From assembly GCA_022828125.1 (NCBI GenBank), contig JAJEJD010000020.1, positions 1-64,000 on the forward strand: a stretch of DNA of 64,000 bases. The letters run 5' to 3'. Positions 1-64,000 of the stretch are shown here, piece after piece. Origin of the DNA: a bacterium (lineage in GTDB: Bacteria; UBA8248). The position numbers and the translations under genes were made by a program. The notes beneath the pieces are model-generated. The model made no database searches and had not been told where the DNA came from. It saw only the letters and a program-made list of their open reading frames with translations. Every line of letters starts with the position of its first letter. Positions within the stretch are counted from its first letter, which is position 1.

Positions 1-396
1 ACCACTGTCATCGCCCTCCAGGAGAATGCCGCTCGCGCCGCCTCCCCAGTCATAGCCGAAAAAGGAATCACCCAGGTCCTGGTCGAAATCGTAGATCGCG
101 TCGAGCTTGACGTAGCCGCTGAACGAGACGGAAGTGTTCGATCCCGGCATCTTCCAGGAACCCGGGAAGTCGCCGGTGGCCACGGCCTTTTTCTGGGCGG
201 CTTCCTGGGCGGCCATCATATCGGCCTTCATCTTCTTCTCCCGGGCTTCGAGAGCTTCGAGCCGCTCCATGAGCGCCTTAATCTGCGCCTTGAGATCGTC
301 TATCTCACTTCCGGCGGCCGGCGCGACGAACAACGCCAAGGCTGTAACACACCCAAGAAGCGCTAAACCGAAACGATTTGTCCGATTTCTCTTCAT
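1..396 (-). CDS. DcaP-like trimeric outer-membrane porin, N-terminal part (runs off the window)
   Basis: The gene starts at an ATG at 396 behind a G-rich Shine-Dalgarno sequence, and its first 132 codons are open to the window edge. The product begins with a signal peptide (basic MKRNRTNR, then a hydrophobic stretch ending near APAAGS). A coiled-coil stretch follows, with repeated Lys/Glu/Met heptads at about residues 28-60. Next comes a first beta-strand with the motif SWKMPGSNTSVSFSGYVKLD at about residues 76-95. A coiled coil followed by S-x-x-x-F-x-G-Y-x-K-L-D is typical of the DcaP porin family, which lets small organic acids or amides cross the outer membrane. The C-terminal barrel is outside the window, so length cannot be judged. 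It lies downstream of the molybdenum-hydroxylase genes on the same strand with a gap of about 225 nt, so co-transcription is possible but not shown. Confidence 0.75.
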   Translation of the reverse strand, partial: MKRNRTNRFGLALLGCVTALALFVAPAAGSEIDDLKAQIKALMERLEALEAREKKMKADMMAAQEAAQKKAVATGDFPGSWKMPGSNTSVSFSGYVKLDAIYDFDQDLGDSFFGYDWGGGASGILLEGDDSG

Positions 397-621
397 ATCT
401 CTGTCCCCCCGTGAGAAGTTCTACAAAAGGTGTTCTGCATATAATGAGGCGATTGCATAAACAACCACTTCTTCGGGTTTTATTTCTCCCTTGTCGAGCA
501 AATAATCGGGAGAATCCCTCGCCCACCCTTACCCGAGGACGCAATCAAGCATTTCTTAAGTGAAGCGTAGTATCCTTCATCAGTCCCGGAAAATTCAAGA
601 AAAAAGAGCGAACCCGTCGGC

Positions 622-1488
622 TCAGGACGCGCCCAGCGCCTTCAGGACGGTGCGCCGAACCAGGACGGGCGTCACCTGCCTTCTGTAGTCGCTGCTCGCG
701 CGGATATCGGTCAATGGCTCGAGATCATCGAGCGTATCCGCGAGCACGGCGTCGATGTTCTCCTGGTTGAGTTCCTTGCCCCGGAGCCCCTCTTCCACCG
801 CCGTGAGGCGCCTGAATACGGCCTCCACGCCGCCCAGGCCGATCCTCACTTCTTTCGCAGTTTTACCGTCTTCTTCGGTGAGCACAGCCGTCGAGACGGA
901 TACGCAGGGTTTGTCCTCTTTCGAGCGCGTGGTGAAGCGCGTGCACGCCGTCCGGAAGCCATCGGGCAGCGGGTCGACTTCGATCGAACACAACAATTCA
1001 TCCTCATCCAGGGCGCACTCGTAATATCCCGTCCAGAACTCCGCCGCGGGAATCACGCGCTCGGAGCCGTCCGCCTTTTTGGTGTTCATCCTGGCCTCGA
1101 GAGCCAGAAATGCGCCCGGTGGGTCGGAGGCCGGTTCCGCAAAGCACAGGTTGCCGCCCACCGTCCCCTGGTTCCGGATGCGAATGGTCGCCACGTTGTG
1201 GAAGATTTCCGCAAGCAGCGGGAATCGCTCCTGAACGAGCGGAGAGGTTTCGATCTTGCGATGCACCGTCTTCGCCCCGATGCGGAGGCCGCCGTTTTCG
1301 GTTCCTTCGATGAAATCCAGGTCCCCCGCTCCGGCGATGTCAATCAACACCTCGGGTTCGTATACCCGCGATTTCATGAGAATCGAGAGGGCGACGCCGC
1401 CTGCGAACACTTTCCCGTCTTCGCCATGCTCCTTCAGGGCGGCGAGCGTTTCATCCGCGCTGTTCGCGGGTAGATGCCGAAAAGCCAT
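622..1488 (-). CDS. FAD-binding subunit of a xanthine dehydrogenase / CoxM-type molybdenum hydroxylase
   Basis: This 288-aa protein has the length and layout of the medium (FAD) subunit of molybdenum hydroxylases, which passes electrons from the iron-sulfur subunit to an acceptor. The N-terminal FAD domain holds the AGGVALSILMKSRV loop (about residues 30-43) and ATIRIRNQGTVGGNLCFAEP (about 99-118), matching the TIGGN-type FAD pyrophosphate-binding motif. The C-terminal part matches the CO-dehydrogenase flavoprotein C-terminal domain. The ATG at 1488 follows a GGAGAGGGGAG Shine-Dalgarno sequence. It begins 20 nt after the stop of the large molybdopterin subunit, so the two form an operon. The usual third subunit, the small 2Fe-2S protein, is not next to them. 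The substrate cannot be told from sequence. Confidence 0.88.
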   Translation of the reverse strand: MAFRHLPANSADETLAALKEHGEDGKVFAGGVALSILMKSRVYEPEVLIDIAGAGDLDFIEGTENGGLRIGAKTVHRKIETSPLVQERFPLLAEIFHNVATIRIRNQGTVGGNLCFAEPASDPPGAFLALEARMNTKKADGSERVIPAAEFWTGYYECALDEDELLCSIEVDPLPDGFRTACTRFTTRSKEDKPCVSVSTAVLTEEDGKTAKEVRIGLGGVEAVFRRLTAVEEGLRGKELNQENIDAVLADTLDDLEPLTDIRASSDYRRQVTPVLVRRTVLKALGAS

Positions 1489-1508
1489 TTTTTTCTCCCC
1501 TCTCCTCG

Positions 1509-3794
1509 TTATTCGCCGTTTTTCTCGTTCAACGCTGTCAGCACCTTTTCCGGCGTTATCGGCAGCGACGTGATCCGCACGCCGACGGCGTCGTAGATCG
1601 CGTTGCCTATCGCCGCCGAGGTCCCCAGTTGCGCCATCTCACCCAGCCCCTTTGCCCCGAAAGGCCCGGAGGGATTCTCCGTCTCGATGAGCACCGCCTC
1701 GAGCTCGGGCAAATCCTGGGTGGTAGGCAACTTGTAGTCGAGCCAGTTCGGATTCACCGGCATGCCGTCTTCGACCTCGAAATCCTCCATCATGGCGTAG
1801 CCCACGCCCATGACCGCGCCGCCGTCCAACTGGCCCTGCGCGCCGGCGGGGTTCACGATGGTTCCGCAGTCGTTCGTGCTGATGACGCGCAATACCTCGA
1901 ACGCGCCGGTTTCGGTGTCCACTTCCACTTCCGCCACCTTCGCGCCGTAGGCGTAGGCCGCGGACCAGTTCCCGTAACCCGTCACAGGGTCGGGCGTCTC
2001 GCTCGGCGAGTCGTAAGAAGACGCCGTGTAGACGGCCTCACTGCCCTCTTTCTCGTATATCTTCATGTAGGCTTCACTGTGGGTCACCTGCCGCTCGGGA
2101 GAGCTGGTGACGAAAATCTTGCCCTCGCGGGCGTCGAGATCGTTCGGGTCGCATTCGAGCAATTCCGCCGCGCCCTTGAAAAGCATGTTCCTCGCCTGAA
2201 CCGACGCCAGGCGAGTGGCCTCGCCGTCGATGGTCGTCGTGCGGCTTCCGCGCACACCCCACCCGTAGGGGTTCACCGCGGTATCGCCGTTGATGATCCG
2301 CACGTCTTCCACGCGTACCCCAATCGCCTCGGCGCAAATCTGCGCCAGCGTGGTGTCCGAGCCGTTGCCCATCTCGATGGTGCCCGAGAGCAGCTGCACG
2401 GTGCCGTCCTTGTTCATCTTGATGAACGCGCCCGCCGTCTCCGGCCCCATCGCGCGCGCTCCGGTGAAGTGAACCGCCGCGGCCAGCCCGTAGCCGCGCC
2501 TTTTCCCGTTGCTGCTCGGCTGCTTCTCGCGCCAGGGTACGCGCTTGACCGCCTCCTCCACGCATTCGGAAACGCCGCAACTGGTGATCTTGGCCCCGAT
2601 GATGGTGGTGTCGCCCTTTTTCACGAAGTTCTTGATGCGAAACTCCGCCGGGTCCATGCCGATCTCCTCGGCGTGTTTCTCCATGGCGAGTTCGGAGCCG
2701 AACGCATAGCCGGCGTTGCCGATTCCGCGCATCGCGCCGCCGGGCGGCACGTTCGTGCAGACGACGTCGGCGTGGTGGCGATAAGCCTTGTAGTTGTAGA
2801 TGCTCCCGCCCATGTGCGCCGTGATGCCGCCGACCGCCGGGCCGTAATCCGAATAGCCGCCGTTTTCCACCACCATCTTGGTGTCGCGCGCGAGCAGCAT
2901 GCCGTCCTTGTCGGTGGCGATGCGCCAGACGTGAAACTGCTTCGTCCGGTGGGTGCCGAGGAGGAACTCCTCTTCGCGCGTGTAATAGAATTTCACGGGG
3001 CGGTCCAGCATTTTCGCCGCGATGATGGAGAGGAAATCGATGTTGAACTTGCTCGTCGCCTTGCCGCCGAAACCCCCGCCTACGTAGTTCGTGATGACGC
3101 GAATCTGGGCCTCGGGAATCTTCAGAAGCTTCGCGAAATACTGGCTCGAAAGACTCGGGCACTGCGAGGAGTTGTAGACCGTCACGTCGCCCTTGCGCGA
3201 CCACTCGGCGATGGAGACGTGCGCCTCCAGGGAGCCGTGCATCTGGCGCGAGGAGGCGGTGGCCAACTCGCTCACGTGGTGGGCTTCGTCGAACATCCTG
3301 TCCACGTCGCCGAATTCCATGTGCTTGGTGAAGGCGATGTTGTTCGGGTACCTGTCGTGGATGACGGGGGCCCCTTCTTCCATCGCTTCTCTCGGATCGA
3401 ACACGGCGGGAAGCTCCTCGTAGTCGACGTCGATCAGATCGAGCGCTTCTACCGCGATGTCTTCTGAAGTCGCGATAACAGCCGCCACCGAGTCGCCCAC
3501 ATGGCGCACCTTGTCCGATGCGAGGGGGCGCTGATCGTAGCAAACGGGTACGACGCCCCATTCCACTCCCTCGGGGATGTCCTTGTACGTCAATATGCGC
3601 TTGACGCCGGGGAGCTTCTCGGCGCGGCTGGTGTCGATGTTCTTGATCCGCGCGTGCGGCAGGGGACTCCCCAGAAGCCTCCCGTGGAGCATTTTGGGCA
3701 ACTGCAGGTCCAGGGTGAACATGGCCCGGCCCGTCACCTTTTCCGGTCCGTCGACGCGGGGTATGCTTTTCCCGATGTATGAGAGTTCAGCCAT
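1509..3794 (-). CDS. Molybdopterin-binding subunit of a xanthine dehydrogenase-family hydroxylase
   Basis: This 761-aa large subunit hydroxylates an aromatic or heterocyclic carbon or an aldehyde using molybdopterin and water. The N-terminus (GKSIPRVDGPEKVTGRAMFT) is the usual aldehyde-oxidase/xanthine-dehydrogenase a/b hammerhead start. VGGGFGGKATSKFNID at about residues 243-258 is a molybdopterin-contact loop. GPFGAKGLGEMAQLG near the C-terminus carries the conserved GLGE glutamate that acts as catalytic base. The CODH signature AYRCSFR is absent, so this is not a true CO dehydrogenase. The ATG at 3794 was chosen because GGAGG lies 5 nt upstream; an in-frame GTG at 3806 lacks that support. 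It is followed after 20 nt by the FAD subunit. The substrate is unknown. Confidence 0.88.
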   Translation of the reverse strand: MAELSYIGKSIPRVDGPEKVTGRAMFTLDLQLPKMLHGRLLGSPLPHARIKNIDTSRAEKLPGVKRILTYKDIPEGVEWGVVPVCYDQRPLASDKVRHVGDSVAAVIATSEDIAVEALDLIDVDYEELPAVFDPREAMEEGAPVIHDRYPNNIAFTKHMEFGDVDRMFDEAHHVSELATASSRQMHGSLEAHVSIAEWSRKGDVTVYNSSQCPSLSSQYFAKLLKIPEAQIRVITNYVGGGFGGKATSKFNIDFLSIIAAKMLDRPVKFYYTREEEFLLGTHRTKQFHVWRIATDKDGMLLARDTKMVVENGGYSDYGPAVGGITAHMGGSIYNYKAYRHHADVVCTNVPPGGAMRGIGNAGYAFGSELAMEKHAEEIGMDPAEFRIKNFVKKGDTTIIGAKITSCGVSECVEEAVKRVPWREKQPSSNGKRRGYGLAAAVHFTGARAMGPETAGAFIKMNKDGTVQLLSGTIEMGNGSDTTLAQICAEAIGVRVEDVRIINGDTAVNPYGWGVRGSRTTTIDGEATRLASVQARNMLFKGAAELLECDPNDLDAREGKIFVTSSPERQVTHSEAYMKIYEKEGSEAVYTASSYDSPSETPDPVTGYGNWSAAYAYGAKVAEVEVDTETGAFEVLRVISTNDCGTIVNPAGAQGQLDGGAVMGVGYAMMEDFEVEDGMPVNPNWLDYKLPTTQDLPELEAVLIETENPSGPFGAKGLGEMAQLGTSAAIGNAIYDAVGVRITSLPITPEKVLTALNEKNGE

Positions 3795-4136
3795 CACAAC
3801 CTCCACTCGTTTGCGGCGCCGAACCGCATGCCGCAGGGCGTTTTTATATTCTTATCCTTTGTTTGATTTTCGAATGAACAGACCATTCCTCCATCGCCAT
3901 CCCCTTGGGACCCGGCAGAACGCGATGGCTCTTCCCTTGCTTTCGATGTGCGAAGTATAACAACTCGAAACGCAAAACAAAACCTCAAAATATCGGAGCC
4001 GGACCCCATGCGCACCATTTCCGGAACCCTCTGCGCCTGCTTTCTCCCCTTCGGTTTGTGGTGTATCATCCGCCGTATTGAAACCGGAAAATAAATTTTC
4101 GAAACATCCCAAAACCACCAGAACTGGAGTATCGCA
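3795..4136. other. Intergenic region between divergent operons
   Basis: These 342 nt separate the minus-strand molybdenum hydroxylase genes from the plus-strand SDR/rhodanese operon and must hold both promoters. The part near 3840-3890 is AT-rich. I see no ORF with protein-like composition, no RNA gene and no convincing operator. Confidence 0.5.
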
Positions 4137-4883
4137 ATGCCCATTCGTTTTGATTTTCAGGGCCGAAAGGTCATTCTCACGGGCGCGGCGGGCGCGATGG
4201 GAAGCCGCATCCTGCAGGGATACATCGAGGCCGGCGCCAGGGTTTTCGCCACCGACAGGGAAGGCCCGGCGTTCGACGCGATCGAAGGTCCATCGGATCA
4301 GCTCTTCAAGCTCCCCTGCGACCTGGCCGACGTGGACGCCATCCGCACCACCATGCGCGCGGCGCTCGAATGGCTGGGCGGCTGCGACGTGCTGGCGAAC
4401 GTGGCCGGCTACATGCCGATTCGCCCGCCGATGGAACTCGAAGAGGAAGACTGGAACGTCGTGCTGAACGTGAACCTGCTGGCGCCCTATTTCTGCATCC
4501 AGGAGACCATCGAGGCGCTCAAGGCCTCGGGCACGGGGCGCATCGTCAGCTTCGCGTCCATCGCGGGGAAAATGGGGGGCATCGGCCCCAACCTCACCTA
4601 CTCCGCCGCCAAGGCGGGCCTGCTCGCCATGACGTTCAACCTCGCGCGCGAACTCGCCAAGACGGGCGTGACGATCAACACCATACAGCCGGGCCCGGCG
4701 GATACGGGCCTTCATTTCCAGTCCCCGCCCGAGATGCTCGTGAACGCGGAGAAGGCCCACCCCATGGGCAGGCTCACGACGCCCGAGGACGTGTGGCAGA
4801 CCGTCCTGTTCCTCTCGAGCGAGGAGGCCGCCCACATCAACGGCGAGGCGGTGGACGTGAACGGCGGCTTCTGGACGGACTAG
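4137..4883 (+). CDS. SDR-family NAD(P)-dependent oxidoreductase
   Basis: This is a classical short-chain dehydrogenase of 248 aa. The nucleotide-binding glycine motif appears as TGAAGAMGSRI (about residues 18-28), where classical members have TGxxxGxG. NVAGYMP corresponds to the NNAG motif near residue 86. The catalytic Ser is in FASIAGKMGG, and the Tyr and Lys are in YSAAKAG. The C-terminus ends VDVNGGFWTD, the usual end of classical SDRs. It would oxidise or reduce an alcohol/ketone in the cytoplasm; the substrate is not predictable. The selenocysteine rhodanese starts 12 nt after its stop codon behind an AGGAGG sequence, so the two are co-transcribed and probably co-translated. Confidence 0.88.
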   Translation: MPIRFDFQGRKVILTGAAGAMGSRILQGYIEAGARVFATDREGPAFDAIEGPSDQLFKLPCDLADVDAIRTTMRAALEWLGGCDVLANVAGYMPIRPPMELEEEDWNVVLNVNLLAPYFCIQETIEALKASGTGRIVSFASIAGKMGGIGPNLTYSAAKAGLLAMTFNLARELAKTGVTINTIQPGPADTGLHFQSPPEMLVNAEKAHPMGRLTTPEDVWQTVLFLSSEEAAHINGEAVDVNGGFWTD

Positions 4884-4895
4884 GAGGAGAACACC

Positions 4896-5732
4896 ATGCC
4901 GAGCGACAACCCGAAAGGCTATGCGAACCCCGACTTGCTCTGGTCGGCAGCACTTCTCAAAGAGCGCATGGACGACCCGAATTTAAGAATCATCGACACG
5001 CGCCCCGGCGAGCGCTACACGATGGGCCACATCCCCGGCGCGCGGCACTTCGACGTCTACGGCGTGAACAGCGACGACTCGGACGAGGCCCCCTTGAGGA
5101 ATTTCTTCTCCATGTGGGCGTTCCTGCTGGGAAACCGCGGGGTGTCGTTCGAGAACACCATCGTCTTCTACGACGATTTCGTCGGCAACACGAGCGTGCG
5201 CGGCTTCTGGATGCTGGAGCTTTTCGGCCACAAGGACGTCCACGTGCTCGACGGCGGCTACGGCGCCTGGGAGCGGGCGGGCTATGAGACGACGCGCGAC
5301 GCCGAGGTACCCAAGGCCGCCGCATTCAAGATGGCGTTCGAGCCGGATCGCCTCGCCACGCGCGAGGACGTGCTGGCAGCCATCGAGGATGACAACCACA
5401 TGCTGCTCGACACCCGCTCGGCAGAAGAATGGGAGGGGCGCAGCATGCGCGCCAGGCGGAGCGGCATCATCCCCGGCGCGGTCTGGCAGGAATGGCTCCA
5501 GCACCTGACGCCTGAGGGCGAGATGAAACCGGCGGACGAGCTTCGCGCGCAGTTCGAAGCTATCGGGGTCACGCCCGAGAAAGAAGTGACCGCCTACTGA
5601 CAGACGGGCTACCGTGCGGCGCACGGTTACTTCGCCCTGCGGCTCCTGAATTACCCCAGAGTGAGGAACTACATGAGCTCCTGGAAGGAATGGGGCAACC
5701 GCGACGATACGCCCATCGTCCAGGCGCAATAG
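4896..5732 (+). CDS. Selenocysteine-containing two-domain rhodanese (sulfurtransferase), Sec at residue 235
   Basis: Read through the in-frame TGA at 5598-5600, this is a complete 278-aa tandem-rhodanese protein of the thiosulfate/3-mercaptopyruvate sulfurtransferase type. The N-terminal domain (residues 1-130) carries IIDTRPGERYTMGHIPGARH and has no catalytic Cys, as is usual for the inactive domain. The C-terminal domain has LLDTRSAEEWEG, GIIPGAVWQEW, then TAY-U-QTGYRAAHGYF. The TGA falls exactly on the catalytic Cys of the C-x-x-G-x-R active-site loop. The 43 residues after it (ending YMSSWKEWGNRDDTPIVQAQ, TAG at 5730-5732) match the standard rhodanese C-terminus (GSWxEWGNRDDxP). Such conservation past a stop would not survive in a dead gene. 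A SECIS-like hairpin follows at once. Sec would carry the persulfide-like selenenylsulfide. The start is ATG 4896 behind AGGAGG; the gene follows an SDR and precedes an ABC importer. Standard gene callers would stop it at 234 aa. Confidence 0.93.
5598..5640 (+). promoter_or_regulatory. UGA Sec codon and bacterial SECIS-like hairpin in the rhodanese gene
   Basis: The TGA occupies 5598-5600. ACCGTGC (5611-5617), loop GGC (5618-5620) and GCACGGT (5621-5627) form a perfect 7-bp stem. The loop starts 17 nt after the TGA and its first two bases are G. A lower helix can form from GGC 5607-5609 with GCC 5634-5636 and CAG 5601-5603 with CTG 5637-5639. Known bacterial SECIS elements have a small loop with G in the first two positions at roughly this distance, and bind SelB. 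The fit is by eye; no folding energy was computed. Confidence 0.85.
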
Positions 5733-5896
5733 AGCGAAGGATGCGCCGATTCTGGAAGATGCGCGGGCGCTTGCGTCTCGGGTGCTCTTCCTCAACAATG
5801 CCATGAATTGATACGAATTTTCCATAATACGTTCACGGCCACGACATCTTCCGGATGGGGCCGCTTCTATTCATCCCGCATTATTGGAGGCTAACA

Positions 5897-6913
5897 ATGA
5901 AGAGGTATTTCACCCGCATCACACTGGCCGTCGCGTTTGCATTCGCGCTCTCGGCGGCGGGGGTCGCCTCGGCGGCACCCACGCTCAAGCTCGGCGCCGC
6001 CAGCAACACCGGCGGCATGATCGTCTTCGTCGGCGTCGACAAGGGCTTCTTCGCCAAGAACGGGCTGGACGGGAAAGTCGTCGTGCGCAACACGGGCGCC
6101 CAGCTCACCAAATCCCTGAAGGCCGGACAGATCGACTTCGCTCCCGCCGCGTTCACCAACCTGCCGGCGGCGCTCGAGCGCGGCATCAAGGTGCGCGGCG
6201 TCGTGGGCTACGTCGGCGGCTCCTACAAGAAATCCACCACGGACGAGATGGTGGGCATCGCCGTGCGCCCCGGAAAGGGCATCAAGAGCATCAAGGACTT
6301 GAAGGGCAAGAAGATCGGCGCCACCTTCGGCTCAACCGGCGACCTCTACCTCCGCACCCTGCTGGAGAGGAACGGCATCGGCGTGGGCGGCGTGCGCCGC
6401 ATCAACGTGCGTCCGCCGAGCCTCGTCTCGCTGTTCGACTCGGGCGGCGTGGACGCCATGGTGGCGTGGGAACCCTATCTCACCCGCATGGTCGATAAGG
6501 TGAAGGGTTCCTCCATCGTGTCGCGCGGCGGCGACTACGTGTGCTTCTGCGCGGGCATGCACGGCGTGCCCGAACGCGTCTACAAGGACAAGAAGGCGAC
6601 CCAGGCCTTCGTGAACGGGATGTCCGAGGCGGCCGCGTACGTGCGCGACCCCAAGAACATCGATGAGATCTCGAAAATCGGCGCGCGCTACGTCCGCGGC
6701 ATGGACGCCGCCCTCATCAAGCGCACCATCAAGTGGTGGACGTATGACACGCGCCTGGGCGAGAACACGCTCAAGGCCTTCAACTTCTCGGTGAAGCAGC
6801 TCATCGCCCAGAAGAAGATGAAGCGCCCCTACGACCCCAAGAAATACTTCGACTTCCAGTTCATCAACCGGACCATGAAGGAACATCCCGAGTGGTTCAA
6901 GGACCTCAAATAG
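5897..6913 (+). CDS. ABC transporter substrate-binding protein, NMT1/SsuA/TauA type
   Basis: This 338-aa periplasmic binding protein starts with a clear signal peptide (MKRYFTRITLAVAFAFALSA, cleavage after ASA near residue 28). It continues with the SsuA/THI5-like fold: LGAASNTGGMIVFVGVDKGF, then LKAGQIDFAPAAFTNLPAAL, then IKDLKGKKIGATFGSTGDLY and DAMVAWEPYL. This family delivers sulfonates, nitrate, taurine, pyrimidines or aromatic acids to a membrane importer. The ATG at 5897 has TTGGAGG 6 nt upstream; the in-frame ATG at 5855 does not. It is first in an importer operon with an ATPase and two permeases. The ligand cannot be read from sequence; the upstream sulfurtransferase makes a sulfur compound one possibility. 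Confidence 0.88.
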   Translation: MKRYFTRITLAVAFAFALSAAGVASAAPTLKLGAASNTGGMIVFVGVDKGFFAKNGLDGKVVVRNTGAQLTKSLKAGQIDFAPAAFTNLPAALERGIKVRGVVGYVGGSYKKSTTDEMVGIAVRPGKGIKSIKDLKGKKIGATFGSTGDLYLRTLLERNGIGVGGVRRINVRPPSLVSLFDSGGVDAMVAWEPYLTRMVDKVKGSSIVSRGGDYVCFCAGMHGVPERVYKDKKATQAFVNGMSEAAAYVRDPKNIDEISKIGARYVRGMDAALIKRTIKWWTYDTRLGENTLKAFNFSVKQLIAQKKMKRPYDPKKYFDFQFINRTMKEHPEWFKDLK

Positions 6914-6929
6914 TCGAAGCCGCCTGACA

Positions 6930-6961
6930 TCCGCGCCCCGCGCATCTCACCGGGGCGCGGA
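6930..6961 (+). promoter_or_regulatory. Intercistronic hairpin after the binding-protein gene
   Basis: TCCGCGCCCCG (6930-6940) and CGGGGCGCGGA (6951-6961) form a perfect 11-bp stem with a 10-nt loop, 16 nt after the stop of the binding-protein gene and 25 nt before the ATPase start. No T-run follows, so it is more likely an mRNA-stabilising or partial-attenuation structure that keeps binding protein in excess over the transporter than a full terminator. Confidence 0.65.
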
Positions 6962-6986
6962 TTGCGCTTTGAGAGGAAACGTACGC

Positions 6987-7775
6987 ATGCCGGCAAAACT
7001 GGTCGTCGAGGGACTATCGCACCATTATCCGGACGAATACACGGGCGAGGACGTGCACGCCCTCGATCGGGTGAGCCTCTCTGTCGAGGACGGCGAGTTC
7101 TCCGCCGTCGTCGGCCCGAGCGGCTGCGGCAAGACCACGCTCTTGAACATCCTGGCGGGCCTTCTCCCCCACACCGAGGGCAGCGTGCAGGTGGACGGCA
7201 AGGAGGTGGGGGGGCCGGGTCCCGACCGGGGCGTAGTATTTCAGGAACACGCCATCCTCCCCTGGCGCACCGTGGCGAGAAACATCGGCCACGGCCTGGA
7301 GATTCAGGGCGTCGCCAGGAGCGAGCGGGAACAGAGGGTGCAGGAGTTCGTCGACCTGGTCGGCCTCTCGGGTTTCGAGGACCGCTATCCACACGAGCTC
7401 TCGGGCGGCATGAAGCAGCGCTGCGCCCTCGCTCGGACGCTTTGCGCAAACCCCGTCGTGATGCTCATGGACGAGCCCTTCGCCGCCGTGGACGCGCAGA
7501 CGAGAATCACCCTGCAGGAAGAGCTGAACCGCATCGCCATCGCGACGAAAAAAACGATTCTCTTCATCACGCACAACGTGGATGAGGCCGCGTTCCTGGG
7601 CGATAGATGCTTCATCTTCTCGCGCCGACCGGGGAAGCTGAAAGCTACCGTCAAGATCAACGTGCCGCGCGAAAAACGCATCTGGAAGGACCTGCTCTCC
7701 GAGAAGGCCTACACCGACCCGCGCGATGAAATTCTCCGCCTCGTGCGCGAGGAGGTGTTCGATGACGAGGAGTAG
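6987..7775 (+). CDS. ABC transporter ATP-binding protein, SsuB/TauB type
   Basis: This 262-aa cytoplasmic ATPase powers the importer. Walker A is VGPSGCGKTTLLN (about residues 45-57), the Q-loop is VVFQEHAILPW, the ABC signature is LSGGMKQRCALART, Walker B is VVMLMDEPFAAVD, and the switch histidine is in LFITHNVDEA. The Q-loop and signature are characteristic of the nitrate/sulfonate/taurine subfamily. ATG 6987 has GAGAGGA upstream and fits better than the in-frame ATG at 6969. The end overlaps the start of the first permease by 14 nt, which points to coupled translation. Confidence 0.92.
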   Translation: MPAKLVVEGLSHHYPDEYTGEDVHALDRVSLSVEDGEFSAVVGPSGCGKTTLLNILAGLLPHTEGSVQVDGKEVGGPGPDRGVVFQEHAILPWRTVARNIGHGLEIQGVARSEREQRVQEFVDLVGLSGFEDRYPHELSGGMKQRCALARTLCANPVVMLMDEPFAAVDAQTRITLQEELNRIAIATKKTILFITHNVDEAAFLGDRCFIFSRRPGKLKATVKINVPREKRIWKDLLSEKAYTDPRDEILRLVREEVFDDEE

Positions 7776-8586
7776 CGAGGCGGCCCCAGTGAAAAAGCCG
7801 CCATCGAGGCAGTGGAGAAGGTTCGTCAGGGGCGGCGGTATCGAACTCATGCTCCTCATCGCGGGTATTCTCGTCCTGTGGAGCGTTATCTCCGAGAACA
7901 TCCCCAACCCGAGCCGATACCTCCCCTCGCCCGTCTCGGTCGTCCTGTCTTCCTACGACGTCATCTGGAAGGGTCTGTTGCCGAACTACATCGGCCAGAC
8001 GCTGTGGCGGCTCGTCATCGGCAGCGCCATCGGCCTGCTGCTCGGCATCCCCTTCGGCATCGCCCTGGGGCTGAACCGCACCGTCTCGGACATGTTCTAT
8101 CCCATCATGAACTTCTTTCAGTCCATATCGGGCATCGCCATCCTCCCCATCATCGTCGTCTGGTGGGGCAACAGCGAGAAGACGGTCTTCGTCGTCATCC
8201 TCTACACCTGCTTTTTCCCCATCGCCTTCAACGTCCTGACGGGTGTGCGCAGCACCCCGATGATCCTGGTGAACGCCCTGCGCACGCTCGGCGCCTCGCG
8301 GCTGAGGATCGTGAAGGACGTGTTGATCCCGAGCGCCATGCCCCACATCGCCACAGGGGCGCGGCTTGGCATCGGCTACGCCTGGCGGGCCGTCATCGCG
8401 GGCGAGATGCTCGCGGGCAGGCGCGGCCTGGGGTGGATGATCTTCACCTCACAGGACGCGGACCTCACCGCCCAGGTCATCCTCGGCATGGTGATGATCG
8501 GCGTCATCTGGATCATGATCGACCGCTTCGCCCTGCGCCCCATCGAGGCGGACACCATTCAGCGTTGGGGGCTCGTCCAGCGATGA
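7762..8586 (+). CDS. ABC transporter permease, SsuC/TauC type (first of two)
   Basis: This 274-aa inner-membrane protein has about six membrane spans: an N-terminal span at ELMLLIAGILVLWSVI, a pair around LWRLVIGSAIGLLLGIPFGI, and the rest in the C-terminal half. The EAA-type coupling loop is VNALRTLGASRLRIVKDVLI, followed by P-x-A-x-P-H. The ATG at 7762 lies inside the end of the ATPase gene; upstream in-frame starts would only add unconserved sequence. Its TGA stop overlaps the ATG of the second permease (ATGA, 8583-8586). Two permeases instead of a homodimer imply a heterodimeric channel. Confidence 0.9.
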   Translation: MTRSSEAAPVKKPPSRQWRRFVRGGGIELMLLIAGILVLWSVISENIPNPSRYLPSPVSVVLSSYDVIWKGLLPNYIGQTLWRLVIGSAIGLLLGIPFGIALGLNRTVSDMFYPIMNFFQSISGIAILPIIVVWWGNSEKTVFVVILYTCFFPIAFNVLTGVRSTPMILVNALRTLGASRLRIVKDVLIPSAMPHIATGARLGIGYAWRAVIAGEMLAGRRGLGWMIFTSQDADLTAQVILGMVMIGVIWIMIDRFALRPIEADTIQRWGLVQR

Positions 8587-9443
8587 GCGTACTCCAGGCG
8601 GCGTCCATCGGCTTACAAAAACGCTTCGGCCGCCAGCGGCTGCGGAAGATACTGCTGGGGAGCATCCCCTTCGCCGTCTTGCTCGTCATGTGGCAGATGA
8701 ACACCTCGATGGAATGGCTCCCGCCGGTGTACATTCCGCCCATCGGAACCATCTGGGAGGCAATTTACACGCTTTCGGAAGGCTGCGCGGGCGCGGGCGC
8801 CGTGCTCTCGATGCAGTACGAATGCCTGTTCACGAACCACATCCTCTCGAGCCTGGGCCGGGTGGGCCTGAGCCTCGTCATCGGCATTCCCTCGGGCATC
8901 GCCCTGGGCGTACTGGCGGGCATGAGCCGCCGCTTCGCCCACGCGCTGGAGCCCATCGGCGTATTCGCCAACGCCATATCGGGCATCGCCTGGGTGCCGC
9001 TCGCCATCGTATGGTTCGGCACCGGCTGGCTGACGACGCTCTTCATCCTGCTGAACACCGTGTTCTGGCTCATCTTCTTCAACACGCTCCTGGGCGTGCG
9101 GGGCGTGCCGAGGGTGTATGAAAACTCCGTCATGACGATGGGCGGTAACAGATGGGCCATCATCACCCAGGTCTATATCCCCGGTGCGCTGCCCAGCATC
9201 GTCACGGGCGTGCGCATGAGCATGGGCTTCGGCTGGCGCGCACTCATCGCCGCGGAGATGATCGGCGGCGACAGCGGCCTGGGTTTCATGATCTTCGTCT
9301 CCGCAGCCGAGTACAAAATCGAGGAAGTGTTCCTGGGCGTGCTCGTCATCGCCATCATGTGGATGATCACGGACAGGCTGCTCCTCATCCCGCTGGAGAG
9401 ATGGACCATCCAGCGCTGGGGCATGGTCTGGAGGCCTGACTAA
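8583..9443 (+). CDS. ABC transporter permease, SsuC/TauC type (second of two)
   Basis: This 286-aa permease is a paralogue of the gene before it. After an N-terminal span (FAVLLVMWQMNTSMEWLPPV) there is a periplasmic insert of about 35 residues (about residues 50-85, with two Cys) that the first permease lacks. The coupling loop is YENSVMTMGGNRWAIITQVY and is followed by PGALPSIVTGVRMSMGFGWR. The start ATG overlaps the previous stop as ATGA, so the two permeases are translationally coupled and probably pair in one complex. The small membrane protein that follows starts 2 nt after this stop. Confidence 0.9.
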   Translation: MSVLQAASIGLQKRFGRQRLRKILLGSIPFAVLLVMWQMNTSMEWLPPVYIPPIGTIWEAIYTLSEGCAGAGAVLSMQYECLFTNHILSSLGRVGLSLVIGIPSGIALGVLAGMSRRFAHALEPIGVFANAISGIAWVPLAIVWFGTGWLTTLFILLNTVFWLIFFNTLLGVRGVPRVYENSVMTMGGNRWAIITQVYIPGALPSIVTGVRMSMGFGWRALIAAEMIGGDSGLGFMIFVSAAEYKIEEVFLGVLVIAIMWMITDRLLLIPLERWTIQRWGMVWRPD

Positions 9444-9445
9444 AA

Positions 9446-9811
9446 ATGGACGCTTCGACACCCACTCCCAGGAGCGACCAGAGCGAGCGCCGCTGGACGC
9501 AGCACCCCACCGTGCGTTTCCTGGCCGCCACGGCGCTTCTGTTCGGTCTCTATTACGGATACGGATACGCGACGGCGCCCTCGCGCTTGACACCTGCGCT
9601 CAAGGCGCACCTGGCGACGGGACCCGAGAGGCTCGCCCTGCTCGTCACGGCGAAGTTCCCGCCCGAGGAGTTTCACATCCGCATCTACCAGAACCTCGGC
9701 AGCATGCGCGGCGTCAAGGGCTCCACGGCCGAACTCGTCTCCGTCACGCCCTCAGGCCTGAGCACGCTCTCGCAGTACTACTGGATTGAGAAGATTGATT
9801 TGAAGAAGTGA
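9446..9811 (+). CDS. Small membrane-anchored protein of unknown function at the end of the ABC operon
   Basis: I do not recognise this 121-aa protein. It has a polar N-terminus (about 25 residues), one membrane span (FLAATALLFGLYYGYGYATA, about residues 28-47), then a soluble domain of about 70 residues ending in LSTLSQYYWIEKIDLKK. It begins 2 nt after the second permease stop and so is part of the transporter operon. The topology fits an inner-membrane protein with a periplasmic domain, possibly an accessory of the importer. Coding is supported by tight spacing and the GC-rich third positions shared with its neighbours. Confidence 0.6.
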   Translation: MDASTPTPRSDQSERRWTQHPTVRFLAATALLFGLYYGYGYATAPSRLTPALKAHLATGPERLALLVTAKFPPEEFHIRIYQNLGSMRGVKGSTAELVSVTPSGLSTLSQYYWIEKIDLKK

Positions 9812-9858
9812 CGGCGGAGAAGGCGCACTCTACACGCATAAAACCTGGACTCCGACCC

Positions 9859-10284
9859 CTACACCTCCCTCGGGTGCAGCTCTTCGTACTTGCCGTGATC
9901 CGTGTCGATGTCCGCCATGTGACGGAAAATTTCCTCATACCCCGGCGGTGAGAACATCCAGAGGAGTTTCAGGGGAACGTCGCCGGTGTTTTTCAGGCCG
10001 TGCTCCACGCCCACGGGCAAAAAAGCGGTCATGCCCGCCTTGACCTGGTAGACCTCGCCGTCCACCTCCACCTCGGCTTCGCCCTCGTGGAAGAAGAGGA
10101 TTTCTTCTTCTTTCTCATGCAGATGGACAGGGATGCCGCCGCCGACGGGGATGTCCTGATTCCCCATGCTGAGCATCCGGGAGTTCGTGTTCCGGGGGTC
10201 GATGAGGATGCGCCACCCCCGCGGCAGTTCTATATCGACCATCTCTATCTTTTCGCCGTCGTCCCAATCGAACACGTATGTCAT
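9859..10284 (-). CDS. Cupin-domain protein
   Basis: This 141-aa single-domain cupin has motif 1 as PVHLHEKEEEILFFHEGEAEV (about residues 52-72), giving the two His and one Glu that bind a metal. Motif 2 is around PVGVEHGLKNTGDVPLKLLW, giving the third His. The fold suits a small metal-dependent isomerase or dioxygenase, or a binding protein; the function is not predictable. The ATG has GGGGAGGG upstream. It lies 58 nt downstream of the luciferase-like monooxygenase on the same strand and is probably in its operon. It converges with the ABC operon on the plus strand. Confidence 0.8.
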   Translation of the reverse strand: MTYVFDWDDGEKIEMVDIELPRGWRILIDPRNTNSRMLSMGNQDIPVGGGIPVHLHEKEEEILFFHEGEAEVEVDGEVYQVKAGMTAFLPVGVEHGLKNTGDVPLKLLWMFSPPGYEEIFRHMADIDTDHGKYEELHPREV

Positions 10285-10342
10285 GCGGATACCCTCCCCG
10301 GCCTGCGCTCGCGAGGGGTGGCCGCACCGGGTGAGCGGCGCG

Positions 10343-11380
10343 TCAGGCCATCGCGGGCGCGACCTCAGTGGCGAATCTTTCCAGAAGTTTAAGAGAATCC
10401 TCGTGCTTCATGCCGTCGCCGTAAACGCCGAGAATCACGTGGTTCAGCCCGAAATCATCCCTCAAACGATAAAGCTCCTGAATGTTCTCCTCGACCGAGC
10501 CAATGACGCCTCCTCCGTTCAGGAACTCGCGCACGTCGAGCTTGTAGCTCCAGTTTCGCTGGAGGTGCCTTCCCTCCTCGTCGGTGAACTCCACCTCGTT
10601 CACCCTGGCGCGGTATTCGAGATAAGAGGAAAGCCCCCGCTCGAAGGTTTTGAGGTAATCAGCCTGCTGATCGTCCTCGCAGACGTAGAAGCGGTGCGTC
10701 ATGGTGTAGTCGATATCGGACAGGTCGCCTCCCGCCGCCGCCACGGCTTCCTCGTAGAGCTTCATCTTGTCGCGGTAGACCTTGGGTCCTTTGAAGCCGG
10801 CCGAGGCCATGATCTTGAAGCCGTTCTCGCCTGCGTAGGTATAGGTCTCGGGGCTCGTGCCCGCGAGCCAGATGGGCGGCCTCGGCTTCTGGAGGGGCTT
10901 GGGGAAGATTTCAACGTCTTTGCACTGGTAGAACTCGCCCTCGAAGGTCACCTGCTCGCCTTCCAGGAGCCTCGATACGATCTCCATGCCTTCTATAAGC
11001 CGCTTTCTGCTCTCGGAAGGCTTTGCGCCGAACGTCTTGAACTCCTTGGGCTGGGAACCCCGGCCCACGCCGAGTTCGAGCCGCCCGCCGCTCAACAGAT
11101 CGACCACCGCCGCCTGCTCGGCGAGACGCACCGGGTTGTGGAAGGGCATGATGGATATCGCCGTGCCGAGGCGGATGTTCTTCGTTTTCTGTGCCAGCGC
11201 GGCGCACCACAGCAAGGGATCGGGACACATGCCCACTTTGGAGAAATGGTGCTCCGCGAACCAGGCGCAGTGGTAGCCCAAATCATCCGCCGCCTTGCAC
11301 TGCTCCATCACCTTCCGGTAGGCGTCGGCTTCGGTCTCATCCCCCTCGGGGCATACCACGTAAAAAATCGAAAATTTCAT
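10343..11380 (-). CDS. LLM-class flavin-dependent oxidoreductase (luciferase-like monooxygenase)
   Basis: This 345-aa TIM-barrel protein belongs to the bacterial luciferase-like family, which uses reduced FMN or F420. The family pattern is visible: a CAWFAEHHF motif (about residues 38-46), LGTAISIMPFHNPVRLAEQ (about 72-90), and VDLLSGGRLELGVGRGSQP (about 94-112). IWLAGTSPETYTYAGENG is around residues 175-192. Length and motif spacing are normal for the group. It would oxygenate an organic substrate; neighbouring SDR and cupin genes suggest a catabolic role. The ATG at 11380 has a GAGG sequence just upstream. Confidence 0.87.
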   Translation of the reverse strand: MKFSIFYVVCPEGDETEADAYRKVMEQCKAADDLGYHCAWFAEHHFSKVGMCPDPLLWCAALAQKTKNIRLGTAISIMPFHNPVRLAEQAAVVDLLSGGRLELGVGRGSQPKEFKTFGAKPSESRKRLIEGMEIVSRLLEGEQVTFEGEFYQCKDVEIFPKPLQKPRPPIWLAGTSPETYTYAGENGFKIMASAGFKGPKVYRDKMKLYEEAVAAAGGDLSDIDYTMTHRFYVCEDDQQADYLKTFERGLSSYLEYRARVNEVEFTDEEGRHLQRNWSYKLDVREFLNGGGVIGSVEENIQELYRLRDDFGLNHVILGVYGDGMKHEDSLKLLERFATEVAPAMA

Positions 11381-11569
11381 GCTGCCTCAACCTTTGTCTT
11401 CTCCTGCAACTCGTGCGCAAACCATTTTTCTACCTCCCCCCTTGGGCGGTTCTCACTGAAGGGAACCAATAAATTACCATCTTCTTCGCAGACTGAGAAG
11501 CGCTCCGGCCCTGCGAGACAATTTTCCCCGCCTGGGCTAGGATGCGGCGTCACCCAAAGGAGGAAGCAC

Positions 11570-12319
11570 ATGCGTTTCGAGAACAAAACCATCATCGTCA
11601 CGGGCGCAGGCGCAGGCATCGGCCAGGCGAGCGCAATCAGGTTGGCGAGCGAGGGCGCGCACGTCGTCTGCATGGACATCGCCGAATCGCGCGAGGAAAC
11701 GGCGAGGCTTATCCGCGAAGACGACATCGGCGATGCGAGCGCCGTGGCCTACGACGCGCTCGACTCGGAGAACGTGAAAAAGGTTTTCGAGGATACGATT
11801 TCAGCGCACGGGCGCATCGACGGCCTCATTAACTGCGTCGGCGCGGGACTTCCCCGCTCGGCGCTGGAAATCGACGAAGAAGCCTTCGACAAGATGTTCG
11901 ACATGAACGTGAAGACCACCTACCGGGCCTGCTGGGCGGTGCTGCCCCATATGAAGGAGCAAAAAGGCGGCAAAATCGTCAATTTCTCCTCCGTCGCGGG
12001 CCGCTCGGCCAGCGTTCTCCAGGGGCCGCACTATTCGAGTTCCAAGGCCGCCGTCATCGGCCTCACGCGGCACCTGGCGCGAGAGTTCGGCCCGGACAAC
12101 ATCAACGTGAACGCCGTCGCACCGGGCGTCATCGGAACCGGGCGCATCCTCGCGCAGATGAGCGATGAGCAACGAAAAAAGACTGAAGCCGCCACGCCCC
12201 TGGGGCGCATCGGCGCGCCTGAGGACATCGCGGGCGTCGTCGCCTTCCTCGCCTCAGAAGACGCGCGCCACGTCACCGGCGTCACCATCGACGTGAACGG
12301 TGGGTTCTTTCTGGCCTAG
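11570..12319 (+). CDS. SDR-family oxidoreductase
   Basis: This 249-aa classical short-chain dehydrogenase has the glycine motif TGAGAGIGQASAIRL (about residues 11-25), an acidic MDIAES after beta-2 that favours NAD(H), NCVGAGLPR in place of NNAG, and the catalytic Ser in NFSSVAGRSA with Tyr/Lys in YSSSKAAVIGL. It ends in VTIDVNGGFFLA. The ATG at 11570 has AAAGGAGG upstream; a much longer open frame extends upstream (to 10166) antisense to the luciferase-like gene and is not coding. The substrate is unknown. Confidence 0.9.
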   Translation: MRFENKTIIVTGAGAGIGQASAIRLASEGAHVVCMDIAESREETARLIREDDIGDASAVAYDALDSENVKKVFEDTISAHGRIDGLINCVGAGLPRSALEIDEEAFDKMFDMNVKTTYRACWAVLPHMKEQKGGKIVNFSSVAGRSASVLQGPHYSSSKAAVIGLTRHLAREFGPDNINVNAVAPGVIGTGRILAQMSDEQRKKTEAATPLGRIGAPEDIAGVVAFLASEDARHVTGVTIDVNGGFFLA

Positions 12320-12346
12320 TCGGTAAAGATTTTCTCAAGCGGCATA

Positions 12347-12416
12347 GGGGGTTGTAAAAGCCCCCAGAGAAGGGGGGACAGGGGGGTTCCGTAGGGGCGG
12401 ACCTATGTGTCCGCCC
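12347..12416. repeat. Dispersed palindromic repeats between convergent genes
   Basis: GGGGG (12347-12351) pairs with CCCCC (12361-12365) across a loop containing TTGTAAAAG, which looks like a decayed copy of the CTGTTGAAAAAG element ends found elsewhere in the window. Just downstream, 12391-12416 is a copy of the GTAGGGGCGGACC...GTCCGCCC palindrome that recurs, with one base changed, at 51787-51812 and inverted at 51865-51890. Confidence 0.6.
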
Positions 12417-12523
12417 GATCGCTCAGACGAGAACACGGAAAACGGGAGCACACACAGTCAGACATATATGTCTGACCCCTACGCCGAACCATTCCATCGG
12501 AACTTTCTCAACAACCCCAAGTC

Positions 12524-14647
12524 CTACCCCTCAGTAGACTCCGCCTCTATCGGGGCAGCGGTCACAAAATCCTTCGGCCGCATCAATTGCATGACGATAG
12601 AGACGATCATCAGTGCAAGACCCGTCGTCTTGTACCACATCCCGTTCCAGAACAGGGCCGCTCCCGCCGCGCCCATCAGGCACCGGTCGAACGTCGTCAG
12701 GATGCGCAGGAAATAGCCTTCCAGGGCCGCCGAGGTGCAGATGAAGCCCAGGGCCGCGCTCACCCATACCAGGATAACCTGATCCCAGGGCCCGTTGATG
12801 AGAATCGGCGTATAGGCCATCAGGAGCGGCACGACGTAGAGCGGCTTCGCCAGCTTGAGCGATATGAAGCCCGTGCGCATGGGGTCGCACTGCGCGACGC
12901 CCGCCGCCACGAACGCGCCCAGGGCGAAGGGCGGCGTGAGGGCCGCGTCCTGGCTCAGCCAGAGGATAATCATGTGCGCGGTGAACATCGAGAGGCCGAA
13001 GTCCATGAGCGCGGGGCCGGCGAGGATGGCGATGAGGATGTAGCTCGCCGTGATCGTCATCCCCATGCCCAGGATGTAGCTGGCGAGGGCCACCAGGGCC
13101 ACGGCCAGCCAGAGCATGTTGTTCGAATAGGAGAGTATGATGGCCGTCATCTTCTGCGCCAGATCGGGATGCGTGACGCCGGTGAGCACCAGGCCCATGA
13201 CGCCCGCCGTCGCGCCGATGACGAGTGAATTTACCGAGCCTGTGACGAACGCGTCGCCGATTTCGGACATGATGCGCCGCGCCTCCTGGTGCCGCCATGA
13301 CAGGAAGCAGCCGATCAGCACGTAGAGATACACCGCGTCGCCGCCGTAGAGGATGCTGGCGACGAAAACGGCCGCCTGCACGCCCAGCAGGTACCAGCAC
13401 TTCTGCTTGAACGTGCTCACCACCACCGAGGCGACGATGGCCCAGAAACCCGCGAAGAACGGCGAGAACTGCAGGATGAGGAGCATGATGAGCAGCACGA
13501 TGGGGAGGAGCAATATCCCGTCTTTTTTCATCACGCCCCAGAAATCGGGCAGTTCGTCCTTGGTGAGACCCTGTAGGTTGTTCTTGCTCGCGTAGTAGTG
13601 AACCGACATGAAGACGGAAAGATAATAGAGCAGCGCAGGCACGAGACTCACGAGCGCGACCTTGTAGTAGGGCGTCTCTGTCATCGCCGCGAGGATGAAG
13701 GCGGCCGACGCCATGATGGGCGGCATCAAATGGCCGCCGATGCTGGCCACCGCTTCGGTCGCCGCGGCGTAGGTGGCCCGGAAGCCCCCGCGCTTCATGA
13801 GGGGGATGGTGAAGGTTCCGGTGATGACGATGTTCGCCGCCCCGCTGCCCACGATGGAGCCGACGAGGCCGCTCGACACGACGGCGGCCTTCGCCGCCCC
13901 GCCCTTGAAGCGGCCTACGAGCGCGAAGGCGAGATCGACGAACACGTCTCCCACGCGCGTCGCCTGGAGCAACGCCCCGAAGATCAGGAAGATGAACACC
14001 ACCTGCGCGTAGACGCGGGTGATGACCCCGTAGATGCCCGATTGGCTGTAGAGATAGCCCATCACGTAGCCGAACTCCGCGCCCTTGTGCGACAAGAGAC
14101 CGGGGAAGACCGGCCCCGCCCAGTCGTAGAACAGGAATACGATGGCGACGATGGGCAAGACGAGACCGAGCACGCGGCGGCACGTCTCCCAGACGAGGCA
14201 TGCGGCGGCGAAGCCGAACACCACGTCGTTCCACTCCACGATGCCCGCCCGGTTGCCGCGGTCGTCGTAGAAATACATGAACTCGCACATCACGACGAAA
14301 CTGAGCACGCACCAGAGCACGTCAAAGCCAGATGGCCTGTCTTTCGGCGAATTCTCCCTGCAGGGATAGAGCATAAAGGTGAGGACGGATGTAAGGCAGA
14401 TGAATATGGGCAGGGAGAACTGTTCCCCGTAATACGGGATGTAGGGAAATTCGAGCAGCGCAAGTTTCATGCTTCTGGGGCCGAAGACGGTGAAGCTCCC
14501 GTTTACGGCGCCGAAGAGAAAATATGCGGCGAATATGAAGCCCACCACGCGCAGCGCCCAGAGAGAGTGGCCGCTCAGCGTCCTCGTCTTGGCGAGGCCC
14601 GCCCCGAGGAAACTACCGATTTTTTCCAGGACACTGCGAAAACTCAA
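12524..14647 (-). CDS. TRAP transporter fused permease (DctQM), TAXI-associated
   Basis: This 707-aa polytopic inner-membrane protein fuses the small (4-span, DctQ-like) and large (12-span, DctM-like) TRAP subunits, as usual for TAXI-type transporters. DctQ-like spans fill about residues 28-160. The large subunit includes GSIVGSGAANIVITGTFTIP (about residues 262-281), LMPPIMASAAFILAA (about 303-317), and SQDAALTPPFALGAFVAAGV near 560-580. It uses an ion gradient to import a substrate delivered by the TAXI protein encoded just upstream. Translation probably begins at TTG 14647 behind GGGGGA. The gene closes the long minus-strand catabolic cluster. Confidence 0.9.
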   Translation of the reverse strand: MSFRSVLEKIGSFLGAGLAKTRTLSGHSLWALRVVGFIFAAYFLFGAVNGSFTVFGPRSMKLALLEFPYIPYYGEQFSLPIFICLTSVLTFMLYPCRENSPKDRPSGFDVLWCVLSFVVMCEFMYFYDDRGNRAGIVEWNDVVFGFAAACLVWETCRRVLGLVLPIVAIVFLFYDWAGPVFPGLLSHKGAEFGYVMGYLYSQSGIYGVITRVYAQVVFIFLIFGALLQATRVGDVFVDLAFALVGRFKGGAAKAAVVSSGLVGSIVGSGAANIVITGTFTIPLMKRGGFRATYAAATEAVASIGGHLMPPIMASAAFILAAMTETPYYKVALVSLVPALLYYLSVFMSVHYYASKNNLQGLTKDELPDFWGVMKKDGILLLPIVLLIMLLILQFSPFFAGFWAIVASVVVSTFKQKCWYLLGVQAAVFVASILYGGDAVYLYVLIGCFLSWRHQEARRIMSEIGDAFVTGSVNSLVIGATAGVMGLVLTGVTHPDLAQKMTAIILSYSNNMLWLAVALVALASYILGMGMTITASYILIAILAGPALMDFGLSMFTAHMIILWLSQDAALTPPFALGAFVAAGVAQCDPMRTGFISLKLAKPLYVVPLLMAYTPILINGPWDQVILVWVSAALGFICTSAALEGYFLRILTTFDRCLMGAAGAALFWNGMWYKTTGLALMIVSIVMQLMRPKDFVTAAPIEAESTEG

Positions 14648-14722
14648 TATATGTTCCCCCGAGGGAAGTACTACGTTTCCGACGAAGCTTCCTCAACAAC
14701 AACGGATGCTTCGCTTGAACAT

Positions 14723-14756
14723 ACCGGCCGGGAGGAGAGCAAGCCTCCCGGCCGGT
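14723..14756 (-). promoter_or_regulatory. Intercistronic hairpin between TAXI binding protein and TRAP permease
   Basis: ACCGGCCGGGAGG (14723-14735) and CCTCCCGGCCGGT (14744-14756) form a perfect 13-bp stem with an 8-nt loop. It lies 21 nt after the binding-protein stop on the minus-strand message and before the permease. No U-run follows directly. As in the ABC operon, it probably protects the binding-protein mRNA or partly ends transcription so that less permease is made. Confidence 0.7.
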
Positions 14757-14777
14757 GAAGACGCCTGGTTCTTTTTA

Positions 14778-15755
14778 CTAATTCGGCAGTTTGTAGCCGA
14801 CTTCTTTCCAGTAACGCTCCGCGCCCGGATGCGCTTTCAGGTTGATCGCGGCCATTCCTTTCAGGTCCGGGGCCGTCACGAAGCCCGAAGCCCAGCCCTT
14901 GTGCACCTTGAGCAGGAACTCGCGGCCCTTCTTCGAGAAGTTGATGCGCGCCACTTCATACACCACGTCGTTGGGCACGTTGCAGCCCACGATGGTCCAC
15001 GCGGCGTAGCCGATGGTGGGCACCGGCTTGTCGACGCCGTTGTAGGCATTCTTGACGATGGTGGTATTGAAATAGGCCGCGTTCGACTTGAGGAGGCCCT
15101 CGCCCACTTTTCCGTCCACAGGTACGAGGGTGATGGGCAGAGAGGTCGCCAGCTTCAGGACGGCCGGAGAGGGAACCGGGTTCGGGATGGTGAATGCGTC
15201 AAGGCGGCCGTCTTTGACGGCATCGGCCGCCACGTTCCAGTTCAGGTTCTCCTCACGCACCTTGATGCCGGCGAGCGCCACGATGGTTCGCGTCATGAAG
15301 TGCGTGCTGCTGCCCCGGCGCGCGAAGCTGACGCGCTTGCCGTTCAGGTCGGCGACCGTCTTGATGCCCGAGTCCTTCCGAACGGCGATGTGGAACTGCG
15401 AAACCGTGCCGGGTCCGAAGCCGCACACGTTCTTGTAGGGCTTCTTGAACATCTTCTTGCCCTTGAGCGCCAAATCCACGAGCGTGGCGACGCCCAGAGC
15501 GAACTCGGCCTTGCCGTTTTCGACCAGACGAATGTCTTCCACCGCGCCGCGCGTGGTGAGGTTGTTCATCTCGACGGTCTTCGATTCCTTGGACACCAAT
15601 GCCGCGAGGCCGCCCCAAATCACGTAGGCGGCGGCGCCGGGTCCGGCGCTGGCGACCGAGGTCTTGATGCGGGCGGCTTCGGCGCTCGAGAACGAGAGGC
15701 CGACCGCCAGCGTGAAGGCGACTGCTGCAACCGCAGCGTTTTTCAGGTACTTCAT
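14778..15755 (-). CDS. TAXI-family TRAP transporter solute-binding protein
   Basis: This 325-aa periplasmic protein has a signal peptide (MKYLKNAAVAAVAFTLAVGL, cleavage near EAA). Features of the TAXI family follow: GPGAAAYVIWGGLAALVSKE, the NLTTRGAVEDIRLVENGKAE segment, FALGVATLVDLALKG, and LNGKRVSFARRGSSTHFMTR. The start at 15755 has an AAGGAGGAG Shine-Dalgarno sequence; the in-frame 15788 start is less likely. It captures a carboxylate-type substrate for the fused TRAP permease encoded next. Clustering with FdrA, amidase and flavoprotein genes suggests that the transported compound feeds that pathway. Confidence 0.88.
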   Translation of the reverse strand: MKYLKNAAVAAVAFTLAVGLSFSSAEAARIKTSVASAGPGAAAYVIWGGLAALVSKESKTVEMNNLTTRGAVEDIRLVENGKAEFALGVATLVDLALKGKKMFKKPYKNVCGFGPGTVSQFHIAVRKDSGIKTVADLNGKRVSFARRGSSTHFMTRTIVALAGIKVREENLNWNVAADAVKDGRLDAFTIPNPVPSPAVLKLATSLPITLVPVDGKVGEGLLKSNAAYFNTTIVKNAYNGVDKPVPTIGYAAWTIVGCNVPNDVVYEVARINFSKKGREFLLKVHKGWASGFVTAPDLKGMAAINLKAHPGAERYWKEVGYKLPN

Positions 15756-15829
15756 CTGTTTCTCCTCCTTGGTGAATAGTGGTGCCACGATATGAAACGA
15801 TTCCCGGAATGCTTACCCAAATACGAGAA

Positions 15830-16318
15830 TCAGGAACCCTCCCCTTCCTCACGAAACGTGTCAATGTCGCAATACAGCTCGATGTAGTTTCCATCCGGGT
15901 CGCAGAAATAAAAAGCGCGGTTACCGCTGCCCGCCTCGAACCCGTCTCCTTCGGGGCCATGCACCAGGGGGCCGTATTCGATCCTGACGCCGCACTCTTT
16001 CAGGTGCCGAAGCGCCTTGAGCCACTCTCCCCGGTCCGGCAACTCAAAAGCGACGTGCTGAAACCCTGGCTTGGCTTCCGCCATGGAATTGCCCGATTCG
16101 GGATACAGCCCCGGAGCATCCGCCGGGGCCTGGAAGAATACGACCTCATGATGGGTCACGTCGCATCGTAAAAACACGGAAGCCCCGCCCGGCACTTTCG
16201 CGCCCGGGCCACTCCTGCTCGTTACCTGGAAGCCCAGCACGCGGGTGTAGAAATCCTCCATCCGGTCCAGGTCTTTGGTCCAGAACCCAACGTGCCCTAT
16301 TTTCGTCGTCTTGAACAT
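15830..16318 (-). CDS. VOC-superfamily (glyoxalase/extradiol dioxygenase-like) protein
   Basis: This 162-aa protein has paired beta-alpha-beta-beta-beta modules of the vicinal-oxygen-chelate fold: IGHVGFWTKDLDRMEDFYTR at about residues 6-25 (first metal His), HHEVVFFQAPAD in the middle, GFQHVAFELPDRGEWLKALR at about 88-107 (second His), and ending YFCDPDGNYIELYCDIDTF (metal Glu in IELY). It probably acts as a metal-dependent dioxygenase, lyase or isomerase in the cluster. ATG 16318 starts at the conserved N-terminus; the longer open frame to 16471 adds nothing recognisable. It lies between amidase and TAXI genes. Confidence 0.82.
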   Translation of the reverse strand: MFKTTKIGHVGFWTKDLDRMEDFYTRVLGFQVTSRSGPGAKVPGGASVFLRCDVTHHEVVFFQAPADAPGLYPESGNSMAEAKPGFQHVAFELPDRGEWLKALRHLKECGVRIEYGPLVHGPEGDGFEAGSGNRAFYFCDPDGNYIELYCDIDTFREEGEGS

Positions 16319-16516
16319 AAAACCCGGTTCACCATCTGCAGAGGCGTTGGAGGGAAAATGAATGGAATAGTCCCGCCTTCTCGTCCTCGCAACCACCCCC
16401 TGGATTAAAATTCCCGTATGCCAAAATCTTAAACCACACCGCAGGACAAAAGCAAGAAACCTCACAGCCAAGCGGCGAAAATCAACGCCGAACTCTCCGA
16501 CTGTTGTGACAGCGCC

Positions 16517-17881
16517 TTAGCCTGCCTCCTCGACATCGGGAAACTCCGCGACCCAGCCCAGTTCCGCCTCGCACCAGCGGGCGGCGGAGAGAAGCGCGGC
16601 CTCCCCGAAGCGGCGTCCGCCCAGCTGAATCCCGATGGGCAGATTCTCATCCCCCCGGCCTACCGGAAGGCTGACGGCCGGAAACCCGATTTGCGTGAAC
16701 GGTTCGTTGAACAGGGCATTTCCGGTCGATTCTTCGGCGATGGGGGAACGCTCCACGTGGGAGGGCAGGATGACGAGGTCGAATCCCCGGAAGAAATCCG
16801 CCATCCGCTGAATGAAGCGCGCGCGAAAGCGCAGGGCGTTCACGTAGTGAACCGCAGGCGTCATGAGGCCCGTCGAGATGTTTTTTCGGATATGGGAAGC
16901 ATAGGCGTCCTGGTTTTCCAGGAACATTTTATCGTGGTAGGCGGCCGCCTCCACGCGCATGATGATGCGGTGCGCCGCGTGCATCTCGTCCACGTCCACC
17001 GGCAGCCTCGCTTCTTGCGCTTCCACACCCTTGGCCCGCAAGTCCGAGACGCACTCCTCCATTCGTCCGGCCACCTCCTCACTCGCGTGGGGGAGGAGAT
17101 CCTCCTTCCAGAAACACGCCCGTTTCGGCTTCACTGGTGCTGAGGCCTCGGCGTAATCGGGCACGGCGACGTCGGGCGCCTGGGCGTCGACTCCGTCCGC
17201 GCCTGAAATGGCCGTGAGCACGCGCGCCGCATCCTCGGAACACCTTGCGATAATGCCCACGTGATCCAGGTTCCACGACACCGTAATCAGTCCACTCCTC
17301 GGGATACGCCCATAGGTGGGCTTGAGCCCCACCACGCCGCAAAACGCGGCGGGCCGCAGGGTCGAGCCGCCCGTCTGGCTTCCGAGCGCCGCCGGAACCA
17401 TCCCGACGGCCACCGCCGCAGCGGAGCCGCTGCTGGAGCCGCCGGGACTATGCTTCAGGTTCCAGGGATTGCGCGTTTGAGAAGGATCGGAGGTGGCGAA
17501 CTGCGTGGTGACCGTCTTGCCGAGGCAGATTGCGCCCGCATTTTTCAGGCGCGTCGTGACGGTGGCGTCCCCATCCGCTATTTCGCCTTTGAGAAGCGGC
17601 GAGTTCGCCTCGCGCGGCAGACCGGCGACGTCCACGATGTCCTTGTAACCGATGGCGGCTCCGCCAAGCGGCCCACTCCCCTCACCGCTCGCGAGTCGTT
17701 CATCAACCGCTTTGGCTTCTGCGAGCGCGCCCTCCCCCTCCACATGCGCCCACGCCAGGATTGTATCCTCCAGCGCGTCGATCCGCTCCAGCAAGGAGCG
17801 CGTCCATTCCGTAGCGGACAAGCCGCCTTCATTGATTTTTCTCAGTCCATCCGAGAGGCTCAAGCGCCAAGGCTCACTCAT
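16517..17881 (-). CDS. Amidase (amidase-signature family, AtzF/GatA-like)
   Basis: This 454-aa amidase-signature enzyme shows the whole Ser-cisSer-Lys triad: Lys in GYKDIVDVAGLP (about residues 77-88), cis-Ser in PGGSSSGSAAAVAVG (about 150-165), and the nucleophile Ser in GSQTGGSTLRPAAFCGVVG (about 171-189). It hydrolyses an amide such as a carboxamide or ureido compound to release ammonia. Its length suits a stand-alone amidase. It is downstream of fdrA and the 57-aa stub, with a GatC/AtzG-like small protein upstream in the same cluster, so it may work as a heterodimer. The substrate is unknown. Confidence 0.9.
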   Translation of the reverse strand: MSEPWRLSLSDGLRKINEGGLSATEWTRSLLERIDALEDTILAWAHVEGEGALAEAKAVDERLASGEGSGPLGGAAIGYKDIVDVAGLPREANSPLLKGEIADGDATVTTRLKNAGAICLGKTVTTQFATSDPSQTRNPWNLKHSPGGSSSGSAAAVAVGMVPAALGSQTGGSTLRPAAFCGVVGLKPTYGRIPRSGLITVSWNLDHVGIIARCSEDAARVLTAISGADGVDAQAPDVAVPDYAEASAPVKPKRACFWKEDLLPHASEEVAGRMEECVSDLRAKGVEAQEARLPVDVDEMHAAHRIIMRVEAAAYHDKMFLENQDAYASHIRKNISTGLMTPAVHYVNALRFRARFIQRMADFFRGFDLVILPSHVERSPIAEESTGNALFNEPFTQIGFPAVSLPVGRGDENLPIGIQLGGRRFGEAALLSAARWCEAELGWVAEFPDVEEAG

Positions 17882-17915
17882 TTTTCACTCCCTTGTTCCA
17901 TATTTTTCGTATGAC

Positions 17916-18089
17916 TTATCTATCGAGTTCTTCGAGTTTCTCCAGTATTTCGAGCAGATGGGGCTTTCCCCCCGCCGGCGGCCGCCAGCGCACCTGCGTG
18001 ACGGACACGTTCTGGTCTCTCAGCTCATCCGCGAATATCTCGAGGCCCAGATTCACGACCCGAAGCGGTTTCCGGCGCAAGTCTTTCAT
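17916..18089 (-). CDS. 57-aa protein resembling the N-terminus of AllG/YlbE (DUF1116), coupled to fdrA
   Basis: This short gene, easily missed, starts at ATG 18089, overlapping the fdrA stop as ATGA (18086-18089), and ends with TAA at 17916-17918. The peptide starts MKDLRRKPLRVVNLGLEIFA, continues with a QVRWRPPAGG motif (about residues 34-43) and ends in an amphipathic helix (LLEILEKLEELDR). PLRVVNxGLxxFAxxL...WRPPAGG is, from memory, the opening of the AllG/YlbE (DUF1116) subunit of the FdrA-containing oxamate carbamoyltransferase. Here nothing of the remaining 350 or more residues follows: the amidase starts 35 nt later. It may be a genuine small partner of FdrA or a remnant. Coupled translation and an intact frame favour a functional protein. 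Confidence 0.65.
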   Translation of the reverse strand: MKDLRRKPLRVVNLGLEIFADELRDQNVSVTQVRWRPPAGGKPHLLEILEKLEELDR

Positions 18090-19582
18090 GATCCATCGCC
18101 TTCGAGTAACTCAGGCCGTACCACGGCAGCGGCGAAGCGCGCCGCCTGCGCGTTCGACGGCAGGACTACGACTCCGGCATCTTCGAGAATCCTTACCTGC
18201 TCTTCCAAACTTTGAGGGTCGTCCGCCGTCCCCACCACGGAAGCGACGAAAACCAGACTCCTGTCTTTGCCTCTCGCCTCTTTTATCGCCCGCGCCAGAG
18301 GGCCTGCGGGATCCTGTGCGCTCCCTCTGCCCAGCACCAAATCAAGCAAGACCACGCCGAAGCCTTCCGCCTGCAGGATCGCTTCCGCGCGGGATTCCGG
18401 ATCCACCATGGGGTGAGGCCTGCCGACCGTGTAGCGATCATCGCCCAGGTCGAGAATCCGGTGGCGGCCCGCATCCTCGTTCCAGGACACGTCGCCAAGC
18501 AAGCCTTCCAGAATCAAATGGCTCTCATGAGCGAGCGTGCCGCCGGAGAAAAGCCCGAGAACGCCCCCGCCGTCGAGCGCGCCGCCCGGCTTAAGAGAAG
18601 CGATTTTCTCCTTCAACCCCGCTTGCGCGAAGAAATCGTCAGGACGATACGTTTCGCCTTTCAGAGTCGCCGCCACGGCGTGGCCCGCATCCTCCAGAGT
18701 CTCCGCCCAACCCGGTTTTTCCGCTCCTAAAAAACACACGACGTGCGGTTTATGAAAAGATTTCAGCGCCTCTTCGATCCTGGGCAGCACCTCCGGGTCG
18801 GGCGGCTTGGATATGAGCGCCACGATTTCCGTTTGTGGATCGTTCGACAGGAAATCGAGCGCGTGGAGCGTCATCAAGCCGCCCACTTCCGCGGACAAAT
18901 CGCGTCCGCCCACCCCGATGCCGTGCGATATCCCCTCGCCGAGGGCGTCGAGCTGAGAGGCCACGGCTTGTAAGCCCGTGCCCGAGGCGGCGATGCAGCC
19001 CACGCGCCCCGGCTTCACGGCGTTGGCGAAGCCGAGCCCGGCGCCCCCGATATAAGCCGTTCCGCAGTCGGGGCCCATCAGGAGCAAATCGCGCTCTATG
19101 GCCTCTCGTTTGAGCGCTACCTCGTCATCTACGGATACGTTGTCGCTGAAGAGGAACACGTGGAGCCCGCTCCGCAGGGCGTCCATGGCTTCTTTCGCGG
19201 CATAGGCGCCGGGTACGGAGATCATCGCCAGGCTGGATTCGGGCGCAGCGGCGAGCGCGCCCACAAGGCTCGACGGCGAGAAATCGCTTGCGCCGCCATC
19301 GCCGGCCCGCGCTTGCGTGAGAAAGGTTTTCGCCTCCTCAATCGCCTCGAATGCCAGCGCTTGCGAATCCGCCTCCACGGCCAGCACCAGATCGTTCGGC
19401 CCTGCCTCGACCCCGTCCTCATCGGCCAGACCCGCCTGAAGCATGATTTCCTGATTCGCGGGCGTGCCCATGAGCGCAGCCACTTCCGAGACGCCCGCTT
19501 TCCTGCGAATCTCGCGCGCCAGGCGCATGAGTTTTACGGAATCCTGATAAAACGAAGGCAGTACGGCCCTTGCGAGCGGCAA
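18086..19582 (-). CDS. fdrA: FdrA-family acyl-CoA synthetase-like protein
   Basis: This 498-aa protein has the FdrA/succinyl-CoA-synthetase-alpha-like layout: an N-terminal domain with VSEVAALMGTPANQEIMLQA (about residues 31-50), a CoA-binding-like domain with LMGPDCGTAYIGGAGLGFAN and GCIAASGTGLQAVASQLD (about 165-210), and a C-terminal ATP-citrate-lyase/succinyl-CoA-ligase-like domain with LGLFSGGTLAHESHLI. FdrA (AllF) forms the oxamate carbamoyltransferase with AllG and AllH; neither full partner nor a carbamate kinase is seen here. It lies between a GatC-like gene (1-nt gap) and the 57-aa AllG-like stub (4-nt overlap). The role may be carbamoyl or acyl transfer within the cluster pathway. 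Confidence 0.85.
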   Translation of the reverse strand: MPLARAVLPSFYQDSVKLMRLAREIRRKAGVSEVAALMGTPANQEIMLQAGLADEDGVEAGPNDLVLAVEADSQALAFEAIEEAKTFLTQARAGDGGASDFSPSSLVGALAAAPESSLAMISVPGAYAAKEAMDALRSGLHVFLFSDNVSVDDEVALKREAIERDLLLMGPDCGTAYIGGAGLGFANAVKPGRVGCIAASGTGLQAVASQLDALGEGISHGIGVGGRDLSAEVGGLMTLHALDFLSNDPQTEIVALISKPPDPEVLPRIEEALKSFHKPHVVCFLGAEKPGWAETLEDAGHAVAATLKGETYRPDDFFAQAGLKEKIASLKPGGALDGGGVLGLFSGGTLAHESHLILEGLLGDVSWNEDAGRHRILDLGDDRYTVGRPHPMVDPESRAEAILQAEGFGVVLLDLVLGRGSAQDPAGPLARAIKEARGKDRSLVFVASVVGTADDPQSLEEQVRILEDAGVVVLPSNAQAARFAAAVVRPELLEGDGS

Positions 19583-19583
19583 T

Positions 19584-19778
19584 TTATTTTTCTTCTTGAG
19601 AAGCGTCGAAGAGAGGGGGGAAAGGCTCTTGCGTTTTCTCGATCGAGGCGGACGCCAGCGTCTGCATCATCTCCGCCACTTCATCGGCGAACCCGGCGAT
19701 GCGCTCCTCATCCTCCAGATCGAAGACGTCCCGCCCCATCCGCACGAGTTGCGCGGCGACCTCTGTTTTTTCATTCAT
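19584..19778 (-). CDS. Small GatC/AtzG-like protein
   Basis: This 64-aa protein has a predicted helical core with the pattern FDLEDEERIAGFADEVAEMM followed by a proline-rich tail (about residues 52-57) and ...LFDASQEEK. That order (helix, Leu-rich helix, extended tail) resembles GatC and AtzG, the small proteins that wrap around amidase-signature partners. An amidase-signature gene is three genes downstream. Its ATG overlaps the ubiX stop (ATGA, 19775-19778) and its stop is 1 nt before fdrA, so all are coupled. The family call is inference from layout; it could also be an FdrA partner. Confidence 0.55.
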   Translation of the reverse strand: MNEKTEVAAQLVRMGRDVFDLEDEERIAGFADEVAEMMQTLASASIEKTQEPFPPLFDASQEEK

Positions 19779-20389
19779 TCGTTCGTTTCTCCCTCAGTTC
19801 TCGATGACAAGGTCTTGCGCTCCGGGTGCTGGCCCCGCCACTGCTCGAAGAGGTTCTGCTCAAGCCCCAGGCACGTAAGCGTCTTGCCCACCACGTGATC
19901 GATCAAATCCTCCATCGTCTGCGGCTTGAAATAGAATCCCGGCGACGCAGGCAAGATGAAAACGCCCATCAGCGCGAGCTTGTGCATGTTTTCCAGGTGA
20001 ATCGCCGAGAGCGGCATCTCGCGCGGCAGGAGAACGAGTTTTTTCTGCTCCTTGAGCATCACGTCCGCCGCGCGGCAGATGAGGTTGTCGCCCGTACCGG
20101 TGGCTATCAGGCCCAGCGTCTTGAGCGAGCAGGGCGCAATCACCATCGCGTCGAAGCCCGCGCTCCCGCTCGCGGGCCTTGCGCCGATGTCGCTTTCGGG
20201 ATGGACCACGCTCGCCCATGAAGAGAGGCGGGTCAGGTCCACGTCCGTCTCGTAGGCCAGTACGCGAACCCCCGCCTTGGAGACGACGAGGTGCGTCTCC
20301 ACTTCGGGATACGCGTCGTGCAACACCTCCATGAGGCGCACGCCGTAAATCGAGCCGGATGCGCCGGTAACGCCCACCACCAGTTTCAT
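19775..20389 (-). CDS. UbiX-family flavin prenyltransferase
   Basis: This 204-aa flavoprotein starts MKLVVGVTGASGSIYGVRLM, the UbiX/Pad1 FMN-binding opening. SGSAGFDAMVIAPCSLKTLG (about residues 76-95) and the LLPREMPLSAIHLENMHKLA segment (about 138-157) follow, then ILPASPGFYFKPQTMEDLID. UbiX makes prenylated FMN, the cofactor of UbiD-type decarboxylases. No ubiD lies in the window, so this copy may serve an unlinked decarboxylase or a different flavin-dependent step in the cluster. The start has TGGAG upstream, and the stop overlaps the next small gene. Confidence 0.9.
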   Translation of the reverse strand: MKLVVGVTGASGSIYGVRLMEVLHDAYPEVETHLVVSKAGVRVLAYETDVDLTRLSSWASVVHPESDIGARPASGSAGFDAMVIAPCSLKTLGLIATGTGDNLICRAADVMLKEQKKLVLLPREMPLSAIHLENMHKLALMGVFILPASPGFYFKPQTMEDLIDHVVGKTLTCLGLEQNLFEQWRGQHPERKTLSSRTEGETNE

Positions 20390-20414
20390 CGGAAAACTCC
20401 AGTTTCAAGCAAAC

Positions 20415-21305
20415 CTACAAGCGCGTCTTCACGATCTTCTCGTAATCACGATACAACAAGGTGAAATCTTTTTCGATCATCCCGCGTTTGACGGCTTTTT
20501 CCAGAAACGCGAGCGTGGCTTCGCCGTGTTCGGTATGGGCCCTTTTCTTCTTGCCCATATTCACGGCCATGCCGACGTCTTTGATCATGTTGTAGACGCG
20601 CGATTTGCCGTCCCACTTTTCGGACAATATGTGATTCGGAAAGCGGAACTGGCTCGCGTAGCTCCGCGCGTTCGAGACGTTGAACACGTCGATCATGTCC
20701 TCGACCTTGAGGCCCACCCGCTCGGCGAGTTTTCCCCCTTCGCAGGTCGCCATGAAGATGGAGTGGCAGACCATGTTGTGAATCAACTTCATGGCGTGGC
20801 CCGCGCCGCTCTCGCCCAGATGGAAAAGGTTGTCGGCGATGGGGGTCAGGAATCGCTTCGTGCGGCGATACGCCTTCTCGTCCCCGCCTATCATGAGCGT
20901 CAGCGTGCCTGCCGCGGCGCCCGTCGCACCCCCGCTCATCCCGGCGTCGAGAAACGCCACCCCTTTCGCCTTCGCGCGCCGGGCGATCTTCCGGCTCACG
21001 GCAGGGTCCGAGCTCGTGAAGTCGTAGATCACCAGATTCTTTCGCGCGTTCGCCAGAACGCCCCCCCTTCCCTTGAGGGCTTCTTCGATCTCCGGCGAGC
21101 CCGGAACCACGAAGATGATAACGCTCGCCTGGACCGCCATCTCACCCGGCTCAAGCACCTCCACGCCCCGTTTTCTCTCCCAGGGTTCCCTCGCTTCCGA
21201 GGCCACGTCCCACACCATCAAGGGAATTTTCGCCTTGTGCAGATTACCGGCGACGCCGCGCCCCATGTTCCCCAAACCGACTACGCCAACTTTCGCCTGC
21301 GCCAT
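20415..21305 (-). CDS. NAD(P)-dependent beta-hydroxyacid dehydrogenase (3-hydroxyisobutyrate dehydrogenase family)
   Basis: This 296-aa enzyme has the Rossmann start VGVVGLGNMGRGVAGNLHKA (about residues 6-25) and the substrate-binding signature FLDAGMSGGATGAAAGTLTL (about 128-147). The catalytic Lys lies in SGAGHAMKLIHNMVCHSIFM (about 185-204). It would oxidise a beta-hydroxy acid to its semialdehyde or reduce a tartronate-type semialdehyde. GAGAGGA precedes the ATG. It sits between the flavoprotein and ubiX genes with short gaps, as part of the catabolic cluster. Confidence 0.88.
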   Translation of the reverse strand: MAQAKVGVVGLGNMGRGVAGNLHKAKIPLMVWDVASEAREPWERKRGVEVLEPGEMAVQASVIIFVVPGSPEIEEALKGRGGVLANARKNLVIYDFTSSDPAVSRKIARRAKAKGVAFLDAGMSGGATGAAAGTLTLMIGGDEKAYRRTKRFLTPIADNLFHLGESGAGHAMKLIHNMVCHSIFMATCEGGKLAERVGLKVEDMIDVFNVSNARSYASQFRFPNHILSEKWDGKSRVYNMIKDVGMAVNMGKKKRAHTEHGEATLAFLEKAVKRGMIEKDFTLLYRDYEKIVKTRL

Positions 21306-21341
21306 ATCCTGGTTCCTCTCCTTCCCGCAGCTACCCGCCCT

Positions 21342-23066
21342 CTACTCCCGGGCCGCTGCGGGCGTATATGTCTTGAGCGGGTCTGTATCGAATAAAATCC
21401 CGTCGTCCTCCCCGTGCGCGAGACGCGTGACGAAACTGCAGTTCGCCTCGTCCGTCTCGGGATAATCGAGCCGGAAATGCGCCCCCCGGCTCTCTTTTCT
21501 GTGAAGCGCGGCGGTGGCGAGGAGTTTCCCCAGAAGCGCCAGGTTCCGGACCGAGAGCGCGCTTTCGAGTTCCTGGCCTTTTGTTTTTTCCGACGTGCGC
21601 GCGCCGTCATCAAGCCGCATGTGGAGGATATCCTCGTTCTCGATGCGCGCATATTCATCCAGCGCATACCGGCAGCCCCCGGCGTCGCGTATGGGGCCCA
21701 GCTTCTCGTGCGCGAGCATCCGGCAGCGCATGCGCACGTCTTTCTGGAGCGGGCCTTCCTCGCGCTCGATGAGCGCTTCCAGCCAGGCGCGCTCCGCGTC
21801 GGGAATGCCGCCGAAAACAGCCGGCGCGTCCCGCCCGCTCGCTTTCACCTGCGCGGAAACCTCCTTGCCCGCCCGCCTCCCGTAGACCAGAGAGGCCGAA
21901 AGCGCCGAGCCGCCGATGCGGTTGCCGCCGTGAATGCCGCCCCCCGTCTCGCCTGCGGCCCAAAGGCCCGGCACGCGCGTTTTCCCATTAACGTCTATCT
22001 CAAGCCCGCCGAGCCATGTGTGGCTGCCCGGCGCCACCTCAAGCGGCGTTTTGGTGATGTCGATGCCGCGCGACAGGCACGTTTTATATACGTGGGGAAT
22101 CTGTTTCTGGATCGTCTCCATGGGGACTTTCGTCGCGTCCATGTAGATGCCGCCCGTTAAGCCGGCTCTGCCTGCGTGGATCTCCTTCGCCATGGCGAGG
22201 ATGACCTCGCTGCGCGTGCTCTTTTCCGCCGTGTCGGGGAAATAGCGCTTCAGGAACGCCTCGCCCTCCTGGTTCAGGAATATGGCGCCCGCGTTGATGA
22301 ACCCGGTGGGATGCGGAGCGAAGCCGAAAAGCTCCTCGGGCGCGCAGCACATGGCCTGGAAGTCGATCATCTCGATGCCGAGGAGTGCGGCGCCCGCGCG
22401 AAAGCCCAGCACGTAGCCGTCGCCCGTCACCTGCGGCGGGTTGTCGTTCACGTAGAAAAGGCCGCTTCCGCCTCCCGTGGCGAGAATCACCTCGCGCGCG
22501 GCATAGACCATGAGGCACCCTCGCGAGTAGTCCACACCCCAGGCGCCGATGACGCGGCCTCCTTCGGCGATGAGGTCCACGACCGCCACATGGGGATGCT
22601 GGCCGATGCGGGCGTCGCCCCTGAGTCTTTTCGAGAGCACCTTGGTGACCATGTTGCCCGTGGTGTCGTGATGGTGCAGGGCGCGGGGATAGGTGTGGCT
22701 CGGGAACATCTTGAGGTCGAGGTCGCCGTTATCGTCGGTGATGAACTCCGCCCCCCAATCGCGCAGGTCGCGCACGACGCCGATGATGTCGTACACCCAG
22801 GTTCTCGCCAGTTCGGGGTCGATGAGCTCGCCGCCGTATTTGAGGATTTCCTGCAGATGAAGCTCCGGGCTGTCGCCGGGCGCCATGGCCGCTGCGAATC
22901 CGCCACGCGCCACGGTCGTCGTGCCGCTGGTTGCCCTGCCCTTGGTGGCCTGGATGACGCTCACCCCCGCCTGTGCGCACTCGAAGGCAGCCATCGTCCC
23001 CGCCGCGCCCCCGCCCACGATCAAGACGTCGGTCTCGTGGCGTTCCTCCGCGATGTTTCCCGCCAT
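21342..23066 (-). CDS. FAD-dependent oxidoreductase of the succinate dehydrogenase/fumarate reductase flavoprotein family
   Basis: This 574-aa flavoprotein has the dinucleotide-binding start ETDVLIVGGGAAGTMAAFEC (about residues 9-28) and the FAD loop GTTTVARGGFAAAMAPGDSP (about 50-69). VILATGGGSGLFYVN and GGIYMDATKVP occur mid-protein, and GLWAAGETGGGIHGGNRIGG (FAD-binding, about 388-407) near the C-terminal third. A C-terminal helical domain follows with the RxRMLAHEKLGPIRDA type sequence. The ATG at 23066 opens directly on the FAD motif; the longer frame to 23267 covers the intergenic region. No partner iron-sulfur subunit is adjacent. It is the first gene of the cluster and may oxidise or reduce the imported acid. 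Confidence 0.85.
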   Translation of the reverse strand: MAGNIAEERHETDVLIVGGGAAGTMAAFECAQAGVSVIQATKGRATSGTTTVARGGFAAAMAPGDSPELHLQEILKYGGELIDPELARTWVYDIIGVVRDLRDWGAEFITDDNGDLDLKMFPSHTYPRALHHHDTTGNMVTKVLSKRLRGDARIGQHPHVAVVDLIAEGGRVIGAWGVDYSRGCLMVYAAREVILATGGGSGLFYVNDNPPQVTGDGYVLGFRAGAALLGIEMIDFQAMCCAPEELFGFAPHPTGFINAGAIFLNQEGEAFLKRYFPDTAEKSTRSEVILAMAKEIHAGRAGLTGGIYMDATKVPMETIQKQIPHVYKTCLSRGIDITKTPLEVAPGSHTWLGGLEIDVNGKTRVPGLWAAGETGGGIHGGNRIGGSALSASLVYGRRAGKEVSAQVKASGRDAPAVFGGIPDAERAWLEALIEREEGPLQKDVRMRCRMLAHEKLGPIRDAGGCRYALDEYARIENEDILHMRLDDGARTSEKTKGQELESALSVRNLALLGKLLATAALHRKESRGAHFRLDYPETDEANCSFVTRLAHGEDDGILFDTDPLKTYTPAAARE

Positions 23067-23252
23067 CTGAATCGTCCTTTCGCGCCAATAATTTATAAAG
23101 AAAAAAGATTTACGAGCGCATCTTAAACCATTTGAGGGGAAAAGGCCGCCCGTGCCGGGGTTTCGAGGCAAAAGGGCCGCGGCCCCTTGATGCGCGGCTT
23201 CGCCACTGCTCAAAGTGGTCAAGGCGACGGCTCCCCTCTTCGCCCAGGATGA

Positions 23253-23280
23253 TGACGCGAACTTCACCCGCGATTATAAT
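23253..23280 (+). promoter_or_regulatory. Probable sigma-70-type promoter of the MNT/HEPN pair
   Basis: A perfect TATAAT (-10) at 23275-23280 is preceded, with a 16-nt spacer, by TGACGC (23253-23258), a weak -35. It lies 53 nt before the nucleotidyltransferase ATG in an otherwise GC-rich stretch. The -10 is convincing; the -35 is poor. Confidence 0.45.
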
Positions 23281-23332
23281 AGCGGCGTATCGCCCGGCTG
23301 CGGCCTTACGGAAACGGAAGGAGTCCTGAACC

Positions 23333-23668
23333 ATGACGCGAGTAGACGACGCGCTTCTACGGCGGATGGTGAAGACCATCGTGGATGAGGTCGATCCCGA
23401 GCAGGTGATCCTCTTCGGCTCACGCGCACGCGGCGACGCGGGGGCGGATTCCGACGTGGATTTCGTGGTGGTGGAAGCCGCCCCCTTTAAGGAGGGGCGG
23501 GACAGGCGCTCCGAAACGACGCGGCTTTGGCGCGCGCTGGCGGGTTTCGACGTTTCCAAGGATATTTTGCTCTTCAGCAGCGATGAAGTGGAGTACTGGC
23601 GCGACTCCTTGAACCACGTTCTGGCGCGCGCCCTGCGCGAAGGCGAAGTGCTCTATGAGCGATCCTAA
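23333..23668 (+). CDS. MNT-domain nucleotidyltransferase (antitoxin-like partner of HEPN)
   Basis: This 111-aa minimal nucleotidyltransferase has the pol-beta motif LFGSRARGDAGADSDVDFVV (about residues 25-44), giving GSRARG and the two metal-binding Asp of SDVD. Such proteins pair with HEPN-domain proteins in type VII-like toxin-antitoxin modules, where the MNT enzyme AMPylates the HEPN toxin. The next gene, overlapping by 14 nt, encodes a HEPN domain, so the order fits. ATG 23333 has GGAAGGAG upstream. Confidence 0.82.
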   Translation: MTRVDDALLRRMVKTIVDEVDPEQVILFGSRARGDAGADSDVDFVVVEAAPFKEGRDRRSETTRLWRALAGFDVSKDILLFSSDEVEYWRDSLNHVLARALREGEVLYERS

Positions 23669-24063
23669 ACAGGCTCGCGTGCTCCTGGAGGCGGCGGAGC
23701 GGGATTATTCCGCCCTTTGCGGTATGGGAGACGCAACCATTTTCGCCGACGAGATATTCGGCTTTCATGTGCAACAGGCGTTGGAGAAGTCGCTCAAGGC
23801 CCTGCTTGCTCTACAATGGGAAGTCGTATCCGCCTACCCACGATCTGTCGCGGCTGATAAATATGCTGAAAGAGCACGACGCGGAGGCCGCGCGGTTCGA
23901 TGGATTGGTGGAATACACCTCGTATGCCGTTCAATTTCGCTACGGCGCCAGCGATCCGAGCGATATGCCTCTCGACCGAGCCACAGCCGTCCGGCACGCG
24001 GAAGCGTTACTCGAAGAAGTTCGACGGCGCTTGCAAAGTACAGAACACCCCGGAAATGACTAA
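23655..24063 (+). pseudogene. HEPN-domain protein with a single frameshift
   Basis: The first frame from ATG 23655 reads SDPKQARVLLEAAERDYSAL and FGFHVQQALEKSLKALLA, the usual HEPN N-half. The second half (YNGKSYPPTHDLSRLINMLK and so on, to TGA at 24063) continues in the +1 frame. Skipping one base near 23805-23812 joins the halves into a normal protein of about 135 aa ending in RRLQSTEHPGND. Both halves are well kept, so this is either a recent mutation, a sequencing or assembly slip, or a frameshift used in expression. No classical slippery heptamer is obvious at the junction. The family type with QQAxEKxLKAL does not clearly show the Rx4HxY toxin motif. Confidence 0.7.
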
Positions 24064-24159
24064 CCGCCATCGAAAAACCAAAAGATTTCTATTTTCCCCT
24101 CAAACTTCGACACTGCTGCATGAAAAGGATAGATTGAAGATTACGCGGCCTCCGATCCC

Positions 24160-25404
24160 TCATCCCCGCGCGAGCATCTCGATCATCTTCTCCGCACAGG
24201 CATCGGCGAAAGCCGGATCGTTGATGTGCAGATCGAGCGAGATGATCTCCCCCCTCTTCAGATGCTCCGCCAGCGAAGCCGCAAAGGCGGCATCCACCTC
24301 GGGCTGACGCCAGTCGCACACCTCGCGTCCTTCCAGATCGTGGGCTTTTCGTTTCGTGTGCTCGCTGTAGCCTTTCGTGGGTATGAGGACCGATAAGGGA
24401 CCCCGGGCGCGGTTGAGCTTTTCCGCCATCAGGACGCCCAGGGCCTCGAACTCCTCCTGGTTGGTGCGCATGAGGAGGTTCTGGGCGTTGTACTGGAAGA
24501 ACGCCCTTTTTTGATATTCCTCGGGCACCTGGCCCGTCCAGAAATTCGCGTGGTCGAGCGCGCCCGGAACCACGACCTGGGGAATCCCTGCCGAACCCGC
24601 CGCTTCGAGCCTGCCCGCGCCCGCGCTGTATACGCCGTCCACGAGCAGGTCCGTGAGTTCATGCGTGGTGACGTCCACCACGCCGGCCAACTCGCCCAGC
24701 CCGGCCAGGGATTCGAGCGCGCGCCCGCCGGGTCCCGAGGCGTGAAAGAACATGACCTCATAGCCCGCCTCGGTGAGCCGCCTTTCCACCTGCTCGACAC
24801 AGGCCGCCGTACCGCCGAAGGAAGACACTCCGATGAGAGGAGGCGCCGAGCTGTCGTTCTCTCCTTCGACACCCTCTTGTTTCACCATGCCCGCCAGAGC
24901 GAGAGCGGCGTTCTTCAGCACCCCGCGCGTGATGCGGTTCAGGGAGATATCGCCGATGGAGGGAAACATGATGATGTCGCTCTCGGCCACGTACCACTGC
25001 ACGGCCGCCGTCGCGGCGACGACGCTCACCATCACCTTGGGCGCGAGGGGCGGCAGCGCGCGCATGATGGCGCAGGCCATCGAGGTGCCGTTCGCACCGC
25101 CGAGGCCGACCGCGCCCTGAATTTCTCCATTTTGAAATTTTTCGGCCACAACCCGCCTGCCGCCTTCCATCATGATTTCCGAGGCGGCGTTTCTCTCCAT
25201 GCGGCCAAGTTCGTCCCAACTGCGCCCCGCTGCGGCCGCCACCTCCGCACCTGTAACATCCGCACCGACACCCTCGTGCGGCTTGCAGGATAAATCCACC
25301 AGGAGGGGTTTCACGCCCGATTCTGCAAGCGCATCCGCTACGAAGCGCGCTTCCGGCCCCTTGCTGTCCATCGTCACCAATATGGCTGCACCTGGTATCG
25401 ACAT
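24160..25404 (-). CDS. Tm-1-like ATP-binding domain protein (UPF0261 type)
   Basis: This 414-aa protein has the N-terminal Tm-1-like segment ILVTMDSKGPEARFVADALA (about residues 8-27). Further features are QGAVGLGGANGTSMACAIMR (about 115-134), MFPSIGDISLNRITRGVLKN (about 167-186), and GVSSFGGTAACVEQVERRL with FFHASGPGGRALESLAGLGE in the C-terminal half. A HANFWTGQVPEEYQKRAFFQ segment follows. In plants the Tm-1 N-terminal domain binds ATP and viral replicase; the bacterial role is unknown. It is followed 70 nt upstream on the same strand by the TIM-barrel partner, the same two parts that are fused in plant Tm-1. Confidence 0.85.
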   Translation of the reverse strand: MSIPGAAILVTMDSKGPEARFVADALAESGVKPLLVDLSCKPHEGVGADVTGAEVAAAAGRSWDELGRMERNAASEIMMEGGRRVVAEKFQNGEIQGAVGLGGANGTSMACAIMRALPPLAPKVMVSVVAATAAVQWYVAESDIIMFPSIGDISLNRITRGVLKNAALALAGMVKQEGVEGENDSSAPPLIGVSSFGGTAACVEQVERRLTEAGYEVMFFHASGPGGRALESLAGLGELAGVVDVTTHELTDLLVDGVYSAGAGRLEAAGSAGIPQVVVPGALDHANFWTGQVPEEYQKRAFFQYNAQNLLMRTNQEEFEALGVLMAEKLNRARGPLSVLIPTKGYSEHTKRKAHDLEGREVCDWRQPEVDAAFAASLAEHLKRGEIISLDLHINDPAFADACAEKMIEMLARG

Positions 25405-25473
25405 TTTCCTTACCCGAGAAAATCGGTTTTCCTAAAGATTACGCTGAAAAATTCCGCCCGTCGCGTCTGCGCC

Positions 25474-26310
25474 CTATTTCCGCAGCCGTACCGACTTGAA
25501 GCCCTGCGCTGCCTTGGGCACGGCGTCTTCCACCGGAAAGCGCTCGGCGGAGGAGCCGCCCACATAGCCGTCGAAGCGGCTCTCCATGTCGAGGAGTTTC
25601 TCGAAATCGGCAGGCGTCTCAATCGCTCCCCCATGACAGGTGAAAATTCTCTCCTCATATTTCGGCAACAAAGCGTCGAATATGGCCGTCGCCCGCTGCG
25701 CGGCCAGATCGAGCGGCATCACCGTCTTGGAGCCGATGGAGCCGCCAGAGCTGTTCCCGAAGTGAATGATAATGTTGTCCACGCCCGCCTCCGCCATGGC
25801 GAGGGCCTCACCCGGCGTCGTCGTGAAGGCTTTGGTGAACATGCCCTTCCCGCTCGCGTATCGCAGAACGTCGACTTCTTTCGAAAAGCCCATGCCGGTT
25901 TCCTCCAGGTCTTTCCGGAAGTTCCCGTCAATGAGGGCGACGGTGGGGCAGTTCATCACCCCGTGGAAGCCCGCCGCTGCAATTTTATCCACGAACCCGG
26001 ACATGTCTCTCGTGGGGTCCGCTCCCAGAAGACCCGCGACCACGGGGCATTCCCTCACGACGTTCAGGATGGAGCGCTCGCCCAGTTCGAGCGTGATGGC
26101 ATTTGCGTCTCCGATGGGCAGGTAGCCCGCCATCGAACTCAGGCCCTGCATCCGGTAGTAGGCGAGATTGAAGGTGGTGACGAGGTCCGCTCCGCCGCGC
26201 GCGGCGAATTTCGCCGTTATGCCGCTGCCGCAAAGCGCATCGTAGACGGCGCGCCCGGCGTCCCTCTCGGCCCGCAGGCGGGCCGTGATTCCATCCCGGG
26301 AGAAGTCCAT
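25474..26310 (-). CDS. Phosphoenolpyruvate hydrolase-like TIM-barrel protein (Tm-1 C-terminal-domain family)
   Basis: This 278-aa protein shows the PEP-hydrolase/IGPS-like barrel features: GSGITAKFAARGGADLVTTF (about residues 29-48), MQGLSSMAGYLPIGDANAIT, GFHGVMNCPTVALIDGNFRK and DNIIIHFGNSSGGSIGSKT. It ends with FDGYVGGSSAERFPVEDAV. In plant Tm-1 and several bacteria this domain accompanies the Tm-1-like domain, and here the genes are adjacent on one strand (barrel gene first, 70-nt gap). The physiological reaction in bacteria is not established; hydrolase activity is the family annotation only. Confidence 0.85.
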   Translation of the reverse strand: MDFSRDGITARLRAERDAGRAVYDALCGSGITAKFAARGGADLVTTFNLAYYRMQGLSSMAGYLPIGDANAITLELGERSILNVVRECPVVAGLLGADPTRDMSGFVDKIAAAGFHGVMNCPTVALIDGNFRKDLEETGMGFSKEVDVLRYASGKGMFTKAFTTTPGEALAMAEAGVDNIIIHFGNSSGGSIGSKTVMPLDLAAQRATAIFDALLPKYEERIFTCHGGAIETPADFEKLLDMESRFDGYVGGSSAERFPVEDAVPKAAQGFKSVRLRK

Positions 26311-26647
26311 GTATATGTTATCCTCTAAATATCAATAGGTTATCTGGCTTTTTCAAGAGGTTACTCAACATATTACCACATAAGCGTTTATGATACAGTG
26401 CGGTAATGTATTTTGATGTATTTTCCACTTGAAACCATGCCCGCCTTTGTGTGAAAATAACAAGTGGAAAAGGCAGGCGACCTATCGCCTTCAAAATCAT
26501 ATTGTTCCAAGGATAAGTTCCAGTGGTCCCGTTCGCCCGAGCCGCTCCGCCCCGTTTTCCGGGTGGAGCGGCACGGGGCCACACCTGACCCGTTACAGAC
26601 ATAATTCAAATCGGCTGAGTGAAAACGCGGAAATTCTCCGGAGCGCT
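26311..26647. other. Intergenic region with nested inverted repeats, AT-rich
   Basis: These 337 nt lie between the PEP-hydrolase-like gene start and the BatA gene end, both minus strand. ATTACC (26372-26377) pairs with GGTAAT (26402-26407) around an inner CATAA (26379-26383) / TTATG (26388-26392). GCCGCTCC (26541-26548) pairs with GGAGCGGC (26565-26572) and may be a factor-dependent end for the long BatA operon, although no T-run follows. A possible promoter for the minus strand is TTGAAA / 17 nt / GATATT (26356-26328), but it is very close to the ATG. No protein gene is seen. Confidence 0.45.
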
Positions 26648-28780
26648 TCAGGTCCTGTCCGCCAGGAAGGCCTCGGCGACGAATATCCCCCCCAGTGCGA
26701 GAAACAAAAGCGCGCCCAGGTCGATGAGCCTCAAGATGGAGCGCAGCGGGTCCGAGTCGTTCGCAGGCAAATCTCGAACGTCGAGTTTCTCGAGTTTTTC
26801 CTTGAAAATGCTCATCTCCACGGGGGAGATTTTCGCCTCGGATGCGGGCGCGTTCACGGCCACGAAATGTTTTTCATCGGGCGTGAGTACGCGATAAAAG
26901 CCCGCGCGGTAGGCGTCGCGGTAATAGGCGACGGCGCCGCCGCTTCCCGCCTTGCCCAGCCTGAGCCCCTCGGCGGGCGCAGGCTCGGAACCCGATGCTT
27001 TTTCCGTGAATTGAATCGCGCGTTCTTCCCGAGCCGGCCCGCGTATCTGTATCGCCTCACCGACCCGCCGGACGGGCGCCCTGATTTCGAACGCCTCTCC
27101 TGCATCCGCAGACGAAGACACCCCCTTATGGGTGCCTCCCAGAAAGTCCGAAACGCCCCGCATGAAGGGAACGAAAACGGGGCGTACGGCGAGGTCCGTC
27201 CAGTCCCGGTCGCACGTAGAGCCCCACACCATCACCTGGCCCGAACCCACCGAACCGACTACGAGTACAGGGGCGCCGTCCGGTAGTTCCAGCAAAGCCC
27301 GTCCGCCTCTCGCAGGCGCCAGCGGCGTGATCCGGGCCAGACGCAAGGCGGAGAAAAACCGCCCGCCGTTTATCCCCAGCAAGGAGAAGACCGGGTGCGC
27401 CTCCTCGCCCTGCGTGATCTTGAGGCTTCGGGACGGGCGCAGCGTGACGGGTACTTTCGCCGTGGCCGGCAGCCAGCCGAGTCCTGCAGCCTTATCGTTC
27501 GACAGTTCGCCCGTGGCCCAGAAAAGACCACCGCCTTTTTCGACGAAACTCCTCAGCCCCTGCTTCGCCCGGTCGGGCCAGCGGCCCAGGTTGCAGGCGA
27601 TGACGTAGTCGTACTCGTCCCATGGCACGTTATTCAGCTCATAAGACGCCACGACGCGCGTGAGCACGGGGGATTCTCCGCCCAAAGGGGCCGCGCTCAG
27701 GGCGTTGACGATGAAAAAGGTCTCGCTGTCCTGAAGCCCGCGCTTCGGGTCCCCGTCGATGACCAGCGCGCGCAGGCGCTTGCCGATGCCCGCCGCGAAA
27801 TAGAAGCGGTTCGTCGCCGAGAGGTTGTCCTCCGGCAACTCGAGGCGGCCGTAGAGCACGCCCTTCTCGGGCGCGTTCACCCGAAAGCTCACCGGGCTCG
27901 CCCCGTTCGGTTCGAGGTCCACCTCTATCGTTTCCTGAAGCTCTTCACCCACGTACAACCGTACGGGCACTTTGGACTTCTGCTCCTCTCCCCGATTGAA
28001 GACGCGCGCGCCGATGGTAAAGGAAAAACCCGCCTTGGGCGGCCACGGCTTCATCTTCACGTCCTGGAAGCTCAAATCCTCCACCCCGGCCTCGGGGGCC
28101 ACGCGCACGAATTGCAGATGCACGTGCGGGTTCCATTGCTTGAGATTGCGAATCTGAAACGACTCCCAGTCGCCCCGGGCGAAATCGCTGAAAACGACGA
28201 TGTTCCTCCGCCCCGCTTTGGGCGATGCGTTCTCGAGCGCATGCCGGACAACGCGGGCGGGCGCTCCTTTGGCGTCGGTCTGGCGGACCTGCTCCAGGGC
28301 CGCGAGGGCATCCTCGCGCTTCAGTTCCTTGAGCGGAGCGGCGGCCGGTTCTCCGGCGGTCGCCGCGATGCTCATGCGATCCGCATCCGACATGTCCTCG
28401 ATCATCCGCCTCACGGCGCGTTTGGACACGTCGAATCGACTGCCCTTTCCCGTCTCAAACGCCATGCTGGCCGAATTGTCGATCACCGCGACGGTGTGCT
28501 CGGGGAACCATCCGACGCCCGCCACGCCGCCTTCGGTTTCGAGGAGAGGGCGCGACGCCAGGAAGATGATGATTCCCACGGCGCACACCCGCAGAAACAG
28601 GAGTATCCAGTTCCTGAGTCTGCTGCGGTTCGTGATGCGGCGCTGCGTCCTGAGCAGGAACTCGAAAGTGGGAAGCCGGTACCTGCGGACGAGGCGCCTG
28701 CGCAGCAGGTGTATCAGGATGGGGAGAAAAACGAGCCCCATCCCCCAGAGAAGCGCGCTATGTAAAAACTGGAAACTCAA
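26648..28780 (-). CDS. BatA-like membrane protein with von Willebrand A domain
   Basis: This 710-aa protein starts with the aerotolerance-regulator N-terminal domain: a membrane span (LHSALLWGMGLVFLPILIHL), a basic loop with LLRRRLVRRYRLPTFEFLLR, and a second span (NWILLFLRVCAVGIIIFLAS). A VWA domain follows with the metal site DNSASM (about residues 97-102). A large periplasmic part contains a glutamine-amidotransferase-like region (about residues 350-480, with EYDYVIACNLGRWP), and a last span is near the C-terminus (LGALLFLALGGIFVAEAFLA). It is the last gene of the MoxR/DUF58 operon and probably forms a membrane complex whose VWA domain is remodelled by MoxR. Confidence 0.82.
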   Translation of the reverse strand: MSFQFLHSALLWGMGLVFLPILIHLLRRRLVRRYRLPTFEFLLRTQRRITNRSRLRNWILLFLRVCAVGIIIFLASRPLLETEGGVAGVGWFPEHTVAVIDNSASMAFETGKGSRFDVSKRAVRRMIEDMSDADRMSIAATAGEPAAAPLKELKREDALAALEQVRQTDAKGAPARVVRHALENASPKAGRRNIVVFSDFARGDWESFQIRNLKQWNPHVHLQFVRVAPEAGVEDLSFQDVKMKPWPPKAGFSFTIGARVFNRGEEQKSKVPVRLYVGEELQETIEVDLEPNGASPVSFRVNAPEKGVLYGRLELPEDNLSATNRFYFAAGIGKRLRALVIDGDPKRGLQDSETFFIVNALSAAPLGGESPVLTRVVASYELNNVPWDEYDYVIACNLGRWPDRAKQGLRSFVEKGGGLFWATGELSNDKAAGLGWLPATAKVPVTLRPSRSLKITQGEEAHPVFSLLGINGGRFFSALRLARITPLAPARGGRALLELPDGAPVLVVGSVGSGQVMVWGSTCDRDWTDLAVRPVFVPFMRGVSDFLGGTHKGVSSSADAGEAFEIRAPVRRVGEAIQIRGPAREERAIQFTEKASGSEPAPAEGLRLGKAGSGGAVAYYRDAYRAGFYRVLTPDEKHFVAVNAPASEAKISPVEMSIFKEKLEKLDVRDLPANDSDPLRSILRLIDLGALLFLALGGIFVAEAFLADRT

Positions 28781-28805
28781 AGTCCCCTTCTCCCCAAACG
28801 CCCCG

Positions 28806-29699
28806 CTACACCCTCGAGCGGCTGCGCCACGCCAGAAAGCGGATGAGGCCCCTGTCCAGCGGCTCGGCCGTCGAGACGAGATGATAGTCCACGCCCAAGT
28901 CGGCGCACCGCTCGCGCGTTTGCTCGAGAAATTCTTCCAGAAGCCCGAGATAGGGCCTCTTCACCACCTCGCATTCCACGGTGATGTTCCTGTCGATCTC
29001 GACGTCATCCATCCTGGCGAGGCCTTCGAAGGGAAACTCGAGTTCCACGCTGTCGAGGATGTGGAATACGATGACGTCGCTCCCCTTGAGGCACAGGAGC
29101 TTGAGCGCTTTTTCCACGGCCTCGGGGTCATCGAGCAAATCGGAAACGATTACGACGAGCCCCCTTCGCTTCAGGCGTTCCGCCAGGTCAAGCATCGAGC
29201 GGGCGATTCCGGTGCCCCCGCCGGGGGTGGCCGCCTGAAGGCCCGCCAGCAGGGTCAGCAAGTGCTTTCTGATCGATTTGGGCGGAACCTGCACGTCTTC
29301 GGTTTCATGGGAAATCACCAGACCCACCGAATCAGACTGGCCCAGCAGCAGATGCGACATCGCCGAGGAGAGCGTGGCCGCATACGCCCACTTGCTCAGG
29401 GGTCCGTCGCCGAAATCCATCGAGGCGCTCGCGTCGACGACGAGGTGCGCGTAGAGGTTCGTCTCGTCCTCGTATTGCTTCACGAGGTAGCGGTCGAATT
29501 TCCCGTAGGCCTTCCAGTCGATGTGCCGGAGCTCGTCGCCCGGACTGTACGCCCTGTGCTCCTCGAAATCGACGCTGAAACCGCGCGAGCGGCTCCTGTG
29601 CACGCCGCTCATCAGGCCCTCGACCACGTGGCGGGCGCGCAGCTGGAGGTTGGACAAACGCGAGATGACGAGGGGGTCGAAATACTGGTCCGTGTTCAA
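28806..29699 (-). CDS. DUF58-domain protein (MoxR partner)
   Basis: This 297-aa protein has LSNLQLRARHVVEGLMSGVH at about residues 14-33 and the DUF58 signature HIDWKAYGKFDRYLVKQYED at about 58-77. A VWA-like fold follows with VDASASMDFG (about 87-96). Such proteins are standard clients of MoxR ATPases. An ATG near the domain start is missing; TTG at 29699, with an AGGGA sequence about 8 nt upstream, is the best start, and the longer open frame to 30596 is antisense-type shadow sequence over moxR. It is 23 nt after the moxR stop and 25 nt before the BatA gene. Confidence 0.85.
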   Translation of the reverse strand: MNTDQYFDPLVISRLSNLQLRARHVVEGLMSGVHRSRSRGFSVDFEEHRAYSPGDELRHIDWKAYGKFDRYLVKQYEDETNLYAHLVVDASASMDFGDGPLSKWAYAATLSSAMSHLLLGQSDSVGLVISHETEDVQVPPKSIRKHLLTLLAGLQAATPGGGTGIARSMLDLAERLKRRGLVVIVSDLLDDPEAVEKALKLLCLKGSDVIVFHILDSVELEFPFEGLARMDDVEIDRNITVECEVVKRPYLGLLEEFLEQTRERCADLGVDYHLVSTAEPLDRGLIRFLAWRSRSRV

Positions 29700-29722
29700 G
29701 CCAATTCCCTTCGAGCAGGCCT

Positions 29723-30775
29723 CTACGCGGCTTCGGTGGCCTCCGCCGGGGGCGCGATGGTTTCGAGCAGTTGCCGTATCAGGGAGACGGAGTCGTGGCC
29801 TTCCGCCTGGCCCCGGAAGTTCACCAGAATCCGGTGGCGCAGCACGGGTTCGGCCAGCGCCCGCACGTCCTCGATGGTGGCGGCGTAGCGTCCCCGGAGC
29901 AGCGCCCGCGCCCGCGCTCCGAGAATCAGATACTGGCTCGCCCTCGGACCCGCGCCCCACTCCACGAAATTGCGAACGAATTCCGGAGCGCTCTCGTCGT
30001 CGGGACGGGATGCGCGCGCGAGCGACACCGCGTATTCCACCACGTAGGGCGCCGCCGGCACGCGGCGCACCAGTTCCTGAAACGCCAGAATCTGCTCGTT
30101 GTCCAATATCTCTTCGAGTTTGGGGTCGTAGTTCGAGGTCGTCTGCGCGACGATTTCTTTCTCTTCCGCCAAACTCGGGTACGACACCCCGATCTCGAAC
30201 ATGAACCTGTCCAGTTGCGCTTCGGGCAGCGGATAGGTGCCTTCCTGCTCCACGGGGTTCTGGGTCGCGAGAACGAAAAACGGCGGGTTCAGGTAGTGCG
30301 CCTGCCCGCCGGCCGTCACGTGCAGTTCCTGCATGGCCTGCAGAAGCGCCGCCTGCGTCTTGGGCGACGTGCGGTTGATCTCGTCCGCCAGCAGTATCTG
30401 CGTGAAGATGGGTCCGCGAATGAAGCGGAAGGAACGCCTCCCCTCCATGGTGTCGTCGAGTATGTCCGTGCCCGTGATGTCCGACGGCATCAGATCGGGC
30501 GTGAACTGGATGCGGTTGAAATCGAGCTGCAACACGCGCGCCAGGGTGCGTATGAGCAGGGTTTTCGCCAGACCCGGCACGCCGACCAGAAGGCAATGGC
30601 CCTTGGAAAGCAGGGCTATCATGACCAGGTCGATCACTTCCGCCTGTCCGACGATGATCTTGTGCACCTGTTCGAGGATGGCGTCGCGCTTCACGCCTAT
30701 CTCGCGCGCCACCTCCACGTCCACCTCGTTCATGCCCGTCTCTTCGTTTCCCAATACACCTGTTTCATCGTTCAT
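29723..30775 (-). CDS. MoxR-family AAA+ ATPase
   Basis: This 350-aa AAA+ protein has Walker [17 protein letters not shown] (about residues 54-69), Walker B/sensor region [20 protein letters not shown] (about 124-143), sensor 1 in [20 protein letters not shown] (about 168-187), and [13 protein letters not shown]. MoxR ATPases act as chaperones for VWA-containing partners in the cytoplasm, often for metal insertion or envelope stress. It is followed by the DUF58 gene and preceded by the peptidase/TPR gene with an 18-nt gap, all minus strand. Confidence 0.93.
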
Positions 30776-30793
30776 TGCGAATCGCCTCTCGAT

Positions 30794-32515
30794 TTAGCGG
30801 GACGACATGAGGCGAAGGGCTTCACGCTCGCGCTTCGCCTTTTCCGCCTCGCCCGTTCTTTCGTAATGCGCCAGCAGGCGCTCATGTACCACTCGAATGA
30901 AGGGGTTGATATGCAACACCTCCTCCCACGCCCTGAGGGCGCGCCCGGGCCTCCCGCCCATCTCGCTCGCCAGCGCCTTGTGCACGTGCGTCATCGCGTA
31001 ATCCGGGTCCACCTTCAGCGCCCTCCTGATGTGCTGCTCGGCCTCGGGAATCATGCCCAGGTGTATCTCGATCTGGGCCGCGCGGTTGAGGAGGGGCTGG
31101 GAGTGCGGCTCATCGCGCAGGGCGCGGCGATATTCGATCAGCGCCGCCCGCATCCTCCCCCGGAACGAGAGCCTGTCGCCCAGCCTCATGCGCCTTCTGG
31201 CCACGGCGCTCTTGAGCGCGGCCAGGTCGATCGTGCGCTCGCTCATCGGCCCTTTGGGCTTCAACTTCGGCAAAGAGACCTGCGAGCCCGCATGCGGGCG
31301 AAGGGGTAGTTTTTTGAGGTCCGCTATCCAGAGCCTCTCGAACCCGCCCAGGTCGACTCCGGCGACCAATCGAAGCCCCGGCTCGGCGCTCTGGGGCGGG
31401 CCGGTGGATTCGAGCTCGACGAGGCTCGCCCGCCTTTGGTGACGCATCCCGGGGTTTTCTTCTCCAAGCGCCGGCGCACCCTGCGTTCTCGGCGCGGGCG
31501 CGGCGCTCCCGATGCCCGCCAGCAGGCGGACGAGCGCGTTCTCGCCCATCGTGCGTTGAATGAAATCCACGGCCGAGGCCGCCTCCGCATAAGCGAGGTG
31601 CACCTCCTGCGGCGTTTCGAGATAGATGAGGCTCGGCTCCATCTTCTTGAACGGGACGTAGACGTTCGTCTCCCTCGCATTGAACAGCAAGGCCTCCTCG
31701 CCCGGGTGGAGGAAGCCGCCTTCCCCGCCACGCCATTTTTTCTCCAGGTACTTGGCGATTCCCTCGTGCAGCCAGATGGGAGCGCGATTCTTCGTCGCCA
31801 GCACGATGAGATAGTGGACGTATTCGTGCGCCGCCGTGTCGAGCCAGCGGTAACCCCGCAGGAGCGCGCCGGGAGATAAAAACATTATCTTGTTGAACTT
31901 GCATACCCCGACCGCGCCCTTCTCCTCGATGTCGCGCCTCGAGAGCGTGGATGAGCGGTGGAAGCGGACGGAGTCCGAGAAAAGCTCCACGCGGATGCGC
32001 TGGGTGGGCCGCACGCCCAATATCTCCCCATAGCTCGCATAGGCCTTCTCCAGCGCATCGCCCAGATAAGGCAGCAGAACGGCGTCTTCCCCCGGGTCGT
32101 ACCAGATGTCGAAATGCGCCGTTTTATACGCCTTGAAGCCTTTCATCGCCGTTTGCGTCTGGCGCACGTGGAGCCTCAGTTCGAGCCACTCGCTGTCTCC
32201 CGGACGCTTCTTGAGCGCCGCGTTGAGATTGGCGAGCGATTCGGCGTATCGGCCCTCGAGGTAATCCGCAGCCCCCGAAAGCGCCGACCACGCCGCCAGA
32301 CCGGGGGATTCGGCGTCGAGCGATGCGATTTTCTTTCTGGCCTCCACAAGATTCCACGCCCGAAGCTCGTCCACCACCGCGCGATAGCCGTCGGGCCGCT
32401 CCACGGCCTGGGAGAGAGGCACCGCGCGGTTGACGGTATGCGTCCAGGCGGAAGGAGCGAAAGCCGCGATCAAAGAAGCGCAAATGAGGCCTGTGAGAAA
32501 TTTTTTGCGCATCAT
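30794..32515 (-). CDS. Secreted peptidase-MA-like protein with C-terminal TPR repeats
   Basis: This 573-aa protein has a signal peptide (MRKKFLTGLICASLIAAFAP, cleavage near AWT). A helical region with one TPR-like unit (about residues 50-110) comes next, then a gluzincin-type domain with the metal motif AAHEYVHYLIVLATKN (HExxH, about 227-242) and WLHEGIAKYLEKKWRG, which carries the downstream Glu ligand. TPR repeats fill about residues 455-565 (ALIEYRRALRDEPHSQPLLN, EAEQHIRRALKVDPDYAMTH). It is probably a periplasmic metallopeptidase or scaffold. The ATG overlaps the DUF4175 stop by 4 nt (32512-32515), so it is translationally coupled inside the envelope operon. Confidence 0.78.
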   Translation of the reverse strand: MMRKKFLTGLICASLIAAFAPSAWTHTVNRAVPLSQAVERPDGYRAVVDELRAWNLVEARKKIASLDAESPGLAAWSALSGAADYLEGRYAESLANLNAALKKRPGDSEWLELRLHVRQTQTAMKGFKAYKTAHFDIWYDPGEDAVLLPYLGDALEKAYASYGEILGVRPTQRIRVELFSDSVRFHRSSTLSRRDIEEKGAVGVCKFNKIMFLSPGALLRGYRWLDTAAHEYVHYLIVLATKNRAPIWLHEGIAKYLEKKWRGGEGGFLHPGEEALLFNARETNVYVPFKKMEPSLIYLETPQEVHLAYAEAASAVDFIQRTMGENALVRLLAGIGSAAPAPRTQGAPALGEENPGMRHQRRASLVELESTGPPQSAEPGLRLVAGVDLGGFERLWIADLKKLPLRPHAGSQVSLPKLKPKGPMSERTIDLAALKSAVARRRMRLGDRLSFRGRMRAALIEYRRALRDEPHSQPLLNRAAQIEIHLGMIPEAEQHIRRALKVDPDYAMTHVHKALASEMGGRPGRALRAWEEVLHINPFIRVVHERLLAHYERTGEAEKAKREREALRLMSSR

Positions 32516-35500
32516 TTCGTCAACCTGTCGAAATAGTCCTCGATTTCACCGCGCATCCCGCTCGGCAGGCCGTCTTTCATCGCCTCCATGATCTCCTCCC
32601 GGTACTTGGCCGGCACCTTGTACTGCTCCCGATCGGGTATGAGCACCTCGCTGAACTGGGTGCCGAGATTCCCGTCCTCCTCACGTCCCCGATCATTGGA
32701 GCCGCGCGGCTGGGGGAAATTCGGGTTTCTGGACCACCAGGGCCTGTTCCCTCCCATACCCGGCCCCAGGGCGCTGAACCCCCGGGGGGTGCCCAGACCT
32801 ACGCTGCCCCGCTGGGCCATCTGCTGCATGGCCTGCTGCATGGAGTTCTGCCCCTCGGCGAGCTTGCGGATCGCCTCCTCCTCGGGGGGCACCGCACGGG
32901 AGGAACTGCGCTTCGCCAAAGCGGCGGTGGCCTCCTCCATCGCCTCGCCCGCCTCGGCGATTCTGCGCAGGATGCTCGGGTTGATGAAGGGATACACCTG
33001 CATCATCTGGCGCAAGTGCCGCTCGAAAACCCCCAACCGATCGCGCACGTCTTTCTGCCTTTTGCGCAGGCCGTCCAGTTTCGCGATTTCCGTGCCGCCC
33101 GCGTCTTTTTCGGATTTATCCAGAAGCCGCCCTGCACTCTTCGCCAATTCCTTCGGGGAGGCGGGCTCAGGCGGCGCAGGTCCAAACCTTATCCCAGCAA
33201 ACGGAAGCGCCGCCGTGCTCTCCAAAATGGCAAGCGAAGAACCCTGCGGCGAAGGAAGCGGGCCTATCAACCCAAGCGCGCCCGCCAGTTCTTCCGCCAG
33301 GGGCGCGACGCTGCGTTCTCCCAGACGCCTCGCCACCTTCGGCGCATCTTTTTCCTTCTCCGCTATCTGCTCGGGACGGACGCAAGGTGACTTCTCGAGC
33401 TTGGCCGCCCATTCCGGCAACCTCTGGAAGATGATCCCCCATTCCCCATTCTTGAGCATCGTGTCGAACTCGGAGAGCGCCCGCATCTTCTCGCGCTGGA
33501 TTTTCTCGGCGCGCGCCTGGGGGGAGAGTTTCTTCTCGGTTTCGGGCGGGCCCAGCATCGAAATCTCAGGCGCCGCCGAATCGGCTTTCTTCACGGGCTC
33601 GGCTTGTTTCACCGGCTCGGCCTTCCCGAAACAATCGGACGGGAGCGGCCTGGCGGCCGATTCGCCTGCTTTTTTCCAATACGCACGCGCGCGTCGCGAC
33701 ACGGCGGCTACGTCTTCGGGCCATTTCTTCTTGAGGCGATCCACCACGTTCTCCAGCACGCCCACCGACTCGCCGAGTATGGCCTGCTGCTCCTCCACGA
33801 TTTTGGCCAGTTCGCTTTGCTGACGCTGGATGGGCCGACCGCCGCGCTGGCTCATCATCTGCCGGCGCTGCATGCCGCGAAGCGCCATGCGCATTCTCTG
33901 CAACTGGCTCATCAGGCGCCTGAGTTGTTCCAGCGCGCCCTGGAAATTGTTCTGGCGCATCATCTCGCGAATCCGCTCGAAGGAGCGCATCATGTCCTGC
34001 ATGGGCATCTCGCGCATGCTGCGCTGGTTCATGAACTCCCTGGGCATGCGCTGGGCCAGCGAAGCCATCTGCTGCATCAGCTCGCCCAGCTGCTCCCTGA
34101 GCCTTCTCAGCTCCTTCTCCACCCGCCGGAGCGCTTCTTCGTCCGCACCCATGCTGCGCATTTTCTCCAGCGCCTGCTCGATGGACCTTTGTCTTTGAAT
34201 CATCGATTCCGTCGTGCGGCCCGCCCTGTCCACACGGACGTTGCGCTGGATTTCCTCGCCCATCGTGGCGAGGCGCTCCAGCGTTTCCGTCGCCTCCTCC
34301 TGCCGGGCGGCTATCTCGCGGTTCAGCCTTTCCCTTTCCTCTTTCGCGTTCTCGCCCAGTTTCGACAATCGCGAGAGGGGTTTGAGGTATTGCGAAATCA
34401 CATCGCGCAGTTGCCGCTCGAGGGTGGACAAATCCATGTCGGAGAGCGTCTCGCGCGGATTCTTGGGCCGGAGCATCGCTCTCGTCCGTTTGATACGCTC
34501 CAGGATTTTCGAGGCCTTCGCCTCGATGGAGGGGCTCTTCCCCGCTGGTTTCCCGGTTTCTTTCGCCTCTTTCGCCCTCTCTTCCGGCGGGAGGTCCTTC
34601 TCCAGGTAATCACCCAGCAGGTCGAGGAGTTCGTTTGAAATCTCGCCCAGGTTCCTGTCCAGTCCGGCCATCACGGCTTCCCTGTCGCGGATTTTGATCC
34701 GGTAGACTTTGCTCGTCCCGACTTTCGGGCCGCTCACCGTATCCACGTCGGGCGCAATGAAGCGATAGGAGAGGACGCCCCCCGGACGAATGCCCATGGT
34801 GCTGAGGTCGAACTCGTAGCGGCCGAGCACATCCTTCCGGGGCTTCTCGCCGCCCCACACCTTGATTCTCCTCGGGCGGCCGCTCCCGAGCCTGACTTCG
34901 AGATACACGCCCCTGACCCCGAAATCATCGGACGCCCGGAACTTCACGGTCACCCGCTCGTCGGCTTCCACCGTGAGGTCCTTGCCCGGGTCCGTCACCA
35001 TCACATCGGGATAGGCATCGGGGATGATGTCGATCTGGTAGCGCTGCGGCGCCAGATTCGAAAAACCGTGCGCATCCTTCAAGCGCACCTGATAGGAACC
35101 CGCGCCGCCCAGGATCATCTTGCCGCCCAGCGAGTCGCCGCCTTCGGTGGGATTGAGGGGCAACCGCCACCCGTCGGCCAACGCGATGAGCGCCTCCTGA
35201 ACCGGCTTGTTCGTCTTGACGGCCAACTGCACCTCGGAGCCCATGTAGGCGCGGATGTGGCCTCCGCTTTTCCCCGCACCGGGTTTCAGCTTCGTATACT
35301 CGGGCGGAAACTGAACCACCTGGATGGACTCCACCCTCGGCGGGGCGACCACGCGAACCTCGATCGTCCGGGAGCGGAACCTGCCCGTACGCGCCGTGAT
35401 GCGCGCACCGGCTCCCGCAGCCAGCCAGCGGGCGCGAAACTGGTGAGGAGCCACCTTCTCCATGGCGATGCTCGCCTCGGCTTCGGCGCCTTGCCGCACC

Positions 35501-36204
35501 TCCAGTTCCACGTTACCCGCCTCACGCCCCCTGGTCCTGACTTCGAAGGCCGTGGGCATCCCGGGAAGCAGCGTCGTGCGTTCCGCCCAAATCTCCAGAT
35601 GGGTGATGCGCGAGGGCATGAGGTCCGCCGCGTTCGCCAGAAGATAACCCGCGCGCGGATAGAGCCCCGGCCAGATGAACGCCATGAGCATCACGACGAT
35701 GGCCAGAATTCCGGCGAGCCGTCCGAGCCTCTGGAAACCGGCTTGTGAGACGTAAGCCTCGGGGTCGAGCGATTCCACTTCCCTGCTGGTGTCGTTCACC
35801 AGCGCGTCGATGAGTGCGGGCGAAGTGGGATCGTCGTCGCCGAGTTCGCCTTTACGCGGGAAAAGCTGCAGCGAACTGATGAGGTTGCTGCCCAGGTCCG
35901 GGTGGGTCTCTTCGATGTCGAGAGCGATTCTCTCGCGCCTCGGACGGCGCGTCGCCAGCCACCAGCACCGGATGAGCGCCGCGCCGAGCAGGAGAACCGT
36001 GAGCCCGGCGTAGATGACGGCGGAATATCCGAAGCGGAGTTGGGAGACGACCGCCGCCGGAGCGAGCAGCAAAACGGCCAGTACGCCCAGCAGCAGAACC
36101 ATCCCCGCCTCGAGGCGCCTGACCTTGAGGCGAGCGCGAATTACCGAATCGAGAAACTCGTTTATCTTTCTGAAAGATCGTTCGGCCATTTCCCGTTTCC
36201 CCAC
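32512..36204 (-). CDS. Large DUF4175-like membrane protein with Met-rich coiled coil
   Basis: This 1230-aa protein resembles DUF4175 proteins of MoxR/BatA-type loci. Three membrane spans lie at the N-terminus (AGMVLLLGVLAVLLLAPAAV, YSAVIYAGLTVLLLGAALIR, LAGILAIVVMLMAFIWPGLY). Extracytoplasmic beta domains follow to about residue 500. A long helical region (about 510-900) includes a Met/Arg/Gln-rich stretch at about 705-800 (MREMPMQDMMRSF, MRMALRGMQRRQMM). A second Met-Gln patch (SMQQAMQQMAQRG) is near residue 1120, and the C-terminus is soluble. The start may be ATG 36204 or ATG 36189. It probably scaffolds the envelope complex built with the VWA proteins. Its stop overlaps the peptidase gene. 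Confidence 0.75.
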   Translation of the reverse strand: MGKREMAERSFRKINEFLDSVIRARLKVRRLEAGMVLLLGVLAVLLLAPAAVVSQLRFGYSAVIYAGLTVLLLGAALIRCWWLATRRPRRERIALDIEETHPDLGSNLISSLQLFPRKGELGDDDPTSPALIDALVNDTSREVESLDPEAYVSQAGFQRLGRLAGILAIVVMLMAFIWPGLYPRAGYLLANAADLMPSRITHLEIWAERTTLLPGMPTAFEVRTRGREAGNVELEVRQGAEAEASIAMEKVAPHQFRARWLAAGAGARITARTGRFRSRTIEVRVVAPPRVESIQVVQFPPEYTKLKPGAGKSGGHIRAYMGSEVQLAVKTNKPVQEALIALADGWRLPLNPTEGGDSLGGKMILGGAGSYQVRLKDAHGFSNLAPQRYQIDIIPDAYPDVMVTDPGKDLTVEADERVTVKFRASDDFGVRGVYLEVRLGSGRPRRIKVWGGEKPRKDVLGRYEFDLSTMGIRPGGVLSYRFIAPDVDTVSGPKVGTSKVYRIKIRDREAVMAGLDRNLGEISNELLDLLGDYLEKDLPPEERAKEAKETGKPAGKSPSIEAKASKILERIKRTRAMLRPKNPRETLSDMDLSTLERQLRDVISQYLKPLSRLSKLGENAKEERERLNREIAARQEEATETLERLATMGEEIQRNVRVDRAGRTTESMIQRQRSIEQALEKMRSMGADEEALRRVEKELRRLREQLGELMQQMASLAQRMPREFMNQRSMREMPMQDMMRSFERIREMMRQNNFQGALEQLRRLMSQLQRMRMALRGMQRRQMMSQRGGRPIQRQQSELAKIVEEQQAILGESVGVLENVVDRLKKKWPEDVAAVSRRARAYWKKAGESAARPLPSDCFGKAEPVKQAEPVKKADSAAPEISMLGPPETEKKLSPQARAEKIQREKMRALSEFDTMLKNGEWGIIFQRLPEWAAKLEKSPCVRPEQIAEKEKDAPKVARRLGERSVAPLAEELAGALGLIGPLPSPQGSSLAILESTAALPFAGIRFGPAPPEPASPKELAKSAGRLLDKSEKDAGGTEIAKLDGLRKRQKDVRDRLGVFERHLRQMMQVYPFINPSILRRIAEAGEAMEEATAALAKRSSSRAVPPEEEAIRKLAEGQNSMQQAMQQMAQRGSVGLGTPRGFSALGPGMGGNRPWWSRNPNFPQPRGSNDRGREEDGNLGTQFSEVLIPDREQYKVPAKYREEIMEAMKDGLPSGMRGEIEDYFDRLTK

Positions 36205-36270
36205 ATGAATGAACGGCGAGGAGAATCAAGCGAAATTGTAATACATGACTTGATTTACCGCACGTTCGTC

Positions 36271-36299
36271 TAAAAAACGCGCGCCGACCGCCGCGCGTT
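36271..36299 (-). terminator. Rho-independent terminator after the VWA gene
   Basis: On the minus strand AACGCGCG and CGCGCGTT (36292-36299 and 36276-36283 on the plus numbering) make an 8-bp GC-rich stem with an 8-nt loop. A run of Ts (36277-36272) follows, as in intrinsic terminators. The stem begins at the stop codon of the VWA gene. It suggests that the upstream genes (MBL, DUF4159, VWA) form a unit at least partly separate from DUF4175 and the genes after it. Confidence 0.72.
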
Positions 36300-38641
36300 C
36301 AAGCCAGCCCCCAAAGTCTCCGTATGGTCCATTCCAGGCCCGGCAGCAGAATGAGAATCATGCCGATCCAGGGAATGCTCCAGAGCCTCACGTCACGCAC
36401 TTCCATCACCCTGTGCGGCACCTTGCCCTTCAAGGCCTCCAGGACGCGGGCGGTCAAATCTTCCTCCCCCACGGCGTCGGCCCGGAAAAACAACCCGCCC
36501 GTGTGCTTCGCCAGCGTTTGCAGGTTCTCCCAGTGCGGGCTGACGTCGGCCCACTCCGCCTTGCCCGCTTCGCGGCCGATGCCGATCGTGCGCACCGCCT
36601 CGCCGATAACCTGCCCGCCCTGCACGGCCGTCATTCTCGCCCGATAGCTCCCGTTCCCGCGGGGGCGGAAGCGAACCTCGAACTCCCGGGAATCCGGGCG
36701 GTAAACCGCTTGATACCGGCTGGTGACGCCATAGGGGTCGCGAAGCTGCACCTGCACCTGCGCCGCCGGGGCGGGCTGATAGGATTCGTCCCTCACCTGC
36801 ATCCTGAGGACGTAGGTCCCGTCCTTCGCCTGCTCCGCCTCGGGAACAATCTGGACCTGCGAAATTCCGGGGTCGCCCGAGAGCCAGCGGATCATCTGCG
36901 CCACCAGGCGGATGTAGAGGCGGTTCGTCTTCTCCGCCGCCACCATCCCGAAATTCCACCGCCAGACATCGTCGGAGAAAATGCTCACCACCCTGCCCTC
37001 GCCAATCCGCTTCGTGGCGAGCAGGGGAATCTTCCCCTCTTTCGTCGAAACCAGAATCTGCCCCTTCCCGAACGGCGTCGTCGAATTGATGCGCCTCAAG
37101 GCCGGAAGGGCGGCCCAGAGTTTTTTGTTTTCCTCGACATCCGGGGAGAGTTGCGTGATGGGATGCCTGCCGCCGGTGGAAGTCAGCTGAGCGAGCAGGC
37201 GCCTCTGATCTTGATAGTCACTCTGCTGCTGCAAGCGCACGGGCAGGAGATCCTCGATGGGGCTGCGGTAATACCCGCCCGCGCTGAAGGATTGCCTGCC
37301 GCCGAACTTGAGCAAGGCTCCGCCCTTGCGAACGTATTCCCCCACGCGTTCGAGATAGTAGTTGCTGAAATACTCCTGCGCGGAGAAATTATCGAAAACC
37401 ACGATCTCGAAATTCTTGAGCTCTTCCAGGAACAGCTTGTCCACCGGGAACGGAACGAGGCTCAAGTGCCTGGTCGGAACGCCCGGGTCATCCTCGGAAG
37501 TCCTCAGGAAAACGAACGACACGAGGTCGATGGCGGGGTCCCGCTTGAGCGCCATGCGCAAGAAGCGATAGTTCCAGGTGGGAGAACCCGTAATCGTCAA
37601 CACCCGAATCTTGTCGCGCCTCACTTCCAGGGGTATCTCGACGCGATTGTTCGACTCCACGATTTCGCCGCGCTGAACGGGCGTAACCACGCTGAGCACC
37701 TGGCTCCCCACTTCGTTCGGCGTGAAGCGGAATTTCACGAGACGGCGCAGCGGACTGCGCCTGACGTCTATCGACCGGGTTCTGATGATGCGGCCCTCGC
37801 GCGTAAGAGCGACAGGCAGCTTGCGGCCTGAATAGCCTTTCACCGAAAGCGAAACCTCCAGGCTCATCTCCTTGCCCTGAAAGGCGATGCGCGGAGCCTG
37901 TATGTCCTGTATGGCGATGTCCCGAAAAGAGTCCGGCGCCCCGAAACCCACCCCGATGAGGGGCGGAAAGGATTTCACGTCCCCGGGCGGAAGATCCGCC
38001 CCGGTGGTGTCCCCCCCGTCCGTGAGCATCAGGATACCCAGGGGGCCGTCCTGATTTTTTTGCGCTTCCTTTTCCGCCGGATTCCGCGACTCCCGGGCGC
38101 TGCGCAGGGCGCTGCGGATGGCCCCCAGGGGGTCGCTGCCCACTCCCCGGGCTTCGAGGTTTTCGAGTTCCCGCACGCCAATGGGGCTTCTGCGCGCATC
38201 GTAGCGGGCGAGTTGAACGTCGTAGAGTTTTTTGAGGCCCGTGAGCAGGCTCGTGGGGACCTCCGCCTGCTCCTCCCCTTCGGGGGCTTGCGACTTTCCG
38301 AGCTTTTTCGGGACCAGCAGAAAATCCTTCGCCAAACCGATGCGCGTTTTCTTGCTGTCCACGTCCTGGACGCTCATGCTCGCCGAACTGTCGAGAAGAA
38401 CGAGCAGCTTGGGCGGCAGGGAGCGCTCGCGTTTGTCGATCAGCGTGGGACCGGAGAGAAAAAAGACGACCGCCGCATACAACAAACCCCGCAGAACCTG
38501 AAGAAGCCAGACGCGCCTCATCGGGAGTTTCTCGGCCAAATCGCGGTGTCTGCGCACGAGCGCCCAGCCCAGCCCGGCCGCAACGATGACGATCACCCAC
38601 CAGGGAGCGCCGCCCGGCCAATGAAGTGTGGACCAGTCCAT
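36299..38641 (-). CDS. Membrane protein with VWA and glutamine-amidotransferase-like domains
   Basis: This 780-aa protein has an N-terminal span (PWWVIVIVAAGLGWALVRRH) and a second (LQVLRGLLYAAVVFFLSGPT). A VWA domain follows with the metal motif LVLLDSSASMSVQDVDSKKT (about residues 79-98) and ILMLTDGGDTTGADLPPGDV. An Ig-like stretch and a class-I glutamine-amidotransferase-like region (ILTITGSPTWNYRF onward, with EYVRKGGALLKFGGRQSFSA) follow. A C-terminal span (LWSIPWIGMILILLPGLEWT) ends it. It is a second VWA client for the MoxR system. It starts 3 nt after the DUF4159 stop, so the genes are coupled. Confidence 0.8.
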   Translation of the reverse strand: MDWSTLHWPGGAPWWVIVIVAAGLGWALVRRHRDLAEKLPMRRVWLLQVLRGLLYAAVVFFLSGPTLIDKRERSLPPKLLVLLDSSASMSVQDVDSKKTRIGLAKDFLLVPKKLGKSQAPEGEEQAEVPTSLLTGLKKLYDVQLARYDARRSPIGVRELENLEARGVGSDPLGAIRSALRSARESRNPAEKEAQKNQDGPLGILMLTDGGDTTGADLPPGDVKSFPPLIGVGFGAPDSFRDIAIQDIQAPRIAFQGKEMSLEVSLSVKGYSGRKLPVALTREGRIIRTRSIDVRRSPLRRLVKFRFTPNEVGSQVLSVVTPVQRGEIVESNNRVEIPLEVRRDKIRVLTITGSPTWNYRFLRMALKRDPAIDLVSFVFLRTSEDDPGVPTRHLSLVPFPVDKLFLEELKNFEIVVFDNFSAQEYFSNYYLERVGEYVRKGGALLKFGGRQSFSAGGYYRSPIEDLLPVRLQQQSDYQDQRRLLAQLTSTGGRHPITQLSPDVEENKKLWAALPALRRINSTTPFGKGQILVSTKEGKIPLLATKRIGEGRVVSIFSDDVWRWNFGMVAAEKTNRLYIRLVAQMIRWLSGDPGISQVQIVPEAEQAKDGTYVLRMQVRDESYQPAPAAQVQVQLRDPYGVTSRYQAVYRPDSREFEVRFRPRGNGSYRARMTAVQGGQVIGEAVRTIGIGREAGKAEWADVSPHWENLQTLAKHTGGLFFRADAVGEEDLTARVLEALKGKVPHRVMEVRDVRLWSIPWIGMILILLPGLEWTIRRLWGLA

Positions 38642-38644
38642 CGT

Positions 38645-39493
38645 CTAGCCCTGGTTCAGCCTGCGCTGGATGAAGGGGTGGTGGATGAGGTCCTGCTTGT
38701 AGTTGCCCGTCATCGCATAGAGGGAGATGTTGACGGCGAGTTGAAAGGCCGCGAGACGCTGGGGTTCCCCGCCGGGGGTGCATTCTTCGAGCCATCCGCC
38801 CCCGGGACCCCTCGCCCAAGCGCCGCCGAGGTCGTTTCGGCAGAAGATGACGGGGGTGAACATGCCTACGTTGATTCCCAGCAAATCCTGACTGACGGCC
38901 TGTCGCCCGCCGATGGTGCGGATCAGGTAATAACTCTTGAACACGGCGTGCTCGCGCTGGAGCGCCTCGAAGGAAGTTCTCGGAAAAACCAGCCGCATGA
39001 GTTCCCGGACGGCGCCGCCGAAGGCTTCCTCCTCGAGCCCGAGGCCGTCGTCGATGAGCAAAAATCCCCCGTAGGTGAGGTGGCGCCTCAGATTGTCTAT
39101 CGCCCTCGAGTCGGGCATCTCGAACTCGTAGCGCCCCGACATGTACAGAAAAGGATATTCGAAAATTTCGGGCGAAGAGATGTCCACCGCCTGCGCATCC
39201 CCTGCGGTTTCGATGCTCGTGCGCCTTCTCACTTCATCGAGAAAAGAAGCCATCGCCGTGGGGTATTCCCGCCAGCGTCCGCCCGAATAGCGCAACTGCG
39301 CCGGCGTGAAATCGGGAAGCAGCGTCTTTTCCTCCTCGAAGGAGGGCGTCAAGAGTTGCCTCTGCCAGTCGCTGAGGGGAGTGGACGACTGCGCCTTCGC
39401 CCACCCGGGCAAGCCGAGCAGCGCGGACGCGGCCATCGCAGAGTGCGCGATGAACGCGCGCCGGCTCAAGAAAGATTTATGGGACGCTGACAT
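38645..39493 (-). CDS. DUF4159-domain exported protein
   Basis: This 282-aa protein starts with a twin-arginine-like signal (SFLSRRAFIAHSAMAASALL, then GLPGWAKAQS). It contains the DUF4159 layout: FTPAQLRYSGGRWREYPTAM, EIFEYPFLYMSGRYEFEMPD, LRRHLTYGGFLLIDDGLGLE, and a late FQLAVNISLYAMTGNYKQD. DUF4159 proteins often sit with BatA/MoxR genes and have a Rossmann-like amidotransferase-type fold; the function is unknown. The ATG at 39493 lies within the last codons of the MBL gene (17-nt overlap). Confidence 0.82.
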   Translation of the reverse strand: MSASHKSFLSRRAFIAHSAMAASALLGLPGWAKAQSSTPLSDWQRQLLTPSFEEEKTLLPDFTPAQLRYSGGRWREYPTAMASFLDEVRRRTSIETAGDAQAVDISSPEIFEYPFLYMSGRYEFEMPDSRAIDNLRRHLTYGGFLLIDDGLGLEEEAFGGAVRELMRLVFPRTSFEALQREHAVFKSYYLIRTIGGRQAVSQDLLGINVGMFTPVIFCRNDLGGAWARGPGGGWLEECTPGGEPQRLAAFQLAVNISLYAMTGNYKQDLIHHPFIQRRLNQG

Positions 39494-40319
39494 CGGGCAA
39501 CACCACATAGGTCGTGGGCGGCGGCAGCCTTTTGCGCGTGAGCACGAGCTCGGTTTCCTGCGGGCGGAGGACTCTCGTGATTCCCTCCGCCTTCAGGGCC
39601 TTTTCGAACTCTCCGGTCAATTCGGGGCCGAAGTAGTGCATCGGTATCACGATGTTGGGCCCGATGCGCTTGACGATCTTGGCCGCCACGTCGTGCGGCA
39701 CCGTAAAGGAGCCGTCGATCGGAAGCAGGAGCACGTGGATTTTCCCAAGGGCCCGAATCTGTCCGGGCGACGGCCCGAAGCGCGCGTTCCCGAAGTGCGC
39801 GACGCAAATCCCGCCCGCCTGAAAGACGTGGATGGTGTTGAGGACGAAGGGATGGTTCTCGTCCCCGTCCACCTGGGGGAAGGACGCGATTCTCAGGCTC
39901 CCGAATTTCTCGTCGATCGCGTTGGGCTTTCCCTCTTTCGTCACGCCGAAGAAAATCTCCGACTTGCCCACGTAGGGCCCCGTCATGGAGTGGGTTTCGT
40001 GGAAATTGCTGACGGTGACGGCATCCGGCGGCGGGTCCAGAACGGGGATGACGTAGGGGTCCATGACGGCCCGCCCGCCGCCCGGGGCTTCGATCAGGAA
40101 ACTCGAATGACCCAGAAACTTCAGCCGAACCGCGCGCGTTTGGCGAGCGCTCTCCCATCCGCCCCTCGTCGAGACGGGGATGAAGCGTCCATCGCGCTGG
40201 ACGATTCCCGGCTTGCAGATGCCCTCGGCCGCCCATGCGAGAGTGGGCGACAAGATGAACGCCAAGAAGACGAACAAACCCAGCGAGATGATTTTTTTCG
40301 CCGGAAAGCGTTTTCGCAT
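39477..40319 (-). CDS. Exported MBL-fold (metallo-beta-lactamase-like) protein, UlaG type
   Basis: This 280-aa protein has a signal peptide (MRKRFPAKKIISLGLFVFLA, cleavage near AWA). An MBL fold follows with LKFLGHSSFLIEAPGGGRAV (about residues 63-82) and VTVSNFHETHS in place of the usual SHxHxDH (about 99-109). GGICVAHFGNARFGPSPGQI and IVIPMHYFGPELTG give the other metal-site His residues. The metal site keeps most His ligands, but the Asp of HxHxDH is replaced, so activity may be altered. The ATG at 40319 fits the signal peptide better than the in-frame start at 40358. It precedes and overlaps the DUF4159 gene. Confidence 0.8.
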   Translation of the reverse strand: MRKRFPAKKIISLGLFVFLAFILSPTLAWAAEGICKPGIVQRDGRFIPVSTRGGWESARQTRAVRLKFLGHSSFLIEAPGGGRAVMDPYVIPVLDPPPDAVTVSNFHETHSMTGPYVGKSEIFFGVTKEGKPNAIDEKFGSLRIASFPQVDGDENHPFVLNTIHVFQAGGICVAHFGNARFGPSPGQIRALGKIHVLLLPIDGSFTVPHDVAAKIVKRIGPNIVIPMHYFGPELTGEFEKALKAEGITRVLRPQETELVLTRKRLPPPTTYVVLPDVSVP

Positions 40320-40517
40320 GCGCGCCGAAAATCGACGCTTCCCGTAGGCGGGGTTCAATATGATGTCCCCTATGGCAACGTCGCTACGACATCACCACGA
40401 CATTTTTACGACATCACAGCGACAACAAGGCGGCGTGAATGGGAAATTCTAGCGCATTTAGCCATCCCGTGGATAGTCCCAAACCAGCTATCGAGAAAAA
40501 AGTTTGCAGCTTCATTC

Positions 40518-41057
40518 TCACCCTTGCGACGGCCCGCCCCGGGCTTTCCCGCGCCAGGGGGAAATCCATATCGCCGCGGCCAGAATGCACGCCTTGAGCA
40601 CGTCCGTGACGACATAGGCGCCGTGGTAGCGACCGAATTCGCTCTGCAAGGCGGGCGCGCCTGCAGAAGCCTCCGCGCTCGTGAGGATTCTGCCGAGCGC
40701 TTCTATTTTCGGCGAGAACCAGAAGACGTGCACGCCCACGATGAGAAGCAGACAACCGGCCAGCGTGAGCGGCAGACCGCTCACCGGCCCCGCCCGCCAG
40801 ATGAGATAAAACAACAAGACGCAGAAAACGATTTGCAGGCGGTTCCAGGCGCGGAAAATGCGGGCGTTCACCTCTCTCGCGGCCATGCGGCCCTTGAGCT
40901 TCGTCTTTGAGGCGGGTTCGAACAGCTTCGACGCCACCGGGTTTTTCTGCGCGTCGAACGTATCGAAGGAATTCGTCGCGGCCCACCACACGCCCAGCGT
41001 GAGCGCGAGCCAGGATACGAGAAGAGCGAAATGTAATGAACGAACCAGAGCGGCCAA
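40518..41057 (-). CDS. DUF4149-like four-span membrane protein
   Basis: This is a 179-aa protein, with TTG 41057 as start (GAGGAG 6 nt upstream) in preference to TTG 41096. Four spans are visible: LVRSLHFALLVSWLALTLGV, QIVFCVLLFYLIW, LPLTLAGCLLLIVGVHVFWF and VLKACILAAAIWIS, with a basic loop near residue 60 (KTKLKGRMAAREVNARIFR). Layout and loop suit the DUF4149/TMEM205-like family of unknown function. It lies about 200 nt upstream of the MBL gene on the same strand; linkage to that operon is not certain. Confidence 0.68.
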   Translation of the reverse strand: MAALVRSLHFALLVSWLALTLGVWWAATNSFDTFDAQKNPVASKLFEPASKTKLKGRMAAREVNARIFRAWNRLQIVFCVLLFYLIWRAGPVSGLPLTLAGCLLLIVGVHVFWFSPKIEALGRILTSAEASAGAPALQSEFGRYHGAYVVTDVLKACILAAAIWISPWRGKARGGPSQG

Positions 41058-41152
41058 GCTGTACTCCTCATCCCGGGAACAGACACACTCGCGCAAGGAC
41101 TTTCAATGTACTCGACAAGCACGAAGGCTCACAAGCCGCAGGGGCAAGGTGT

Positions 41153-41522
41153 GGGCCTGTTGAAAGAGTACGGAACTCCGGATTTGTCGTATGTAACCGA
41201 CCGACGAGAGAGAAAATTCACTCCCCCCTTGAGGGGGAGTCGATGAAGCCGAGCGGTTTGTGCGAAGGCTGAATCGGTGGGGGGTGAATCGCGTTTTATC
41301 GCCATTCCGAATTATACCCCCCACCGAATCGCTTGCGGGCTTACGCCCTTAGCTCTTCGACTCCCCCTCAAGGGGGGAGTGAACCACTTCTCTCGTTGGT
41401 AGGCGACGATTCTCATGCGGGGAGTGTTTCTCGTTTTTCTCATCGACTTCTCAGGGACAGGCACGGAGGCCTGTCCCTACGGCGAACAACCTCGAAGGTC
41501 GGATAGGCTTTTTCAACAGCCC
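41153..41522. mobile_element. MITE-like element with CTGTTGAAA-type inverted ends
   Basis: The left end GGGCCTGTTGAAAGAG (41153-41168) faces the right end GGCTTTTTCAACAGCCC (41506-41522). Inside is a large inverted repeat: CTCCCCCCTTGAGGGGGAGT (near 41220) and its complement (near 41360-41385), flanking AATCGGTGGGGGGTGAA and its complement. A TAGGGACAGGC-type palindrome lies near the right end (about 41455-41482). There is no ORF for a transposase, so it would move only with a partner in trans. A close relative of the core is at 53764-54020. Confidence 0.65.
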
Positions 41523-41949
41523 TTCATCGCTCGCGCTTGACCCCCTGAGCAACCCGCCGCTCCGCCTCACCCTAAGTAGTCGCCCATCGATTTCGCTTGG
41601 CGCAGGCTCCGCCCCCCACCTTCCTCACCCTGAGTAGCGGCGGAGCCGCGTATCGAAGGGCGAAATTCTCGCCTCCAAGGAAGTAGCGCCTTCCATCCTT
41701 CGATACAGCGCTTACGCGCCTACTCAGGATGAGGCGAAGGTTTCGCGCAGGTCGCCGGCGAACGAATCGGTAGTAGGACAGGTCGCGACCTGTCCCTACA
41801 CCCCCCTCGCGTGGAACACTCGCTCATCGGGCTTTTCCAACAGCACCGGGCAGCGCTCCCCGACGCATCGCCAAAAGCAATGCTGGACACTTCGTTGCGC
41901 GAACACTTAGAATGATTTGCGAGGCGTCGCGCCTCACGGGGAGATTGCC
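41523..41949. repeat. Non-coding spacer with palindromic repeats upstream of the formate dehydrogenase genes
   Basis: This 427-nt spacer contains copies of a CCTCACCCTGAGTAG / CTACTCAGGATGAGG inverted repeat (about 41620-41740), with TCGAAGG and CCTTCGA inside. A palindrome of the CAGGTCGCGACCTGTCCCTA type lies near 41780-41805. No protein gene is convincing. The promoter of the formate dehydrogenase operon should lie in its last 100 nt, but no clear -35/-10 pair was found. Confidence 0.55.
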
Positions 41950-43599
41950 ATGACGGAAATCGTTTCTACGGCCTACAAGTCTCCCGCCAAAATCGAGGCC
42001 CTGCTCTCCCGCCAGAAAGAAGAAGGCTATCTCTCGAAAGAGGCGATCACCGAGGTCTCCAAAGACCTGGGCGTTCCCATCTACGATTCCTACGGCATCG
42101 CCAGCTTCTTCCCGCACTTTCACCTGGAAAAACCCGCGAAACCCGAAGTCCGGATATGCCGGGACATGAGCTGCCTGCTCGCAGGCGGCGATGCGCTGCT
42201 CGAAAGTGCGAAAAAACTCGCCCGCCGCGCCGGCGTCAGGAACCTCCGGCCCGAAAGCTGCGCCTGCCTCGGCCGCTGCGACAAGGGGCCCGCCGCCGAG
42301 ATAGAAGGCCGCATCTATTCCTCTCTCACGGATGAGAAATTTCAAAGCATCCTCGCGGCCTGGAAAAACGGAGCAGCCAAACCCGCCTCCAGGGCGCAGA
42401 AGCTCAAGCACGCACCGCGCATCAACCCTTACCGCAAGAACGAGGCCTATGGCGTCCTGCGGGCGTTGCTGAAAAACGACAAGCCGGAAAGCGTCATTGA
42501 CGTCTTGAAGGAGAGCGGCCTGCGCGGCATGGGCGGGGCCGGCTTTCCGGCAGGGCTCAAGTGGAGTTTCGTCCTGAGCGCGCCGGGGGATGAGAAATTC
42601 GTCGTCTGCAACGCCGATGAGAGCGAGCCGGGCACGTTCAAGGACCGCGCCATCATGGACACATACCCCGAACTCGTCGTCGAGGGAATGCTCATCGCCT
42701 GCCGGGCCGTGGGGGCCGAGCGCGCCATCATCTACATACGCCACGAATACGGCGCGCAGGCTAAAAGGCTTGGAAAAGCCATCGAACGCGCGCGCAAGGC
42801 GCGTCTGCTCGGCACGAAGAACACCCCCACTCTCGAAATCTTCACCAGCCCCGGCGGGTACATCTGCGGGGAGGAAACAGCGCTCCTGGAAGTCCTTGAG
42901 GACAAGCGCGCCCAGCCCCGCGACAAACCCCCCTTCCCGGGCTCCGAAGGTCTTTTCGGCAAGCCCACCCTCATCAACAACGTCGAGACCTTCGCCCTCA
43001 TACCGGCGGTGCTGAAAAAAGGAGCCGAGTGGTTCACCTCATTCGGGCGGAACGGGAGCAAAGGCTTCAAGGTGGTGGGCGTGAGCGGTGCGGTGCGGAA
43101 ACCGGGGGTCTACGAGGTGGAGTTCGGAACGCCCATCCGGGAGATCATAGAAGGCCCCGCGGGCGGGCTGCCCCCGGGCGCGCGCTTGAAGGCCTTCTCG
43201 CCCGGCGGGGCCAGCAGCGGGTTTCTGCCCGCGAGCCTCGTCGATATTCCCTATGATTTCGACTCCTTGCAGGAGGCCGGCAGCATGCTGGGCAGCGGGG
43301 CGCTCGTCGTCATCCCCGAGGGGGTGGACATGGTGGCGCTCGCCCACAACGTGGTGCGCTTTTTCAGGGACGAATCCTGCGGCAAGTGCGTGCCCTGCCG
43401 CCTGGGGACGGAAAAGCTCACCGCCTTTCTGAAGCGGGCTTTAAGCGGCGAGGCGCGGGCAACGGAGCTTCCCGCCATGCGCGAGATATGCGAGGCCATG
43501 AAGGACACGTCCATCTGCGGACTCGGTCAGGCCGCGCCGATTCCGTATCTCTCGCTTTTCGAATACTTCGGGCCGGACATCGAGGCGAGGCTCAAGTGA
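41950..43599 (+). CDS. NAD-linked formate dehydrogenase beta subunit: fused NuoE-NuoF-like protein
   Basis: This 549-aa protein fuses a NuoE-like domain (about residues 1-135) to a NuoF-like domain. The NuoE part binds [2Fe-2S] through ICRDMSC and ESCACLGRCDKGPA. The NuoF part has LRGMGGAGFPAGLKWSFVL (NADH/FMN site), CNADESEPGTFKDRAIMDTY, PGGYICGEETALLEVLEDKR, and a C-terminal [4Fe-4S] motif ESCGKCVPCRLGTEKL with a further Cys at TSICGLGQ. It takes electrons from the alpha subunit to reduce NAD+ in the cytoplasm. ATG 41950 opens on the conserved N-terminus; 41917 is less likely. The alpha subunit starts 15 nt after its stop. Confidence 0.9.
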   Translation: MTEIVSTAYKSPAKIEALLSRQKEEGYLSKEAITEVSKDLGVPIYDSYGIASFFPHFHLEKPAKPEVRICRDMSCLLAGGDALLESAKKLARRAGVRNLRPESCACLGRCDKGPAAEIEGRIYSSLTDEKFQSILAAWKNGAAKPASRAQKLKHAPRINPYRKNEAYGVLRALLKNDKPESVIDVLKESGLRGMGGAGFPAGLKWSFVLSAPGDEKFVVCNADESEPGTFKDRAIMDTYPELVVEGMLIACRAVGAERAIIYIRHEYGAQAKRLGKAIERARKARLLGTKNTPTLEIFTSPGGYICGEETALLEVLEDKRAQPRDKPPFPGSEGLFGKPTLINNVETFALIPAVLKKGAEWFTSFGRNGSKGFKVVGVSGAVRKPGVYEVEFGTPIREIIEGPAGGLPPGARLKAFSPGGASSGFLPASLVDIPYDFDSLQEAGSMLGSGALVVIPEGVDMVALAHNVVRFFRDESCGKCVPCRLGTEKLTAFLKRALSGEARATELPAMREICEAMKDTSICGLGQAAPIPYLSLFEYFGPDIEARLK

Positions 43600-43614
43600 A
43601 ACCGGGGCAGAGGA

Positions 43615-46356
43615 ATGTCTGACGCCAAGGCGATCGCCATCACCATCGACGGCCGGGAGATAGAGGCCGAGGCCGGCGCGACCATCTGGGAGGCGGCGCA
43701 GTCGATGGGGGTCGAGGTCCCAAGGCTCTGCCATCAGCCCGGCATGGAGCCCGTGGGGGTGTGCCGCGTGTGCGCCGTCGAGGTCGAGGGCGCGCGGACG
43801 CTGGTTCCCTCCTGCCACCGCAAGGTCGAGCCCGGCATGGTGATCCAAACGGCCAGCCAGCGCGTCGTGCGCGCCCAGAAAACGCTCGTGGCCATGCTGA
43901 TGGCGGACCACGGCGTTCAGTCCGAGCCTGAGAACTGCGAGCTCACCGCGCTCGCCGGGCAACTCGAAGCCGAAAACGGCGTAAGCGACCTGCCGCCCAA
44001 GGAGACAGGCGGGGAGCAGGATTTCTCATCCGCCGTCATCGCCGTCGACCACGGCGCGTGCATCCTCTGCGACCGCTGCATCCGCGCCTGCACGGACGTT
44101 CAGGGCAACAACGTCATCGGGCGGGGCGGAAAGGGCGCGAGTGCGAGTATCGTGTTCGACGCGGACCTGCCCATGGGCGAATCCACCTGCGTCTCCTGCG
44201 GGGAGTGCATGGCCGCCTGCCCCACCGACGCGCTCACGAACAAATCCCTCACGCTGCAAATCGCCCCCGACAAGCCCAGAGAGGTGGATTCGGTCTGCCC
44301 CTACTGCGGCGTGGGTTGTTCGGTCACCTACGAGGTGGCCGGCAATACCCTCCTGAGCGTCCGGGGGGACGAGACGAGCCCCGTGAACCGGGGCCGGCTC
44401 TGCGTGAAGGGGCGCTACGGGTTCGACTACGCCCATCACCCCGACCGCCTCACGACCCCCCTCATCCGCAAGGAAGGCGCGCCCAAGACGAAGGAACTGC
44501 CCGGAGATCCGCTCTCCCTGTTCCGCGAGGCGAGTTGGGATGAAGCCATGAGTCTGGCGGCGGCCTCGCTGGGGAAAATCCATGAGGCCCACGGCCCCTC
44601 GAGCATGGCCGGCTTCGGCTCGGCCAAGTGCTCGAACGAGGACAACTACCTCTTCCAGAAACTCATCCGCGCCGTTTTCGGGACGAACAACGTGGATCAC
44701 TGCACGCGGCTCTGCCATTCGAGCTCGGTGGCCGCCCTGTTCCAGACCATCGGATCGAGCGCGGTGAGCAACCCCTTCTCGGACGCGCTCAAGGCCGATT
44801 TCATCCTCGTGGCGGGGGCGAACGCCACCGAAAACCACCCCGTGGCCGCCACCTTCATCAAGCAGGCCGCAAGCGGGGGCGCGACGCTGGCCGTGGTCGA
44901 CCCGAGACGCATCGACCTGGTCGATCACGCGGACATGTTCGTGCAGTTCCGCCCCGGCACGGACGTGGCGCTGTTCAACGGGCTGTTGAACGCCGTGATC
45001 GAGGAGAAACTCTACGACGCCGACTTCATCGCCGCGCGCACGGAAGGTTTCGCGGAACTCACAGAAAACGTAAAGCCCTACACGCCCGAGAACGTCGCCA
45101 AACTCACCGGCGTCCCCGCCGAAACGCTCCGGGAGCTGGCCAGGGGGTACGCGACCTCAGAGCGCAGCATGACCTTCTGGGGCATGGGGCTCTCCCAGCA
45201 CACCCACGGCACGGACAACTGCCGCGCGCTCATCGCGCTTTGCCTCATCTGCGGCCAGATAGGCCGGGAGGGAACGGGACTCCACCCCCTTCGCGGGCAG
45301 AACAACGTGCAGGGCGCATCCGACGTGGGCCTCATCCCGATGGTGTATTCCGCCTATCAGGACGTCGCCTCGCCCGCGATACGCAGGAAATTCGAAAAAG
45401 CCTGGGGCCGCAAGCTCGACCCCGAGCCCGGCCTCACCGTCATGGAGATCGCCGACGCCGCCAACCGGGGCGAGATAAAGGGCATGTACATCATGGGCGA
45501 GAACCCGGCCATGAGCGACCCGAACCTCAACCACTCGCGCGGCGCGCTGGCGAACCTCGAATTCCTCGTCGTCCAGGATATTTTCCTGACGGAAACCGCC
45601 TATTTCGCCGACGTCGTCCTCCCCTCCACGGCTTTTTTCGAAAAAACGGGCACCTACACGAACACCGACCGCAGGGTCCAGATAGGCAGGCGCGCGGTCG
45701 ACCCGCCCGGCGAGGCCAGGGAGGACTGGCGCATCGTGGCCGAACTCTCGGAACGCCTCGGATACCCGATGGACTATGAGTCCGAAGCCGAGATTTTCGA
45801 TGAAATCGCATCCTTGACACCGTTCATGGCGGGGATGTCCTATGACCGCCTGGGGCGTCACGGACTCGTCTGGCCGTGCACGAGGCCCAATCACAAGGGC
45901 AAGGAAATCCTCTTCGACAAATCGTTTCCCTCAGGTCGCGGAAAGCTCATTCCCGTCCAGTACGCGCCCGCAAAGGAGATGCCGGACGACGACTACCCCT
46001 TCGTCCTCAACACGGGGCGGAACATCTACCACTGGCACACGGGGGCCATCACCAGGAGGGCGCAGGCTTTGGAGGCCGCGGAACCCGGCCCCTACGTGGA
46101 AATGTCGCCCGAAGACCTGAAACGCCTGAAGATCAGAGCCGGTTCGGACGTCCGCGTGGAATCGAGGCGCGGGGAGATCACCCTCCCCGCCCGGGCTTCT
46201 TCGCGGGTGCGGCCCGGACAGGTATTCATCCCCTTCCACTACGTGGAGGCCGCCGCGAACCTGCTCACGGTGGACGACCTCGACCCTTACGGGAAAATCC
46301 CCGAGTTCAAGTTCTGCGCCGTGCGCGTGAGGAAGCCGAAGAAACGGCGGGGGTGA
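43615..46356 (+). CDS. Formate dehydrogenase alpha subunit, Cys-type active site
   Basis: This 913-aa molybdenum (or tungsten) enzyme oxidises formate to CO2. An N-terminal [2Fe-2S] domain has CHQPGMEPVGVCRVCAVEVE (about residues 39-58), and an H-C-type cluster site and ferredoxin repeats follow (CILCDRCIRACTD, CVSCGECMAACPTDAL). Then the [4Fe-4S] site of the catalytic domain appears (VCPYCGVGCSV... GRLCVKG). The active-site ligand is Cys in DHCTRLCHSSSVAALFQTIG (about residue 366), where many relatives have Sec. The C-terminal molybdopterin domain ends with VFIPFHYVEAAANLLTVDDL. It is the partner of the fused NuoEF gene 15 nt upstream. No accessory fdhD lies in the window. Confidence 0.93.
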   Translation: MSDAKAIAITIDGREIEAEAGATIWEAAQSMGVEVPRLCHQPGMEPVGVCRVCAVEVEGARTLVPSCHRKVEPGMVIQTASQRVVRAQKTLVAMLMADHGVQSEPENCELTALAGQLEAENGVSDLPPKETGGEQDFSSAVIAVDHGACILCDRCIRACTDVQGNNVIGRGGKGASASIVFDADLPMGESTCVSCGECMAACPTDALTNKSLTLQIAPDKPREVDSVCPYCGVGCSVTYEVAGNTLLSVRGDETSPVNRGRLCVKGRYGFDYAHHPDRLTTPLIRKEGAPKTKELPGDPLSLFREASWDEAMSLAAASLGKIHEAHGPSSMAGFGSAKCSNEDNYLFQKLIRAVFGTNNVDHCTRLCHSSSVAALFQTIGSSAVSNPFSDALKADFILVAGANATENHPVAATFIKQAASGGATLAVVDPRRIDLVDHADMFVQFRPGTDVALFNGLLNAVIEEKLYDADFIAARTEGFAELTENVKPYTPENVAKLTGVPAETLRELARGYATSERSMTFWGMGLSQHTHGTDNCRALIALCLICGQIGREGTGLHPLRGQNNVQGASDVGLIPMVYSAYQDVASPAIRRKFEKAWGRKLDPEPGLTVMEIADAANRGEIKGMYIMGENPAMSDPNLNHSRGALANLEFLVVQDIFLTETAYFADVVLPSTAFFEKTGTYTNTDRRVQIGRRAVDPPGEAREDWRIVAELSERLGYPMDYESEAEIFDEIASLTPFMAGMSYDRLGRHGLVWPCTRPNHKGKEILFDKSFPSGRGKLIPVQYAPAKEMPDDDYPFVLNTGRNIYHWHTGAITRRAQALEAAEPGPYVEMSPEDLKRLKIRAGSDVRVESRRGEITLPARASSRVRPGQVFIPFHYVEAAANLLTVDDLDPYGKIPEFKFCAVRVRKPKKRRG

Positions 46357-46515
46357 AAGAAGAGCACCAAAGGATTCCGGGGCTTCATTTCCAATAAATC
46401 ACTTTATGAATCCATTGCAACTATCTGTTATCAAGCGATTATTATAAATTTTATTCTGTGAATATTATCGCCGCGAGGGTGACGCGGCGCTCGAATCGGA
46501 CGCGTTAGGACTCAT

Positions 46516-47271
46516 TCAACGGGCGCGGAGCACAAAGAACTCGTAGCCGTAGAACGCCGAGTAGTCATGCCAGATGTCTATTTCCCTCTGGCACTGGTCC
46601 GCCAACTCCTGTGCGTCCGGTGCGTCGTGGTGACGCTTGCGGAACCTGGTCACGTTGTCCTGCAGCGGCCGATAGTAGTCGTCCCACCATGCGGACGCGG
46701 GGAGCGGAAAGTGCCCGACGGCCTCGTAGCCGCACGCTTCGACGGCTTCCATGAGTGCTGAGGTGTCGCGGATAGCCGGGTACTCGCTATTCCAGAACGC
46801 TGCGCATGCGGCGGGCGGTCCGGGCTTGCGCCAGCACACCTCCGTCAGCGCGACGTGCCCGTTTCGCCGCAGCAACCGGCGCCAGCCGCGCAGGCCCGCT
46901 TCGAGGCCCATGTTGTAGATGGCGCCTTCGCACCAGATCAGGTCGAAGGAACCGTCGGCGAAGTCGAGTCGGCGCATGTCCCCCACGCGGGCTTCCAGTC
47001 GGTCCGCGACGCCCAGTTCATGCGCCTTGCGGTTCAGCGCGTCGATGAACGGGGGGTGGATGTCGACGGCGACGATGCGCGCCGGCGAGCTGTCCGCCAG
47101 AACCAACGTCTGGGCCCCGGTCCCGCAGCCGACATCGAGCACGCGGGTCTGCGGCCCGACGTCCGGCACGAGCCCGAGTGCCCGGCGCGTGCTCGCTGCT
47201 GATCCCGGTCCCTGCCGGGGCAGACCGCTGAACAGTTCGTAGAACAGCGAGGCGGCTCGATCCTGCGGCAT
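46516..47271 (-). CDS. SAM-dependent methyltransferase, class I
   Basis: This 251-aa protein has motif I as VLDVGCGTGAQTLVLA (about residues 39-54), the acidic loop ending strand 2 in VAVDIHPPFIDALN, motif II-like VGDMRRLDFADGSFDLIWCE (about 96-115), and LRRNGHVALTEV. Length and motifs suit a small-molecule methyltransferase related to the UbiE/MenG group; the substrate is unknown. Its base use near the start is a little different from the neighbours, but no stronger sign of transfer is visible. It converges with the formate dehydrogenase operon across an AT-rich 159-nt spacer. Confidence 0.85.
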   Translation of the reverse strand: MPQDRAASLFYELFSGLPRQGPGSAASTRRALGLVPDVGPQTRVLDVGCGTGAQTLVLADSSPARIVAVDIHPPFIDALNRKAHELGVADRLEARVGDMRRLDFADGSFDLIWCEGAIYNMGLEAGLRGWRRLLRRNGHVALTEVCWRKPGPPAACAAFWNSEYPAIRDTSALMEAVEACGYEAVGHFPLPASAWWDDYYRPLQDNVTRFRKRHHDAPDAQELADQCQREIDIWHDYSAFYGYEFFVLRAR

Positions 47272-47330
47272 GAGTGCTCCTGTAGATGGTCTTCAAGACG
47301 GGCGGGGCGTGGCGGACGCCGCGAACCCCC

Positions 47331-48236
47331 TCACCGGAAACTCGTGATCAGGAATCCGCCCAGCACGACGAGTCCCGCCGCACCGAAAAGACGCGCGTTC
47401 ACGCGCTCCATGTCGCCCATGAAGATGAGACTGAGCAGAACCACCCATATCGGGGCGGTGCGGCTCAAGGGCAAGACGACGGTGACGTCCGAAAACGTGA
47501 GCGTGTACCACAAAAGCCCGGTGGCGGTGGCGGAGAACACCGAGCCAAGGAGTATCCAGCTTACGTCGCGCCTGTCCGCGCGTATCTTGCCACTCGCGCC
47601 CAGAAACGGCTTCGCGCACAGAAGAAAGAGGAAACCCGCCAGAAAGGCGAAGCCCACCGCCGCGAAGGGCGTTCTCTGCGCTGCGTAGCCGATTTTCGCT
47701 ATGACCGGCATGGCGGCGTACATGAACGAGGCGAAGACGGGGAAAACGAGCGCGCGGCGGAATTCGGGCCCCATGCCGCCCTTTTCGACGGCCTTGCCCT
47801 CGCCCATCGAGATGAGCGCCACGCCGCCCACGATGGAGAGCGTGCCGAGAACCACCGCCACGCCCAGTTGCTCACCCAGAAAGAACGCGGCGAAAAATAC
47901 CGCCCATATCGGGGCCGAGGCCTGCACCGGACTCGTGCGGCTCGCGCCGATGCGCTGTATCGCGGTGTAGGAAGCGAGGTGACCCATCCCCTGCCCCAGA
48001 CAGCCCGCCAGCATGAACCACAATACGGGCTTGAGCGATGAGGTCTGCAGCGTACCCAGGGAAAAAGCGATGCTCAGGAGCAGGAAACTCGCCACGGCGT
48101 TGGTGATGAGCACCCCCGTGATGGGAGAGGCATTCCTCAAGCCCCGGCGGAAGGAGATGAGCGCCCCCGAGTAGATGAACGAAGATGCGAGGGCGAGGAT
48201 TTCGCCCGACATGAAAAAAGGAGGTTGCACGTTCAT
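47331..48236 (-). CDS. EamA/DMT-family transporter (third of three tandem copies)
   Basis: This 301-aa protein has ten membrane spans in two EamA repeats: ILALASSFIYSGALISFRRG near the N-terminus and ASRTSPVQASAPIWAVFFAA in the first half. The second repeat includes VVLPLSRTAPIWVVLLSLIF, the usual last-loop motif. These carriers export metabolites such as amino acids. ATG 48236 or ATG 48212 may be the start; the second matches the start position of the paralogues, the first lies after a clean gap. It is a tandem paralogue of the two genes that follow in the window. Confidence 0.85.
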   Translation of the reverse strand: MNVQPPFFMSGEILALASSFIYSGALISFRRGLRNASPITGVLITNAVASFLLLSIAFSLGTLQTSSLKPVLWFMLAGCLGQGMGHLASYTAIQRIGASRTSPVQASAPIWAVFFAAFFLGEQLGVAVVLGTLSIVGGVALISMGEGKAVEKGGMGPEFRRALVFPVFASFMYAAMPVIAKIGYAAQRTPFAAVGFAFLAGFLFLLCAKPFLGASGKIRADRRDVSWILLGSVFSATATGLLWYTLTFSDVTVVLPLSRTAPIWVVLLSLIFMGDMERVNARLFGAAGLVVLGGFLITSFR

Positions 48237-48286
48237 GGGCGCGACTATACACGCCCCAAGGCCTTGAGGCGAGATGAGCGGGCGTT

Positions 48287-49186
48287 TTACTTGAAAGCGG
48301 TGATCAGCACGCCGCCCGCCACGACCATCCCCGCCGCCAGGACGATGCGCGAGGTGATGCGCTCGAGCCCGCCCAGGAAGAGATAGGTCCAAAGCACGAC
48401 CCAGAGGGGCACGAGCCTGCTCAGCGGCAGCACGGTCGAGACGGGCGCGATACTCATCGCCGTCCAGAACATGATGGCCGCCAGCGTCGTGGTGATGCCC
48501 GCGCCGAGAAACAGGTAGACGGCCCTCCTGTCGGCTTCGAGCTTGCCGCCGCCGGGCAGCAGGGGACGCGTTACCGCCAACAGAAGCGTACCGGCGGTGA
48601 AGGCGCAGGCGAAGCCCAGGATGGGGGTTTTCTGGTAGGAGAACGCGACGTTCGCCAGCACGGGCAGCAGCGCATAGGAGAGCGATGAGGTGAGCGGATA
48701 GACCAGCCCGCCCTGAAAGAAGCTCTTGAAACTCTGGTCCGCGCGCCGCTCGCCCAGCGAGAGCAGGCAGACGCCCGCGACGATCAGAACCGTCCCCATC
48801 GCCACGCCGACACCGGGCCGCTCGCCGAGGAAAATCATCGCGAAGGTGACCGAGAAGATGGGGGTGGACGATTGTATGGGAACCGACCGGCTCACGCCCA
48901 TCCTCTCGATGCCGATGGCGTTCGTGAGCTGCCCGACGCCCTGCCCCAGGCAACCGCCGAGCATGAAGATCAAAACGGGCGTGAGCATGGATTCCTGCAG
49001 CGTGCCGCGGGCGGCGGCGATGATGAGCCCCAGGACGGAGACGGTCGAACTCAAGATAAGCACGCCCGCTATCGGCGTCGCGCTCCTCACCCCCTGGCGG
49101 ATGGCGATGAGCGACGTCGAATAGGATATGGACGCCCCTACCGCCAGCAATTCCCCCCAGCCTGCCTGTGCGAAAAGACCCGACAT
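48287..49186 (-). CDS. EamA/DMT-family transporter (second of three tandem copies)
   Basis: This 299-aa, ten-span protein has LLAVGASISYSTSLIAIRQG, VSRSVPIQSSTPIFSVTFAM and VSTVLPLSRLVPLWVVLWTY at the same places as in its neighbours. Residue identity by eye is clear at repeat-end loops (LPLSR, P(L/I)WVVL). It lies 50 nt from the next copy on each side. Its substrate is unknown; three divergent copies suggest different substrates or hetero-oligomers. Confidence 0.86.
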   Translation of the reverse strand: MSGLFAQAGWGELLAVGASISYSTSLIAIRQGVRSATPIAGVLILSSTVSVLGLIIAAARGTLQESMLTPVLIFMLGGCLGQGVGQLTNAIGIERMGVSRSVPIQSSTPIFSVTFAMIFLGERPGVGVAMGTVLIVAGVCLLSLGERRADQSFKSFFQGGLVYPLTSSLSYALLPVLANVAFSYQKTPILGFACAFTAGTLLLAVTRPLLPGGGKLEADRRAVYLFLGAGITTTLAAIMFWTAMSIAPVSTVLPLSRLVPLWVVLWTYLFLGGLERITSRIVLAAGMVVAGGVLITAFK

Positions 49187-49237
49187 TGTATGACTGACCG
49201 CTCCTCGATAATGCGCATCGCCCCGCAGCCGGGGCGC

Positions 49238-50140
49238 CTAGCGGAACAGGGTGATCATCACCCCGCCGGCCACGACGAGGCCCGCCGCGACCACCGTTTT
49301 GAGCACAACGCGCTCTATTTTCCCCAGAAACAGGAAACTGAACAAAATGACCCACAGGGGCGTCATCCGGCTCAGCGGCAATACGCTCGACACCATGCCC
49401 GCCACGAACGCCGTCCACATCAAGAACGCGGCGATGATGTTGAACGGAAGCCCGACGAGTAGCGCCCTCACCGTCTGTGCGTTGCCCCGAATCACCCCGC
49501 CACCCGGCATCATGCGCCTCGCCGCCAGCATGAGCAAAAGGCCCGAGCCGAACGCCACGCCGAATCCCAGGTAGGGCGCCTCGTGCTCCGCCAGGCCCAG
49601 CTTGGCGAACACGGGCACCGCCGCATAGCACACGGATGAGGAAATCGGCAGGAGGTAGTCCCTCCGCGCCGGCTCTCCGCGCCCTTTTTTTCCGCCTCCC
49701 CTCCCCGGCCAGGAGAGCAGGAAGACGCCTCCCACGATCCCGAGCGTCCCCAGGAGAACATAGACGCCCGGCGCCTCGCCCAGGATGATGACCGCCAGGA
49801 CCACGCCCCATAGAGGTGAGGAGGCATGGACCGCCGTGGCCCGGCTCACGCCCAGGCGTTCGATGGCCGAGAAGAAGATGAGGCTTCCCGTTCCGTGGCC
49901 GGCCATGCCCGTGAGCGCGAACCAGCCGAGCGCGCGCATGTTGGTGGACGCCATAGTACCCAGCACCCATGCGGTCGCCAGCCCCGCGATGCTCACCAGC
50001 GAATTCAGGACGATGATGCTCATCAGGGGGCTTCCGGTCGTCATCGCCCGGCGCACCGAAATGAGTGTGATGGAATAGCTGAACGAGGTCGCCACGGCGA
50101 GAAACTCGGGACTGCCCCACGATGATATCCACTCGACCAT
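49238..50140 (-). CDS. EamA/DMT-family transporter (first of three tandem copies)
   Basis: This 300-aa protein has ten predicted spans. EFLAVATSFSYSITLISVRR starts repeat one, VSRATAVHASSPLWGVVLAV ends it, and VSSVLPLSRMTPLWVILFSF is the repeat-two motif. A basic cytoplasmic loop at about residues 150-163 (GRGGGKKGRGEPARR) is longer than in the paralogues. ATG 50140 aligns with the paralogue starts; the longer frame to 50239 does not. It is promoter-proximal in the three-gene set. Confidence 0.86.
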   Translation of the reverse strand: MVEWISSWGSPEFLAVATSFSYSITLISVRRAMTTGSPLMSIIVLNSLVSIAGLATAWVLGTMASTNMRALGWFALTGMAGHGTGSLIFFSAIERLGVSRATAVHASSPLWGVVLAVIILGEAPGVYVLLGTLGIVGGVFLLSWPGRGGGKKGRGEPARRDYLLPISSSVCYAAVPVFAKLGLAEHEAPYLGFGVAFGSGLLLMLAARRMMPGGGVIRGNAQTVRALLVGLPFNIIAAFLMWTAFVAGMVSSVLPLSRMTPLWVILFSFLFLGKIERVVLKTVVAAGLVVAGGVMITLFR

Positions 50141-50274
50141 GGGGCGGACTATACACCCCAAACCCCCGGGAGGCGAGGATGAGGGGGGATCATCTGGCCA
50201 CGGGCCGGTCGAGCGGATAGAATGCGCCCCGATGGACACGATTGCTATTCATTCCATGAAACCGGAGGCCGAAA

Positions 50275-50586
50275 ATGGCGGATGAGAGAGTATTCCTGAT
50301 AGCGTGGCTGAAGCCCAAGCCCGGCAAGGAAGACGAGATGGCGGAACTCCTGGGGGGCATGTGCGCGCCCTCGCGCAATGAGGCGGGGTGCATCTTCTAC
50401 AACCTCTACCGGGCGACGGACGAGGCGGGCGCGTTTCACTTCATCGAGTGCTGGAAATCACAGGCCGCTCTCGACGCGCACCGCGAAGAGCCGCACTACA
50501 AGAATTTCCGCGAAAAACTGCCCGACCTGCTCGCGGAGCCCGTGGGCGTGAAATTCCTCGAAGCCCTCGATTCGACGACGGGGTGA
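50275..50586 (+). CDS. Antibiotic biosynthesis monooxygenase (ABM) domain protein
   Basis: This 103-aa single-domain protein of the dimeric alpha-beta barrel type has VFLIAWLKPKPGKEDEMAEL (about residues 6-25), CIFYNLYRATDEAGAFHFIE (about 39-58) and WKSQAALDAHREEPHYKNF, the typical ABM pattern. Members are cofactor-less quinol or heme-related monooxygenases such as YgiN. The gene is transcribed divergently from the EamA genes. Confidence 0.85.
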   Translation: MADERVFLIAWLKPKPGKEDEMAELLGGMCAPSRNEAGCIFYNLYRATDEAGAFHFIECWKSQAALDAHREEPHYKNFREKLPDLLAEPVGVKFLEALDSTTG

Positions 50587-50603
50587 TGTCGGGGACGGGC
50601 AGC

Positions 50604-50663
50604 GTGTAGGGACAGGCCCTCGTGCCTGTCCGCAAATGGGCGGGCACAAAGGCCCGTCCCTAC
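50604..50663. repeat. TAGGGACAGGC / GTCCCTA palindromic repeat
   Basis: The palindrome begins TAGGGACAGG, carries CCTGTCC in the middle, and ends GTCCCTACGG. It belongs to the family seen at about 41455-41482, 41780-41802, 53693-53731, 56025-56106 and 58385-58480. All copies are intergenic. Confidence 0.6.
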
Positions 50664-50689
50664 GGGTTCGTTTCAATTTACAGTTTACA

Positions 50690-50892
50690 GGGGCTGTTGA
50701 AAAAGGCCAAATTTCAGGGGTAGAGGAGAAGCCCCTCTCGGATAGAAAAGCACCCCCCCCTACCCCCCCTTGTCAGGGGGGCAAGAAAAAGCAAAACCCC
50801 CTCAGCCCAGCGGGGCGCATCGCCTTTTTATACCCCCCTGACAAGGGGGGGTAGGGGGGGTTGCTCCTTTGGCAAAGACTTTTTCAACACCT
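50690..50892. mobile_element. MITE-like element with CCCCCCTACCCCCC core
   Basis: The left end GGGGCTGTTGAAAAAGG (50690-50706) faces the right end GACTTTTTCAACACC (50877-50891). The inner inverted repeat is made of CCCCCCTACCCCCC...TTGTCAGGGGGG and its complement CCCCCCTGACAAGGGGGGGT (about 50750-50785 and 50830-50865). It has no ORF. A second copy of this core, with only the left end kept, lies at 52643-52803. Confidence 0.65.
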
Positions 50893-50909
50893 AATCAGTC
50901 GGGATTGGC

Positions 50910-51704
50910 CTACCATAACGACTTCAAACGTCCGCCGTCCAGGTTCAGGGATATCCCGGTGATGTAGCTCGCGCGTTCGGAGCAGAGAAAGACGATGGCG
51001 TCGGCCAGTTCTTCCGGCCTGCCGAAACGGCCCAGCGCGTTCTTTCGCGCCGCGCGGCGGCGGGCCTCATCTTCTGATTCCGCCTCCAGTTCGGCAGCCA
51101 GGCCCTGCGCGTTCATCCGCCAGAGCGCGGTGTCCACCCAGCCGGGGCATACCGCGTTCACGTGAATACCCGCCTCGCCGAATTCGGTCGAGAGCGATTT
51201 CGTCATGTTCAGGAGCGCGCTGTTCGTCATGCCGCTCCCGAACATGTAGGGGTCGGGCTCCTTCCCCGCCCCGCCGATCATGTTCACGATGCGGCCCCAC
51301 CCCTTCGCGCGCATCCCCGGCTCCACGAGGCGGATGAGGCGCAGGAAGCCGAACAGCTTGGTGTCGAGTTGTTTCTGGAGACCGGCGTCATCGAGCACCT
51401 CGAACCTGCCCGAACTCATGGTGCCCGCGTTGTTCACGAGAATGTCGATGGCGCCGATCTTTTCCTGCGCCTTCTCGACCAGGGGCGCGAGTTCCGCGTC
51501 GTTCGAGGTATCCGCCTCCGCGCAGTGGATTTCGCCGCCCGTCTCATCGGCCAATTGCGCGCAGGTCGCGGCGAGGGCCTCTTCGTTTCTCGCGCAGGTG
51601 AAGACGCGCACGCCCTCTTCGAGGAAGCGCCTCACCGTCTCTTTGCCGATGCCGCGGCTGCCGCCCGTCACCAGGGCCGCTTTTCCTTTTATTCCTAAGT
51701 CCAC
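50910..51704 (-). CDS. SDR-family oxidoreductase
   Basis: This 264-aa short-chain dehydrogenase has the glycine motif TGGSRGIGKETVRRFLEEGV (about residues 14-33), LVNNAGTMSSGRFE (NNAG, about 91-104), and a substrate region in MIGGAGKEPDPYMFGSGMTN where the catalytic Ser/Tyr pair is not classical. SALLNMTKSLSTEFGEAGIH includes the Lys. Because the Tyr of YxxxK is not in the standard place, activity may differ. It ends GISLNLDGGRLKSLW. It is downstream of the selenocysteine AhpD-like gene on the same strand with a 238-nt gap holding repeats. Confidence 0.82.
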   Translation of the reverse strand: MDLGIKGKAALVTGGSRGIGKETVRRFLEEGVRVFTCARNEEALAATCAQLADETGGEIHCAEADTSNDAELAPLVEKAQEKIGAIDILVNNAGTMSSGRFEVLDDAGLQKQLDTKLFGFLRLIRLVEPGMRAKGWGRIVNMIGGAGKEPDPYMFGSGMTNSALLNMTKSLSTEFGEAGIHVNAVCPGWVDTALWRMNAQGLAAELEAESEDEARRRAARKNALGRFGRPEELADAIVFLCSERASYITGISLNLDGGRLKSLW

Positions 51705-51786
51705 GTGTTTCCTTTCATTGAATCGGGTGAAAGAACGTTTGAATCATGAAATGCCTGCTTCATCAATTCCGGTATCCCGCTCGTCC

Positions 51787-51890
51787 GTAGGGGCGGACCT
51801 GTGTGTCCGCCCGTTTTGGAAAACCGACTCAAACCACGACGCGTAGATGGCGGATAGATGGGCAGGGCGGACACACAGGTCCGCCCCTAC
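51787..51890. repeat. 26-bp inverted repeat pair (GTAGGGGCGGACC family)
   Basis: 51787-51812 begins GTAGGGGCGGACC and ends GTCCGCCC; 51865-51890 is its exact reverse complement, 52 nt away. Each half is itself palindromic (GGGCGGAC / GTCCGCCC). A single half copy lies at 12391-12416. Confidence 0.7.
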
Positions 51891-51942
51891 AAAACCATTT
51901 TCTCTTTGGTCGGGTCGCCCCTACGAATCCATTCCTATCCCC

Positions 51943-52563
51943 CTAACCCGACACCTGCGCGACTTCCTCCCATTCCTTCCAGCCGATGATGTCATCGGGC
52001 GGCTCCACCGGGTTGTGGAGGCCGTCCTGCAGGCGGTTCCAGGCGTTGAACAGGCAGGTGAACAGGGTGAGTTCCACGATGTCCTTTTCGCTGAAAAATT
52101 GTTTAAGCGGCGCGAAGCAGGCGTCGTCTGCGGCGGCCGTGTTCCGCGTGAGGGCCGTCGCCCAGCGGATCACCGCCTTTTCGCGTTCATCGAAGAGGTC
52201 GCTCCCCTCCCATCCATCGACTATCAGGGAGATATGTTCGTCGTTCAATCCGGCAGCTTGACCAAGCTTGACGTTGTGGTTCGTTCATATCTCGCAGTCG
52301 TTGATGAGCGAGGGCGTGAGGATCGCCAGCTGCATCAGGCGCATTCTGGACGAATCCGTCCGCCACTGGCTCCGCAGGGCCACCGTCAGGCTCATGATGT
52401 GGCGCAAGGCTTCCGGCGAATGGGCCAGGGCGCGGTAGAAGCTGGGCACCGTGCCCCACCTTTCCCTCGATTGTTCAAAGAGCGGTTCGTGATCGCCAGC
52501 GGCGTCATCGGGTACCGGCGTGATTCTCGACATCTCGGTCTCCTTGTGCGTCGGAATTCGCAA
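51943..52563 (-). CDS. Selenocysteine-containing AhpD/carboxymuconolactone decarboxylase-family protein, Sec at residue 93
   Basis: Read through the in-frame TGA at 52287-52285, this gene is a complete 206-aa protein of the peroxidase-related AhpD/CMD group. The N-terminal part has RITPVPDDAAGDHEPLFEQS and WGTVPSFYRALAHSPEALRH. The active site is LINDC-E-I-U-TNHNVKLGQA, in which Cys90 and the TGA (residue 93) form the CxxC motif and His96 follows, as in AhpD (CxxCxxH). The C-terminal part (DEREKAVIRWATALTRNTAA, FFSEKDIVELTLFTCLFNAW, NRLQDGLHNPVEPP) is fully preserved. Standard callers would split it into two pieces of 92 and about 101 aa. The protein probably reduces peroxides with a Cys-Sec pair. 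The start has a GAGA-type sequence upstream; a SECIS-like hairpin follows the TGA. Confidence 0.93.
52255..52287 (-). promoter_or_regulatory. UGA Sec codon and SECIS-like hairpin in the AhpD-family gene
   Basis: On the minus strand the TGA (52287-52285) is followed 16 nt later by AGCTT-GGTC-AAGCT (52268-52255): a 5-bp stem with a GGTC loop that begins 21 nt after the TGA. With G-C closing it can also be read as a 6-bp stem AGCTTG/CAAGCT with a GT loop. A GG in the first loop positions and this distance fit the bacterial SECIS pattern, and GGUC resembles the fdhF loop. No folding energy was computed. Confidence 0.8.
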
Positions 52564-52642
52564 CGTAATGTCATGCAGGTGTTTCCCTCATTTTTAGCAG
52601 ATTTCCGGGGTTGCCACCAAGGGGGGAGCCCGATCGGGCAGG

Positions 52643-52803
52643 GAGCTGTTGAAAAAGTCGCCCTCCTCAGAGGATAAAGGCAACCCCCCCTACCCCCCCT
52701 TGTCAGGGGGGTAAGAAAGAGCAAACCCTCCACCACAGCGGCGAGGGGCGGCGCCTTTTTTTACCCCCCTGACAAGGGGGGGTAGGGGGGGTTGGTTTTC
52801 AAG
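52643..52803. mobile_element. Partial MITE-like element, CCCCCCTACCCCCC core
   Basis: The left end GAGCTGTTGAAAAAGTC (52643-52659) and the core inverted repeats (TTGTCAGGGGGGT near 52700 and CCCCCTGACAAGGGGGGGT near 52765) match the element at 50690-50892. No CTTTTTCAACAG right end is seen; the element runs out at TTGGTTTTCAAG (52791-52802). Confidence 0.6.
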
Positions 52804-52979
52804 ACGAGAGCCTGCGCCGCCCGGTTTCGGATTTTGGCCGTCATTCCGGCGTATGCGGGAACGACGATCAAAAGCGAAGAACCCTTTCTTCACCATTCCT
52901 CCACCCACCCCCCTTTGCGGTGCGCATCGCCCCCTGCTATAAGTCGCCTTGCCGCATCGTCCATGAAAGGAAACCCCTG

Positions 52980-53690
52980 ATGGAGCACCAGAAAATCCTC
53001 ATCATCTGCGCGCATCCCGACGACATCGAATTCCGCTGCGCAGGTTCGGTCGCCAAATGGGCCCGCGAGGGCAGGCATGTGGAGTACTGCCTCGCCACGA
53101 GCGGGGACAAGGGCGTGAACGGCCCCGAGTCGCGCCGCATGACCATCCAGGAGAAACAGGCGATCCGCGAGGGCGAGCAGCGCGCGGCGGCGGCGGTCGT
53201 CGGCGTCGAGCAAATCCATTTCCTGCGCCATACGGACGGGGAGGTGCGGAACACCACCGAACTCAGGCGCGACCTCGTGCACGTGATGAGGGAGTGCAAG
53301 CCGGACCTCGTGATTGCCGACGACCCGGCGAACGACGCCTTCGACAGCTTCTACGGGTACCACCGCGACCACCGCGCCGTCGCCAAGGCGGTCTTCGACG
53401 CGCTCTACCCGGCCGTGGGGAACGAGAACTATTTCCCGGAACTTCTGGCCGAGGGACTGGAGCCGCATCATCCCAAGGAAGTCTATTTCAAGACGATTCG
53501 CGGGGCGGACACCTGGGTGGACATCACCGACACGTTCGACCTGAAAATCGAGGCGCTCCACTGCCACAAGAGCCAGGTCGGCGCGGCGGAAGACCTCGTT
53601 ACCCACCTGCGCGACTGGGCGAAGCGCTCGGGCGAGGCGGGCGGCCTCGAATGCGCCGAGTCCTACCGGCGCATGGAGGTGCCGCAGTAG
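52980..53690 (+). CDS. PIG-L/LmbE-family deacetylase
   Basis: This 236-aa protein has the metal motif ILIICAHPDDIEFRCAGSVA (AHPDD, about residues 7-26), LATSGDKGVNGPE, VVGVEQIHFLRHTDGEV, and the third metal His in DSFYGYHRDHRAVAKAVFDA. KIEALHCHKSQVG is present near residue 188. Members are zinc-dependent N-deacetylases of glycans or sugar conjugates such as GlcNAc-inositol. ATG 52980 opens on the conserved start. The gene lies on the plus strand, divergent from the Sec-AhpD gene, with repeats between. Confidence 0.88.
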   Translation: MEHQKILIICAHPDDIEFRCAGSVAKWAREGRHVEYCLATSGDKGVNGPESRRMTIQEKQAIREGEQRAAAAVVGVEQIHFLRHTDGEVRNTTELRRDLVHVMRECKPDLVIADDPANDAFDSFYGYHRDHRAVAKAVFDALYPAVGNENYFPELLAEGLEPHHPKEVYFKTIRGADTWVDITDTFDLKIEALHCHKSQVGAAEDLVTHLRDWAKRSGEAGGLECAESYRRMEVPQ

Positions 53691-53763
53691 GGGCAGGTCG
53701 CGGCCTTGGACAGGCGCGTGGGCCTGTCCCTACAAAACCAACCCCCCCTACCCCCCCTTGTCG

Positions 53764-54020
53764 GGTCTGTTGAAAAAGCCCGAGGAGAGAGGAATCACTC
53801 CCCCCTTGAGGGGGAGTCGAAGAGGCCGAGCGTTTTTTGCGAAGGCCGATTCGGTGGGGGGTGAAATGTGTTTGTCGCCATCCGAATTATCCCCCCCACC
53901 GGTTCGCTTTCGGGCTTACGCCCTTACCTCACCGACTCCCCCTCAAGGGGGGAGTGATTCTTCTTTCTCGTCGGTCGGTTACATACGTCAAATCCAGAGT
54001 TCCTAACTTTTTCAACTCCC
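53764..54020. mobile_element. MITE-like element with CTCCCCCCTTGAGGGGGAGT core
   Basis: The left end GGTCTGTTGAAAAAGCC (53764-53780) faces a right end ACTTTTTCAACTCCCC (54005-54020). The inner inverted repeat (53805-53830 against 53935-53960), with AATCGGTGGGGGG between, is nearly identical to that at 41153-41522. It has no ORF. The left end abuts a cut copy of the CCCCCCTACCCCCCCTTGTC sequence at 53743-53762. Confidence 0.65.
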
Positions 54021-54064
54021 CCTTATCCGCTCGGCAATCGCTCCTTCCTCAGGCGCGATTGACC

Positions 54065-54092
54065 TTGCACAAAACGGCCAAATGCTTACACT
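54065..54092 (+). promoter_or_regulatory. Possible promoter of the AOR gene
   Basis: TTGCAC (54065-54070), a 16-nt spacer and TACACT (54087-54092) lie 52 nt before the AOR start. Both boxes are weak matches; an overlapping TTGACC at 54059-54064 is an alternative -35. Confidence 0.3.
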
Positions 54093-54143
54093 AGGGCTTC
54101 AACGGAATCAGACTTCGCTCATTCGTTCTATCGGGGGCCGCAC

Positions 54144-56012
54144 ATGCTCGGATATCAAGGAAGAATACTGCACATCGACTTAAGCAACCGCACGTCGCGC
54201 ATCGAGGAATTCGGCGAGGAGATGGCCCGCACGTTCATCGGCGGAAACGGCTTCTGCGCCAAAATCCTCTGGGATCACCTGAAACCCGGCACCGACGCGC
54301 TGTCGCCCGAAAACGTCATCGTCTTCGCCGTGGGGCCCTATACGGATTCCGCCGTCCCAAGCGCCAGCCGCGCGTGCGCCGCCGCCATCAGCCCGCTCAC
54401 CGGGCTTTTCTTCGACTCCACTTTCGGGGGCGCGTGGCCCATCACGCTCAAGCGCACCGGGCTCGACGCCGTCGTCCTCCACGGAAAGGCCGACTCCCTC
54501 GTCTATCTCATGCTCACCGAAGAGGGCGTGGCGTTCAAGGACGCGAGCCATCTGAAGGGGAAATGGATCCGCGAGACGTGCGATACGATTACGGAGACCG
54601 AGGGCGGCACCGACGTTCTGGCCATCGGCCCCGCGGGCGAGAACCAGGTGCGCTTCGCGGCCATGGCGCACACCTGGCGCAAGAGCCGCGACGGCATCAG
54701 CGGGCGCGGCGGCATGGCGGCCGTCCTGGGCAGCAAGAACGTCAAGGCCATCGCCGCCCGCGGCAAGGCGAAAACCGCCTGGGCGGACGCCAAGGCGCTC
54801 AGGACCTACGTGAACGAGACGGCCGAGGACGTGCGCACCGGCACGGCGGCGCTCCACAAATACGGCACCCCGATTCTCGTCAACATGATCAACAAGATGG
54901 GCGCCCTCGGCACGCGCAACCTCATGAGCGAGATATTTGAGAACTGCGAACCCATCAGCGGCGAATACATGCACGACAACTTCCTGGACAAGCACACCAC
55001 CTGCCTCAAATGCCCGGTGGCGTGCGGCAAGAACTACCTGATGAAGGGCGGTGAATTCGACGGCCTCGTGTGGAAACTCCCCGAGTACGAGACCATCTTC
55101 GCGCTGGGGACCATGCTGGGCATCGGCGACCCGGGCGTCATGCTGCAAGCCAACATGCTCTGTGACGAACTGGGCCTCGACACGATTTCGGCGGGCGTCA
55201 CGCTCTCGCTCGCCTTCGAGAGCATGGAGAAAGGACTGCTGAGCGAGGCGGAAGTCGGCGAACCGCTCAAGTGGGGCGATTCGGCCACCATGCTGAGGCT
55301 TTTAGAAGACATGACCCACCGGAAAGGGTTCGGCGACAGGCTGGCGGAAGGCGGCAAGCGCCTGGCCGCGGAAATCGGCGGCGACGCGCCCAATCTGCTC
55401 TACGCCTCGCGCGGCCTCGAGCTTCCGGCGCACAGCGCGCGCGCGCTCAAGGGCATGTCCATCGGCTACGCCACGGGCACGCGGGGCGGCAGCCACCACG
55501 ACACCCGCCCCACCCTGCAGTACGCCTCGGACCACGACAACACATCGACCGAGGGCAAGCCCGAGTTCGCCGTGCGCACGCAGAACTTCACCGCGCTGGG
55601 CGATTCCATCACCCAGTGCCGCTTCACGGCGGAGCGCGGGTACGGGGCGATGATCAACGAGAAATACGCGCACATGCTGAACCTCGTGACCGGGTGGGAC
55701 ACGACAGCGGATGAGCTGGAGGAAACCGGCGAGCGCATCTGCAACCTCGAGCGCGCCCTTCACGTGCGCGAAGGGGTGAGCCGCGCGGACGACATGCTGC
55801 CGTATAAAGTGATGCACGAGCCGATTCCCGACGGCCCGCACAAGGGGATGCACTGCCCGCCCGATGAACTGGAGGGCATGAAAAACGAGTTCTACGGCAT
55901 CCGGGGCTGGGATGAGAACGGATTCCCCACGGCGGCGACGCTCGGGAGGCTCAAGCTCGGCGACGTGGCCGAGGCGCTGGCCGCCAACGGCGGGGGCAAC
56001 GGCGCGGGCTGA
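54144..56012 (+). CDS. Aldehyde:ferredoxin oxidoreductase (tungsten-type AOR family)
   Basis: This 622-aa enzyme has the AOR N-terminus MLGYQGRILHIDLSNR, the N-terminal pterin-binding region FIGGNGFCAKIL and SRACAAAISPLTGLFFDSTF, and RKSRDGISGRGGMAAVLGSK. A [4Fe-4S] motif follows in TTCLKCPVACGKNYLMKGGE (about residues 288-307). The C-terminal domain has YATGTRGGSHHDTRPTLQYA. It oxidises aldehydes to acids (or the reverse) with ferredoxin in the cytoplasm, using a tungsto- or molybdo-bispterin. A length near 620 aa is usual. No moaD or ferredoxin gene is adjacent. Stop codon TGA at 56010-56012 is a real end, which shows that TGA still terminates in this genome. Confidence 0.9.
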   Translation: MLGYQGRILHIDLSNRTSRIEEFGEEMARTFIGGNGFCAKILWDHLKPGTDALSPENVIVFAVGPYTDSAVPSASRACAAAISPLTGLFFDSTFGGAWPITLKRTGLDAVVLHGKADSLVYLMLTEEGVAFKDASHLKGKWIRETCDTITETEGGTDVLAIGPAGENQVRFAAMAHTWRKSRDGISGRGGMAAVLGSKNVKAIAARGKAKTAWADAKALRTYVNETAEDVRTGTAALHKYGTPILVNMINKMGALGTRNLMSEIFENCEPISGEYMHDNFLDKHTTCLKCPVACGKNYLMKGGEFDGLVWKLPEYETIFALGTMLGIGDPGVMLQANMLCDELGLDTISAGVTLSLAFESMEKGLLSEAEVGEPLKWGDSATMLRLLEDMTHRKGFGDRLAEGGKRLAAEIGGDAPNLLYASRGLELPAHSARALKGMSIGYATGTRGGSHHDTRPTLQYASDHDNTSTEGKPEFAVRTQNFTALGDSITQCRFTAERGYGAMINEKYAHMLNLVTGWDTTADELEETGERICNLERALHVREGVSRADDMLPYKVMHEPIPDGPHKGMHCPPDELEGMKNEFYGIRGWDENGFPTAATLGRLKLGDVAEALAANGGGNGAG

Positions 56013-56024
56013 AGCGAGACTCGT

Positions 56025-56106
56025 AGGGACAACCCCTCCTCGGGGTTGTCCTGCCCCCCGTGGTTGTCCCCTCTTAGAAGGACAGGCACGGGGGCCTGTC
56101 CCTACG
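56025..56106. repeat. TAGGGACAACCCC / GTCCCTA palindromic repeats
   Basis: Two palindromes lie side by side: GTAGGGACAACCCC...GGGGTTGTCC near 56025-56050 and GGACAGGCACGG...CCTGTCCCTACGG near 56078-56106, with CGTGGTTGTCC between. The same arrangement recurs at 58385-58480, so the two are copies of one composite repeat. Confidence 0.65.
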
Positions 56107-56264
56107 GGCAGGAATCAGGCGTCATGCCGGAATCCAACCGACTCTGACAGGCAACGGGCACAGGCCATCCCATCGGTTTCGATTCGGCCCGGGGCAGTGT
56201 CTTTCGATTCCATGGCAGGTGTGGAAATATCCGCTGCGCACCTGATAATTTTGCTCCCCGGAAC

Positions 56265-58271
56265 TCAAACGCTCTCGTCCGTACCGGACAGGGCCGCCTC
56301 GGTCACATCGGAGAGAGCAGCGTCGATCGCGGCCAGGAACGGCCCGGCGAACTGCTTCAGCTTCGCTTCCCCGACGCCGCTGACCCCGGCGAACTCCGCC
56401 TCGGTGCGCGGCCGGCGGCGCGCCATGTCGATCAACGCGCGGTCGTGAAACACGACATAGGCGGGCACCCCGCGCTCCCTCGCCAGTTCCAGGCGCAACA
56501 CCTTGAGAGCGTCGAGCAACACCGCTTCCCCGCCAGTCAGCGGCCGCTCCGCCGGCCCGTCGCTCCGCGCCTGCGTCTTCGCGGAGCTGCGCGAAACCGC
56601 CGCGTCCTGGCGATAAGTGAACGCTCCGTCGCCGCTCAGCAGCGCGCCGCCCTTATCGGTGATCCCGAGCCCGCCGAAGCCGCCGACGTCAAGCCGCAGA
56701 AACCCCGCAGCGACCATTTGACGAATCAAAGAGCGCCACTCGTTCTTGCCCCGATTCGTCCCCACTCCAAAAGTCGGTAGACAATGATGCCCGAAGCGCG
56801 TGACCTTTTCGCTCTTTGTCCCACGCAAGATGTCGATCAGATGCGCCGCGCCAAAGCGTTCCCCCGACCGCCTGGCCGCCGAGAGTATCATCAACGCTTC
56901 CTCCGTCCCGTCGATGAGCTCGGGCGGAGAGAGACAGATATCACAGTTGCCGCAAGGCTCGATCCGCTCCCCGAAATAATCCAGCAGCGCCACTCGTCTG
57001 CAGGCCGGCGCCTCGCAAAAGCCCAGAAGCGCGTCGAGCCGCTTGTGCTCCCGGCGCCTTCGCTCCGGGCCCGCGTCCTCATCCTCGATGAACCGGCGGC
57101 GCATCCGAATGTCATCCAGCCCGTAAAGCATGTGCGCCTCGGCGGGGTCGCCGTCGCGTCCGGCCCGACCGATCTCCTGGTAGTAGGCCTCCATGCTGCC
57201 GGGAAGATCGGTGTGGAAGACGTACCGGACATCCGCCTTGTCGATCCCCATCCCGAAAGCGATGGTCGCCACGATCACGACGCCGGGATCGGTCATGAAG
57301 ACGTTCTGGTGGGCTTCACGCTCACAGGTCTCCATGCCCGCATGATAGGGCAGCGCACGCACGCCATCCTCCGCCAGCATGGCGGCGGCCTCCTCCGTCT
57401 TCTTCCGCGAGAGGCAGTAGACGATTCCGCTTCGGCCTTCATGGCGCGCGACGAAGCTCCGGAGTTGCCGCTTCCAGTTGCGCTTCATCTCCACCGTGAG
57501 CGTGATGTTGGGGCGGTCGAAGCCGAGCACGAACTGCTCGACCCGGCCGTCGAACAATCGCTCGACGACGTCGGCGCGGGTTACCTCGTCGGCGGTCGCC
57601 GTCAGCGCAATGAGCGGTATCCCCGGAAAGAACTCCCGCAACCGGCAAAGGTCGGCGTATTCCGGACGGAAGGCCGGGCCCCATTGCGAGATGCAGTGGG
57701 CCTCATCTATGGCGAATTGCCTCACCGGCAGTCGTTTCAGGGCCGCCAGCATGCGCTCGGTCATCAGCCGTTCCGGGGCCATGTAGAGAAACCGCGTCCG
57801 GCCCTCCGCCACGCGCTTCCAGGTGGCCACATTCTCCGCCCGGCTGTTGCCGGAGTTGATACTGTCCGCCGCGACGCCCATGAGCCTCAGCGCCGCTATC
57901 TGGTCCTGCATCAGCGCCACCAGCGGTGAAACGACCACCGTCAGCCCATCCATGACCAGTCCCGGTATCTGGAAGCACAGCGATTTGCCCGAACCCGTCG
58001 GCATGACGACAAGCGCGTTGCGTCCCGCCAGAAGCGCCCCGATCACGGCCTCCTGGCCGGGCCGGAACTCGTTGAACCCGAATGTTTCGCGCAGTATCCG
58101 CCGCCCCGCCGTCATCGGTCCGCTTACCAGACGATCACCGGCACTTCCGCCGACCGGAATGAAGTCGCCGGAAGCGGCCTGAAGCGCTTCGCAAGCCGCC
58201 CTGCCCGCCTCTCCCGGCATCGCTTCTCGCCCCGGCCCTGCCGATTGGGCGCAACTCCTGCGCTCCCGCAT
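56265..58271 (-). CDS. recQ: ATP-dependent DNA helicase RecQ
   Basis: This 668-aa 3'-5' helicase of recombination and repair opens on FGFNEFRPGQEAVIGALLAG, followed by motif I NALVVMPTGSGKSLCFQIPG and motif II FAIDEAHCISQWGPAFRPEY. Motif III is ALTATADEVTRADVV; motifs V/VI are FGMGIDKADVRYVFHTDLPG and YYQEIGRAGRDGDPAEAHML. The RecQ Zn site is FCEAPACRRVALLDYFGERI then PCGNCDICLS. A winged-helix region and a C-terminal HRDC domain (ERGVPAYVVFHDRALIDMAR, GVSGVGEAKLKQFAGPFLA) complete it. ATG 58271 was chosen for the GGAGGAGG 7 nt upstream; it gives about 50 residues before the helicase core, so a later start at 58115 is possible. Confidence 0.92.
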   Translation of the reverse strand: MRERRSCAQSAGPGREAMPGEAGRAACEALQAASGDFIPVGGSAGDRLVSGPMTAGRRILRETFGFNEFRPGQEAVIGALLAGRNALVVMPTGSGKSLCFQIPGLVMDGLTVVVSPLVALMQDQIAALRLMGVAADSINSGNSRAENVATWKRVAEGRTRFLYMAPERLMTERMLAALKRLPVRQFAIDEAHCISQWGPAFRPEYADLCRLREFFPGIPLIALTATADEVTRADVVERLFDGRVEQFVLGFDRPNITLTVEMKRNWKRQLRSFVARHEGRSGIVYCLSRKKTEEAAAMLAEDGVRALPYHAGMETCEREAHQNVFMTDPGVVIVATIAFGMGIDKADVRYVFHTDLPGSMEAYYQEIGRAGRDGDPAEAHMLYGLDDIRMRRRFIEDEDAGPERRRREHKRLDALLGFCEAPACRRVALLDYFGERIEPCGNCDICLSPPELIDGTEEALMILSAARRSGERFGAAHLIDILRGTKSEKVTRFGHHCLPTFGVGTNRGKNEWRSLIRQMVAAGFLRLDVGGFGGLGITDKGGALLSGDGAFTYRQDAAVSRSSAKTQARSDGPAERPLTGGEAVLLDALKVLRLELARERGVPAYVVFHDRALIDMARRRPRTEAEFAGVSGVGEAKLKQFAGPFLAAIDAALSDVTEAALSGTDESV

Positions 58272-58345
58272 CTCGCGACCTCCTCCCAAACATAAAATAT
58301 CCATTACCGAATCACAGAATCAGGGGTTTATCAACAGCCTCTTAT

Positions 58346-58540
58346 GGGGCTTTTGAAAAAGTCCGATAAAGGAGGAATGGCGGATGTAGGGACAACCCCT
58401 ACTCGGGGTTGTCCTGCCCTCCGTGGTTGTCCTTTGCGGGATGGCTGCCGTCAGGACAGGCACGGAGGCCTGTCCCTACAGCAAACAATTCGATTATCGG
58501 GATTCCCTCGCTCCTCGCGGAGGACTTTTTCAACAACCCC
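58346..58540. mobile_element. MITE-like element with TAGGGACAACC palindromes inside
   Basis: The left end GGGGCTTTTGAAAAAGTCC (58346-58363) faces the right end GGACTTTTTCAACAACCCC (58522-58540). The inside is the composite palindrome also found at 56025-56106 (58385-58480). It has no ORF. It shares its ends with the elements at 41153, 50690 and 53764 but has a different core. Confidence 0.62.
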
Positions 58541-59169
58541 CTGATGCGCCCCATACGGCCGCTCATGATCGATGCGGGAAGGATGCGGCGCGGGAGAAAA
58601 CCGTCCTTCAAAATCACGGTTTTCGCGTCCGGCCGAAAATGACCCTCGCAAACGAATACCCGGGGGCGCGCGGAGGACGACTTCGCTCTCCGCCTCCCCG
58701 GTCGAGCGACCGCGCATTTCCCCGCATTTGCCGTGAAAACATATCTGGTGAAATGCGCGAGAATCCCCGCGCGAAAGCGAGTGTTCTCATCGACGCGGGG
58801 AGGAAAATAATGGAACGAGCGATTCAGGTTCGACCCTCGCTCCGCGTTCGGGATTCAGCGGGGGCGCCGCCGCCCGCGCGGTGGCGCCCTCCCGCAGCGG
58901 GGGCGTGTTCGCGGATTCAGGATTCAGGACGCGCGCATTTCCCCGAAGTTGCGGCGCACGCGCGCCCCGACGGCCCGGAGACGGCGGCCGTGCTCTCTCG
59001 CCCCGCCCCGGCAGGGAATTTCCGAAAATATCGATAAATTCACGGGGTTTTTCGATAAATAAATGTAAATTTTCGGGATATTATCGATAAATATATCAAT
59101 GAGTTACGGATTTCAGGGGCTGTTTTCAGGCGAATTTCAACCCAAAAAATTTCAGGTGTTATGTAAAAT
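58541..59169. other. Gene-free region: GC-rich part, then AT-rich ATCGATAAAT repeats
   Basis: No credible ORF or RNA gene is seen in these 629 nt. The left part is GC-rich with repeated GCATTTCCCCG-type words (about 58715-58735 and 58935-58950). At about 59020-59165 the base use turns AT-rich, with (A/T)TCGATAAAT at 59030-59039, 59051-59060 and 59083-59092, and CCGAAAAT (59022-59029) facing ATTTTCGG (59069-59076). It could be a regulatory site, the end of an old element or a terminator zone for the acyl-CoA dehydrogenase gene. Confidence 0.4.
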
Positions 59170-60324
59170 TCAGGCGGGGTATTTCTCCACCAGGCGCTTT
59201 GCAATCACGATCCGCTGGATGTCGTTCGTGCCCTCGCCCACTTGTAAGAGGATGGAGTCGCGGTAATAGCGCTCGACCGGCAACTCCTTGATGTAGCCGT
59301 ACCCCCCGTGGATGTGCACGGCGGCCTCGGAGGCTCTCTGGCAGGCGTCTGAGGCGAAGAGCTTCGCCATGCCGGCTTCCAGGTCGCAGCGCACGCCCTG
59401 GTCCTTCATGCGCGCCGCGCGGTAGGTGAGCTGGCGGGCCGCCTCGAGGGAGGTCGCCATGTCGGCGAGCTTCATCTGGATGGCCTGGTGCTCGGCGATG
59501 GGCTTGCCCATGCTCTTTCTCTGCTGGGCGTATTTGACGGAATCCTCAAAGCAGGCGGCATGAAGCCCCACCGCCCGGGCGGCCACCTGGATACGGCCCA
59601 GTTCCAGGGCCGCCATGAGCTGATGAAATCCCCTGTTCTCCTCGCCGATCAGGCACGAAGCCGGTACCGGGCAATCCTCAAAAACCAGCTCACCCGTCCG
59701 AAGGCCCTTGTAACCCATCTTGTCCAGATGGCGGCTGATACTGAATCCGGGCAGGTTCCTGTCCATGAGGATGCAGCTTATCCCCCGGGTGGGTTTCTCC
59801 GCCTTGGGGTTCGTACGGGCCATGATCGCAAAATGCGTGGCGTTCTCGCTGTTGGTGATGAACATCTTCGAGCCGTTGACGACGTAGTCCTGCCCCTCGC
59901 GGCGGGCGGAAGTCCTCAAAGCCGCGACGTCGGACCCGCCATCCGCCTCGGTGATGCCGATGCCGAAGCGCATTTTCCCCTCGGCCACTTTCGGCAGCCA
60001 CTCCCGGCGCTGCTCGTCGTTGCCGAATTCGCTGATCATCCATCCCACCATCGAATGGCTGCCGAGCACGCCGGTCAAGCTCATCCAGCCCCGCGCCAAC
60101 TCCTCGGTCAGAACTGTAAAACTCATCGCGTCCATCTCGCTGCCGCCATAACACTCCGGCACGAGCGCGCCGAAATATCCCAGTTCCTTCATCCGGTCGA
60201 CCAAAGGATGAGGATATTCATCTTTATGTTCATACTCGCTGGCGACCGGAATCACTTCCTGGTCCACGAATTGCCGAACGCTGCTCTGCAGCGCGGTCTG
60301 AAACTCACTCAACTGGACATCCAT
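59170..60324 (-). CDS. Acyl-CoA dehydrogenase
   Basis: This 384-aa FAD enzyme oxidises acyl-CoA to trans-2-enoyl-CoA. FAD/substrate signature 1 is FGIGITEADGGSDVAALRTS (about residues 116-135), MFITNSENATHFAIMARTN follows, and signature 2 is near QMKLADMATSLEAARQLTYR. The C-terminus has HIHGGYGYIKELPVERYYRD, with the usual catalytic Glu of the KE..V-type members, then QVGEGTNDIQRIVIAKRL. Length and motifs are standard. It is on the minus strand with the ferredoxin-like gene upstream (42-nt gap), which may pass its electrons on. Confidence 0.93.
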   Translation of the reverse strand: MDVQLSEFQTALQSSVRQFVDQEVIPVASEYEHKDEYPHPLVDRMKELGYFGALVPECYGGSEMDAMSFTVLTEELARGWMSLTGVLGSHSMVGWMISEFGNDEQRREWLPKVAEGKMRFGIGITEADGGSDVAALRTSARREGQDYVVNGSKMFITNSENATHFAIMARTNPKAEKPTRGISCILMDRNLPGFSISRHLDKMGYKGLRTGELVFEDCPVPASCLIGEENRGFHQLMAALELGRIQVAARAVGLHAACFEDSVKYAQQRKSMGKPIAEHQAIQMKLADMATSLEAARQLTYRAARMKDQGVRCDLEAGMAKLFASDACQRASEAAVHIHGGYGYIKELPVERYYRDSILLQVGEGTNDIQRIVIAKRLVEKYPA

Positions 60325-60366
60325 TCCTTCGCTCCCGGAATTACGCGCGACAACAGCTTTGCGTTT

Positions 60367-60708
60367 TCAACCGAACAACGAAAGCCCGCTTATCTCTTCG
60401 GGTATCAAGAGCCGCTCCACGGGTTCGCCGTTTTCCAAATGTTTTTCCACGATTTCTTCGGCATCTTCCGGCCTCACGCCGCCATACCAGACATTGTCGG
60501 GCATCACGCAAACAACTGCGCCATGCTCGCAGACATCCATGCAACTCGTCGCCAGTATGCGCGCCCGGCCTTTGAGGTTTTTCTCTTCCAGAAGGGATTT
60601 CATCCGCTCGCGGACCTCCAGGGAACCGCAGTGGGTGCAACTTCCCTTGGGATGATCCGCCGCACGCTCGTTCGTACACACCAAAACATAGCGTTTGTCC
60701 CTGAACAT
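60367..60708 (-). CDS. Thioredoxin-like [2Fe-2S] ferredoxin
   Basis: This 113-aa protein resembles the thioredoxin-fold [2Fe-2S] ferredoxin group. Cluster Cys residues are VCTNERAADHPKGSC (first pair), with SCTHCG nearby, and ATSCMDVCEHGAVVCVMPDN (second pair). It carries electrons in the cytoplasm, probably from or to the acyl-CoA dehydrogenase encoded next, or to hydrogenase/dehydrogenase complexes. ATG 60708 has GAGGTGG upstream; an in-frame GTG at 60717 is the alternative. The gene is divergent from lutA, with a palindromic operator-like site between. Confidence 0.82.
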   Translation of the reverse strand: MFRDKRYVLVCTNERAADHPKGSCTHCGSLEVRERMKSLLEEKNLKGRARILATSCMDVCEHGAVVCVMPDNVWYGGVRPEDAEEIVEKHLENGEPVERLLIPEEISGLSLFG

Positions 60709-60745
60709 TTCTTCCACCTCGGGGGTTAATTATGAGACGGATATC

Positions 60746-60768
60746 TAGTATTGCCCATGACAATACTA
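60746..60768. promoter_or_regulatory. Palindromic operator-like site between divergent genes
   Basis: TAGTATTG (60746-60753) and CAATACTA (60761-60768) form a perfect 8-bp dyad with a 7-nt centre, 38 nt before the ferredoxin ATG and 155 nt before lutA. The size and spacing suit a dimeric regulator of the GntR or similar type; no regulator gene is adjacent, so the factor is unknown. Confidence 0.5.
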
Positions 60769-60858
60769 AAAGTGCTCTTCACTTCCTTTCAGAGCCGTAT
60801 GGAAGCTAACATTTATGAAACCTCCGTTCAATGGGAATCTTCTTTTCCTTTGTTTGTA

Positions 60859-60886
60859 TTGAAGATGCAAAACGGCATAATATATT
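60859..60886 (+). promoter_or_regulatory. Probable promoter of lutA
   Basis: TTGAAG (60859-60864), a 16-nt spacer and TATATT (60881-60886) lie in an AT-rich stretch 36 nt before the lutA ATG at 60923. Confidence 0.45.
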
Positions 60887-60922
60887 GATATCGGGCTGCG
60901 CATTCTCTGGGGATAGCGGATA

Positions 60923-61699
60923 ATGTCTTCTGAAACGCATGAGAACCGACCCAAGCGTGTCTTCCTCTTCGCTACGTGTCTGGTAGATCAGTTTTTCCCC
61001 GAAGTCGGCGAGGCGACCGTCCATTTGATCGAGAGTGCGGATATCGAGGTGATTTATCCGGAAGGGCTCACCTGTTGCGGACTCCCCCACTTCAACAACG
61101 GTTTCAGGGCCGAGGCGAGGAAAATTCTCGAACCCCAATTGCGCCTGCTAGAGGGAAACATTCCGATCATCGTACCCTCGGGGTCTTGCGGCTGGATGCT
61201 CAAAAGCGTTTTACCCACCTTGTTCCCGGACGACCCATGGGAGCGGGAAAAAGCCGCGCAAATCTCCGGGCGCGTTATCGAATTGTCCCAATTCCTGTGC
61301 AAGATAAAAGTGGACGATTTCGGCGCAACACTCCCCGGGAAAACCGTGTATCACGATTCGTGCCACCTACTGCGCGGCATGGGAGAAAACCAAACGCCCC
61401 GCCAGTGCCTCGATTTAGTGGCCGAGAACCGGGAGGAATTGCCCGATTGCGACCGCTGCTGCGGGTTCGGCGGCTCGTTCGCCGTTAAATTCCCGGAAGT
61501 CTCATGCGCCATGCTTGACGAGAAGATCAAATCCGCCGAGAAAGTCGATGCAACCTGGCTCGTGGCGGCAGACGCCGGCTGTATGCTGCACATCTCGGGT
61601 GGATTATCGAAGCGAAACTCGAAAATCAAACTTCTCCATCTTGCGCAGGCCCTCTCCGGCCCAAATAATCCGGGTTGGCCCGAGGAAGACCAAGCTTGA
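60923..61699 (+). CDS. lutA: LutA-like (Fe-S)-binding oxidoreductase subunit
   Basis: This 258-aa protein with two CCG domains is of the LutA/GlcF/HdrD type. Domain one has VFLFATCLVDQFFPEVGEAT and GLTCCGLPHFNNGFRAEARK (about residues 48-67). Domain two has YHDSCHLLRGMGENQTPRQC (about 140-159) and DCDRCCGFGGSFAVKFPEVS (about 175-194). It binds an iron-sulfur cofactor and, with LutB and LutC, oxidises L-lactate to pyruvate in B. subtilis-type systems. Its stop TGA (61697-61699) overlaps the next gene's TTG start, and the fused LutB-LutC protein follows. GGGGA precedes the ATG. Confidence 0.85.
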   Translation: MSSETHENRPKRVFLFATCLVDQFFPEVGEATVHLIESADIEVIYPEGLTCCGLPHFNNGFRAEARKILEPQLRLLEGNIPIIVPSGSCGWMLKSVLPTLFPDDPWEREKAAQISGRVIELSQFLCKIKVDDFGATLPGKTVYHDSCHLLRGMGENQTPRQCLDLVAENREELPDCDRCCGFGGSFAVKFPEVSCAMLDEKIKSAEKVDATWLVAADAGCMLHISGGLSKRNSKIKLLHLAQALSGPNNPGWPEEDQA

Positions 61700-63816
61700 A
61701 TACGCCTTTCAACGAGCGCGCGACTTCCGCATTGGTCAACATCCCTCTGCAGGAAGCCCTTCACGCGGCTACGGGCAAATTCGCCAACCAGCGCGCTCAG
61801 GCTTTCGAATCGACAGCGGCACCGCTCGCCTTGCGGGCAAAGGCAAGGGAAATTCGCAGAAAAACATTCGACGAGATCGACAAGCATCTCGAAACCTTGT
61901 TCGGGAGCCTCCAGAATCTCGGCGTGCATATTCATGCTGCGCCCGATGCGGATTCAGCAAAGCGAATTGTCCTCGAAATCGCTCGCAAGCACGGAGTCGA
62001 GACGGTCGTCAAGAGCAAATCCATGGCGTCCGAGGAGATCCATCTGAATCAAGCACTGGAGGCGGCGGGAATCACCCCCTATGAAACAGACCTGGGCGAA
62101 TGGATACTGCAACTGGCCAACGAGACGCCTAGCCACCTTGTGGCGCCGGCCATCCATAAAACACTAAAGCAAGTGCAAGACCTTTTTCGCGAAAAAGTAG
62201 ACCCAAACGCCGGCTCTGACCCCCAAGAGCTCACATCAATCGCGCGGGAGAAACTGAGAACGGAGTTCCTGCGCGCGGGGATGGGAATCAGCGGCGTGAA
62301 TTTCGCAGTGGCGGAAACCGGAACGCTCTGCCTCGTCACGAACGAGGGAAACGGACGGCTCGTTACGACTTTACCCAAAGTCCATGTCGCTATTATGGGG
62401 TTCGAAAAAGTAGTGCCTACGCTGCGAGAGGCGCTTACACTCCTTTCCGTGCTCCCTCGCAGCGCGACCGGCCAGAAACTCACGAGCTATTTCACTATGC
62501 TCACCGGGCCGAGGAGGGCAGATGAGGCCGACGGACCCGATGAGGTTCATCTCGTACTCCTCGACGGGGGGCGTTCGAGACATCTCGGGACGCCGTTTCA
62601 GGAGGCGTTTCATTGCATCCGCTGCGGAGCTTGCCAAAACGCCTGCCCGGTTTTCCAGACGGTCGGTGGTCACACGTACGACTCCGTATACGGAGGGCCG
62701 ATCGGTTCCATCCTCAGTCCCATGTTCCGTGGCCTTGACGTTTCAGGAGAACTACCTGCGGCATCAAGTCTGTGCGGCGCCTGTATGGATGCCTGCCCCG
62801 TATTCGTCGACATTCCCCGCATGTTGCTGGAAATGAGGGAAACAAGAACGGTCAAAAAAAACAATGCTCTGATGGAGAGATTCTCATTTCGCTTGCTCGG
62901 TATGGCGATGCGCAAACCTTTTATTTGGGAGACGGGTTTCAAGGTGGGGTCCGTTTTTTCAAGATTCCTGAACGCCAAAGCGGCCACATGGCTGCCAGGC
63001 CCTCTAGGTGCGTGGGCGCAGGGGCGCGAGCTTCCGAAAATTGCGAAAAAAAGTTTCCGCGCGCGCTGGCGGGAGAAAAAACGAAGAGGCGTCGATTCGT
63101 CTACAACACCTCATGACACACCACGAGCCAGCGGTCAGGACGCAGTAATCGAAAAGACCCACCAAGCCCTGGAGTTGGCTCATGGCTTGTCGCACGGCCA
63201 CTTTGAAAGCACCGAAGACCCTCTGCCGGAAATCAGCGTCCCGGACGCCGCCGCCCGCTTCGCGGCAGAGTTCGAAGCGGTAGCGAATCCCGTTCATCGC
63301 CCGTATTCTGTGGATGACGTTCGGGAGTATGTGCTCGATCTGGCAGCTAAATGGAAAGAATACCCCGTCGCTATCAGTGACGGCCTGCCGATCGAAGTAA
63401 CCGATTGGCTTATGGATGAAGGGTTTGACGTGATTCCCCCATCGAGCGAGGGAGATAATCGAGACGCTATCGCCCGTTGCGGCATCGGAATTACGGGCTG
63501 CGACTGGGCGATTGCGGAAACAGGCAGTATTGTTCTGCGGAGCGGGCCCGGCCATCCGCGCCTTCACTCCCTGCTACCGGAAACTCACTTGGCCCTCATT
63601 CCTGAAAAGAACATCCTGCCCCATATTTCCTCGCTGGGACCTGAACTCGAAAGAACTCTCAAGCAAGGAGAAGGAGCCTCGCCCAGTTGCGTCAACATCA
63701 TTACGGGCCCCAGCCGCTCGGCCGACATCGCCCTGACGCTCATCAAAGGCGTGCATGGCCCTCGAGATGTTTTTGCGATTATCGTTCCTGACGCACTCAT
63801 TTCGGGAGACTCGTGA
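61696..63816 (+). CDS. LutB-LutC fusion protein (lactate-utilisation iron-sulfur and LUD-domain protein)
   Basis: This 706-aa protein joins two Lut subunits. The N-terminal LutB-like part (about residues 1-450) has a LUD domain with MGISGVNFAVAETGTLCLVT (about 194-213) and LPKVHVAIMGFEKVVPTLRE. Two [4Fe-4S] motifs follow, CIRCGACQNACPVFQTVGGH (about 306-325) and CGACMDACPVFVDIPRMLLE (about 359-378). After a charged linker (about 450-510), a second LUD domain, the LutC-like part, has ISDGLPIEVTDWLMDEGFDV and CGITGCDWAIAETGSIVLR-type sequence, with LPETHLALIPEKNILP near the end. The start is TTG 61696 (TTGA overlap with lutA; GAGGA 7 nt upstream), rather than TTG 61675. Normally LutB and LutC are separate. 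Confidence 0.85.
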   Translation: MNTPFNERATSALVNIPLQEALHAATGKFANQRAQAFESTAAPLALRAKAREIRRKTFDEIDKHLETLFGSLQNLGVHIHAAPDADSAKRIVLEIARKHGVETVVKSKSMASEEIHLNQALEAAGITPYETDLGEWILQLANETPSHLVAPAIHKTLKQVQDLFREKVDPNAGSDPQELTSIAREKLRTEFLRAGMGISGVNFAVAETGTLCLVTNEGNGRLVTTLPKVHVAIMGFEKVVPTLREALTLLSVLPRSATGQKLTSYFTMLTGPRRADEADGPDEVHLVLLDGGRSRHLGTPFQEAFHCIRCGACQNACPVFQTVGGHTYDSVYGGPIGSILSPMFRGLDVSGELPAASSLCGACMDACPVFVDIPRMLLEMRETRTVKKNNALMERFSFRLLGMAMRKPFIWETGFKVGSVFSRFLNAKAATWLPGPLGAWAQGRELPKIAKKSFRARWREKKRRGVDSSTTPHDTPRASGQDAVIEKTHQALELAHGLSHGHFESTEDPLPEISVPDAAARFAAEFEAVANPVHRPYSVDDVREYVLDLAAKWKEYPVAISDGLPIEVTDWLMDEGFDVIPPSSEGDNRDAIARCGIGITGCDWAIAETGSIVLRSGPGHPRLHSLLPETHLALIPEKNILPHISSLGPELERTLKQGEGASPSCVNIITGPSRSADIALTLIKGVHGPRDVFAIIVPDALISGDS

Positions 63817-63864
63817 TGAGTCACCTCCCCGAAGCTAAAATGAAGTATTTTGCACGACTCAATG

Positions 63865-63905
63865 AATAAACCCCTCGAGTGAATAGTCTGCCCGAGGGGT
63901 TTATT
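63865..63905. terminator. Bidirectional rho-independent terminator
   Basis: AATAAACCCCTCG (63865-63877) and CGAGGGGTTTATT (63893-63905) form a perfect 13-bp inverted repeat with a 15-nt loop. The A/T-rich outer parts give T-runs on both strands, so the hairpin can end the plus-strand lut operon and the minus-strand glutamine synthetase gene. Confidence 0.85.
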
Positions 63906-63942
63906 ATTGTTCTCTACTTTTCAGAATCGGTGACGCAAAAAA

Positions 63943-64000
63943 TTAAATGTCATAGTAGAGATGGAATTCATGGGGATGCGGACGCAGTCGAACCGCATCC
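63943..64000 (-). CDS. Glutamine synthetase, last 18 codons (rest outside the window)
   Basis: The minus strand reads DAVRLRPHPHEFHLYYDI and then TAA (63945-63943). R-P-H-P-x-E-F-x-L-Y-Y is the C-terminal end of type-I-like glutamine synthetase-family proteins. It shares the bidirectional terminator with the lut operon. Which glutamine synthetase subfamily it belongs to cannot be told from so few residues. Confidence 0.6.
   Translation of the reverse strand, partial: DAVRLRPHPHEFHLYYDI

Follow-up and report, generated by a model that had tools for sequence, protein, structure and literature searches.

A two-domain rhodanese with a predicted catalytic selenocysteine encoded by an in-frame TGA

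The rhodanese gene described here carries an in-frame TGA at the catalytic position of its C-terminal domain, which raises the question of whether this codon is a stop, a selenocysteine (Sec) codon or a codon read as some other residue, and what kind of enzyme would result. The gene lies in a stretch of 64,000 nucleotides (henceforth the window) with which contig C15 begins; the contig is part of a metagenome assembly of 3.9 Mb, 97% complete, of an uncultured bacterium from the UBA8248 lineage. The features relevant to this question are collected in Table 1.

Table 1. Rhodanese locus and neighbouring features, with positions numbered from the first letter of the window
Feature	Position	Strand	Remarks
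Molybdenum hydroxylase large subunit (xanthine dehydrogenase / 4-hydroxybenzoyl-CoA reductase type)	1509..3806	-	Divergent
SDR-family oxidoreductase	4137..4883	+	248 aa; directly 5' of the rhodanese gene
Shine-Dalgarno-like GGAGGA	4884..4889	+	Within the 12 bases separating the SDR and rhodanese genes; from sequence
Two-domain thiosulfate-sulfurtransferase (rhodanese), selenoprotein	4896..5732	+	278 aa; start ATG, stop TAG (5730-5732)
Asp93, N-terminal domain	5172..5174	+	Counterpart of U235 (VFY-D vs TAY-U), by alignment
Sec codon UGA (U235 of UQTGYR)	5598..5600	+	Catalytic position of the C-terminal domain
Predicted bSECIS hairpin ACCGTGC / loop GGC / GCACGGT	5611..5627	+	7 bp; 5' arm 5611-5617, loop 5618-5620, 3' arm 5621-5627
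SsuA-family substrate-binding protein	5897..6913	+	Score below family cut-off
ABC transporter ATPase (TauB/SaoA-like)	6987..7775	+	
ABC transporter permease 1 (TauC-like)	7765..8586	+	TGA stop
ABC transporter permease 2	8583..9443	+	

A rhodanese frame that continues past a TGA

When TGA is translated as Sec (U), the gene is a single open frame containing only one U, at residue 235. The original prediction had been that this codon takes the place of the catalytic Cys of the rhodanese loop and that the frame then runs on for 43 rhodanese residues to a TAG. Both statements hold, as the loop translates as UQTGYR, relatives have Cys at the site, and the 43 residues encoded downstream of the TGA are homologous to a rhodanese C-terminus. 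An automatic annotation pipeline would stop at residue 234 and so miss the active site.

The product resembles rhodaneses at every level of comparison. PF00581 matches both halves in two stretches (E 1.3e-34), indicating two domains in one chain, and a phmmer search also matched the protein to rhodaneses (E 3e-43). The AlphaFold2 model, built with C in place of U, had a mean pLDDT of 93.5, and its best matches among solved structures were the rhodaneses 1uar and 1e0c (TM 0.84-0.89). The catalytic residue belongs to the C-terminal CxxGxR/T loop, in which Sec replaces Cys and the Gly238 and Arg240 that are invariant in canonical rhodanese loops are present around it. The N-terminal domain has no catalytic residue. 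In two-domain rhodaneses the first domain is expected to be inactive, and by analogy with these enzymes the N-terminal domain, with Asp at the equivalent position, is presumably catalytically dead. With 146.6 bits, the protein does not reach the 250 bits that NCBIfam requires for 3-mercaptopyruvate sulfurtransferase (NF008557). No signal peptide was seen, so that a cytosolic location seems likely.

Decoding of the TGA

The genome encodes the complete set of components that a search prompted by the original prediction had to find, namely SelA (509.5 bits), SelB (384.5 bits, cut-off 242), SelD (334.9 bits, with an in-frame TGA of its own) and tRNA-Sec (75.9 bits, called SeC(tca) by ARAGORN). The selA, selB and selD genes are located on contig C30, i.e. 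not beside the rhodanese gene. Among the TGA-bearing relatives, SelB was not found in G006, G007 and G008, assemblies that are 79, 91 and 67% complete. SelD is itself a selenoprotein (G000:C30:4116-5078, L048), its TGA lying in GGUGSK, ten codons into the matched part, and being followed by a GGA-loop hairpin with a geometry like that of the rhodanese hairpin. The earlier observation that TGA is a normal stop in neighbouring genes was confirmed at 8584-8586, the end of the permease 1 gene, and on this ground a genome-wide recoding of TGA is ruled out.

Bacterial SECIS (bSECIS) elements are described as having a loop of 3-9 nt with a G within its first two positions, a stem of 4-16 bp, a spacing of 16-37 nt and an MFE of -7.5 or lower (PMC13188914). 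The hairpin downstream of the rhodanese TGA was found where the original prediction had placed it, with 7 bp and a G-starting loop that begins 17 nt after the TGA. Compared with the bSECIS model, as had been proposed, its loop, stem, spacing and energy all lie within the limits (-9.7 kcal/mol for the hairpin alone), and it also covaries (see below). As an estimate of chance, 35 of 3763 codons in neighbouring genes precede a rule-fitting perfect stem of at least 7 bp, and when the peptide was recoded synonymously 20,000 times, such a stem arose in 18 cases. Given that the fold energy is ordinary for GC-rich DNA (z -1.0 at 43 nt and about 0 at 50 nt), it is unusable on its own as evidence for a SECIS; the strong support comes from evolution, not energetics. 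At the corresponding site of the Cys relatives there was no such hairpin. We regard the hairpin as the SECIS of this gene.

Rfam and tRNA scans of the window found nothing. A search of the entire window for further TGAs that might be read through and have a SECIS-like hairpin gave candidates, of which the stronger or longer ones that were translated (minus strand, near 41826, 44028 and 45159) were rejected since they do not read as proteins.

The evolutionary evidence comes from 18 genomes of the phylum, all from one family and comprising six genera; the genomes compared are metagenome assemblies. The rhodanese gene was recovered in 17 of them, and in 16, belonging to four genera, the catalytic codon is TGA (74-100% identity to the window protein). 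In the remaining one, G011 of genus g4, the codon is TGC (Cys) and the protein is 70% identical; SDR genes precede it there too, which makes it an orthologue by position, and its genome has kept SelB and tRNA-Sec. Cys was also found in a second copy in G017 (59%), in the Rhodospirillaceae protein L088 (59%) and in paralogues from the same genomes (45-50%). Rhodaneses with Cys thus occur alongside the Sec form in these genomes. Aligning homologues at column 235, another of the checks put forward at the outset, thus gives Sec in 16 orthologues and Cys in relatives. The database records of the orthologues belong to assemblies of Nitrospinota and Candidatus Tectomicrobia. One of the Cys paralogues (L020, G000:C6:19845-20723; CQGGYR, 47% identity) has an insert between its two domains; it is common to the family and occurs also in Methylomirabilota and Nitrospinaceae.

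Among nine Sec orthologues, pN/pS was 0.23 upstream of the TGA and 0.27 past the hairpin, and the protein beyond the TGA is therefore as constrained as the part before it. Over the nine codons following the TGA, pS dropped to 0.09, compared with 0.55-0.61 elsewhere. Across the 16 genomes, seven of nine amino-acid-invariant codons under the hairpin were also invariant at the codon level, vs 11 of 125 elsewhere (Fisher p 7e-6, a guide value because the sequences are related). As an example, the Arg codon of the stem is CGT in all 16 orthologues, even though these GC-rich genes favour CGC and CGG and use CGT for only 23 of 340 Arg codons. This pattern of selection shows that the TGA is read through.

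A true stop, whether in a pseudogene or through a sequencing error, would leave a truncated product of 234 residues. It is true that a neighbouring gene ends in an ordinary TGA, but the same TGA recurs in 16 independent assemblies from four genera, purifying selection after it equals that before it, the hairpin is frozen, the Sec machinery is complete and the truncated product would miss the catalytic residue, all of which reduces this explanation to a negligible probability. Nothing was found in support of read-through as another residue (Trp, Cys or through a suppressor tRNA); the Cys at this site in relatives, a hairpin that fits the SelB-type SECIS model and the presence of the Sec machinery make it extremely improbable. 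The genetic evidence that the gene encodes a real selenoprotein is very strong.

Sec and Cys forms within the genus and in unrelated lineages

In a domain-wide sample of 290 genomes, Sec-type rhodaneses with TGA at the same codon (38-40% identity) were found in G065 and in G112/G250, and there too a GGC loop begins 17 nt after the TGA. The stems have changed in a compensatory manner, from A-U to U-A at the base in G112/G250 and from G-C to U-A inside the stem in G065. Two of the seven stem pairs show two-sided changes and none a one-sided change; 98% of the cells in the hairpin alignment are paired, with one unpaired cell, at the base, and slid controls performed far worse. The genomes G065, G112 and G250 contain tRNA-Sec. 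In a further genome, G056, a Sec-type TGA occupies the corresponding position, and a hairpin fitting the bSECIS model was not found there. The sampling of the phylum of G065 yielded G065 alone. The loci of the unrelated two-domain Sec forms are L142 (G056), L150/L152 (G065), L144 (G250) and L147 (G112).

The genus of the window (g1) also possesses a second two-domain Sec rhodanese, with the motif URLSHR (G000:C22:89401-90225; L115, and L136:5402-6247 on the minus strand). It resembles the window rhodanese in its two domains, in the catalytic position of Sec and in a hairpin that starts at +11 after the TGA and has a G-starting triloop. It differs in that the two proteins are only 31-33% identical and that its Sec is confined to g1, all readable genomes of this genus having TGA where the remaining genera of the family have a Cys codon. 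The hairpin has 9 bp (ACCGGGCCA/GTC/TGGTCTGGT), and Thr has been replaced by Ser where it arises.

In the trees, the Sec sequences of the family of the window rhodanese fall beside or among the Cys sequences L063, L064 and L088. A quick tree of all lineages shows four changes of state (the Sec family described here, G056, G065 and G112/G250), its well-supported branches forcing at least three, while a smaller and more careful tree shows two, with weak inner support. Most likely, the ancestral enzyme had Cys, with Sec being acquired in this family and again in other lineages. Every Sec lineage has neighbours with Cys, so that independent gains give the simpler account, although gains and losses are not fully separable on these trees. 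In the hairpin region, Ser-Ala-His-Ala of the Cys orthologue corresponds to Ala-Ala-His-Gly in the Sec forms, and these replacements give rise to the stem. The case illustrates how SECIS elements of bacteria may arise again and again within a conserved catalytic loop.

Gene context, proposed function and known rhodaneses

The original prediction had placed the gene next to an SDR and an SsuABC-type importer. The first part of this context proved constant, with the SDR adjoining the rhodanese gene upstream in 16/16 Sec loci and being present upstream of the Cys orthologue too. The importer is absent beside the gene in some close relatives. The SsuA-family gene keeps its position in many relatives, not in all, and in three members of the genus (L074, L076 and L078) SsuABC-like genes are missing after the rhodanese gene, a luciferase-like monooxygenase and a second SDR coming next instead. 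The constant unit is therefore the SDR plus the Sec rhodanese, and the importer is optional. At L135 (G009:C41, 14280-19000), several SsuA-like binding-protein genes follow the Sec rhodanese directly in tandem.

The divergent molybdenum hydroxylase pair is found in most loci whose contigs extend far enough, and a possible link to molybdenum-cofactor sulfuration was considered on the basis of gene position only. In the window, the pair (622-3806, minus strand) consists of the large and FAD subunits with no evident adjacent gene for a 2Fe-2S subunit; in G001 (L134) there is likewise no evident adjacent 2Fe-2S gene, and a porin-like gene comes next.

Taken as a whole, we consider it highly probable that the gene encodes a tandem-domain thiosulfate-sulfurtransferase with a catalytic Sec 235, whose UGA is decoded under the direction of a SECIS and which works via an Se-S intermediate. 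The computed evidence shows that SelA, SelB, SelD and tRNA-Sec decode the codon as Sec, directed by the GGC-loop hairpin, and that selection maintains the full-length product. Sec is the only candidate nucleophile of the loop. By chemical analogy, its selenolate would attack a donor of sulfane sulfur such as thiosulfate, a persulfide or a mercapto-keto acid; the UQTGYR loop would hold the resulting enzyme-bound Se-S(-) intermediate, from which sulfur would be handed to a thiol, sulfite or protein acceptor. Sulfur transfer through such an intermediate is the most likely activity we can infer. The SDR encoded upstream is its probable partner in metabolizing an organosulfur compound, a link that is a guess; some relatives would import this compound via the adjacent SsuABC-type transporter.

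A different view of the product is that it is a selenoprotein whose main role is not sulfur transfer but redox chemistry or selenium handling, e.g. reduction of peroxides or disulfides, or delivery of selenium as an enzyme-bound perselenide. Redox enzymes make up the majority of functionally known selenoproteins (PMC9312934), and a role in carrying both selenium and sulfur has been discussed for Cys rhodaneses (PMC9369223). Nevertheless, U235 sits in a canonical rhodanese loop together with the invariant Gly238 and Arg240, the modelled fold is of the thiosulfate sulfurtransferase type, the loop offers no second redox Cys or Sec (UQTG, not UxxC) and the gene lies away from selD, selA and selB. 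With these features, a mainly redox or selenium-handling role is unlikely, and a sulfurtransferase with catalytic Sec is the reading we retain.

More tentatively, and at somewhat less than even chances, tandem-domain rhodaneses may have turned from Cys to Sec several times independently (in the window family, in the URLSHR paralogue and in the unrelated lineages), mostly with the hairpin formed from one and the same part of this loop around the active site, at the price of amino-acid replacements (two in the window family, S to A and A to G, and one in the paralogue, T to S), and the Sec enzyme and the SDR may together form a dedicated, undescribed selenium-dependent organosulfur pathway.

How novel is this enzyme? 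The solved rhodaneses 1uar (Thermus thermophilus) and 1e0c (Azotobacter vinelandii) share with it the two-domain fold over the full length and the catalytic loop of domain 2, at 30-34% identity; they have Cys and not Sec, the loop of 1e0c being CQTHHR vs UQTGYR. The 3-mercaptopyruvate sulfurtransferase SseA of E. coli (1urh, NF008557) has the same fold, whereas loops of that enzyme type are of the CGSGVT type. The rhodanese-related (seleno)protein NF041203, with a CxU motif, is another rhodanese-related selenoprotein, but its model has 126 positions, one domain and a different Sec position, and the window rhodanese scores 33.1 against a cut-off of 115.

Closer counterparts belong to COG2897 and cd01449, entries that we take to be of the tandem-domain type. 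The Sargasso Sea survey of 2005 predicted a selenoprotein 'rhodanese-related sulfurtransferase' of COG2897 from three sequences, and its figure legends list the COG2897 rhodanese among families with SECIS alignments (PMC1088965). From the GOS data, Sec rhodaneses of cd01449 and COG2897 (eight and one, respectively) were predicted in 2008 (PMC2398784), and a 2026 review lists UxxG forms, including a 'rhodanese-like form 4, UxxG' (PMC13188914). By description, these predicted forms would share with the window rhodanese Sec in a COG2897/cd01449-type rhodanese, a UxxG motif and a downstream bSECIS. Given the predictions of 2005 and 2008, a tandem-domain Sec rhodanese is less novel as a kind of protein than supposed. 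Text searches of the literature did not find a biochemical study of a Sec rhodanese. The 2005 and 2008 predictions are metagenome fragments counted in tables. For the window rhodanese the lineage and the complete operon are available, its genome also encodes the Sec machinery, and there are both a Cys orthologue and a test at the level of codons. What is new is the lineage, the gene context and the evidence that Cys was converted to Sec repeatedly, each time with a similar SECIS element. The SDR is a constant partner, and a natural Cys orthologue that is 70% identical occurs in the same context, so that the benefit of selenium to a sulfurtransferase becomes directly testable.

Follow-up and report, generated by a model that had tools for sequence, protein, structure and literature searches.

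The window analyzed here, a 64,000 nt stretch of bacterial DNA, harbors on its minus strand a gene (51943-52533) for a 196-residue protein of the AhpD/CMD fold, in which an in-frame TGA is predicted to be read as selenocysteine (Sec) at residue 83 and a TAG at 51945-51943 is the stop codon. This assignment is based on the read-through translation, an ATG shared by 11 orthologues and the fold. Sequence and comparison support it through the single frame, the catalytic placement of Sec, the presence of the Sec machinery, the constraint on a downstream hairpin and the fold; insertion of Sec in the cell is inferred, as are the chemistry, the substrate and the reductant. In the mechanism that we consider probable, SelB and Sec-tRNA would decode UGA83 with the aid of a hairpin located 17-30 nt downstream, the selenolate of Sec83 would attack a peroxide or another electrophile, C80 would then pair with Sec83 as a selenenylsulfide, and a cellular thiol system would reduce it. 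Peroxide would most likely be the substrate.

A TGA-containing AhpD-like gene and its homologues

Translation through the TGA at 52287-52285 yields one continuous AhpD/CMD-like protein, which is conserved on both sides and has the TGA at the second Cys of a CxxC motif, as proposed by a previous sequence-only reading of this DNA. Codon use is coding-like on both sides: among 196 sites in the window where an in-frame TGA is flanked on either side by 40 or more open codons, this site ranks second, and the first (43597) is read as a putative ordinary gene end, after which the next gene runs on in frame. Standard annotation would give two frames at this locus, in agreement with the earlier expectation of a split gene; automatic annotation would split its paralogues in two as well, losing the active site.

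An ATG matching position 52533 is common to all 11 orthologues and is directly preceded by a purine-rich stretch, while the sequence upstream of the ATG diverges among orthologues. AAGGAG at 52540-52545 on the minus strand is the candidate ribosome binding site. The protein most likely starts at this ATG, not at the TTG at 52563, and is 196 residues long. The motif residues, previously numbered C90, U93 and H96 from the TTG, are therefore C80, U83 and H86. Searches of the whole window found no Rfam match at the gathering score and no tRNA gene.

The orthologues, from the genome of the window and ten others (L056-L065), share 59-99% identity, and all 11 carry TGA at codon 83 (52285-52287, minus strand). 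Before the column was counted over all loci, 16 were excluded (L001-L008, whose contigs duplicate those of other loci, and eight overlapping or fragmentary loci). Homologues with neither Cys nor Sec at this position had been named beforehand as evidence against a selenoprotein; of the 39 loci with an alignment extending to the column, 38 have TGA, and Cys is present in the remaining one (L040, TGC) as well as in two relatives of solved structure, 2gmy and PA0269. The nine named genomes among the relatives are MAGs, seven of them labelled Nitrospinota or Nitrospinae. When 98 genomes were searched as relatives at E 1e-15, the 18 belonging to the phylum gave matches and the other 80 gave none; Cys forms outside the phylum were thus seen only in the solved structures. 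At E 1e-20, these 18 genomes gave 123 matches, 116 with one or more in-frame TGA codons and 7 with none; the position of the TGA in the column was checked within the 39-locus set. In five pairwise comparisons, dN/dS ranged from 0.06 to 0.29 upstream of the TGA and from 0.00 to 0.25 downstream, values that point to strong purifying selection after the TGA and similar selection in both halves.

Some paralogues depart from the motif. Two copies without TGA in one genome (G023) are of the SxxC form, with Ser first and Cys second, and have no His. One lies at L099 (G023:C104:2000-5000), where three paralogues adjoin each other and it stands beside CxxU copies; the other lies at L101 (G023:C49:16300-18500), next to a single CxxU copy. 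A paralogue in a different genome (L080, G025:C121) has the motif SDYU, in which Sec is kept and Ser replaces the first Cys, and would thus be without a resolving Cys.

The hairpin downstream of the TGA

A putative bacterial SECIS hairpin with a 5 bp stem is located at 52255-52268 on the minus strand, composed of AGCTT (52268-52264), a GGTC loop (52263-52260) and AAGCT (52259-52255). The sequence-only reading had noticed this hairpin and its GG-starting loop 21 nt from the TGA; both were found as claimed, and the hairpin is conserved with covariation. The published bSECIS geometry, with a stem of 4-16 bp, a loop of 3-9 nt, G in the first two loop places and a distance of 16-37 nt from the UGA, accommodates the focal hairpin (5 bp, GGUC, 21 nt). 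In contrast, the hairpin is weak when folded alone and therefore misses the published energy limit (-3.8 kcal/mol vs ≤ -7.5 kcal/mol); according to a review, some genes do not fit this bSECIS model. The best fold of 45 nt reaches -7.0 kcal/mol and is another structure, the mean pair probability of the hairpin being 0.11. Pair probability was below 0.5 in 11 of 37 sequences folded alone.

Comparison across homologues gave a different picture from the isolated fold. Among 29 distinct sequences drawn from the 37 TGA sequences (36 distinct), stem cells were paired in 97.9% of cases vs 83.2% in shuffles, both-side changes numbered 23 vs 6.5, and covariation was 0.548 vs 0.264; none of 500 shuffles scored as high on either of the latter two measures. 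When the partner strand was slid along, pairing fell to 18-54%. Two other measures did not stand out from the shuffles: three pairs showed changes on both sides, a count that 30 of 500 shuffles reached, and further pair types numbered 7 vs 7.7. The loop-closing pair is C-G in 25 of 37 sequences and T-A in the other 12, without exception, even though in 35 of the 37 the first base of the pair occupies the third position of a Leu codon.

The loop sequence GGTC is present in 36 of 37 sequences, and the codons in the hairpin run against the codon bias of five window genes: Gly is encoded by GGT in 36/37 hairpin sequences vs 6% in those genes, Arg by CGA in 14/25 vs 5%, and Ala by GCT in 24/33 vs 4%. 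We take the covariation and the use of rare codons as stronger evidence than the weak isolated fold. With its codon use against genome bias, the GGUC hairpin would be a clean example of RNA constraint within a coding region. A covariance model of the TGA and hairpin detected nine places in the same genome at E ≤1.6e-15, the next being at 0.009, and 1-13 matches per genome at E 0.001 in 18 of 18 genomes. As the coding signal for HN also enters the model, and some of the same sequences served to build it, these matches are not independent proof.

Decoding of the TGA

The check for sel genes suggested by the earlier reading, which had named their absence as a refuter, was positive: tRNA-Sec, selA, selB and selD all scored above their curated cut-offs in the genome of the window. 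tRNA-Sec and selB did so in all nine genomes searched; the search for selA and selD covered the genome of the window, where selA adjoins selB. The selD match (L032, G000:C30:4116-5078) contains one in-frame TGA, and SelD may therefore be a selenoprotein itself.

We considered whether TGA could have been reassigned in this lineage to an ordinary amino acid such as Trp, since TGA lies inside many frames of the CMD family. The stops read in five conserved genes of the window were TGA in two, TAG in two and TAA in one. TGA thus ends other genes, which rules out a reassigned code, and Trp at the TGA column is ruled out by Cys in the solved relatives and in L040. The confinement of TGA to a single catalytic column in 38 of 39 loci and the presence of the Sec machinery leave this explanation with next to no weight. 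It is just as hard to credit that a nonsense mutation or sequencing error broke an ordinary Cys gene, even though standard annotation would give two frames: the TGA is at the same codon in 11 of 11 genomes, which rules out a pseudogene or either kind of error, selection downstream of the TGA is strongly purifying, and the hairpin is conserved. The weakness of the focal hairpin folded alone would suit a regulated stop, with UGA yielding mainly an 82-residue product and being read through only when selenium is plentiful. However, the short product would have neither Sec83 nor any of the later helices of the fold, and selection is alike on both halves; we regard this as very unlikely.

Fold, active site and candidate substrates

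The AlphaFold2 model of the selenoprotein (pLDDT 88.5, pTM 0.83) is predicted with the all-helical AhpD core fold, and fold comparison aligned it with AhpD of D. radiodurans (6k40) at Z 19.1 over 175 residues. The best sequence match is Atu0492 (2gmy; E 8.9e-25 with the family profile, fold Z 17.5), and PA0269 (2o4d, 2ijc, 7xw1) has the same fold (Z 16.2); both proteins harbor CxxC in place of CxxU and thus Cys instead of the focal Sec. AhpD of Mycobacterium tuberculosis shares the CxxC redox motif and a related helical fold (Z 10.5), but is distant (5% identity), and its relay residues Glu118 and His137 are unmatched in the focal protein.

The protein scored below the cut-offs of the nearest family models. 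The score for the peroxidase-related enzyme model TIGR01926 was 68 bits over residues 6-177, below the cut-off of 81.8, and that for the Pfam CMD family PF02627 was 17.8 bits for the TTG-start form vs a gathering score of 23. PF02627 matched six of the eight other GGTC-type paralogues above the cut-off; the remaining two (L011 and L012) were not among the matches. Two AhpD-related models with (seleno)protein in their names, NF053654 (GroundWater_YciW) and NF041238 (AhpD_rel_CFYUT), match along the protein but far below their cut-offs (54.6 vs 310 bits and 20.7 vs 175 bits). We filed the protein as an AhpD-fold selenoprotein that is neither a TIGR01926 member nor a canonical relay AhpD.

The active-site motif C80-E-I-U83-T-N-H86-N87 is encoded at 52273-52296 on the minus strand. 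In the 33 rows of alignment A2, U83, H86 and N87 are invariant, so that His follows Sec at +3 and Asn at +4 in all rows, and C80 is present in 32. According to passages of PMC3141380, PA0269 has a CxxCxxxH motif (Cys48, Cys51, His55) and shares with M. tuberculosis AhpD a relay of Glu, Cys, Tyr/His, Cys and His at +4 from the second Cys; peroxidase activity in AhpD is attributed to the CxxC pair, and PA0269 itself is only a weak peroxidase. The sequence-only reading was right to place the TGA at the second Cys, but the CxxCxxH motif that it described is not the standard AhpD motif; its spacing is a feature of the clade. That reading had not noted the revised start codon, the nearer His, the loss of the relay Glu or the paralogue expansion. 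The canonical relay, in which Glu precedes the first Cys by 12 residues and His lies four positions beyond the second, is absent from the focal protein. Where PA0269 has Glu36 and His55 at +4, the focal protein has Gln68 and His at +3. Gln68 (52330-52332, minus strand) is shared by all 11 orthologues, and at this place the 33 rows of A2 have Glu in 18, Gln in 14 and Ala in 1. From general chemistry, the low pKa of a selenol could make the Glu-His relay dispensable.

AhpD-like selenoproteins have precedent, as the sequence-only reading had stated. CxxU forms were reported in 2005 from 27 sequences of the Sargasso Sea set (in passages of PMC1088965), the GOS study of 2008 counted 299 AhpD-like 1 and 70 AhpD-like 2 selenoproteins (in passages of PMC2398784), and a 2026 review lists one such selenoprotein under TIGR01926 (in passages of PMC13188914). 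These proteins, compared here by their descriptions, agree with the focal protein in having Sec at the second CxxC position, but at least 12 such frames occur in the single genome analyzed here. AhpD-like CxxU selenoproteins are already known, and the interesting part is the paralogue count together with the changed relay. Our literature search found nothing on selenoproteins of Nitrospinota or on an expansion of AhpD selenoproteins, some co-mentioning papers aside, and the text of the 2026 review (PMC13188914) has no word beginning with Nitrospin.

CMD-family frames in the genome of the window whose TGA lies in CxxU number at least 12. Nine belong to the GGTC type (L010-L017 and L049, the last with a GGCC loop), and the others are L041, L053 and L054, of which L053 is the weakest and short (~100 residues). 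One more match (C15:424038, L100; 25% identity, one TGA) was left out of the count because its TGA could not be placed in CxxU. L041 (G000:C22:352226-355453) is a longer frame with CDYU, whose halves look alike by eye, like two AhpD-like repeats. This bacterial group has an unusually large AhpD-like selenoprotein set, and the lineage could serve as a test bed for why selenium is committed to one redox fold; the genome with the CxxU frames also encodes a Cys relative for comparison.

A PIG-L deacetylase-like gene (PF02585) lies at 52920-53690 on the plus strand, divergent from the selenoprotein gene. Its nearest model is BshB1 (TIGR04001), at 103.6 bits vs a cut-off of 182.5. Beyond it, an aldehyde ferredoxin oxidoreductase gene (PF01314, PF02730) at 54144-56012 (plus strand) ends in TGA. 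The PIG-L gene is adjoining and divergent in 8/10 loci and the oxidoreductase gene lies beyond in 5/10, several of the ten loci ending too early to tell. This arrangement hints at a link with low-molecular-weight thiols but is no proof of one. A downstream short-chain dehydrogenase gene was rejected as an operon partner since it adjoins in only 3/10 loci, some of the ten ending too early to tell.

The same AhpD-fold selenoprotein might act on a substrate other than peroxide, either resembling a reductive dehalogenase such as Bmp8 or acting on thiol conjugates. The debrominase Bmp8 (6ohi) has the same fold (Z 17.2 over 170 residues), the relay differs from that of AhpD, the BshB1-like PIG-L gene adjoins in most loci, and at least 12 paralogues suggest several substrates. 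However, Bmp8 shares 18% identity, scores no higher than the peroxidase-related entries, and nothing here points to a brominated substrate; the PIG-L gene falls under the BshB1 cut-off, and neither fold nor neighbors fix the substrate. We therefore hold a non-peroxide substrate to be rather unlikely, and peroxide remains our preferred reading. More speculatively, the clade may possess AhpD-fold selenoenzymes in wide variety, the selenol taking over from the Glu-His relay by virtue of its low pKa and leaving the active site (Gln68, H86-N87) free to diversify over the at least 12 paralogues toward different electrophilic substrates, possibly organohalogens or thiol conjugates; we consider this wider scheme doubtful at present.

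Apart from the AhpD-like gene, the window contains a rhodanese/sulfurtransferase-like gene at about 4897-5732 on the plus strand (PF00581, E 3.7e-12), which is probably the first selenoprotein gene of the sequence-only reading and has an in-frame TGA at 5598-5600 within the active-site loop AYUQTGYRAAH.
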